A stretch of DNA of 34,352 bases from the NCBI GenBank assembly GCA_021159005.1, contig JAGGSN010000077.1, positions 1 to 34,352 on the forward strand, read 5' to 3'. Below, piece by piece: positions 1 to 34,352 of this stretch. Both the position numbers and the translations under genes were made by a program. The stretch is from Candidatus Zixiibacteriota bacterium. Its GTDB lineage: Bacteria; Zixibacteria; MSB-5A5; UBA10806; 4484-95. Below the pieces are notes generated by a model. It was not told where the DNA came from. It was given only the letters and a program-made list of their open reading frames with translations, and did no database searches. Positions within the stretch are counted from its first letter, which is position 1. Every line of letters begins with the position of its first letter.

Positions 1-380
1 CCAATCTCTGGATTCCCAATCAAGTTGGGAATGACGCGGGCAGTGTGGGAATGACATAATTATTGCATCCGCCTAAGGCAGACAAAAGCCCGGACAGTAG
101 TGATTTGAGTTTATAAGTAAATCCTGACAACATCGACGAAATTTGATTAATAATGAAACGAAAACCCCGAAACCAGTAACATTAAATATATCGCCTGTAT
201 TTGCCTGTATTGCGAAACTGTAATTTTCATAATTCGTTGTCTGTCGGGATAATACGCAATTTAAGCGGTGATGCTATTGCTCTAACGACATCAAGGATAA
301 ACTCATAAGAGCTTTTCTGCGGCAATAGAAAAAATCTGTATATACTATATTGTTAACCTGAACAGCCGATTAATAATAGT
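1..380. other. Non-coding left end with repeat elements
   Basis: I see no gene here. Bases 12-32 form a perfect 8-bp stem (ATTCCCAA with its complement) around a 5-base loop. The word GGGAATGAC occurs at about 27-35 and again at 47-55. The rest is AT-rich leader DNA before the HD-GYP gene. A TATACT box lies at 341-346, but I see no matching -35 element, so no promoter is called. Confidence 0.6.
47..104 (+). repeat. Terminal inverted copy of a dispersed ~58-bp element (left)
   Basis: This stretch matches the reverse complement of 34295-34352 at all but about five positions. Its core is an imperfect palindrome, TCCGCC-TAA-GGCAGA at 68-82. The same TCCGCC-NNN-GGCGGA core also occurs in the repeats near 14.79 and 17.83 kb, so it is a dispersed, REP-like hairpin rather than the end of a single mobile element. 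Confidence 0.7.
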
Positions 381-1373
381 ATGAATAATCCTGAATTCAT
401 AGTTGTGAATCTGGATTTATTAAGGGTTGATACAATCCTTGGCGTAGATTTGTATTTAAAAGGCCCTCGCGGTTATATTTTGTATCGAAGTCGTCATGTG
501 CCTTTTAATGATAAAGTGCGCCGCAACCTATTAGGGCATGGCGTTAAGGATATGTATATCCTTATTGAGGATTCCAGTAAATTTACCCGATACCTTGAAA
601 ATAACTTATCGAATATTTTAGATGACAAAGAGATTGCCATTGAAGTCAAACGCCAATTAGTATACGAAACCAGCCTGGATATCGCCCGCGAATTGATACA
701 TAAACCTGATTCTATCGAGACCATGAAACGCACCACCAAGATAGTTGAAAATATGGTTGATTTGCACTTGAAAGACGATGGAGGGTTTAAAAAACTCGTA
801 GAGCTTATGCCGCGTGATTATAGGATTTTTTCTCACAGCGTTAATGTCTCCACTTATAGTGTAGCCCTTGGCAAATCACTTGGTATGTTCAATAAAAATG
901 AATTATATGAACTTGGCCTTGGAGCGTTTCTTCACGATATTGGCAAAAGTAAAATTCCCCAACGGATTTTGAAAAAACCTGGTCATCTCACACCTGACGA
1001 ATTTGAAAGAATTAAAGAACACGTACAATTAGGCGTTGATATTGCAAGCAGAATACCGGTTCTTCCCAAAAATGCCATACTTCCCATTTTAATGCATCAT
1101 GAAAGAATTATAGGAACTGGCTATCCTGGCGGCAAAATAAAGGATGATATACCCTTAACCGGCCTGATAACGGGCGTTGCCGATGCTTTTGATGCAATGA
1201 CTACTAACCGTGTATATCAAAAAGCTATGTCATCTTACGGGGCGCTTCAGGAACTTCTCGAGAAAAAACAAGGCTTTGATAAGCAGATTGTTCTTGAAAT
1301 GATTAAATTGTTAGGCCCTGAAATAAAAAGCAATAAATATCAACAGCCTATAAAAATTATTACTGCACGATAA
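381..1373 (+). CDS. HD-GYP domain protein (probable cyclic-di-GMP phosphodiesterase)
   Basis: This is a 330-residue cytoplasmic protein with no membrane segment. The first ~130 residues are an uncharacterised N-terminal region resembling those placed ahead of other HD-GYP domains. The HD-GYP domain follows at about 140-310. Visible metal-site residues are H152, the H185-D186 pair in FLHDIGK, H214 in KEHV, and H239-H240 with E241 followed by GYPGG at 247-251. HD-GYP enzymes hydrolyse cyclic-di-GMP to pGpG or GMP. In the usual HHExxDGxGYP motif the Asp is Ile here (HHERIIGTGYP), but the metal ligands are kept, so activity is likely. There is no receiver or PAS sensor in the chain. It is transcribed alone and faces ridA. 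The Shine-Dalgarno sequence is weak and the start is the first ATG of the frame. Confidence 0.88.
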   Translation: MNNPEFIVVNLDLLRVDTILGVDLYLKGPRGYILYRSRHVPFNDKVRRNLLGHGVKDMYILIEDSSKFTRYLENNLSNILDDKEIAIEVKRQLVYETSLDIARELIHKPDSIETMKRTTKIVENMVDLHLKDDGGFKKLVELMPRDYRIFSHSVNVSTYSVALGKSLGMFNKNELYELGLGAFLHDIGKSKIPQRILKKPGHLTPDEFERIKEHVQLGVDIASRIPVLPKNAILPILMHHERIIGTGYPGGKIKDDIPLTGLITGVADAFDAMTTNRVYQKAMSSYGALQELLEKKQGFDKQIVLEMIKLLGPEIKSNKYQQPIKIITAR

Positions 1374-1421
1374 AGTGAAAATTTTACTCAGATTCCATAT
1401 ATAAATAATATTAAACAATAT

Positions 1422-1799
1422 CTAAATATAAGCTATGGCATCAGCCTCTATTAACGCATTCTTTGGCAGACTAGCAGCCTCAATAGCCGCTCTGGCTGGC
1501 AGGACACCGGTGAAATATTCAGCGTAAATCTTGTTTACCTTCTCGAAGTCTTTTAAATCTTTGAAATAAACTGTTATTTTTAAAGCATTTTCCAGACTGC
1601 TTCCTGATGCCTCAAGTACTGTGGCTAAGTTCTTGAATACCTGATGAGCCTGTTTCTCGATTGTTCCGGTTTCAAGTTTTCCGGTAACAAGGTTAATAGG
1701 TATCTGGCCGGAACAAAAAACAAGATTTCCATAAATCACAGCCTGTGAATATGGGCCGATTGGAGCCGGCGCCTTGTCCGAATAAACTGCCTTTTTCAT
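1422..1799 (-). CDS. ridA: RidA/YjgF family enamine/imine deaminase
   Basis: This 125-residue protein has the full RidA fold length. Members hydrolyse reactive enamine/imine intermediates such as 2-aminoacrylate, released by PLP enzymes, to the keto acid and ammonia, working as trimers in the cytosol. Family marks include APAPIGPYSQA near the N-terminus, FCSGQIP, and the C-terminal stretch LPARAAIEAASLP, which carries the substrate-binding Arg, followed by a Glu (ALIEADAIAYI). The start at 1799 is chosen because GGAGG lies five bases upstream; a 12-residue upstream extension of the frame has no such site. It is divergent from the small ORF at 1877 and convergent with the HD-GYP gene. Confidence 0.93.
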   Translation of the reverse strand: MKKAVYSDKAPAPIGPYSQAVIYGNLVFCSGQIPINLVTGKLETGTIEKQAHQVFKNLATVLEASGSSLENALKITVYFKDLKDFEKVNKIYAEYFTGVLPARAAIEAASLPKNALIEADAIAYI

Positions 1800-1876
1800 C
1801 TTACCTCCACATAAGCTTAAAACGCTTGCTAACATTTTCTGTTTAATTTATACTATCCTCCAGGTTTTGGCAGATT

Positions 1877-2176
1877 ATGATTGCAAAGAATCACAATAAA
1901 TTTACACTCGCCTGGATACTCTCAGCTATATTTATAGTTCATATCTCAGTTATTTTCAATGATTTTCATGCGGACGACTTTGAGATATTGATTATAATGG
2001 ATAATGGATTTGACTTGCAGGCGTTTAAATCTATGGAAAATCCGCAGATTTTCAGGCCATTCACTAACTTGGTTTTATATTTAGCTGGAATCTCCATAAG
2101 CTATATATTATTTGATTTCAAAACCGGAATGCCAATAGTAAAAGAAAAATTTGACGGCAATAAACTTATAGAGTAG
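1877..2176 (+). pseudogene. Short membrane ORF, probably the remnant of a multi-spanning glycosyltransferase-like protein
   Basis: The ORF has 99 residues. Residues 11-27 form one hydrophobic segment, followed by FHADDFEIL and then FRPFTNLVLYL at about 59-69. The acidic DD after the first membrane segment and the later RPxTNL motif are the pattern seen at the N-terminus of large PMT/GT39-like or TPR-containing membrane glycosyltransferases, which usually run past 400 residues. After residue ~80 the chain becomes polar and ends. I read it as an N-terminal fragment, possibly with an internal deletion. It may still be a short expressed membrane protein, since it ends nine bases before the next gene. 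No good ribosome-binding site is visible. The family assignment is a resemblance only. Confidence 0.4.
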
Positions 2177-2185
2177 GATTAATTC

Positions 2186-2389
2186 ATGATTAAAGCTTCA
2201 GATACGGTGGAAGAGTTATTGGAAAACTATCCCGGCATAAATCGTTTGCTGATGAAAAAAGGCATCTTTTGTCTTCAGTGCGGTGAACCGGTATGGGCAA
2301 CATTAGGTGAATTGGCAAAAGAAAAAGGGCTGGATGAAGATAAAATTACTGCCGAGCTTAATGAGCATTACAAAGATTCGAGTGAGTAA
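2186..2389 (+). CDS. DUF1858-domain protein
   Basis: This 67-residue cytoplasmic protein is a single DUF1858 domain: an acidic helix start (SDTVEELLENYP), then LLMKKGIFCLQCG with two Cys at 29 and 32 (CLQC), then LGELAKEKGLD. The domain occurs alone or fused to ScdA/hybrid-cluster proteins and to other anaerobic redox enzymes. Its biochemical role is not established, but the paired Cys suggests a metal- or redox-linked function. AGGA sits seven bases before the ATG. It follows the small membrane ORF by nine bases and may share its transcript. Confidence 0.85.
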   Translation: MIKASDTVEELLENYPGINRLLMKKGIFCLQCGEPVWATLGELAKEKGLDEDKITAELNEHYKDSSE

Positions 2390-2439
2390 TAAGTCCGGGT
2401 TAGTATAGCGTTTCTCCGGGATGCGATTAAGCTTAACTG

Positions 2440-2590
2440 TATGTTGGCGCACGAGGACGTACGCCAACCACTAAGTTAGATGTATGTTGGCGCACGAGGA
2501 CGTACACCAACCACTATGTTGGCGCACGGGGACGTATATCAACTCATTATATTTAGCTGTTTATGATGTGCGGGGATGTATGGCAACCAC
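2440..2590. repeat. Cluster of four ~32-bp hairpin repeats
   Basis: The gene-free stretch 2390-2731 contains four copies of one unit beginning TATGTTGGCGCACG. Copies lie at 2440-2471, 2483-2514, 2515-2546 (diverged at its 3' end) and 2562-2590 (degraded). A fifth copy lies far away at 14902-14933. Copy 1 can pair GTTGGCG (2443-2449) with CGCCAAC (2462-2468). Start-to-start spacings of 43, 32 and 47 rule out a CRISPR array. The remaining ~140 bases up to 2731 look like plain leader DNA. Confidence 0.85.
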
Positions 2591-2731
2591 AAGATTTGGC
2601 ATGCCTGAACGTATACCTGTTGTGAAACCTCAAGTAAGTTCCTGAAAAAGATTTCTATTGACTGATGCATCAAATTATCTTAATTTTATTACTAAGATAC
2701 CTGTATTAAACTCTACAATAGGAAGGGAATT

Positions 2732-3421
2732 ATGAAGCATATTGAAGTAATAATCGATCAGCAGATAAAAAAATGGGAACTCGATAAAAAGCATCCGGTT
2801 GAGGATGAAACTAAACCATTAAAACCCGGACCTATTATTACTATTTCCCGTCAGAGAGGTTCGGGGGGAAGCATCATTGCGCAAAGGCTGGCAGAACTTA
2901 CCGGTTTTGCCGTTATTAATCGCGAAATTATCGATCAAATCAGCCAGGAAATCGGCACCCAGAAACGTTTAGTGGAAACCCTTGATGAGGCTGACCGCTC
3001 GAATTTTGAGTTGTGGGTTGATGGCATATTTCGAGGACGAATTGTCGATTCATCCGATTACAATCGAAGCCTGATTAAAATTATCGGTGCAATAACTCAT
3101 CATGGCAAAACTATTATTGTAGGTCGGGGAGCAAATTTCATTGTGGGAAATAAAAATGCGTTTAATGTCAGGATTGTGGCCGATTACCAATTCCGTATCG
3201 ATTCGCTTGTAAAACGCCGTAAGCTAAATTCCGAACAAGCCAAAGAAGAAATCGAGGCAAACGACCAGCAGCGAAAAAAATTCATTAAAAAGCATTTCGA
3301 CAGAGACATTAATGATTATTCTGCTTATGATTTGATAATCAACAGCGCTAATCTCGAAATCGACAAGATTGCCGGGCTTATCTTGAACGCCTATCCCCAG
3401 AAGACATATCAGGGTAATTAG
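2732..3421 (+). CDS. Cytidylate-kinase-like family protein (P-loop kinase)
   Basis: This 229-residue protein belongs to the cytidylate-kinase-like group (AAA_26 type). After a charged N-terminal ~33 residues comes ITISRQRGSGGS (36-47), the modified P-loop, followed by VINREIIDQI, the region corresponding to the NMP-binding part of Cmk. Later segments (GKTIIVGRGANFI; RIVADYQFRIDSL with paired Arg residues) match the family's core and lid. The real substrate of this branch is unknown; family members are often annotated as Cmk but differ from true CMP kinase. AGGAAGGGA lies just before the ATG. It is convergent with the rpe operon, which ends 63 bases away. Confidence 0.82.
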   Translation: MKHIEVIIDQQIKKWELDKKHPVEDETKPLKPGPIITISRQRGSGGSIIAQRLAELTGFAVINREIIDQISQEIGTQKRLVETLDEADRSNFELWVDGIFRGRIVDSSDYNRSLIKIIGAITHHGKTIIVGRGANFIVGNKNAFNVRIVADYQFRIDSLVKRRKLNSEQAKEEIEANDQQRKKFIKKHFDRDINDYSAYDLIINSANLEIDKIAGLILNAYPQKTYQGN

Positions 3422-3484
3422 CTTTATAAGGCTAAGCCTTCAGCCTGACAATGTCCTTACATATCAGGGGTGTCATATTGCTTA

Positions 3485-4156
3485 TTATTCCCGCAGCGAT
3501 TGTATCGCCTCGTTATAATCTGAAGCCCCGAAAATATAACTGCCGGCTGCCAGAATATCTACGCCGGCTTCACGACACATCTGGCCGGTAATATCATTTA
3601 TGCCGCCATCGACTTCTATAAGACAATCACATTTTGCTTCGTCAATCATACTTCTGACCGCTTTTATTTTAGTCAACGACTTCTCAATAAATGATTGACC
3701 ACCAAAACCGGGGTTGACACTCATTATTAAAATGAGGTCTATATCGTTTAATATCTCATCGATTAAAAACGGCGGCGTATGAGGGTTTAAACTTACGCCC
3801 GCTTTGATACCGAGTTCTTTGATAGAATATATAGTGCGGTGAAGGTGATTGCAGGTTTCGAAATGTACCGTGATTATATTTGCCCCCGCCTTGGCAAACT
3901 CCGGGATATAGCGTTCGGGGTTTTCAATCATCAGGTGAACATCAAGCGGAAGTTTAGTTGTTTTGCGAACAGCCTTGACCAGTCCGGGACCAAAAGTGAT
4001 ATTAGAAACGAAATGGCCATCCATAACATCAAGATGAATCAAATCAGCTCCTGCTTTCTCGACTTTGGCAATTTCCTCCGCCAGATAACCAAAATCGGCA
4101 GCAAGTGCGGATGGGGCAATCATAACCTTTCCGGATTTTGCATTTTTGTATGTCAT
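3485..4156 (-). CDS. rpe: Ribulose-phosphate 3-epimerase
   Basis: The 223-residue TIM-barrel enzyme interconverts D-ribulose 5-phosphate and D-xylulose 5-phosphate in the pentose phosphate pathway. Visible signatures are IAPSALAADF at the first strand, HLDVMDGHFV (metal ligand H41, catalytic D43), DVHLMIENP (H74), SVNPGFGGQSF for phosphate binding, and EVDGGI (catalytic D183). The ATG at 4156 is preferred over the adjacent GTG at 4159 because GGAG lies six bases upstream of the ATG. The stop of the PASTA gene directly precedes it, so the two are translationally linked as the last pair of the minus-strand operon. Confidence 0.96.
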   Translation of the reverse strand: MTYKNAKSGKVMIAPSALAADFGYLAEEIAKVEKAGADLIHLDVMDGHFVSNITFGPGLVKAVRKTTKLPLDVHLMIENPERYIPEFAKAGANIITVHFETCNHLHRTIYSIKELGIKAGVSLNPHTPPFLIDEILNDIDLILIMSVNPGFGGQSFIEKSLTKIKAVRSMIDEAKCDCLIEVDGGINDITGQMCREAGVDILAAGSYIFGASDYNEAIQSLRE

Positions 4157-4159
4157 CAC

Positions 4160-4909
4160 CTACTCCAATTGGGAAATAGTTAAATTAACTATAGTCCATT
4201 TTGGCACCTCAGAATCAGGCGTTACCGATTGAAAGAGCACCGTTTCAGGCAGCATGCGGTCATCAACCTTGTAGCTGACATCCCCAATTATCAGATAATT
4301 TTCCTCTGCAAGTATTTCAGTTTCCGAGAAATCCAAGCCAACAAAATCGGGCACTTTTACTAATATATCGGTTTGTTTACGGTTTACTACAAGTTGAACT
4401 TCAGCATTTAATTTCATAACAGTACCGGCATCAGGCCGAGATTCGACAATCACGCCATCGGGTAATACTTCATCGGCAAACCATAACAAGTCTCCCATAA
4501 CAAGTCCTTCCCTTTCAAGAAGCAGTTTGGCTTCCCGAAGCGTAACTCCCCTGAGCGCAGGAACAGTAGCTGAGGCAGCGCCTTTGGATACTGTTGCTCT
4601 AATGGTCATGCCTCTTTTAACGGTTGCGCCAGGCTCCGGCAATTGGGCAATTATCGTACTTTTCGGATATTGCGCATTAAACTCTTTTTGAGCCTCAACC
4701 ATTTTAAGGTCGGATTCCTTAAGCTTGATTTCTGCCGCTTGCTTCGACATGTAAGTTATATCAGGCACAAGACACTCATCTCCATGGCGGGTTAATATAG
4801 GCATAACGGCTTTATCCATTAACAGTATCAGAACTGCAATACCGCCGATAAATACAAATAGGGCAACTAAAATATATTTCCATTTGCTTGCAATGATATT
4901 AAAACCCAT
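4160..4909 (-). CDS. Membrane-anchored protein with three PASTA domains
   Basis: The 249-residue chain has a short cytoplasmic N-terminus, one membrane helix at about 12-31, and three PASTA repeats outside at about 46-109, 114-176 and 184-248. Each repeat shows the VPxxxG...A...L...GL pattern and a late P-[DE]-x-G or equivalent turn. PASTA modules bind peptidoglycan fragments and usually sit on Ser/Thr kinases or penicillin-binding proteins. Here no kinase or transpeptidase domain is attached. The gene lies between rsmB and rpe, a position often held by a PASTA or PrkC-type gene. The start is uncertain: a TTG at 4942 overlaps rsmB by 14 bases and lacks a binding site, while the ATG at 4909 has GGGAG at a somewhat long spacing. 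Confidence 0.85.
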   Translation of the reverse strand: MGFNIIASKWKYILVALFVFIGGIAVLILLMDKAVMPILTRHGDECLVPDITYMSKQAAEIKLKESDLKMVEAQKEFNAQYPKSTIIAQLPEPGATVKRGMTIRATVSKGAASATVPALRGVTLREAKLLLEREGLVMGDLLWFADEVLPDGVIVESRPDAGTVMKLNAEVQLVVNRKQTDILVKVPDFVGLDFSETEILAEENYLIIGDVSYKVDDRMLPETVLFQSVTPDSEVPKWTIVNLTISQLE

Positions 4910-4928
4910 TTTTGATGTAAATTCTCCC

Positions 4929-6245
4929 TTATTTTTTCTCAATTACCGCCGCAAAAGCTCCATCGGATTTATGCTGATGAGGTATTACCTCATATATGCC
5001 TGGCTGGCGCTCGAAATTTTTAAAACTGTCTAAATGTTTTAAGCGAAAGTCATTGTTTTGTTTTAAAAAATTATCGATTATTTCAAAATTTTCTTCAGTT
5101 TCTATACTGCAGGTTGAATAAACTAATCTGCCCTTTGATGACAGCATTTTGGCGGCTTGTTCAATCAATAGCATTTGCTTTTCCGAATTTCTCTTAATTC
5201 TCTTCTCATTCAGATTCCAGCGTAAATCGGCATTCCGTCTAATTGTGCCGGTACCGCTGCAGGGAACATCCGCTAAGATATATCTGAACTTATTTCCAGA
5301 GGCAAATTTTAGCACATTTCCACATATAATAAAAGTATTATTTAATCGCCATCGCAAGATATTTTCCTTTAATATCTTTAGGCGTTTCAGGGAATTATCA
5401 ACGGCAATAATGCAGCCATCGCGATCAGCCATTCCCGCTAAGACTGCGGTTTTACCGCCGGGAGCGGCGAAAAGATCAAGCGCTGTCTCGCCCTTGGGAA
5501 CCGCCAGAATCGAGGGAGAGATACTCTGAGCCGGGTCGCTAATAACTATAAGCCCCTTCTGAAAAAGCTTGGATCTTAAAAGTTTATAAGGATTAAAACA
5601 TTTGTAATATCCCTCAAATAATTCCGATTTCTCAAACTGAATATTTGATTTAGATAATTGTAATTCTATATTGTTTTCCAAAGATAAATATCTGTTTATA
5701 AAAAAACAGAAGTCCGGGGGAGTGTTGCCCCATTTTAAAATATCCACTGTTTCATTATAGCCAAATCTATTTAAATATCTTTTCACTAACCAATCCGGAT
5801 ATGAGTATTCAATACCTAAAAATTTTACCGGATTCTGCTGAGGGTTGGGAAATTTTACTTTGTCGGGTTTGCGAAGGTAAGCTCTCATTACCGCATTTAC
5901 AAACCCGACTTTATGCAAAGAAATAAACTGCTTTGCCAGATCTACGGTTTCTGATACCACTGCATAATCGGGAATATTAGGAGTTTGAATTAGCTGGTAG
6001 TAGCCGAGACGCAATATCTGTCTTAATTCTAAATCGGTACTTTTTATAGATGCATATTGCCGATAAAAATAATCAACCTTCTTTTTGAATTTGATGACGC
6101 CAAAAAATAATTCGCGAGTAAAAGCCGCATCCTCGGACCTTTTAATACATTGAGATTGTTTAGCGATAATCAAGTGCGGGTCGCTTTTAGTTTTTTCCCA
6201 ATCTATTAATGCTTTGCAGGCAACTGTTCGGGCTATTGAGGTCAT
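4929..6245 (-). CDS. rsmB: 16S rRNA (cytosine-C5)-methyltransferase RsmB
   Basis: The 438-residue protein has the full RsmB architecture. An N-terminal NusB-like RNA-binding domain (about 1-135) contains RELFFGV and FVNAVMRAYLRKP. The SAM-dependent m5C methyltransferase domain contains DLFAAPGGKTA (257-267), DVPCSGTGT with C329, and YSTCSIETEEN with catalytic C379. RsmB methylates C967 of 16S rRNA (E. coli numbering). Translation starts one base after the stop of the radical SAM gene, so the two are coupled, and its end lies 19 bases before the ATG chosen for the PASTA gene. Confidence 0.95.
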   Translation of the reverse strand: MTSIARTVACKALIDWEKTKSDPHLIIAKQSQCIKRSEDAAFTRELFFGVIKFKKKVDYFYRQYASIKSTDLELRQILRLGYYQLIQTPNIPDYAVVSETVDLAKQFISLHKVGFVNAVMRAYLRKPDKVKFPNPQQNPVKFLGIEYSYPDWLVKRYLNRFGYNETVDILKWGNTPPDFCFFINRYLSLENNIELQLSKSNIQFEKSELFEGYYKCFNPYKLLRSKLFQKGLIVISDPAQSISPSILAVPKGETALDLFAAPGGKTAVLAGMADRDGCIIAVDNSLKRLKILKENILRWRLNNTFIICGNVLKFASGNKFRYILADVPCSGTGTIRRNADLRWNLNEKRIKRNSEKQMLLIEQAAKMLSSKGRLVYSTCSIETEENFEIIDNFLKQNNDFRLKHLDSFKNFERQPGIYEVIPHQHKSDGAFAAVIEKK

Positions 6246-6246
6246 T

Positions 6247-8790
6247 TTATACTAAATCCAATGGTTCGATTTTATGTACACCCCGAAGGTAATATTGACC
6301 TGTCCGATTATAAACAAGCGATTGAGAATCCCGCATCGAAAAGCCGAGACCATAAATTAATACCTCATTCGGCTTGATATAACCACCAGGCATAAACCCT
6401 AAAAGCATCTCAAATACGCCGTCAGTATATGATAATTCATGAAGGAAGCTTCCAACCGAGTGTTCCTTCGATTCGTCATTCTTTGTTCTTACGACAATCA
6501 ATTCTTTATTCTCTTGAAGATTGTCTATTTTTTCCCGAATATCATCACCGCCATTTTCAAAGTCAATCCGATAGGAAGCGCAATTGATAATTTTAGTCAG
6601 CGAATCAGTTTTAGTGAATATCAATTTAGTAGCGGTAATCTCAATTCCCGGCGGTAGGTTTTCACTAAGCTTGGACAGATGATTTTTTTCAAAAGGGGAA
6701 TCAAGTTGAATATCCAAATATTCAGCCTCAGACATATAACCCATTGCCAATGGCGGTCCGAAAGACATTTTCATGTGTGGATGAAACCCCTGGCTGTAGC
6801 TAACAGGCAAACCGGCTCTCTTTATAGCGCGATTAAACATCCTCATTATATCGAGATGCGAATAAAAACGGAGTCTTTCATCGCGAGAATACTTTATGCG
6901 TATTTTCGTTTTTGTGGGAACTGCAGATTGAACAATTCGTTTTTTAAGCCGTCGACCAAATTCGCCGGACAGGCTGTCTTTCTTATCAATATCATGAGAT
7001 GCTTTACCTGGCAGGAGTTTTCCTTTTAATGATCTTTCTCTTTCATCAAGAAGGAATTTTTTTGAGATGCCCTTTTTTATATGTTCCCAAGGCAAAGTCA
7101 GGCTGGCTATTCGAGCCTGCAAGAGATCATCGATACTAAAGCCATTGTCCGCAAGAGCCTTTTCCCATCTGTCATAACTGAAATGTTCGCTCCAGCCATC
7201 AAGACGAGCGCCGCTGTTATAAACCTGCTTGATGACATCCGACATTCTTCTATCACCGCGGCATAGAATCCCCTCAAGCGTCGAGAGGTTTGGGTTTCGT
7301 AATTTCAATGAGACATTACGTTTTCTTACTCCATCCGACAACTTATTATAAATCTCAGCAATCCGTTGAGCGTTAATCTGTTCCTCCCATTGCCAGGGAG
7401 TGCCCGGTTTTGGAGAAAATGGCGAGATTGTAACATTTATGTTCTTTTTACCGCCCATCGAACGAGCCATTCCTGAAAGTTTTTTAATAGTATCGATTAT
7501 GCCATCGATATCGCTGTCGGTTTCGGTGGGCACCCCAATCATGAAATACAGCTTAACCAGCGTCCATTCGTTTTCAAAAACCGCTCTTATGCCGTCCGTT
7601 ATTTCATCCTCTGTAATGTTTTTCCCCATAACATCCCGCAAACGCTGAGTCCCTGCCTCCGGCGCAAAAGTGATGCCTGCCTTTCTCTGACTCTTGAGAT
7701 ATTCCAGCATAGTTCGAGAAAGCGAACCGGGACGAAGCGACGGCAATGAAAGCGACAGACGATTCTGCTGAAGAAACGGCATGATGCCGGCTACAAGCTG
7801 TTCGAGATTGGGATAATCGGTTGAGGATAATGATAACAAAGTGATCTCATCATAACCGGTAGATTTAATCCCATCTCGAATCTGAGCGTAAATTTCAGCC
7901 TCCTTGCGGGGACGCTGAGGACGGTATTGAAATCCTGCCTGGCAAAAACGGCATCCCGATACGCAGCCCCGCATTATCTCAACCGATAAACGGTCGTGAG
8001 TCGTTTCTATAAACGGTACAATAGGCTTATTGGGATAATAATCATTTTTTAATGGAATACATGACCGGATTTTGATTTTTTCCTTGGCGTGTTTGTTTAT
8101 TGGTATAATCGCCTTGAACCTGTTATTCTCATATTCGGCTTTGTAAAATGATGGAATATATACACCTTCGATTTGAGCAAGCTCTGATAATTTGCGTTCC
8201 CTTTTTTCATCTTTGTTTTTAATCAGGCAATTGATTATTTCATTGATTGATTCCTCGGCATCGCCAAGATACATAAAGTCAAAGAAATCAGCTAATGGTT
8301 CAGGGTTTATAATAGCCGGGCCGCCAGCGCCAATAATCGGGCAGTTGTCATCACGTTCGGCTGATTTGAGCGGAATGCCGGCAAGATCGAGTACATTGAG
8401 TATGCCCGGCGCATGAAGTTCATATGTAACCGAAAAACCAATAAAATCAAAGTCGGCCAGCGGTGTCGAGGTTTCTAATGAAAATAAGGGAAGTTTTTGT
8501 TCACGCAGCACATCTTCCATATCCGGCCAGACTTGGAAAACGCGTTCGGCGGCGCAATCCGGACGGCTATTTATTATATGATATAATATCTGCTGACCGA
8601 GATAGCTCATGCCAATTTCGTATATATCAGGAAATGCCAAGGCAACCTTGAACTTATCGTCATGGTCTTTAATAACCGCATTAAGCTCGTTGCCGATATA
8701 TCGTCCCGGTTTTGAAACAAACGGAAGAACCTCGGTTTCGAGCTTATTCCAGAACGGATTTTTATAATAAAAATGGTTTTTCTTCGCCAA
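6247..8790 (-). CDS. B12-binding-type radical SAM protein fused to DUF2344
   Basis: This 847-residue protein combines the two halves known as TIGR03960 and TIGR03936. Residues ~30-190 are a cobalamin-binding-like Rossmann region (FPDIYEIGMSYLG, then VTYELHAPGI). The radical SAM barrel follows with its cluster motif at C276, C280 and C283 (RGCVSGCRFC) and a GGGPAI-like segment (GAGGPAI) before it. A DUF2344 domain begins near residue 640 with KIRIKYSRDERLRFYSHLD and YSQGFHPHMKMSFGPPLAMG. The exact substrate is unknown; the family is widespread beside ribosome and cell-wall housekeeping genes, suggesting RNA or cofactor modification. It starts with TTG, supported by GGAGG five bases upstream, and heads the operon that continues into rsmB. 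Confidence 0.9.
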   Translation of the reverse strand: MAKKNHFYYKNPFWNKLETEVLPFVSKPGRYIGNELNAVIKDHDDKFKVALAFPDIYEIGMSYLGQQILYHIINSRPDCAAERVFQVWPDMEDVLREQKLPLFSLETSTPLADFDFIGFSVTYELHAPGILNVLDLAGIPLKSAERDDNCPIIGAGGPAIINPEPLADFFDFMYLGDAEESINEIINCLIKNKDEKRERKLSELAQIEGVYIPSFYKAEYENNRFKAIIPINKHAKEKIKIRSCIPLKNDYYPNKPIVPFIETTHDRLSVEIMRGCVSGCRFCQAGFQYRPQRPRKEAEIYAQIRDGIKSTGYDEITLLSLSSTDYPNLEQLVAGIMPFLQQNRLSLSLPSLRPGSLSRTMLEYLKSQRKAGITFAPEAGTQRLRDVMGKNITEDEITDGIRAVFENEWTLVKLYFMIGVPTETDSDIDGIIDTIKKLSGMARSMGGKKNINVTISPFSPKPGTPWQWEEQINAQRIAEIYNKLSDGVRKRNVSLKLRNPNLSTLEGILCRGDRRMSDVIKQVYNSGARLDGWSEHFSYDRWEKALADNGFSIDDLLQARIASLTLPWEHIKKGISKKFLLDERERSLKGKLLPGKASHDIDKKDSLSGEFGRRLKKRIVQSAVPTKTKIRIKYSRDERLRFYSHLDIMRMFNRAIKRAGLPVSYSQGFHPHMKMSFGPPLAMGYMSEAEYLDIQLDSPFEKNHLSKLSENLPPGIEITATKLIFTKTDSLTKIINCASYRIDFENGGDDIREKIDNLQENKELIVVRTKNDESKEHSVGSFLHELSYTDGVFEMLLGFMPGGYIKPNEVLIYGLGFSMRDSQSLVYNRTGQYYLRGVHKIEPLDLV

Positions 8791-9295
8791 ACGTTACCTC
8801 CATATCTTAAAGCAAGATAGGTTTATATTGAAAGCCTGTCAAATAGAAAACGATTTGAAGTATTGCTTTAATGATTTTAATGTTAATAAACAAATTAATC
8901 TGTGTTTTTATCGGTAATTTCAAATCCCGGATTTTGCCGTCATGCCCGCCGGCAGGCAGGTTGGAATTTTATTATGGCAGCAATTATTATTATGCTGTCG
9001 GGCAGGGGCACCCGACAGCGCAGCTAATGCGTCGTCAGTCCGCCGCGGCGGATTTCCGGACGACTATTATTCCCCTCTTGAGATGGGTTAGGAGTGTGTT
9101 CTTAACGCTTAATGTTCAACATAATTTCGAATCTTTTTTTATTAAACAACGTAATCATAGATGATGCGAAATTTATATTGTTAGCCGGTAAATTTACATC
9201 TCTTTGATTTCGTCTAAATATTTGCGGGAATTCAAGATGATATCTTTTAATCACTACAATCAAACTCAATCACAACGATATAAGGATTATTGAGC
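8791..9295. other. Gene-free region with hairpin repeats
   Basis: No gene is convincing here. The left part (8791-8936) holds the divergent leader of the radical SAM operon. Bases 8937-9064 are GC-rich compared with the surroundings and consist of hairpins: GCTGTCGGG (8994-9002) pairs with 9011-9019, GTCGTC (9031-9036) pairs with 9059-9064, and 9039-9052 is a perfect 14-bp palindrome with TCCGCC/GGCGGA arms. The right part is AT-rich leader DNA for the zinc-ribbon gene. Confidence 0.7.
8994..9064. repeat. Double-hairpin repeat element
   Basis: Two stems stand next to each other. The first has 9 bp with an 8-base loop (8994-9019). The second has a 6-bp outer stem (9031-9036 with 9059-9064) enclosing the 14-bp palindrome 9039-9052. 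The TCCGCC...GGCGGA core is shared with elements at 68, 14.79, 17.83 and 34.32 kb. There is no U-tract, so it is not a typical terminator. Confidence 0.7.
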
Positions 9296-9712
9296 ATGCC
9301 GTATTGCCCAAGATGCCGCTGTGAGTATGAGGATGATATTGATATCTGTCCTGATTGCAACGAGAGGTTAGTTGATTCGCTTACCATTGAAATTATGTTA
9401 AACTATTATGATGATGAGGTTGTTAACGAGGATTGGGTTCCGATTGCCCTGTTAGCATCGTCTCGGTATGCCGACATGCTTTTAAGCGGGCTGCGAGCTA
9501 AAGACATTCCCGCTGTTATTATAGACAGCTCGGTAAATGCCGGAAAGAGCATACATTGCAGACCAGCTTCATTTCAATCGGTTGATAGCAATTATACCTT
9601 GATTGTGCCCAAAAAATACGTTTTCGAGGCTGACAGGGAAGCTGAATCGATTTTAGGCGATAAATGGGAAGAAGCGCAGTTTAATGATGAAGACGAAAAG
9701 CGTAACTGCTGA
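9296..9712 (+). CDS. Zinc-ribbon plus DUF2007 protein
   Basis: The 138-residue soluble protein starts with a zinc ribbon (C4 and C7, then C18 and C21, in YCPRC...ICPDC). Residues ~50-130 resemble DUF2007, the 'putative signal transducing' domain (WVPIALLASSRYADMLLSGLRAKDIPAVI, then a C-terminal LIVPKKYVFEADREAESIL). In DUF2007 proteins the domain compares two chains or binds a partner; its ligand is unknown. The ATG at 9296 has AAGGA nine bases upstream; a TTG two codons earlier is possible. It stands alone and converges on the dsrC-like gene across a shared terminator. Confidence 0.8.
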   Translation: MPYCPRCRCEYEDDIDICPDCNERLVDSLTIEIMLNYYDDEVVNEDWVPIALLASSRYADMLLSGLRAKDIPAVIIDSSVNAGKSIHCRPASFQSVDSNYTLIVPKKYVFEADREAESILGDKWEEAQFNDEDEKRNC

Positions 9713-9728
9713 TATTTTATTTAGACTG

Positions 9729-9758
9729 AAAAATCCACCTTTTAAAAGATGGATTTTT
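9729..9758. terminator. Bidirectional intrinsic terminator
   Basis: A 13-position stem (9729-9741 with 9746-9758) has one C/A mismatch and a TTAA tetraloop. It is flanked by A-runs on one side and T-runs on the other, so it can end transcription from both directions. It lies 17 bases after the zinc-ribbon gene and 24 bases beyond the stop of the oppositely oriented DsrC-like gene. Confidence 0.85.
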
Positions 9759-9781
9759 ATTTCCTGCGCATTGCCGGGAAA

Positions 9782-10477
9782 TTACCTTCCTCTCAAACCG
9801 GCGATTTTTACAGCGCCGCGATGGTAGCCATCCGGGAACAGACGCTCAAGCTCATCCAGCTCGATATTATTTGCTTCACAGGTCTCGTAAATGGTTGGAA
9901 CCGTTTTATATTGATTGTGATAGTCTCTAAGAAAATGGATGATTTGCCAGTGCTTTTCAGTTAGCTCTCCCTTGGGTATTTTCATATCATAAGCTCTATA
10001 TAAGGCATAGTTCTCATCCCATGCCTCAGGGTCAACAAGAAATCCGCGGACATCAATAGTATAGGTTTTTTCTTCTACAGATGGTGTAGTATCAGTATAG
10101 GTTTTTCCTTTTGCGGTTGGAGCAACAGCTTCAGAGGGTGTTGGCAATGCTGTATAGCTGAGATAACCTTCCTTATATGTGATGCCTGCAATTTTACAGA
10201 CACCCCTTTGATAACCGGAAGGAAAGAGTTCTTTAAGTTGTTTTAGGTGAAGTTTATTCTGTCTACAGGCTACATAAATCAAGGGACATTTACCTGTTTT
10301 TCTAAATGTATCACGAATGAAATGAATAATATTCCAGTGTTTTTCTGTTAAGCCATTTGGGATTTCAAGCTGTAATGCCATTCCCTCAGCAAAATTTTCA
10401 TCCCATTGATTAAAATCTTCTAAAAAATTATACGGATCTACTTTATAAGCAGCACCGTTATAAGTAAAAGAACTCAT
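9782..10477 (-). CDS. Tandem DsrC/TusE-like protein lacking the catalytic Cys
   Basis: The 231-residue chain holds two DsrC-fold domains, at about 8-105 and 138-231, joined by a Thr/Pro-rich linker (106-137). Both show the family pattern: an N-terminal D-x-x-x-FL...W-[DN]-E, LTEKHWxIIHF[IL]RD, then LFPxGYxRG and KIAG. Single-domain DsrC/TusE proteins carry sulfur as a persulfide or trisulfide on a penultimate Cys (CysA) that pairs with CysB 11 residues earlier. Domain 1 keeps CysB (C94) but has Tyr at the CysA position (Y105). Domain 2 has Val at CysB (V223) and stops before the CysA position. Sulfur carriage as in classical DsrC is therefore unlikely, and a regulatory or scaffold role is possible. 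The ATG at 10477 is chosen because GGAG lies just upstream. It follows hypB by 39 bases. Confidence 0.88.
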   Translation of the reverse strand: MSSFTYNGAAYKVDPYNFLEDFNQWDENFAEGMALQLEIPNGLTEKHWNIIHFIRDTFRKTGKCPLIYVACRQNKLHLKQLKELFPSGYQRGVCKIAGITYKEGYLSYTALPTPSEAVAPTAKGKTYTDTTPSVEEKTYTIDVRGFLVDPEAWDENYALYRAYDMKIPKGELTEKHWQIIHFLRDYHNQYKTVPTIYETCEANNIELDELERLFPDGYHRGAVKIAGLRGR

Positions 10478-10516
10478 ATCCTCTCCTTTATTTATAGTCA
10501 TTTATGTTTCGGTCAT

Positions 10517-11179
10517 TTATAAACTTTCTGTACTTAGAGTCGTAAGCCAATCATACCATTTTTCAAGGCCTTCTCCTGTTCGACAGGACAACTCGAATAT
10601 TTTAAAATCAGGGTTAATACTCAGGGCGTTTTTCTTTACCCGTCCCATATCGAAATCCGAGAAACCCAGCAAATCGGTTTTATTTATTATCAACACCGCT
10701 GAGCGACGAAACATCGCCGGATATTTCACGGGTTTATCATCTCCTTCAGCAGTGCTTATCAGCACAACTTTCATATCCTCACCCAGATCATAGCTTGCCG
10801 GACAAACCAGATTGCCGACATTTTCGATGAACAGCATATCAACATCATCAAGGTTAATTCCATTGAGCGCCTTGCCAACCATTCGGGCATCAAGATGGCA
10901 GGCTCCGCCGGTAATAATCGGCCTTACGATTTTCCCGCCAGCTTTGGAAAGGCGCAGAGCATCATTATCCGTTTGTACATCTCCGGCAATTAGCGCCATT
11001 TTCAATCTGCCGCTCAGTGTCTTCAATGTTTTTTCCAACAAACTGGTTTTCCCCGAACCCGGAGAACTGACAAGATTAAGCGAAACAACATTTTTCTCGT
11101 GAAGTTTTAAACGTATCTCTGCTGCCAGCCGGTCATTTTCTGATAAAACTTTTTTCTCAATTATTATTTTTTTATTCAT
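10517..11179 (-). CDS. hypB: Nickel-incorporation GTPase HypB
   Basis: The 220-residue SIMIBI-class GTPase helps load nickel into [NiFe]-hydrogenase and sometimes other Ni enzymes. Visible motifs are the P-loop SPGSGKTS (39-46), GDVQTDND, IENVGNLVCP and the guanine motif NKTD (166-169). The metal-binding residues of the G domain are present as C94-H95 and C126, with the same 32-residue spacing as in E. coli HypB. The N-terminal CxxC high-affinity site and the His-rich stretch of some HypB proteins are absent. It lies downstream of hypA with a 226-base gap that carries a repeat fragment, and upstream of the tandem DsrC-like gene. Confidence 0.94.
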   Translation of the reverse strand: MNKKIIIEKKVLSENDRLAAEIRLKLHEKNVVSLNLVSSPGSGKTSLLEKTLKTLSGRLKMALIAGDVQTDNDALRLSKAGGKIVRPIITGGACHLDARMVGKALNGINLDDVDMLFIENVGNLVCPASYDLGEDMKVVLISTAEGDDKPVKYPAMFRRSAVLIINKTDLLGFSDFDMGRVKKNALSINPDFKIFELSCRTGEGLEKWYDWLTTLSTESL

Positions 11180-11405
11180 GTAAATCCTTTTTCAAAAGAG
11201 CTTTAGTCTCGTCCATCAAGTCGGATAGACAAAAATTGCCGTTTTATTGAAATAACATTTAACCCGGATTTTGCAGTTGATTTTTTAGCAATAAATTTAA
11301 CTTTGTATACATCAAAGCGTAGGGGCGCATTGCATTGGCACTCTTTTTCACTTTTCCGTGAAATTATCTTTGATTTATATGCATCATTAAATCGAACCAT
11401 TATAA
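11180..11405. other. hypA-hypB spacer with a repeat fragment
   Basis: No convincing gene is present. Bases around 11318-11334 read CGTAGGGGCGCATTGCA, closely matching the element at 14689-14712. A repeat has probably been inserted between two genes that are normally adjacent. A 65-codon open frame on the minus strand crosses it but resembles nothing I recognise. Confidence 0.55.
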
Positions 11406-11747
11406 TTATGTCTCCACCAGGTAATCTATATTTAGTTCCTCTCCCTGAATTACCTCGATATCTGCCGAATCGCAATAGGGACACCGGAAAATAAAATCAT
11501 TTACACTAAAAGCTTGCTCACACGAGCGGCATTTCCCCTTTACGGGTATCCGCTTGATAACCAATTTGGTGCCAGCCAGAGGAGTATCAATAGTCGCCGC
11601 TTCGAAACCGAACGATAAGGCTTCCGGGTCAACACCGGTTAGGGCGCCAAGACGGATATTGATCTCAGCTACGCCCCTTAAATTGTGCTTTGCTATCTCA
11701 TTTTCTACTAATGTAATAATTTCCATGGCAATGCTAAGCTCATGCAT
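11406..11747 (-). CDS. hypA: Nickel metallochaperone HypA
   Basis: The 113-residue protein has the invariant N-terminal Met-His-Glu (MHELSIA), where H2 binds nickel. The zinc-binding domain carries two CxxC pairs, C73/C76 and C89/C92. HypA delivers Ni with HypB during [NiFe]-hydrogenase maturation and, in some bacteria, urease maturation. The start must be the ATG at 11747 because the His must be residue 2; a seven-codon upstream extension would bury it. GGAGG lies about 11 bases before this ATG. No hydrogenase or urease structural gene is in the window. It is divergent from the TetR gene. Confidence 0.95.
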   Translation of the reverse strand: MHELSIAMEIITLVENEIAKHNLRGVAEINIRLGALTGVDPEALSFGFEAATIDTPLAGTKLVIKRIPVKGKCRSCEQAFSVNDFIFRCPYCDSADIEVIQGEELNIDYLVET

Positions 11748-11974
11748 CCGGTCATTTTCCTCCAGCATTACATATATTAAACCAAATCAAATTATAATGA
11801 TTTTAGATAATCCCTTAGTTATTTCTTCCGTTTCTTGGTATGTAATTTGATTTTAACACGATGGACTAACTCCTAAATAGTCTTGGCAACCGATTTGCCT
11901 ACTTTACCTCTCACAGTAAAAGGGTCGGTGGTTTCAATTGCAAGAATTTTTGAGAGTTCCTTCGATTTTTTCTA

Positions 11975-12003
11975 TTGACAACAGAACACATTTTAGATAT
12001 TAT
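11975..12003 (+). promoter_or_regulatory. Sigma-70-type promoter of the tetR operon
   Basis: TTGACA (11975-11980) is followed, after exactly 17 bases, by TATTAT (11998-12003). The predicted start point, a few bases downstream, falls inside the inverted repeat at 12003-12026, as expected for a repressible promoter. Confidence 0.8.
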
Positions 12004-12026
12004 GTTGACCGAACAATCGGTCAACA
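12003..12026. promoter_or_regulatory. TetR-family operator (inverted repeat)
   Basis: A perfect 10-bp arm, TGTTGACCGA, is repeated as its reverse complement after a 4-base spacer. Sites with the TGACCGA/TCGGTCA core are typical of TetR/AcrR regulators. It overlaps the -10 end and lies 18 bases before the tetR start codon, so repressor binding should block both tetR and the downstream export genes. Confidence 0.85.
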
Positions 12027-12044
12027 ATAAAGAAGCTTTTATAA

Positions 12045-12656
12045 ATGACGCCAAGAAAAATCGATAAATCGAAGAAAAAACAGACGATACTCTTAGCGGC
12101 TATTAAAGTTTTCAGTGAAAAAGGGGTAAAAAACGCCAAAATAGCTGATATTGCTTATGAGGCCGGAATTGGCAAAGGCACCATATACGAATATTTTCGC
12201 AGCCGGGATGAGATTTTCATAGAGACTTTCAACTATATGCTTAGAGAGATGAATAAGGAATTTATTAATGAACTACAAAAAACTAGACCGCCTGTGGATA
12301 AGATTAAAGCCATGAATAAAATCATCTTTTCTGGTCTGACCAAATTTACTGTTGAAACAGCCTCTATTTTCATTGATTTCTGGGCTGAGGGAATCAGGAA
12401 TCAGGGCTATAGCGGTAAAGGGATTATTAATCTTAAGGAACTTTATAATGAATTCAGGCAGGAATTAATGCAAGTTCTTGAAGATGGTATTAAAGCTGGT
12501 CAGTTTAGAAAAATAAATACTTTAGAGACTGCCTCGGCATTTTTAGCCTCAATTGATGGTTTGCTTCTGCAATGGATTATCGATCCAGCAGTTTTCAACT
12601 TGAAAAATGTCAGCGAAACAAATCTTGATATTTTTCTTAAGGGCATTGTGAAATGA
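12045..12656 (+). CDS. TetR/AcrR family transcriptional regulator
   Basis: This 203-residue regulator has the TetR helix-turn-helix at about 10-58 (ILLAAIKVFSEKGV, then IADIAYEAGIGKGTIYEYF). Residues 70-203 form the all-helical ligand and dimer domain, which is variable and gives no ligand clue. The strong operator just upstream implies autorepression. It precedes a LolA-like gene, a beta-barrel gene and an RND permease, an order in which TetR proteins often respond to a hydrophobic molecule handled by the exporter. The Shine-Dalgarno sequence is weak (AAGAAG). Confidence 0.92.
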   Translation: MTPRKIDKSKKKQTILLAAIKVFSEKGVKNAKIADIAYEAGIGKGTIYEYFRSRDEIFIETFNYMLREMNKEFINELQKTRPPVDKIKAMNKIIFSGLTKFTVETASIFIDFWAEGIRNQGYSGKGIINLKELYNEFRQELMQVLEDGIKAGQFRKINTLETASAFLASIDGLLLQWIIDPAVFNLKNVSETNLDIFLKGIVK

Positions 12657-12704
12657 TAATTATATTGTCTGTAACAATTACAAACATAAACTCAGGAGGT
12701 TTTC

Positions 12705-13472
12705 ATGTATTATAAAATCGTCATAAAAACTCTTTGCATTATTGGTTTGCTTTTTAATGCCGCCATTACGCAAGAGCTTACCGCCGATGAAATTGTTGAT
12801 AAAATAAACAACCTCATAAACCAGGAATATGTAAAATCGGTTTTGACAATGACAATTACAACCTCCTCCGGCAAAGAACGAACATTCGAATATGAAGCAT
12901 ACAGTAAAAACTCCGGCGAGAAAAACCTGATGAAGTATCTTTCGCCTGCCAGGGTCAAAGGTCAAACGATATTAATGCTTAACAACGCCGATGACATCTG
13001 GGCATATTTCCCGAAAACCAACAGGGTTCGCAAGCTGGCTGCTCATGCCAAAAAGCAGAAAATGCAGGGCAGCGATTTTTCCTATGAGGATATGGGGTCC
13101 GGCGATGCCTGGATTACCGATTTCAGGTCGGAACTTATTGGCGATGAGAAAATCGAGGGAACGGACTGTTATATTATCAAGCTGTTGAAAAAGCCTGAGG
13201 TTGAATCCGGTTATTCAAAGCAGGTGATGCGGGTGCGGAAAGACAATTTCTATCCAATTCAAATTGATTATTATGATGAGGATGATTCCGATTATAATAT
13301 TAAACGCCTTGTCTTGAGTGATATTAAAGATATTGAAGGCATACCAACGGCTATGAAAATGGTAATGCATAATTTGGAGGATAATTCGGAAACAGTCATG
13401 GAATATAAGCAGGTAACTTACAACGAAGAATTGCCTGATGATATGTTTACCGAAAGAGGCATGAAAAAATGA
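12705..13472 (+). CDS. LolA-like outer membrane lipoprotein-sorting family protein
   Basis: The 255-residue protein has a signal peptide (hydrophobic 5-20, cleavage probably near residue 22) and a periplasmic LolA/LolB-like fold domain. Family marks include LTADEIVDKIN, LMKYLSPARVKGQTILM, DDIWAYFPKTNRVRKLA and GSDFSYEDMG. This group (PF17131-type) is commonly encoded beside RND/MMPL permeases and is thought to carry lipid-like cargo across the periplasm; true LolA partners such as LolCDE are not seen. AGGAGG precedes the ATG. It lies 48 bases after tetR and overlaps the next gene by four bases (ATGA), so all three probably share a transcript. Confidence 0.92.
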   Translation: MYYKIVIKTLCIIGLLFNAAITQELTADEIVDKINNLINQEYVKSVLTMTITTSSGKERTFEYEAYSKNSGEKNLMKYLSPARVKGQTILMLNNADDIWAYFPKTNRVRKLAAHAKKQKMQGSDFSYEDMGSGDAWITDFRSELIGDEKIEGTDCYIIKLLKKPEVESGYSKQVMRVRKDNFYPIQIDYYDEDDSDYNIKRLVLSDIKDIEGIPTAMKMVMHNLEDNSETVMEYKQVTYNEELPDDMFTERGMKK

Positions 13473-14638
13473 ATCGATTAGCGGTTGTACTGTTTTCGAC
13501 TTTACTGCTGTTGCTATCAGTAATTGATACCCTGGCGGTTGAGCTATCGGGTTATTACGAGCCTCAATATCTCGGAATCAGGATTAATGACAGCAACTCT
13601 CAGCTGTTTAGCAGCAAGCTCCGGGTGGATTTACAGTCCTCAGATATTGATAATGTCAAATTTGCGGCAAATTTCGATTACATCACCTATCACGGCCATA
13701 CGCAGTGGAATATGCTCGATTACCTGCCGAAGACGATAACATCAATAGTTCCGTCTGATGCTATACGATCATTTGATTTTATCTATAATGACACTATATT
13801 TTTGGACAATGCTTATCTGAAATTCGCTGTTTCCAAATTTGATATCACTCTCGGAAAACAGCAAATATCTCCCGGAACCGGCTATGCCTGGAATCCGACA
13901 GATCTGTTTAATTCTAAAAATATCATCGATCCGACCTATGAACAATCGGGACACAACGCAGTCAGAATAGATTTCGCCGCCTCCTCACGCTATAGCGTCA
14001 TGTTTATCGGACTACCGGAGCAGGCTTGGAATAATTCGGGCAAGATGATAAGCTTTAAAGGCAAGCTGTCTCATTTCGATTATTCGATGACCTATATCGA
14101 AAAACAGTGGCTGCTTTCTGATTTTATCACATATCAAATGTCCGAGCAAAAGCGAAGATTATATGGCGGCGATTTAGTAGGCGAGTTGTTTGGCTTGGGA
14201 ATCTGGGGAGAATACGGCTACAATACAATGAAATCCCATTCTGATTTTTGGGAGGCGTTAATCGGTATTGATTATACTTTGGATAACGGTGCCTATCTGA
14301 TGGCTGAATACTATTACAATGAGCTTGGCCAAGATGATTATCATCAATATGATATTAATGACTGGATGAGATATTTTCTCACCGAAAGCAGAACAATATC
14401 AAAGGACAATTTGTATTTATATTTCAGCTATCCTCTAACCGATCTTATTCAGCTTGATAATTCGGTAATCATAAGTCTTTCCGATAAAAGCTTTGGTATA
14501 GTACCGGCGTTTCAATACAGCATATATGAGAATGTTGATTTGAATGCTTTAATAAATTACAACATCGGCGATGATGAAAAAGCATACTCAAACGGTCAGG
14601 GGATCAGCGGTACGGTAAGATTCAGGATATATTTTTAA
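13469..14638 (+). CDS. Outer membrane beta-barrel protein, uncharacterised
   Basis: The 389-residue protein has a clear signal peptide (leucine-rich 7-18, likely cut after TLA near residue 23). The rest alternates hydrophobic and polar residues, is rich in Tyr, Trp and Asp/Asn, and ends in RFRIYF with a C-terminal Phe, the signal read by the Bam machinery. Segments such as KLRVDLQSSDIDNVKFAANF and ITLGKQQISPGTGYAWNPT resemble porin-like proteins of the DUF1302/alginate-type barrel class, but I cannot assign a family. The four-base overlap with the LolA-like gene suggests the two act together, perhaps with the RND permease as an envelope lipid or hydrophobe transport system. Confidence 0.82.
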   Translation: MNRLAVVLFSTLLLLLSVIDTLAVELSGYYEPQYLGIRINDSNSQLFSSKLRVDLQSSDIDNVKFAANFDYITYHGHTQWNMLDYLPKTITSIVPSDAIRSFDFIYNDTIFLDNAYLKFAVSKFDITLGKQQISPGTGYAWNPTDLFNSKNIIDPTYEQSGHNAVRIDFAASSRYSVMFIGLPEQAWNNSGKMISFKGKLSHFDYSMTYIEKQWLLSDFITYQMSEQKRRLYGGDLVGELFGLGIWGEYGYNTMKSHSDFWEALIGIDYTLDNGAYLMAEYYYNELGQDDYHQYDINDWMRYFLTESRTISKDNLYLYFSYPLTDLIQLDNSVIISLSDKSFGIVPAFQYSIYENVDLNALINYNIGDDEKAYSNGQGISGTVRFRIYF

Positions 14639-14735
14639 TGAGTATTATGTTAGTAAATTATTTACACGTTTATTGCATGAGCCTTGCGCGTAGGGGCGTA
14701 TTGCATACGCCCTTAGGTTATTGACAAATGATTAT

Positions 14736-14845
14736 TTGTTGGAATTTCTATAATGATATTGAAATTTATATAACCGTAACGCGTAGGGGCGTCCGCCTGA
14801 GGCGGATACGCTCTCTTGTTGCCAAGCAGCGTTTGGCAACAAGAG
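14736..14845 (+). repeat. ~110-bp dispersed element, copy 1 (left of the RND gene)
   Basis: It starts TTTGTTGGAA, contains the palindromic core TCCGCC-TGA-GGCGGA, and ends in a perfect 13-bp hairpin (14813-14825 with 14833-14845, 7-base loop). A second copy lies in the same orientation at 17779-17888, so the pair brackets the RND gene. I see no transposase. Confidence 0.85.
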
Positions 14846-14901
14846 TAACAGTGTTATGATTTATTGTATTTGGCAAATGTACTCTTCCGACTGCAGGCGT
14901 G

Positions 14902-14933
14902 TATGTTGGTGCACGGGGACGTACACCAACCAC
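14902..14933 (+). repeat. Distant copy of the ~32-bp hairpin unit
   Basis: It matches the unit at 2440-2471 but with GTTGGTG (14905-14911) paired to CACCAAC, whereas copy 1 has GTTGGCG paired to CGCCAAC. One base pair has thus changed from C-G to T-A on both arms, keeping the stem. Confidence 0.85.
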
Positions 14934-14990
14934 GAAGGTTTAAAGTACATTTTTAACTCGGTTTCGAGAAGGCGATAAAGGAGCAGCATT

Positions 14991-17696
14991 ATGCGAGAAA
15001 AATTATTAACAGCCTGGGGTGAGTTTTCTTTCCGGCATTCGGGATTGATAGTAGCGGTTATGTTGTTATTAGCTGTTGCTGCAATATTTTCAGCATCGAG
15101 ATTAACGCTGAAGATGCGCTGGTCTGATTTAATGCCGTTAAGCGATCCAATGGTCCAGGAGTTTAATAAAATTCAGACTGAATATACAAGCACTACAAAT
15201 TCAATTATTGTCGTCATGGGACAGGAAAATCGCATGAAGAGTTTCGCGGATGATATCGCGCCCAAGATTAAATCGATGACGAAATATGTAAAGAGAGTTG
15301 ATTATAAAATAGAAGAGGATTTCCTCAGGTCGCATGGCTTGATGTTAGTCAAGAGCAAAGACTTGAGGAAGATGGTTGATAATAAGCTATTCGATGATTT
15401 TAATCTTATTGAATACCTGACTCATACTAACGATAATTTCGAGGATGTTTATATAGGCGATGATGAAAGCCTGTCGGATAAGGAAAAAGAAGATGATGCC
15501 GTAAGAAGTCTTGATGGTATCCGGTTTTGGGTCGAGACGATGACGCGATACATCAATGATGAGAATACTATCCCTGATTCATTGGCAAACCTTGCTGTCG
15601 AAAGAATGCTTCTGGGAGACCCGTATTTTATCTCGCCCGATAAGAGGATGCTTCTTATAACGATAGAGCCGACTTTTAGTATTACCGATATAGAATCCTC
15701 TGTTGCTTCGACAGATTCAATCCAGGCGATTATAGATAATACATTGAAAGATTATCCTCAAATAAAAGCAGGCTTGACCGGCACAGTTCCGCTTATGCGC
15801 GATGAAATGGTTTATTCGGAAAAAGATATGCAAATCACATCAGTAATAGCCTTTATATTGGTACTCTTATTACTTATTTTCTCATTTCGATTGATTGCTG
15901 CGCCGCTATTAGCGGGTATAAATCTGGTATTAGGGATTATCTTAGCCAGCGGCATGATAGCCGTGTTTATCGATTCGCTAAATATTATGACCTCGATGTT
16001 TGCGGTAGTATTAATCGGCTTGGGCATTGATTTTTCGATTCATATCATATCGCTTTATTATGAACGGCGGGCTGTCGGCGATAATGTTGCCGATGCTGCA
16101 ACTTATACACTTTCTCGATCGGGTTCCGGCATTTTAACGGGGGCGCTTACAAGCTCGATTGCTTTTTTCACTCTTATGATTTCAGAGACGAGAGGTATTA
16201 AGGAAATGGGATTGGTGCTGGGAGTGGGACTTATGACAGTCATGATCAGCACCATCTTGACATTGCCATCGTTGTTAATAATGCGCGAAAAAATCATAGC
16301 AAAAATAGCCAAACATCGAGCAAAAGAACCGCGACCCCTCAAGAATGTTGAGTTTCCTTTTCTTGGCAAAACCGGCGGTATAATTGAACATCGCCCAAAA
16401 ACAATTCTGGCCATTGCGATAATTATAAGTATAATAATGCTGTTTTTCGCTTTGGATTCCAAGTTTAGTTACAACATTTTAGATTTGGAACCGGCAGGCA
16501 TACCATCGGTAACTCTTCAGGATTCGATGCTGGTCGCTTTCGACATGAGCCCGGATTTTGTTATGGTTACAGCGGCCTCTACCGATGAAGCCGGACAAAT
16601 TGCCAAACGCGCTAAACAAACGTCATCGGTTAGCGCAGTTGAAAGCATTTCAAATTACTTGCCATCGACAAAGGAACAAGACAAGCGGATACCATCAGTC
16701 ATTCAGCTTATAAATCAGCTTGAAAACGCTCATAGCGAGATGCCAATGAAAGTAATCGATGTTCCGCGTTTGATTGAGCAATTAGACCGCTTGGATATGA
16801 ATATTTATGAGCTTGGGCAAATGGCGTTTATAGGCGGACAGGATAAAGTCGAAAATAAGTGCAGTCGGATTGCAGGCAATCCGGATGATGATTCCAGTGA
16901 AAGCATAATTCAAAAGCTTATAATGCAAATAAATCAAAATGGCGGCCAAGCGTTAAAGGGTTTAAACCTTTTTCAGAAGAAATATATACCCGTAATGCAG
17001 GCTATGGCGGTTAATATGGCGGACACCAGCAGGATAACATTGGAAAACCTTCCGGCAGATATTCGCAATCGATTTATTAATAAAGATAAAAATGAATTCC
17101 TTATTACTATCTTTCCCAAAGAACAGGTTTGGGATTTTGAGTTTTTGAAGCGTTTTAATGGTCAGATGCAGAGAATCAGCGAAAAAATTACCGGTATGCC
17201 TCCGTTAATGCTGCGATTATTCAAATTAGTCGGCAGGGATGGTAAAAATGCATGCATACTGGCTCTAATTATGGTCTTCCTTTTGCTCTGGCTCGATTTC
17301 CGCCGGATAAAGCTGGCAATGATTACAATGATACCGCTGATTGTTGGCGCTGTCTGGATGATAGGGTTATTATCGATGCTTGGATTGCCTCTTACCTATG
17401 TTAATATCATGGCTATACCGATGATTATCGGGATAGGTATCGATGACGGCGTACATTTGATGCATCGTTATCGCATCGAGGGCTGGTATCGAACTAAGGA
17501 GGTTTTAAGCAGCACCGGCAAGGCAATCCTTCTAACTTCGCTTACTACTATCGCCGGCTTTGGCTCATTGATGATTGCCAAATATAGAGGATTTGCAAGT
17601 CTTGGCTCATTGCTTGTTCTGGGTGTGGCCGCTTGTTTTATAACCTCGATACTGTTTTTGCCGGCGTTGGTGAATTTGTTGAAGAAGTCGAAATAG
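14991..17696 (+). CDS. RND/MMPL-family membrane exporter
   Basis: The 901-residue inner-membrane protein has the two-fold RND plan: one membrane helix near residues 15-33, a large periplasmic loop to about 275, five or six helices to ~430, then a helix near 470, a second periplasmic loop and a final helix bundle at about 755-898. The fourth-helix motifs carry the proton-relay acids: D347 in LIGLGIDFSIH and D818/D819 in IGIGIDDGVH. The HpnN/MmpL-like branch moves lipids or hydrophobic compounds rather than using a classical AcrAB-TolC set, and no membrane-fusion protein is encoded nearby. Context with a LolA-like carrier and a barrel protein supports envelope-lipid transport. The start ATG follows AAGGAG with a spacing of about seven bases. 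Confidence 0.93.
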   Translation: MREKLLTAWGEFSFRHSGLIVAVMLLLAVAAIFSASRLTLKMRWSDLMPLSDPMVQEFNKIQTEYTSTTNSIIVVMGQENRMKSFADDIAPKIKSMTKYVKRVDYKIEEDFLRSHGLMLVKSKDLRKMVDNKLFDDFNLIEYLTHTNDNFEDVYIGDDESLSDKEKEDDAVRSLDGIRFWVETMTRYINDENTIPDSLANLAVERMLLGDPYFISPDKRMLLITIEPTFSITDIESSVASTDSIQAIIDNTLKDYPQIKAGLTGTVPLMRDEMVYSEKDMQITSVIAFILVLLLLIFSFRLIAAPLLAGINLVLGIILASGMIAVFIDSLNIMTSMFAVVLIGLGIDFSIHIISLYYERRAVGDNVADAATYTLSRSGSGILTGALTSSIAFFTLMISETRGIKEMGLVLGVGLMTVMISTILTLPSLLIMREKIIAKIAKHRAKEPRPLKNVEFPFLGKTGGIIEHRPKTILAIAIIISIIMLFFALDSKFSYNILDLEPAGIPSVTLQDSMLVAFDMSPDFVMVTAASTDEAGQIAKRAKQTSSVSAVESISNYLPSTKEQDKRIPSVIQLINQLENAHSEMPMKVIDVPRLIEQLDRLDMNIYELGQMAFIGGQDKVENKCSRIAGNPDDDSSESIIQKLIMQINQNGGQALKGLNLFQKKYIPVMQAMAVNMADTSRITLENLPADIRNRFINKDKNEFLITIFPKEQVWDFEFLKRFNGQMQRISEKITGMPPLMLRLFKLVGRDGKNACILALIMVFLLLWLDFRRIKLAMITMIPLIVGAVWMIGLLSMLGLPLTYVNIMAIPMIIGIGIDDGVHLMHRYRIEGWYRTKEVLSSTGKAILLTSLTTIAGFGSLMIAKYRGFASLGSLLVLGVAACFITSILFLPALVNLLKKSK

Positions 17697-18036
17697 GCGG
17701 CCAACAGAACAACAGCCGCATAGAACAGTCTGACTGCAGGGACACTACGTGCTTGGCAGTAAGAGGGATTGTTGCTGCTTTGTTGGAAATTCTATAATGA
17801 GTTGAATTTTATCTAAACGTAACGCATAGGGGCGTCCGCCTGAGGCGGATACGCCCTCTTGTTGCCAAGCGGCGCCTGGTAACAAGAGGAATTTGCCGCT
17901 TTAGTCAACAATCTGGCAGAACTATGTTCTATCCATCCGGCAATTTTGCTCAGAGCCAAGAAATATATATGAATAAATCGTTGTAATCATGAATATAATC
18001 TCTTATTTTCCGATTGTAATCGGTAAGGAGCATTTG
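17697..18036. other. Gene-free spacer with the second long repeat
   Basis: It contains the ~110-bp element at 17779-17888, preceded by a short fragment (CTTGGCAGTAAGAGG near 17751-17765) that resembles part of its terminal hairpin. No ORF is convincing. A 16-codon upstream extension of the exosortase frame begins at 17989 but lacks a ribosome-binding site. Confidence 0.65.
17779..17888 (+). repeat. ~110-bp dispersed element, copy 2 (right of the RND gene)
   Basis: This is a direct-orientation copy of 14736-14845 with scattered differences. Its end hairpin pairs 17856-17867 with 17877-17888, with one G-T pair replacing a G-C pair. The TCCGCC-TGA-GGCGGA core is unchanged. Confidence 0.85.
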
Positions 18037-18888
18037 ATGAAAATAAAGAGCGCTGCTATTATTCCCCATCTGAAAAACCATAAATTCCCATACATTTTAA
18101 TATTTGCAGCGCTGTTATTCAGTATTCCCGTACTAATAGACTTGGTAAAAGATTGGCTATATGATGATAATTATTCCCATGGATTTTTAATAATACCGAT
18201 TTCGATTTATTTATTCTACCGAAAAAGAAACGAGCTGATATTCCCCGCAAAACACTCAAACTTAGGAACTATTCTATTCGCAATTGGCTGTATCGGGACG
18301 ATATTCGGCGCGGCCGCAGGTGAATATTTTACTGCCAGATGCTCGATGGTTTTAATCATCACCGGAATATCATTGTATTATCTTGGGCTAAGCAATTTCA
18401 AGAAAGTCTGGTTTGCCTTCTTCTTCTTACTGTTTATGATTCCCATACCGGCAATTATCTATTATTCGGCAACTCTGCCGATGCAGCTTTTTGCCAGTAA
18501 AGCTGCCAGCTTCATTTTACATATAATAGGTGTGCCCTCATTAAGGCAGGGCAATATTATTTACCTTCCCGAATATGCGCTTGAGGTTACCGAGGCTTGC
18601 AGCGGCCTTAGAAGTTTATCGACGCTTTTGGCGCTTGGCGCGCTTTATGGCAATCTTGCTTTGCCGGGAAAAGTCAGGCCGATTATCATATTTATTTCTG
18701 CTGTCCCTATCGCAATTGCAGGTAATGTTTTCAGATTGTTGTTTACCGCCATCGGCGCTTATGCCATAAGCACAGAACTTGCCGAGGATTTTCTGCATGA
18801 ATTATCAGGGATGCTGGTGTTTGTTTTTGCTATGATTGTTTTATTAATTTTAGGAGCGCTATTAAAATGGCCCGGAAAACGTTCATAA
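18037..18888 (+). CDS. Exosortase (EpsH/Xrt family)
   Basis: The 283-residue multi-spanning membrane protease/transpeptidase has about eight hydrophobic helices. The three conserved active-site residues are visible: C188 in TEACSGLRSL, R233 in GNVFRLLFT and H254 in LHELSGM. Exosortases recognise a C-terminal PEP-CTERM-type signal (PEP motif, membrane helix, basic tail) on secreted proteins and cleave or transfer them during export, usually in bacteria that make exopolysaccharide. No PEP-CTERM substrate is seen in this window. The ATG at 18037 is chosen for GGAG six bases upstream. It overlaps the EpsI gene by 22 bases, so the two are coupled. Confidence 0.93.
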   Translation: MKIKSAAIIPHLKNHKFPYILIFAALLFSIPVLIDLVKDWLYDDNYSHGFLIIPISIYLFYRKRNELIFPAKHSNLGTILFAIGCIGTIFGAAAGEYFTARCSMVLIITGISLYYLGLSNFKKVWFAFFFLLFMIPIPAIIYYSATLPMQLFASKAASFILHIIGVPSLRQGNIIYLPEYALEVTEACSGLRSLSTLLALGALYGNLALPGKVRPIIIFISAVPIAIAGNVFRLLFTAIGAYAISTELAEDFLHELSGMLVFVFAMIVLLILGALLKWPGKRS

Positions 18889-19490
18889 CATTTTTTACCG
18901 TACTGATGGCAGTATTTGTGTTTACTACAATATTGCGGTATTTTAAACCCGATAGTTCACATCCTGCCGATTTTGAAAGGTTTCCGATGCGGGCAGGCAA
19001 CTGGATAGGGGAAAATGATGTCGTTCCTGATTTCCTTGTTGATGCTTTGAAACCAGATAATATTTTCTCGGCAACTTTCACCAGTAGAAACGGTCAGCAG
19101 ATACAGTTATTCTTTGATTATTTCGCCGGCAAGAATTCCGCGCGGGGAGTACACTCGCCCCGAAATTGTATGCCGGGCTCCGGATGGGCTATTATAAATA
19201 CGACAGAAAATACTATTAATCTGGGCAATAGGGTTATTCCCGCCAGTAGATTCGTCATACAGAACGCTCAAAACAGGCAATGTATGGATTTTTGGTATGT
19301 TACAAGATATGGGGATACCTCCAATGATTATGTTTTTAAATTTTATCTTATGTTAAGCTCGTTTACGTTTAGGCCAAACGATGTTGCCTTCATCCGTATT
19401 ATAGGAATTGATACTCCTGACGGTCGAAAAGCGCTGGATGATTTTGAGCGGCAATTCATAGGCGAGATATATAAGAGCCTGCCATTTTAG
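18867..19490 (+). CDS. EpsI family exosortase-associated protein
   Basis: The 207-residue protein has an N-terminal membrane anchor or signal (7-25) and a periplasmic EpsI domain. The conserved block HSPRNCMPGSGW (96-107, C101) and the Trp-Tyr segment FWYVTRYGD are the family's marks. EpsI occurs either as a C-terminal extension of exosortase or as a separate gene next to it, as here. Its exact function is unknown but is tied to exosortase and exopolysaccharide systems. The start lies within the end of the exosortase gene. No polysaccharide biosynthesis gene follows. Confidence 0.9.
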   Translation: MARKTFITFFTVLMAVFVFTTILRYFKPDSSHPADFERFPMRAGNWIGENDVVPDFLVDALKPDNIFSATFTSRNGQQIQLFFDYFAGKNSARGVHSPRNCMPGSGWAIINTTENTINLGNRVIPASRFVIQNAQNRQCMDFWYVTRYGDTSNDYVFKFYLMLSSFTFRPNDVAFIRIIGIDTPDGRKALDDFERQFIGEIYKSLPF

Positions 19491-19952
19491 ATATGCTTTT
19501 TTCACTACTGTCCAGCCCTTTGGATAACATTATAATCGATGCTGCTCACGTGAAGGGGTTTGTTGAAAAAATCATTGCAGGGAGTCTTAGCTCTGATTAT
19601 TTATAAAATCAATTTTGCTATTAGAAATAAACATTTAATTTCATCGACAATAATATAAACAATATCAGGAACTAATTGAGAATACTGGGTATTTTTGTGC
19701 TGTCGGAAGTTACTTCCGGCAGTTCTGGCAGAAGAATCAACCTTTCACGGGATCACTCCATCTTTTCAGCAGCATCACCACTTCCTTGCCCCCTTTTTCC
19801 CGTTTTTACCATTAGCCATGTAGATGATTGCGATATTCTTTTCTTTTCCTATATTTTTATGTAAAATAGTTTGTTTTTTATATTCAATTTATTAATATTC
19901 AAATTTACGGTGAAACCTGATTGTTAATAAATAATTTAACGGGTGGTTAGAA
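19491..19952. other. Gene-free region before arcC
   Basis: I see no real gene. One hairpin repeat stands out: CTGTCGGAAG (19700-19709) pairs with 19713-19722 across a three-base loop, with one T-G pair. The remainder is AT-rich. A 62-codon frame across it has no ribosome-binding site and no recognisable pattern. Confidence 0.6.
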
Positions 19953-20897
19953 ATGGCTAAGAAAGTGGCAGTTGTGGCGTTAGGCGGAAACGCAATTACC
20001 AGTAAAGACCGCGAGGATACAATACCGAATCAATTTATTAATACCGGCATAAGTTTAGATGGAATTATCAAACTAATCGAGGATGACTATAATTTAGCTG
20101 TAACTCATGGTAATGGTCCTCAGGTGGGCAACGCAGTTTTACGAGTAGAATTGGCTCGCGGAAAAGCCCCCGAACTGCCAATTTATATATGCGTCGCCGA
20201 CCTTCAGGGCGGAATGGGTTATATGCTCGAGCAGGTATTAAGGAATAAGCTTAATCAAAACGGCATTCATAAAGATATTTCAACAATTATTACCCAAGTT
20301 ATGGTAGATGAGAACGATAACGATTTCAAAGACCCCACTAAATTCATCGGTCAGTTTTATGAACCTGAAAAGGCTAAGCTGCTGCAAAGGGAATTTGGGT
20401 GGAAAATGAAGCCTTTCCCGGGAGATGGCAGATTAAGACGTGTAATCGCCTCGCCAAAACCGCTTCATATTGTCGAAAATAATATCATTAAACAGCTTGT
20501 TGATACTGGTATTATTGTTATTGCCTCAGGCGGTGGAGGGATACCGGTTATAAAAAGCCAGGGAGCATACAAGGGTATCGATGCCGTTATAGATAAAGAC
20601 CGAGCGGCATCAGTAATGGCTAAAGATATAGGCGCTCAGCTGCTGATTATTTTGACATCTGTTGAAAAAGTATCCATAAATTACAGCAAGCCAAATCAGG
20701 AAAATCTTGATAATATGTCATTAGCTGAAGCTGAAAAGTTTTTAGCTGAGGGGCATTTTCCGCCCGGAAGCATGGGACCGAAAATCGAAGCCGCTATCGA
20801 ATTTCTAAAAGCGGGCGGTGAAAAAGTTGTTATCAGTTCGATTGAGAAAGCTTATGAGGCTGTTAAGGGAAATGCCGGAACAACTATAACACACTGA
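19953..20897 (+). CDS. arcC: Carbamate kinase
   Basis: The 314-residue protein has the normal carbamate kinase length (310-315). Signatures are VVALGGNAI near the start, THGNGPQVGN, SGGGGIPV for phosphate binding, DKDRAA for the catalytic loop, and GSMGPKIEAA near the end. It makes ATP from carbamoyl phosphate plus ADP, yielding carbamate that breaks down to ammonia and CO2, usually the last step of arginine deiminase or purine/allantoin fermentation. The usual partners (arcA, arcB) are absent, so the carbamoyl phosphate source is not shown. GGTGG lies before the ATG. It precedes the cca-type gene by 40 bases in the same direction. Confidence 0.95.
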   Translation: MAKKVAVVALGGNAITSKDREDTIPNQFINTGISLDGIIKLIEDDYNLAVTHGNGPQVGNAVLRVELARGKAPELPIYICVADLQGGMGYMLEQVLRNKLNQNGIHKDISTIITQVMVDENDNDFKDPTKFIGQFYEPEKAKLLQREFGWKMKPFPGDGRLRRVIASPKPLHIVENNIIKQLVDTGIIVIASGGGGIPVIKSQGAYKGIDAVIDKDRAASVMAKDIGAQLLIILTSVEKVSINYSKPNQENLDNMSLAEAEKFLAEGHFPPGSMGPKIEAAIEFLKAGGEKVVISSIEKAYEAVKGNAGTTITH

Positions 20898-20937
20898 GTC
20901 TATATAATTATTATTCTGAAAAATAGGCGAGGCAATA

Positions 20938-22293
20938 TTGGGCTTACTTGAAAACCTGGCAAAAACCATAAATAGCAATGGCGGTAAAATATATACTGTA
21001 GGCGGCCCGGTACGAGATCAGCTTCTAAATATTGAAAACTCCAAAGATATCGATTTTATTGTTTGCGGAATCCTCTTATCTGACCTGAAAAAAATACTAA
21101 GACGTTTCGGTACTATTAACCTTGTCGGACAATCGTTTGGCGTAATAAAATTTAAGCCATTCAAATCTGAATCCGTTTACGACATTTCACTTCCGAGAAA
21201 AGAAAGCTCAACCGGCGCTGGCCATCGCGATTTTGATGTTGATTTCGATTATACCCTGCCAATTGAAAAAGACCTCAGCCGGCGCGATTTTACAATAAAT
21301 GCTATGGCTAAGGAATTTCCCGGCGGTGAAATAATCGACCCGTTTGGGGGAAGAGATGATCTTGATAATAAAATACTAAGGATGGTTTTCGATTCCGGTT
21401 TCATTGATGACCCCTTGCGTATAATCCGAGGCATCCAGTTTGCCGCGCGGTTTAATCTTACGGTTGAGAGCAATACCTTAACGTCTATGATTAAACAAGT
21501 TAACCTAATTGAGACAGTATCTCCCGAACGAATTGCAGAGGAGTTGAATAAATTATTAGAGCTTGCTGAAAAACCGTCTATCGGATTTCGATTAATGAAC
21601 CAAACCGGCTTGCTTGAACATATTCTGCCGGAACTTGCTCAAACAGTAGGAATTGACCAGCCCGGAGGCTACCATCGCTGGGATGTTTTTGAGCATACTC
21701 TTCATACAGTTGATGCTTTGCCTTTAGATTTGAAAGTGAGATTAGCCGGATTGTTCCATGATGTTGGAAAACCAGCCGCCAAACAGATAGTGGAAAACGG
21801 CGCAACATTTTATAATCACGATAAGCTTGGCGGCAGGCTGGCTGAGCAGGCGTTGAAAAGACTGCGTTATTCAAACGAAACTATAAAGCAGGTTTGCCTT
21901 CTTATAGACAAGCATATGTTTAGCGAAAATGCCGGTGATAAAGGAATTAGGCGATTGATTCATCGCGTGGGAACCGACCTGATTTTTGATTTAATAGAAC
22001 TTCGCAGAGCTGATACAATTGCGCAGGGAATGGGACAAACAACTGACAGTATCGATGAATTCAAGCTAAAAGTCGAGGCCGAGCTGGCTAAATGCAGAGC
22101 CTTTGGACTAAAAGACTTAGCTGTTAATGGCACAGATCTGCAAAAACGGTTCGGGCTTTCGGAAGGACTCGTGATAGGGGAAATTTTAAATTACCTTTTA
22201 GAGCAAGTTCTCGATAATCCCGACTTTAACACTGTGGAAAAATTACTGCTTTTAAGCGCTGATTATTTAAATAAAAGGCCGCTTGACATTTAA
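20938..22293 (+). CDS. CCA tRNA nucleotidyltransferase / poly(A) polymerase-type protein with HD domain
   Basis: This 451-residue class II nucleotidyltransferase has GGPVRDQLL (22-30) with the metal-binding pair D37/D39 in KDIDF, the RRDFTINAMA motif (115-124) and the RNA-binding neck. An HD domain follows, with H274-D275 in FHDVGKP and a further His in YNHDKLGG. Such proteins add or repair the 3' CCA end of tRNA; the HD domain gives phosphodiesterase or phosphatase activity in E. coli Cca. A dedicated poly(A) or A-adding role cannot be excluded from sequence alone. It starts with TTG, supported by GAGG five bases upstream. The gene ends 41 bases before sucC. Confidence 0.9.
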   Translation: MGLLENLAKTINSNGGKIYTVGGPVRDQLLNIENSKDIDFIVCGILLSDLKKILRRFGTINLVGQSFGVIKFKPFKSESVYDISLPRKESSTGAGHRDFDVDFDYTLPIEKDLSRRDFTINAMAKEFPGGEIIDPFGGRDDLDNKILRMVFDSGFIDDPLRIIRGIQFAARFNLTVESNTLTSMIKQVNLIETVSPERIAEELNKLLELAEKPSIGFRLMNQTGLLEHILPELAQTVGIDQPGGYHRWDVFEHTLHTVDALPLDLKVRLAGLFHDVGKPAAKQIVENGATFYNHDKLGGRLAEQALKRLRYSNETIKQVCLLIDKHMFSENAGDKGIRRLIHRVGTDLIFDLIELRRADTIAQGMGQTTDSIDEFKLKVEAELAKCRAFGLKDLAVNGTDLQKRFGLSEGLVIGEILNYLLEQVLDNPDFNTVEKLLLLSADYLNKRPLDI

Positions 22294-22310
22294 GAGTTAT
22301 TTATTTTAAT
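22283..22310 (+). promoter_or_regulatory. Possible promoter of the sucC operon
   Basis: TTGACA (22283-22288) lies in the last codons of the upstream gene. TTTAAT (22305-22310), one mismatch from the -10 consensus, follows after 16 bases, 25 bases before the sucC start. This would give the TCA cluster its own transcription start. It is based on motif matches only. Confidence 0.45.
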
Positions 22311-22334
22311 TAGATTTCTAATTATGGAGGAAAA

Positions 22335-23474
22335 ATGAAAATACACGAGTATCAGGCAAAAGAAATTTTCGGAAAATTTGGTATGCCGATACCTAAAGGC
22401 GAGGTAGTAGCTTCTCCGGCAGAGGCTCGCGAAATTGCCGTGCGGTATCAAAAACCGGTGATGGTTAAAGCGCAGGTTCACGTTGGCGGACGAGGCAAGG
22501 CGGGAGGCGTTAAATACTGCGCCGAACCGGATGATGCTTTCGAAGCCGCTCAGCAGATTTTGGGAATGGATATCAAAGGACTGATTGTTAAAAAAGTTCT
22601 TGTTAGTGAAGCAGTCAATATTGTAAATGAAGCTTATGTCGGTGCGATAGTCGACAGATCAACCAAACGAAATGTTATAATGGTTTCTCCCGCCGGAGGT
22701 ATCGATATTGAGCAGGTTGCCGCCGAAACACCGGAAAAAATAATGAAACTTGGTGTTGACCCTTTAATGGGTTTGCGGCAATTTGAAGCTTTACAACTTG
22801 CACGTTTTATCTATCCTGATATTAAAATTGCCCGCAAGGCGGCTGCAATTATCAGGAAATTGTACAACTCTTTTGTGCACAGCGACGCTTCCTTAGCGGA
22901 AATAAACCCGCTTATTCTCGACAATGAGAACAATCTTATCGCTATAGACGCAAAAATGAACCTCGATGATAATGGCCTTTTCAAGCATCCCGATTTTGAG
23001 GATTTAAGGGACCTCGACGCTGAGGATTCGGATGAAATCGAAGCCAAACGCGCCGACCTGTCGTTTGTAAAACTCGAGGGAAACATCGGCTGCTGTGTCA
23101 ATGGCGCCGGCTTAGCAATGGCTACTATGGACCTTGTGAAATACTTTGGCGGTCAACCGGCAAACTTCCTCGATATCGGCGGCTCATCATCCCCAGAGAA
23201 AGTAGTGGCGGCATTGCGTATTATTCTCAGAGACCCGAATGTGGGTGTCATCCTATTTAATATCTTCGGCGGCATTACCCGCTGCGATGATGTTGCCAAT
23301 GGCATCATCGAAGCGTTAGATAAACTCGATGTACGGGTTCCCATAGTTGTCCGTCTTACCGGAACCAATGAAGATATCGCTAAAGGGATTTTGGAAAAAC
23401 ATGACTTGAAAGCTACTAATTCAATGGATGACGTTGTTAAAATGGCAATAAAGGAAGTTGCTCCGGTAGCTTGA
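22335..23474 (+). CDS. sucC: Succinyl-CoA synthetase beta subunit
   Basis: The 379-residue protein has the ATP-grasp domain (VKAQVHVGGRGKAGGV at 44-59, EINPL at 189-193, DAKMNLDDN at 205-213) and the C-terminal CoA-ligase-like domain (NGAGLAMATMD at 256-266, then LDIGGSSSPEKV). With SucD it interconverts succinyl-CoA + ADP/GDP + Pi and succinate + CoA + NTP. The glycine-rich turn reads GGS where most homologues have GGG. GGAGG is correctly placed before the ATG. It is the first gene of the TCA cluster, 86 bases ahead of sucD. Confidence 0.96.
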   Translation: MKIHEYQAKEIFGKFGMPIPKGEVVASPAEAREIAVRYQKPVMVKAQVHVGGRGKAGGVKYCAEPDDAFEAAQQILGMDIKGLIVKKVLVSEAVNIVNEAYVGAIVDRSTKRNVIMVSPAGGIDIEQVAAETPEKIMKLGVDPLMGLRQFEALQLARFIYPDIKIARKAAAIIRKLYNSFVHSDASLAEINPLILDNENNLIAIDAKMNLDDNGLFKHPDFEDLRDLDAEDSDEIEAKRADLSFVKLEGNIGCCVNGAGLAMATMDLVKYFGGQPANFLDIGGSSSPEKVVAALRIILRDPNVGVILFNIFGGITRCDDVANGIIEALDKLDVRVPIVVRLTGTNEDIAKGILEKHDLKATNSMDDVVKMAIKEVAPVA

Positions 23475-23560
23475 CGAGATAGATGGTTTATTGATCGTGT
23501 TTATTAATTATTTAAAAATGGAAAAACTTTTACGGTTAAGATAAAAAAAGAAGAGGCGTT

Positions 23561-24652
23561 ATGGCAATTTTTATTGATAATAAAACCAAGGTGATTGTGC
23601 AGGGTATTACCGGCCGCGACGGTTCGTTTCATACCCGGCAGATGATAGATTACGGCACTAAAGTTGTTGGGGGCGTTACCCCCGGCAAGGGCGGCTCCGA
23701 GATTTTTGGCGTGCGCATTTTCGATACGATGACAGAAGCGGTTAAAAAAACAAAAGCCAACACATCCATGATATTAGTACCGCCGCCTTTTGCGGTTGAT
23801 GCTATTTATGAGGCGATTGAATCGGGCGTATCTCTTGTTGTCTGCATCACAGAGGGCGTGCCAACAATAGACATGACAGGCGTTTACAATTATGCCCGGA
23901 TGAAAGGCGTACGGCTAATGGGTCCGAATTGTCCCGGATTGATTTCCCCCGGCGCCTCGAAAGTCGGCATCCTGCCGGCTCATATTTTCAAGAAAGGCAA
24001 TATTGGCGTAGTTTCGCGCTCCGGCACCCTCACTTATGAAGTCGTCTATAATCTTACTCAAAAGGGTCTTGGCCAATCGACCACAATAGGTATTGGCGGC
24101 GACCCGATAATAGGCACCAATTTCATCGATTGCCTTGAGGCTTTCGAGAATGACCCCCAGACCAAAGGCATAGTGATGATTGGCGAGATAGGCGGCTCTG
24201 ATGAGGAGATGGCAGCTGAGTATATTAAGAAGAACGTTACCAAGCCGGTTGTCGGTTTCATAGCCGGACAAACTGCTCCTCCCGGCAAACGCATGGGGCA
24301 TGCCGGCGCTATTATCTCCGGTTCATCCGGTTTAGCCGCTGACAAAATCAAGGCTTTAAATGCTGTCGGCATACCAGTAGCGGAAATTCCCTCTCAAATC
24401 GCTGATTTAATGATAGAAAAACTTGCTGAATACAAAAAGAAGATGGCCAAGAAAAAAGCAGCTAAAAAAACCGCTAAAAAGGCTGTCAGGAAAACTGCGA
24501 AAAAGAAAACAGTAAAAAAAGCCGCCAAGAAAAAAACATCAGTAAAGAAAACAGCTAAGAAAAAGGTAGTTAAAAAAACTGCTAAGAAAAAAGTTATAAA
24601 GAAAAAAGCAGCTAAGAAAAAAGCGGTTAAGAAAACTGCCAAAAAAAGATAA
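23561..24652 (+). CDS. sucD: Succinyl-CoA synthetase alpha subunit with a histone-H1-like C-terminal tail
   Basis: Residues 1-290 are a complete SucD: CoA-binding Rossmann domain ([14 protein letters not shown]), [10 protein letters not shown], and the phosphorylated active-site H247 in [10 protein letters not shown]. Normal SucD ends near residue 290. Here residues ~292-363 (nt 24434-24649) add about 70 residues made almost only of Lys, Ala, Thr and Val in KKTAKK/KKKAAKK modules, with no acidic residue. This resembles the C-terminal tail of histone H1 and of bacterial H1-like proteins and should be disordered and bind polyanions (DNA, RNA or polyphosphate). The tail is in frame, ends in a normal stop and is followed 17 bases later by the ferredoxin gene. 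The aconitase large subunit carries a similar tail. Confidence 0.95.
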
Positions 24653-24669
24653 GGTGACAGATAACTAAA

Positions 24670-24900
24670 ATGGCTGAAAAAACAATAACAAAGAAGCGAT
24701 ACAAACAAAGACCCGACCCTATTGTTATTTATAAGAAATGGTGTAAGGCCTGCGGAATATGTATAGAACTTTGTCCACAAGATGTGTTTGACACGGATAG
24801 AGACGGGTATCCCATAATCGCGCGCGGTCTCGATTGTACACAGTGCGCAATATGCTGGATTCATTGCCCCGATTTTGCCATCACCTCTAACGAGAAATGA
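24670..24900 (+). CDS. Two-[4Fe-4S] ferredoxin subunit of 2-oxoglutarate oxidoreductase
   Basis: The 76-residue protein has two CxxCxxCxxxC motifs: C25, C28, C31, C35 and C56, C59, C62, C66. These bind two [4Fe-4S] clusters. It corresponds to the delta (KorD/PorD-like) subunit, passing electrons from KorAB to the ferredoxin pool. The first ~15 residues are basic. Its stop overlaps the korA start by ATGA, so the two are made together. The ribosome-binding site is poor, suggesting coupling to sucD upstream. Confidence 0.93.
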   Translation: MAEKTITKKRYKQRPDPIVIYKKWCKACGICIELCPQDVFDTDRDGYPIIARGLDCTQCAICWIHCPDFAITSNEK

Positions 24901-26048
24901 GTATGATTATGGATGATATTTCAGGCCCAAAACTTATTCAGGGTAATCAGGCATGCGCTCTTGGAGCTATTGCGGCTGGCTGCCGGTTCTTCGCCGGCTA
25001 TCCGATTACGCCATCAACCGAGGTTGCCGAGGTTATGGCTCTCGAACTGCCGAAATATAAGGGAAGGTTTATCCAAATGGAGGATGAAATCGCCTCGATA
25101 TCGGCGATTATCGGCGCTTCTATTGCCGGCACCAAATCATTGACCGCAACATCCGGTCCCGGGTTTTCACTTATGCAGGAGGGTATCGGATATGCCGCCA
25201 TGACGGAAGTTCCCTGTGTTATAGTTAATGCTATGCGCGGAGGTCCCTCAACCGGTTTGCCGACAAAGGTTTCCCAAGCTGATGTTATGCAGTCTAATTG
25301 GGGTTCGCATGGTGATTATTATCCAATAGTCCTTTGTCCGACAACAGTAAAAGATTGCTTTTTCATAATGATTAAGGCTTTTAATCTTGCCGAAAAATAC
25401 AGAACCCCGGTGATAGTATTATCCGATGAAGTAATCGGGCATATGAGGGAGATGATAGTTTTACCTGATCCATCCACTATTGAGAAAGTTGAGCGGGTAA
25501 GACCTAATGTTCCGCCCGAATGGTACAAGCATTTTCAAATCACTCCCGACTATACTTCTCCGATGGCAAGCTTTGGAGAGGGCTACAGATTCCACCTTAC
25601 CGGCTTAACTCATGACGAAGATGGATTGCCGACAGCCGATAACGAAAAAATTGAAGCAAAACTTGATAAGCTGAAAAAGAAAATCGAACGGCATGGGGAT
25701 GATATTATAGAGGTAAAGGAATTCAAGCTTGATGATGCCCGCGTGGTAATTATCGCTTATGGTTCGGTGGCTATGGCTGCCAAGCAGGCGGTTATGATTG
25801 CCCGTAAAAAACGTTTTAAGGCCGGATTATTTCAACCTGTAACACTTTGGCCATTCCCTGATGAAAAGCTGAAGCCAGTTCTTAGAAGAGCTGATTTGGT
25901 TGTTGTTGCCGAGCTAAATCAGGGACAGATTATTGGCGAGGTTAAAAGGAATTGCAGTGACCATACTAAGATAGTAGGGCTAAACAGGTATGATGGGGAA
26001 TTGATAACTCCCGAACAGATTATTCAAAGAATTAAAGAGGTACACTGA
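24897..26048 (+). CDS. korA: 2-oxoglutarate:ferredoxin oxidoreductase alpha subunit
   Basis: The 383-residue subunit carries the pyrimidine-binding thiamine-diphosphate domain and the transketolase-C-like domain. Marks are FAGYPITPSTEVAE (32-45), TATSGPGFSLMQEGIGYA (83-100) and RGGPSTGLPTKVSQ (114-127). Genes next to it give the 2-oxoglutarate assignment: with sucCD, icd and aconitase in one cluster, the substrate is most likely 2-oxoglutarate rather than pyruvate or branched-chain 2-oxo acids. The enzyme forms succinyl-CoA, CO2 and reduced ferredoxin, and can run in reverse in reductive TCA cycles. It overlaps the ferredoxin gene by four bases and ends two bases before korB. Confidence 0.94.
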   Translation: MSMIMDDISGPKLIQGNQACALGAIAAGCRFFAGYPITPSTEVAEVMALELPKYKGRFIQMEDEIASISAIIGASIAGTKSLTATSGPGFSLMQEGIGYAAMTEVPCVIVNAMRGGPSTGLPTKVSQADVMQSNWGSHGDYYPIVLCPTTVKDCFFIMIKAFNLAEKYRTPVIVLSDEVIGHMREMIVLPDPSTIEKVERVRPNVPPEWYKHFQITPDYTSPMASFGEGYRFHLTGLTHDEDGLPTADNEKIEAKLDKLKKKIERHGDDIIEVKEFKLDDARVVIIAYGSVAMAAKQAVMIARKKRFKAGLFQPVTLWPFPDEKLKPVLRRADLVVVAELNQGQIIGEVKRNCSDHTKIVGLNRYDGELITPEQIIQRIKEVH

Positions 26049-26050
26049 AA

Positions 26051-26920
26051 ATGCAAAAATCGAATGTTACTCATCAATATCTCAGGCAAAAAATGCAATT
26101 TCCTAATGTTTGGTGTCCCGGCTGCGGTATTGGCATTGTGCTTGGCGCATTTATCAGAGCTGTAGATCGGCTTGGTATTCCAAAAGATGACATGGTTTTA
26201 GTTTCCGGTATCGGCTGTACCGCGCGCATACCGGCGTATGTCGATTTTAATACGCTGCACACGACTCATGGCAGAGCAATTGCTTTTGCTACCGGTGTAA
26301 AGTTGGGTAATCCAAGATTGAAAGTGGTAATAATTTCAGGCGATGGCGACTTGCTGGCTATCGGCGGCAACCATTTTATTCACGCCTGCCGCCGCAATAT
26401 CGATATAACCGTTATTTTGGTAAACAATTATATTTATGGCATGACCGGCGGGCAATATTCACCGGCTACACCGCTTGGCAAAAAAGCCTCAACTGCGCCG
26501 TATTTAACTATTGAACCGCCTTTCGATATTTGCAATCTGGCTATAAGTTCGGGAGCATCGTATGTTGCCAGAAGCACTGTTTATCATGCTGCCCCGCTTT
26601 CCAATCTAATCGAAAAAGCGCTTGCCAAAAAAGGCTTCTCGGTGGTTGAGGCAATATCAAACTGTCAAACCCAGTATGGCCGGTTAAACAAAGAGGGAAC
26701 GGCTGTAAAAATGATATTAGACATGAAAGAACGTGCTGTTCCTATATCGAAAGCCAAGAAACTGACCCCTGAAGAAATGGAAGGGAAATATGCTATTGGT
26801 ACTTTGCACGACATTGAAAGACCCGGATATGTTGAGCAGTACCAGAAATTGATTGACAGATTTAATCCTCCCGAAATCAAACCTGTCGAGGATGATAATA
26901 ATAATAGCGAAAATAAATAG
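26051..26920 (+). CDS. korB: 2-oxoglutarate:ferredoxin oxidoreductase beta subunit
   Basis: The 289-residue subunit binds thiamine diphosphate and a [4Fe-4S] cluster. WCPGCGIG (C22, C25) and C56 in GIGCTARI are cluster ligands, with a later Cys in SNCQTQYGR probably the fourth. SGDGD (96-100) followed by NNYIYGMTGGQ (125-135) is the TPP pyrophosphate/Mg site. The YGMTGGQ.SPATP stretch is typical of KorB/PorB. The C-terminal ~20 residues are acidic and Asn-rich and probably disordered. GAGG precedes the start at a long spacing; coupling to korA is likely. Confidence 0.95.
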   Translation: MQKSNVTHQYLRQKMQFPNVWCPGCGIGIVLGAFIRAVDRLGIPKDDMVLVSGIGCTARIPAYVDFNTLHTTHGRAIAFATGVKLGNPRLKVVIISGDGDLLAIGGNHFIHACRRNIDITVILVNNYIYGMTGGQYSPATPLGKKASTAPYLTIEPPFDICNLAISSGASYVARSTVYHAAPLSNLIEKALAKKGFSVVEAISNCQTQYGRLNKEGTAVKMILDMKERAVPISKAKKLTPEEMEGKYAIGTLHDIERPGYVEQYQKLIDRFNPPEIKPVEDDNNNSENK

Positions 26921-26977
26921 GCGAAACAGCCCTAAGCAGCAGGATACATTTAACTGTAACATAAACATGGTGTAGTG

Positions 26978-27550
26978 ATGAAGAAAAAGAAAATCGAAGG
27001 TAGATTCGAAATGCGGCTTTCCGGCTCTGGCGGTCAGGGGTTAGTGCTTGCCGGAGTTATGATAGCAGAGGCAGTCGGCGTATATGAGGGCAAGAATGTT
27101 GCCCAAACGCAAAGTTATGGACCTGAAGCCCGCGGTGGAACTTCCCGGTCAGATCTGGTGATTTCCGATGATGAAATATATTATCCCAAAACATCAGAAT
27201 TGGATTTGCTTTTAGCATTAACACAGGAAGCGGCAGATAAATATTATACTCATCTAAACGATAAAGGAATAATTGTCGTTGATTCCGATATTGTCCGTCA
27301 GTTGCCGCCTTTTCCCAGAGTATACAGTATGCCGTTTACCCGCACCGCCAGAGAAGAAATCGGCACCGAGATAGTGGCTAATGTAATCTCGGCGGCTGCG
27401 TTAGTAGTAGTTTCCGGTATTTGCAAGCCCGAATCATTTTTAAATGCGGTATTAAATCGCGCCCCTAAGGGGACCGAATCGAAAAATGAAAAAGCCTGCA
27501 AGCTCGGCTTCGATATGGGGAAAAATGCCTTAAAAGGGAAAGTTAAATAG
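26978..27550 (+). CDS. korC: 2-oxoglutarate:ferredoxin oxidoreductase gamma subunit
   Basis: The 190-residue gamma domain is recognised by SGSGGQGLVLAGVMIAEA near the start and QSYGPEARGGTSRSDLVIS, both typical of the catalytic gamma domain of 2-oxoacid:ferredoxin oxidoreductases. It completes the four-part enzyme (alpha, beta, gamma, ferredoxin). The ATG at 26978 is preferred over the adjacent GTG at 26975; both have only a weak GGTG upstream. The stop codon abuts the ndk start codon. The basic N-terminal KKKK is unremarkable beside the long tails on SucD and aconitase. Confidence 0.94.
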   Translation: MKKKKIEGRFEMRLSGSGGQGLVLAGVMIAEAVGVYEGKNVAQTQSYGPEARGGTSRSDLVISDDEIYYPKTSELDLLLALTQEAADKYYTHLNDKGIIVVDSDIVRQLPPFPRVYSMPFTRTAREEIGTEIVANVISAAALVVVSGICKPESFLNAVLNRAPKGTESKNEKACKLGFDMGKNALKGKVK

Positions 27551-27952
27551 ATGGGACAGTCATTTTTAATGATTAAACCCGATGCGGTTGAACGAAACCT
27601 GATAGGCGAGATAATCTCCCGTTTGGAAAAAGCTCGATTTATTGTTGCCGCCCTCAAAATGGTTAAACTCGATTATGAATCGGCGCGCCGGTTTTATGCG
27701 GTTCATGAGGGCAAGCCGTTTTTGGATGAATTATGCAAATTTATGTCATCGGGGCCGGTTGTGCCAATGGTTTTAAAGTCAGAGGGCGACACGGTTGCCA
27801 AGGTTCGCGAGCTTATCGGCGCCACCAATCCTGAAAAAGCCGCCGCCGGAACAATCAGGCACGACTTGGCGGTAAGTTTGACAAAAAACTCTGTTCATGC
27901 GTCCGATTCACCCCAAAACGCTGAACAGGAAATTAGTTTTTTCTTTAGCTGA
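27551..27952 (+). CDS. ndk: Nucleoside diphosphate kinase
   Basis: The 133-residue enzyme transfers the gamma-phosphate between nucleoside di- and triphosphates through phospho-His H116 (NSVHASDSP). FLMIKPDAVERNLIGEI at the start is the family signature. The usual GTIRGD(F) motif reads GTIRHDL here, a replaced Gly near the nucleotide site that should be tolerated. Placement right after korC and one base into the LarA-family gene (TGATG) puts it in the TCA operon, where it can convert the GTP or ATP made by succinyl-CoA synthetase. Confidence 0.95.
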   Translation: MGQSFLMIKPDAVERNLIGEIISRLEKARFIVAALKMVKLDYESARRFYAVHEGKPFLDELCKFMSSGPVVPMVLKSEGDTVAKVRELIGATNPEKAAAGTIRHDLAVSLTKNSVHASDSPQNAEQEISFFFS

Positions 27953-29193
27953 TGGAAATCGAACTATCATTTGGCGGCAAAAATATCGGATTCGATACTA
28001 ATGATTATTGCCCGCCATCTAGTTATGCCGGCCGTTATGGCTGTAAATTTCCCGCGCCTTTATCTTTTGAGGAAATTAAAGATAAAATTCTAAAAGAACT
28101 TAGCCAATTTAAAGATAAATTTGATAATTCAAATATTCTAACGATTGTCAATGATAGCTATCGTCGAACACCAAACGGAGAATTGCTGTCTATTGTTTGG
28201 GATTTTGTTAAGGATGGAGATTTTATAATTGCCTCCGGCACGCATCGCCAGCCAAATGATGCTGACCTAAGGCAGATATTCGGCAACATACTGGATAAAG
28301 TAAAACCAAAGCTGTATTTCCATGATTGCTATGACCAATCATCCTTGGTTGATATTGGCAGGACTGAATCCGGGACGCCGGTTTTAATAAATATGAAGAT
28401 AATCGAGGCTGATTTGATTTTTGCCATAAATTCAATTGAACCTCATTTTTTTGCCGGTTTCACAGGCGGACGGAAATCAATAGTTCCCGGCTTAGCTGGG
28501 TTCGATACCGCTGCAACGAATCACAGGCTTGCCAAGCATGAAAAAGCAGAAGTCTTAAATCTCGAAACAAACCCGCTTCATCAAGACCTTGAGGAATGTA
28601 TAAAACTTATAGGCGACAAGCATATTTATGCTATCCAATGTATTACTAACCGCGAGAGCAGGATTGTTGATGTTTTCTGCGGTCAACTCCATGATGCGTT
28701 TAATCAGGCTTGTGCTTGTGCGTCAAAATATTATACAGTTGAAATACCTGAAAAATATGATATAGTTATTGCGAATTGCGAACCGCCTTTAGATATAAAT
28801 CTTTATCAATTGCAGAAAGCTCAGGAACATGGCGGCAGGATGGTTGCCGATGGCGGCGTGTTAATAGTTGTGGGAGCCTGCAAAGAGGGGGTTGGGTCGG
28901 AGTATTTCATGAATTTGGCTGAAAAATATCCTACGCCTGAAATCGCATTGGATAAAGGCATCACGGATGATTCTTTCGGGATACATAAACTTATAAAAAC
29001 AGCCCGTCAATTGAAAAAAAATAAAATCTATTATGTAACTACTCTTGACGAGGACGTAGTTAAAAGAGTATATTTTAAGTCTTTCAGTGATATTAAAGAG
29101 GCATTAAAAAGCGCTCTTAATGAAATCGGGAGAAATGTAAAAATAGCAGTGTTAGATGATGCAGGCTATACAGTACCTGTAATAAAACCTTAA
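27952..29193 (+). CDS. larA: LarA-family (DUF2088) nickel-pincer enzyme homologue
   Basis: The 413-residue protein matches LarA lactate racemase-type enzymes. Candidate active-site residues are H98 in SGTHRQP, H165 in EPHFFAGF and K175 in TGGRKSIVPG; H165 and K175 are ten apart, as are H174 and K184 of the Lactobacillus enzyme, where the Lys carries the nickel-pincer nucleotide. NDSYRRTP (67-74) corresponds to the substrate-binding NDxxRPTP. The substrate is not lactate by necessity: LarA homologues racemise or epimerise several 2-hydroxy acids, and the location between ndk and mdh suggests malate or another hydroxy acid. The cofactor-making genes larB, larC and larE are not in the window. 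It overlaps ndk by one base, so translation is coupled. Confidence 0.82.
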   Translation: MEIELSFGGKNIGFDTNDYCPPSSYAGRYGCKFPAPLSFEEIKDKILKELSQFKDKFDNSNILTIVNDSYRRTPNGELLSIVWDFVKDGDFIIASGTHRQPNDADLRQIFGNILDKVKPKLYFHDCYDQSSLVDIGRTESGTPVLINMKIIEADLIFAINSIEPHFFAGFTGGRKSIVPGLAGFDTAATNHRLAKHEKAEVLNLETNPLHQDLEECIKLIGDKHIYAIQCITNRESRIVDVFCGQLHDAFNQACACASKYYTVEIPEKYDIVIANCEPPLDINLYQLQKAQEHGGRMVADGGVLIVVGACKEGVGSEYFMNLAEKYPTPEIALDKGITDDSFGIHKLIKTARQLKKNKIYYVTTLDEDVVKRVYFKSFSDIKEALKSALNEIGRNVKIAVLDDAGYTVPVIKP

Positions 29194-29207
29194 AAAAGGA
29201 GTTAGAA

Positions 29208-30134
29208 GTGAGGAAAAAGGTCGCAATCATTGGCGCGGGACATGTTGGCGAAAGCTGTGCTATGTACTTAGCCGAAAAAAATATTTGCGATATCACAGTA
29301 ATTGATATCATTGAGGATATGCCTCAGGGTAAATGTCTTGATCTATCTCAAGCGGGTCCGATTGTTGGTTATGACGGCAAGATTGAGGGTTCTAATGATA
29401 TGGCCGCAATTGAAGGCGTGGATTTGATTGTCCATACCGCAGGATTGCCTCGTAAACCTGGTATGAGCCGCGAGGATTTACTTAACAAAAACGCCAACAT
29501 CATTGGCGGAATGGCAGAAGCCGCTAAAAAGCATGCTCCCAATGCTATGATACTGATGGTAGCTAACCCGCTGGATATTATGACATATCATGCCTGGAAA
29601 GTTTCCGGTTTCCCGACAAACAGAGTGTTTGGTCAGGCTGGTATTCTCGATTCGACGCGTTTCCGCACCTTCGTTGCCTGGGAACTTGGCGTTTCCATGA
29701 ATGACATTCAGGCTATGGTTTTAGGTGGTCATGGCGATACTATGGTGCCGGTTCCATCTTATACGACTGTCAGCGGAATTCCTATTACCGAACTGCTCTC
29801 GAAAGAGAAAATAGACGAGCTTGCTCAGAGAACCCGTGTCGGCGGAGGCGAAATTGTCAAGCTGCTTAAGACCGGTTCGGCTTACTATGCCCCGGCGGCG
29901 GCGACTGTTCAGATGGTTGACTCGATATTAAACGACCGCAAACGCGTTATGCCGTTATCGGCTTATGTTGATGGCCCTTATGGCATTAAAGGTCAATATA
30001 TCGGTGTTCCGGTAATATTGGGCGCTGGCGGTGTCGAGAAGATTTTCGAATTGAAGCTCAATGATGAAGACAAAAAAGCGCTGCAAGTCTCAGCTGAGAC
30101 ATATAAGGGAACACTGGGCGAACTCGGTTATTAA
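29208..30134 (+). CDS. mdh: NAD-type malate dehydrogenase
   Basis: The 308-residue protein belongs to the LDH-like (type 3) malate dehydrogenases. GAGHVG (10-15) is the dinucleotide loop and D33 after strand two favours NAD. R82 in LPRKPGMSR, at the position that separates MDH (Arg) from LDH (Gln), marks malate as the substrate; R88, R151 and H175 (GGHGDTM) complete the active site. It interconverts malate and oxaloacetate. The start is GTG with AAGGAG six bases upstream. It is the last gene before an intrinsic terminator and follows the LarA-family gene by 14 bases. Confidence 0.96.
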   Translation: MRKKVAIIGAGHVGESCAMYLAEKNICDITVIDIIEDMPQGKCLDLSQAGPIVGYDGKIEGSNDMAAIEGVDLIVHTAGLPRKPGMSREDLLNKNANIIGGMAEAAKKHAPNAMILMVANPLDIMTYHAWKVSGFPTNRVFGQAGILDSTRFRTFVAWELGVSMNDIQAMVLGGHGDTMVPVPSYTTVSGIPITELLSKEKIDELAQRTRVGGGEIVKLLKTGSAYYAPAAATVQMVDSILNDRKRVMPLSAYVDGPYGIKGQYIGVPVILGAGGVEKIFELKLNDEDKKALQVSAETYKGTLGELGY

Positions 30135-30168
30135 AATCGTATTGTAGAAATATTAATGAATTTTACTA

Positions 30169-30215
30169 CGCAGGGGTTTAATCTATTAAACTCCTGCGGG
30201 TTGCTATATTTTTTT
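30169..30215 (+). terminator. Intrinsic terminator after mdh
   Basis: A 13-bp stem with one G-T pair (30169-30181 with 30186-30198) and a four-base loop is followed by a seven-T run at 30209-30215. The ten-base gap between stem and T-run is longer than ideal, so termination may be partial. It separates the sucC-mdh genes from the aconitase-icd genes. Confidence 0.75.
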
Positions 30216-30363
30216 CTCTGGTTTAGTGGGTAGCATCCGCCTGCGGTGAATGCCGTGTATATAATAGTTCAAAATAGTTGTCTTTTTTCAGCAGTTTATG
30301 TTTTGAGGGCTATGCTTTCCGAAACAGCAAATTAATAAGCGAATAAAAAGTCATGGAGGCGAT

Positions 30364-32088
30364 ATGGGCAAAACCATAGCCGAAAAAATCATCAGCGAAC
30401 ATGTTAACCGTGATGTTAAAGCTGGCGAGATAGTCGCAACAGATGTTGATGTCTGTTTGGTTCAGGATGGCACGGGGCCATTAGCAGTCCGTCAGATTGA
30501 AAAGCTTGGCTTGGATAAGCTTGCCAATCCGGAACGGACGGTTTTATTTCTCGACCATTCAGCGCCGGCATCGCGAAAAGAGCTGGCTAACGACCATGCT
30601 TTTTTGCGCGATTTTGCCCGAAAAACAGGCTGTCGCTTATCCGATGTCGGGATGGGTATATGCCATACGGTTATCAATGAGCAGTATGTCAATCCCGGCG
30701 ATATACTTATAGGTGCGGACAGCCACACCTGCACTGGCGGTGCTCTATGCGCCTTTGCCACCGGTATGGGTTCTACCGATGTTGGGGTGGGCATGGCGCT
30801 TGGCAAAACCTGGTTCCGCATTCCCGAAACATATAAGGTATATGTTGAGGGTGAGTTTCCGATTGGTGTTTTCGCTAAAGACCTTATTTTGCACCTGATA
30901 GGCTTAATAGGCGCGGATGGCGCAACCTATAAGGCTTTGGAGTTTTGCGGGCCAACTATAGAAAACATGAGCATGGATGCCCGTTTTACACTGTCGAATA
31001 TGGCTGTCGAATCGGGCGCTAAAGTTGGCTTGATTGCCTCTGATGATATTACCAAAGCATATCTTGAGAGAATGGGACGCGGTTCAAAATGGCGTCCAAT
31101 CTCTGCCGATCCGGAGGCTGTATATGAACGTGTAATCGAAATTGATATATCTTCACTGGCGCCGACTGTATCTTTCCCTCATACTGTTGATAATACCCGT
31201 AAAGTCGATGAAGCCGCCGGTATAGTGATAGACCAAGTGTTTCTTGGCACCTGCACCAATTCCCGCCTTGAGGATTGGGAAACAGTTGCCCGCATTGTCA
31301 GAGACAAGAAGAAAGCTCCCGGCACGCGTTTTATTGCAGTTCCCGGTTCGAGATTAGTCGAAAAGCAAGTAATGGTAGCCGGTTATTACCAGATTTTAGC
31401 CGAGTTCGGGGTGATGTTTCTACCTCCCGGCTGCGGGCCGTGTGTCGGCGTGCATGGCGGTATCCCGGCTGATGGCGAGCGGTCATTAACCACGATGAAC
31501 CGCAATTTCAAAGGCCGGATGGGAAACCCCAAAGCTGAGATATATCTTGCCTCGCCTGCCACAATAGCGGCAACTGCCATTGAGGGAATTATAGCCGACC
31601 CGCGCAAATATAAGAAGGAACTGACCTCGAAATCGTTCCCCTCGATTGTAAACACGGAAGCCCTGAAAATAGCCGCCTCGACTGCCATCGAATCGCTTGA
31701 GAAAATCGCCTCAGATACTGCCGAGAAACTTGGTCCCAAATTAAAAGAAACATCCGATGTGGTTGAGCAAAAGACTAAAAAGATAATTAAAAAATACGAA
31801 CCGCAGGCAATAAAAGCCGCTGGCGAACTGGAAAAAACTATTAAAGTTCTGGCAAAAGATGCGACGAAAGCTATTAAAGACATCTTTAAAAGCAAAAAAC
31901 CAGAAACGAAGGTTGAGCCTGAGGTAAAAACGACAGCAACAAAGAAAACAGCTGTTAAGAAAAAAGCCGCGAAAAAGAAAGCAGTTATGAAAACAGCTGC
32001 AAAAAAAGCTTCAGCTAAAAAAACTACTATAAAAAAAACAGCCAAGAAAACGGCTCCTAAAACTACGCCTAAAACGAGGAGGAGCTAA
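30364..32088 (+). CDS. Aconitase/homoaconitase-family large subunit with helical and H1-like extensions
   Basis: Residues 1-416 are a LeuC-type large subunit with the three [4Fe-4S] Cys (C297 in LGTCTNS; C357 and C360 in PPGCGPC) and GADSHTCTGGA. In this gene context it most likely acts with the next gene as a two-subunit aconitase (citrate to isocitrate); 3-isopropylmalate or homoaconitate activity cannot be excluded by sequence. The protein is 574 residues, against about 420 in relatives. Residues ~417-510 are rich in Ala, Lys, Glu and Ile with heptad-like spacing and look like a long amphipathic helix. Residues ~511-574 (nt 31894-32085) form a Lys/Ala/Thr tail in KKTAKK modules. An A8 run at 32031-32038 lies in the tail. 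GGAGG precedes the ATG. Confidence 0.93.
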   Translation: MGKTIAEKIISEHVNRDVKAGEIVATDVDVCLVQDGTGPLAVRQIEKLGLDKLANPERTVLFLDHSAPASRKELANDHAFLRDFARKTGCRLSDVGMGICHTVINEQYVNPGDILIGADSHTCTGGALCAFATGMGSTDVGVGMALGKTWFRIPETYKVYVEGEFPIGVFAKDLILHLIGLIGADGATYKALEFCGPTIENMSMDARFTLSNMAVESGAKVGLIASDDITKAYLERMGRGSKWRPISADPEAVYERVIEIDISSLAPTVSFPHTVDNTRKVDEAAGIVIDQVFLGTCTNSRLEDWETVARIVRDKKKAPGTRFIAVPGSRLVEKQVMVAGYYQILAEFGVMFLPPGCGPCVGVHGGIPADGERSLTTMNRNFKGRMGNPKAEIYLASPATIAATAIEGIIADPRKYKKELTSKSFPSIVNTEALKIAASTAIESLEKIASDTAEKLGPKLKETSDVVEQKTKKIIKKYEPQAIKAAGELEKTIKVLAKDATKAIKDIFKSKKPETKVEPEVKTTATKKTAVKKKAAKKKAVMKTAAKKASAKKTTIKKTAKKTAPKTTPKTRRS

Positions 32089-32091
32089 GTT

Positions 32092-32592
32092 ATGGCGATT
32101 ACAGGAAAAGCTTTCAAATTTGGCGATGATATTTCAACCGACCATATAGCGCCGGGAAGATATTTTCATTTGAGGTCTGATTTGCCCGAACTGGCAAAGC
32201 ATGTGCTTGAGGATGCCGATGAGTCGTTTGCCTCGAATGTTGCCGCAGGTGATTTTGTAGTTGGCGGCAATAATTTCGGTCTTGGTTCATCTCGTGAACA
32301 TGCGCCGGCAATAATCAAACTGGCAGGCGTAAGCGCGGTATTGGCAAAATCTTTCGCGAGGATATTTTACAGAAACGCCATTAATGTCGGTTTGCCGGTT
32401 TTAATATGCGATACCAACCAAATCGAAGCAAGCGATGAGCTTGAGATTGATCTCGAAAGCGGTATAATCAGGGATAAAACTAATGGCAAAGAACTGTCAT
32501 TTACTCCTTTACCGAAAACAATGACAACAATTCTCGAGGATGGCGGCCTGATTGCGCATATACAAAAGCATGGAGGTTTTAAATTATGTTAA
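32092..32592 (+). CDS. Aconitase/homoaconitase-family small subunit
   Basis: The 166-residue swivel-domain protein (LeuD type) has DDISTDHIAPGRY (12-24) and GGNNFGLGSSREHAP (58-72), the substrate-loop and active-site Ser-Arg segments of the aconitase superfamily. The three residues after the RYF element, HLR, sit where LeuD/HacB members set specificity. The gene starts three bases after the large-subunit stop; its GGAGG lies inside the codons for the last Arg-Arg-Ser of the Lys-rich tail, so tail evolution and translation of this gene are physically linked. Together they make a heteromeric aconitase. Confidence 0.93.
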   Translation: MAITGKAFKFGDDISTDHIAPGRYFHLRSDLPELAKHVLEDADESFASNVAAGDFVVGGNNFGLGSSREHAPAIIKLAGVSAVLAKSFARIFYRNAINVGLPVLICDTNQIEASDELEIDLESGIIRDKTNGKELSFTPLPKTMTTILEDGGLIAHIQKHGGFKLC

Positions 32593-32656
32593 AAAAATGC
32601 GCTTTTATTAAAATTTCTATTGATAATTGTAATTAATAAAATATTTTAATTAAATT

Positions 32657-32851
32657 GTGAACAGATATTCAAAAAAAGCGATTTGGGGAATAATACTAAT
32701 TTTTTTGGGGATGTTATTATTATTTGATTCTCTTGATTATATCGATTTCTGGGAAGCGGCTGGTAAATGTTGGCCGCTCATTTTAATTCTTATCGGTTTG
32801 ATGATTTTATTAAAGCGAAACAAGTCTAATAAAGATAAAAAGGACGAGTAA
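32657..32851 (+). CDS. Small two-helix membrane protein (LiaI/DUF5668-like)
   Basis: The 64-residue protein has two hydrophobic helices, at about 8-25 and 38-54, separated by a DYIDFWEAAGKCWP turn, and a charged KKDE-rich tail. The pattern (GIILIFLGMLLLFD, then WPLILILIGLMIL) is that of the LiaI/LiaF membrane module, often found in stress-response membrane proteins. The start is GTG with no clear ribosome-binding site; no alternative ATG fits. It lies 64 bases after the aconitase small subunit and 51 before icd. It is not a TCA enzyme, and its role here is unknown. Confidence 0.7.
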   Translation: MNRYSKKAIWGIILIFLGMLLLFDSLDYIDFWEAAGKCWPLILILIGLMILLKRNKSNKDKKDE

Positions 32852-32902
32852 ATTTTCGGTGATGCTAAAGTAATCAGAAATTCAAAATAAAAAGGAGAAA
32901 AA

Positions 32903-34147
32903 ATGGCAAGATTTAAAAAAATCACACCTCCAACTGACGGTGAACGAATTACAGTCGTTGATAAAAAACTAAATGTACCTGACATTCCGATTATTCCGGT
33001 TATTGAGGGTGATGGCATCGGCCGTGATATTATGAAAGCAACCAGACGTGTTGTGGATGCGGCTGTTGAAAAAATATATAGCGGCCAGAAAAAAATTGCC
33101 TGGTTCGATATTTTTGCCGGCGAATCGGCTATGGAAAGATATAACGAGGTTCTTCCGGAAGATACTTTGAAAGCGATTAAGTATTACATCGTCGCTTTGA
33201 AAGGTCCGCTTACAACGCCTGTGGGCGGCGGTTATCGTTCATTAAATGTCAGCCTTCGCCAGATGCTTACACTTTATGCCTGCGTTCGTCCGGTTCGCTA
33301 TTTTGCCGGGGTTCCCTCGCCGGTGAAACGTCCCGAGTTAATGAATATTATTATCTACCGTGAAAACACCGAGGATGTTTATGCCGGTATCGAATGGCGC
33401 AAGGGCACTAAGGAAGCTAAAAAACTTATTGGGTTCCTAAATGAGGAGATGGAAACCAATATTCGCTCCGATTCAGGTATTGGTATAAAACCGATTTCAG
33501 TAAAAGGCACTCAGCGTTTAGTTCGCAAGGCTATTAATTATGCGATAGAAAGCGGCTGTAAATCGGTTACGCTTATGCATAAGGGCAACATTATGAAGTA
33601 CACCGAAGGCGCATTCCGTGATTGGGGTTATCAGTTGGCGGCTAAGGAATTTGCTCAGCAGACTATTACCGAACAGGAGCTTTGGGATAAATATGACGGC
33701 AATTGCCCGGATGGCAAGATTATTATCAAGGACCGCATTGCCGATTCGATGTTCCAGCAGATTCTTACACGTCCCAGCGAGTATGAGGTAGTTGCCACGC
33801 CTAACCTTAATGGCGATTTCCTTTCGGATGCTTGCGCGGCGCAGGTTGGCGGTTTGGGCATGGCGCCCGGCGCTAATATTGGCGATTACATCGGCCTTTT
33901 TGAGGCTACTCACGGCACCGCTCCGAAATATGCCGATAAAGATATGGTTAACCCCGGTTCGTTGATTCTTTCGGCGGTAATGATGCTTGATTATCTTGGC
34001 TGGAAAGAAGCCGGTAAAAGAATCGAAGAAGCTATCGAGAAAACGATTGCTCAGAAAACCGTAACCTACGATCTTGAACGCCAGATGGAGGGAGCGACAA
34101 AAGTTTCAACCTCCCAGTATGCAACGCATATAATCGAGAATCTGTAA
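32903..34147 (+). CDS. icd: NADP-dependent isocitrate dehydrogenase
   Basis: The 414-residue enzyme follows E. coli Icd almost residue for residue: S113, N115 and R119 (RSLNVSLRQ), R129, R153 and Y160 share the same numbers. The NADP determinants are kept: Lys-Tyr in THGTAPKYA, then the Tyr and Arg of VTYDLERQ. It converts isocitrate + NADP to 2-oxoglutarate + CO2 + NADPH, and can carboxylate in reverse in reductive TCA organisms. The phosphorylatable S113 is present, but no AceK is seen. AAGGAG lies just before the ATG. It is the last gene of the cluster. Confidence 0.96.
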
Positions 34148-34194
34148 TATCGTTTTCTATTTGGAATATTTAAAATTTTGATGTTGTTATTCTG

Positions 34195-34224
34195 TCGGGT
34201 CGCGCCTGTAAGAGTGCGACCCGA
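34195..34224 (+). repeat. Hairpin after icd
   Basis: TCGGGTCGC (34195-34203) pairs with GCGACCCGA (34216-34224) around a 12-base loop. There is no T-run after it, so it is called a repeat hairpin. It could stabilise or end the icd transcript. Confidence 0.6.
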
Positions 34225-34294
34225 TATTGATTATTGCAATCAGGTTACGCCCCCCCTTCAACATGCCTGAACGGTTGATAAATAAATATAATCA

Positions 34295-34352
34295 ATCACT
34301 GCTGTCCGGCCTTTTGTCCGCCTTAGGCGGATGCTATAATGATGTCATTCCC
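34295..34352 (-). repeat. Terminal inverted copy of the dispersed ~58-bp element (right)
   Basis: The reverse complement matches 47-104 with about five differences. The core TCCGCC-TTA-GGCGGA (34317-34331) is a perfect stem here, whereas the left copy has one mismatch. The window stops inside or at the end of this element. Confidence 0.75.

Follow-up and report, generated by a model that had tools for sequence, protein, structure and literature searches.

Positions 9782-10477 encode, on the reverse strand, a protein of 231 residues in which two DsrC domains stand in one chain, and this protein represents a two-domain subfamily of the DsrC superfamily that is real, well conserved and, as far as the open-access literature goes, apparently undescribed. 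All positions refer to the window, the whole stretch of 34,352 nucleotides that was analysed, from a genome of Candidatus Zixiibacteriota. The tandem proteins have a conserved cysteine pattern and probably a single origin, their genes often lie among hydrogenase genes, and they co-occur with Dsr and hydrogenase genes. The linkage to hydrogenase and hyp genes is the strongest functional lead, and the tandem DsrC may link hydrogen use to sulfur respiration. In our preferred reading, to which we give a probability of about 0.4, the protein would be a CysB-only half of a DsrC that acts in trans on a CysA-bearing DsrC, tying its operon to the redox state of DsrC.

The gene and its product are laid out below. 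Residues are numbered along the 239-residue open reading frame; subtracting 8 gives the numbering of the 231-residue protein (start at 10477) used in the first-pass annotation.

9782..10477, reverse strand: tandem (two-domain) DsrC-family protein, 231 aa (Pfam PF04358 twice; TIGR03342; ribosome-binding site)
10480..10489, reverse strand: ribosome-binding site AAAGGAGAGG for the start at 10477, read from the sequence
10178..10462, reverse strand: DsrC domain 1 (PF04358 profile 2-101 of 107, E=3.5e-21)
9791..10078, reverse strand: DsrC domain 2, without C-terminal arm (PF04358 profile 2-101 of 107, E=1.5e-20)
10073..10171, reverse strand: disordered linker between the domains, with a Thr/Pro-rich stretch that is peculiar to this protein (residues 111-143 have pLDDT below 50; mostly gaps in relatives)

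The open reading frame spans 9782-10501, with its first ATG at 10501. Since the ribosome-binding site directly upstream and the family alignment, in which the Met at this position is nearly invariant, both favour the ATG at 10477, the latter is almost certainly the true start. PF04358 (DsrC) matched the whole protein with E=6.3e-44 and 149.2 bits against a cut-off of 24.9, and it matched twice along the chain, which bears out the two DsrC domains proposed at first pass; a chance resemblance to DsrC was rejected by both PF04358 searches. With 120.6 bits in TIGR03342, whose cut-off is 53.5, the protein falls in the DsrC/TusE/DsvC superfamily. Considering that each PF04358 match covers only profile positions 2-101 of 107, the C-terminal arm is absent from both domains. 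The AlphaFold2 model, computed from four sequences (mean pLDDT 74.9), has two helical domains of DsrC type joined by a disordered linker, as the predicted internal pseudo-dimer would have it, and its pTM of 0.49 means that the relative placement of the two domains is not fixed by the model. All significant Foldseek matches (E up to 0.001) were solved DsrC structures, and the next match was a DsrC-family sulfurtransferase (E=1.2e-3). The Thr/Pro-rich stretch noted earlier is present in this protein, but 11 of its residues (125-135) are missing in 45 or 46 of 47 aligned tandems, and the linker was rejected as a family feature because it is mostly absent from relatives.

To describe the cysteines we collected 75 distinct tandem proteins, 62 of type A, the type of the source gene, and 13 of type B, which have Cys at the CysB position of domain 2. 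One type B protein really has three domains (363 aa, L093:9395-10486) and is apparently the product of two tandem genes fused in frame. The positions concerned in the source gene are these:

10196..10198, reverse strand: CysB codon of domain 1, C102 (C94 in the earlier numbering); Cys in 75/75 tandems
10163..10165, reverse strand: Tyr codon at the CysA position of domain 1, Y113 (Y105); in the 62 type A proteins Tyr 37, Phe 7, Cys 2
9809..9811, reverse strand: Val codon at the CysB position of domain 2, V231 (V223); Val in 59/62 type A, Cys in all of the sister type
10286..10288, reverse strand: extra conserved Cys codon, C72 (C64); Cys in 40/47 tandems
10265..10267, reverse strand: extra conserved Cys codon, C79 (C71); Cys in 44/47 tandems
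9878..9880, reverse strand: conserved Cys codon of domain 2, C208 (C200); Cys in 44/47 tandems

The first-pass reading of these sites was accurate: C94 is the CysB kept in domain 1, Y105 occupies the CysA position 11 residues further on, and V223 stands at CysB of domain 2, after which the chain ends 8 residues on, three short of CysA. When the CysA and CysB states were tabulated over the 75 two-domain proteins, CysB of domain 1 (CysB1) was always Cys, and CysA was Cys in only 6. The earlier description of one remaining Cys is right for the CysA/CysB pair but not for the whole protein, as three further cysteines (C64, C71 and C200 in that numbering) are conserved in nearly all members. The complete type A pattern, namely C72, C79, CysB1, no CysA, C208 and Val at CysB of domain 2, occurs in 55/62 proteins. 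In 55/62 type A proteins the chain stops exactly 8 residues past the CysB position of domain 2, and this identical end excludes truncation by sequencing error. Of the two cysteines of canonical DsrC, the penultimate CysA on the C-terminal arm is absent from the tandem protein, and CysB is found in domain 1 as C102 and is replaced by Val in domain 2. Given that CysB1 is Cys in 75/75 proteins though CysA is absent in 69/75, CysB1 is retained without an intramolecular partner of the usual kind.

The search of GTDB genomes gave two named relatives, Ca. Abyssobacteria SURF_17 and Ca. Hatepunaea meridiana (Ca. Electryoneota). Tandem DsrC is carried by 34/132 genomes of the source phylum, by 2/3 of the Abyssobacteria group, one copy being frameshifted, and by 11/39 of the Hatepunaea phylum. 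In the frameshifted Abyssobacteria relative, the gene is split over two frames (L106, L107; G135:C127:52141-52804). The fusion thus occurs in at least three lineages of uncultured bacteria at the level of candidate phyla, and a single genome often has several paralogues. In a tree of 130 domains, for which support was uneven (32-99) and the alignment short, each domain class lay on one side of a single branch and the domain 1s of types A and B were adjacent. On this basis the fusion probably arose once. Recent duplication within the gene was rejected, as domain 1s cluster together and apart from domain 2s across phyla. The possibility raised at first pass that such tandems are common and already characterised is half borne out: they are common in these lineages, but we found no describing paper in the open-access literature, either on tandem DsrC or on DsrC in hydrogenase operons.

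In the window, the tandem gene is the last of a run of three on the reverse strand, the other two being hyp genes:

11406..11768, reverse strand: hypA, first gene of the hypA-hypB-tandem DsrC run (TIGR00100, 89.5 bits against 88.1)
10517..11179, reverse strand: hypB, directly upstream of the tandem DsrC (TIGR00073, 272.6 bits against 121.2)

HypA and HypB act in nickel insertion into [NiFe] hydrogenase. A second tandem copy of the source genome lies between a sulfhydrogenase-like operon, which includes a maturation protease, and hypF, hypD and hypE, and in other genera the tandems come after Mvh-like operons (mvhD, small and large subunit, protease). Hydrogenase or hyp genes were found within 6 kb on the same strand for 27/60 type A copies and in 10/19 genera, the genera being the safer count because the 60 copies include sister species. 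With two to four such loci in a genome of 3 Mb, chance alone would by rough estimate account for a few percent. The remaining 33/60 copies stand away from hydrogenase genes, which counts against action in trans on DsrC as a means of tuning hydrogenase operons. Other type A neighbours are a NifS-SelD fusion, APS kinase, an ABC transporter, response regulators, kinases, a Na/sulfate symporter, Tex and unrelated genes; by inspection of the loci, many of these non-hydrogenase neighbours are sulfur-related or signal-transduction genes.

Several further observations were made at these loci. The NifS-like cysteine desulfurase-SelD fusion adjoins the tandem DsrC or sits a gene or two off (L045, L055, L063, L101). 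In the Hatepunaea phylum (L118, L120, L121) the tandem comes directly after a 202-aa gene, which in L118 proved to be an APS kinase, and the next gene in L120 encodes a pyridine nucleotide-disulfide oxidoreductase. A small protein with a cyclic-nucleotide-binding domain is encoded between the HydB- and HydG-like genes of sulfhydrogenase-like operons (L006:11744-12211 and five other loci). In the window itself, a palindrome, TGTTGACCGATTGTTCGGTCAACA, at 12003-12026 lies between hypA and a divergent TetR gene (12045-12656), at the start of the latter, and is probably its TetR operator. Elsewhere in the window, a succinyl-CoA-synthetase-like protein (23561-24652) and an aconitase-like protein (30364-32088) bear long Lys/Ala-rich, histone-H1-like tails at their ends.

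Whether the genome also has a canonical DsrC and dsrAB was a point raised at first pass, and both are present, together with dsrMKJOP-like genes: dsrA and dsrB lie with a canonical DsrC gene on contig C231. The same operon encodes a DsrL-like flavoprotein and a CobB/CbiA-type protein, the latter probably DsrN, and has genes whose domains correspond to those of DsrM, K, O and P; a dsr gene set with DsrL would fit Zixibacteria (PMC7596348). Across 98 relatives, for which presence tables were compiled by hand, type A occurred in 19/55 genomes with hypD and 0/43 without it, and in 16/38 genomes with dsrA and 3/60 without it. Where hypD and dsrA were both present, type A was found in 16/24 genomes compared with 3/74 of the others (Fisher p=6e-10; permutation within families p=5e-5). 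Type B showed no correlation with hypD among the same 98 relatives (p=0.77). Two observations count against action in trans on another DsrC: three genomes have type A without dsrA, and in G097, which is 83% complete and has four tandem copies, no canonical DsrC was seen. There is a precedent for tying DsrC to Hdr-type electron transfer, since an interaction of D. vulgaris DsrC with the FlxABCD-HdrABC complex has been reported (PMC10504309).

Type B stands in an operon of its own, which we compared at nine loci (L042, L057, L058, L059 and L124-L128) from two phyla. It encodes an HTH17 protein at most loci, a single DsrC, a DsrM-like and a DsrK-like protein, and the tandem DsrC. In 9/9 loci the single DsrC keeps CysA and has Tyr or Phe at CysB, and the co-encoded tandem has CysB in both halves. 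Nothing else hints as strongly at a disulfide between the proteins as this complementary loss of CysA and CysB. At L058 the gene of the CysA-only DsrC (G018:C4:84631-84924) contains an in-frame TAG and is either disabled or affected by a sequence error.

Based on these patterns, we propose that the tandem protein may be a half-site DsrC, that is, a pseudo-dimer that keeps the fold, a conserved docking segment and the domain-1 CysB and has lost the sulfur-binding CysA arm. The trisulfide cycle of canonical DsrC would not be possible for such a protein alone. Instead, its CysB thiol would form a mixed disulfide with the CysA arm of another DsrC, which would be canonical DsrC in the source genome and the CysA-only DsrC in the sister type, and domain 2 would serve docking. 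Type A would then report or buffer the redox state of the DsrC pool or its load of sulfur, and would adjust the operon with which it is encoded; for the source gene, this would be nickel insertion and through it the supply of [NiFe] hydrogenase. A role as sulfur or redox sensor, suggested at first pass, remains plausible. On the other side, C72 and C79 could pair with CysB inside domain 1 instead, and we count this against a disulfide in trans. A bolder form of the proposal seems to us rather unlikely: the redox cysteines of DsrC would be split over two proteins to give a true intermolecular heterodisulfide, with the sister operon encoding both halves and its own DsrMK-like reductase, and type A tying [NiFe]-hydrogenase operons to the Dsr pool through the CysB half.

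Other roles have to be weighed against this one. The protein might be an operon-specific transcription regulator, in which the HTH-like part of the DsrC fold, doubled into a built-in dimer, binds the promoter of its own operon and the cysteines form a redox or sulfide switch. Genomes with several paralogues, each by a different operon, would fit this idea, as would the response regulators and histidine kinases among the neighbours, a net charge of about +2 in the domain-1 helix region, and the weak LexA and winged-helix matches, none of them significant, that Foldseek returned beyond the DsrC structures. However, the matching region of domain 2 is acidic (about -2), the mean pI is 6.4, and no motif above shuffles was common to the sequences upstream of hypA and of the source genome's hydrogenase operon, a comparison of low power. 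Conservation along the protein also speaks to this point. It peaks around CysB1 (0.90) and at the domain-2 C-terminus (0.92) and lies between 0.35 and 0.82 elsewhere; within a genome, paralogues that stand among different genes share 73-85% identity at residues 201-239 of domain 2 and 44-67% outside 72-107 and 201-239. The helix region is among the parts most alike between differently placed paralogues, which is the reverse of what operator specificity predicts, and the likeness of the CysB1 and domain-2 C-terminal segments suggests a shared protein partner rather than operon-specific DNA. We regard a transcription regulator as possible but doubtful.

Less likely still, the tandem protein may be an assembly or protection factor that acts post-transcriptionally by binding a Hyp protein or a [NiFe] hydrogenase that is still immature or exposed to sulfide. 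Linked copies usually come directly after a gene for maturation, be it that of the protease, HypB or HypE, and do so in sulfhydrogenase-like as well as Mvh-like operons. However, more than half of all copies are away from hydrogenase genes, many hydrogenase-bearing relatives have no tandem, and the tie to dsrA is left unexplained. We consider it very improbable that the domain-1 CysB carries persulfide, moving sulfane sulfur from a desulfurase or polysulfide to sulfhydrogenase or SelD-type enzymes. Copies do adjoin the NifS-SelD fusion and APS kinase, but in DsrC of A. vinosum sulfur is bound only at CysA (Cys111), CysB (Cys100) being irrelevant to binding (PMC3397948), and CysA is absent here. 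It is therefore unlikely that a protein with CysB alone carries persulfide in the usual sense, and by this analogy the role of disulfide partner, as in our preferred reading, would fit it better.

How sulfate reducers balance hydrogen metabolism against sulfite reduction is an open question. A conserved DsrC derivative that stands beside hydrogenase maturation genes, mostly where both pathways coexist, offers a concrete protein to test. In the sister operon, where one protein bears CysA and another CysB, the proposed disulfide chemistry of DsrC becomes testable using separable parts.

Compared with known systems, the tandem protein is closest to canonical DsrC, the gamma protein of dissimilatory sulfite reductase (TIGR03342, PF04358), with which it shares the fold, the family and CysB in domain 1, and which co-occurs with it in the source genome. 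It differs in having two domains and no CysA, in a domain 2 without CysB and arm, and in the place of its gene, which, unlike that of canonical DsrC, is outside the dsr operon and often among hydrogenase genes. TusE, of the tRNA 2-thiouridine sulfur relay, belongs to the same superfamily and likewise has a single Cys of the CysA/CysB pair, but TusE keeps CysA, usually without CysB, whereas the tandem is the reverse; the protein scores 65 bits against the TusE model NF008562, whose cut-off is 191. The RspA group (Venceslau et al. 2014) is said to comprise DsrC relatives without both cysteines and with a proposed regulatory function. Loss of CysA and a proposed regulatory role would be shared with that group, while the tandem has two domains and keeps CysB in 75/75 proteins. 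The sister tandem type is the same fusion, probably of one origin, and is set apart by CysB in both domains, by the lack of linkage to hydrogenase genes and by its place in a conserved DsrMK-like operon.
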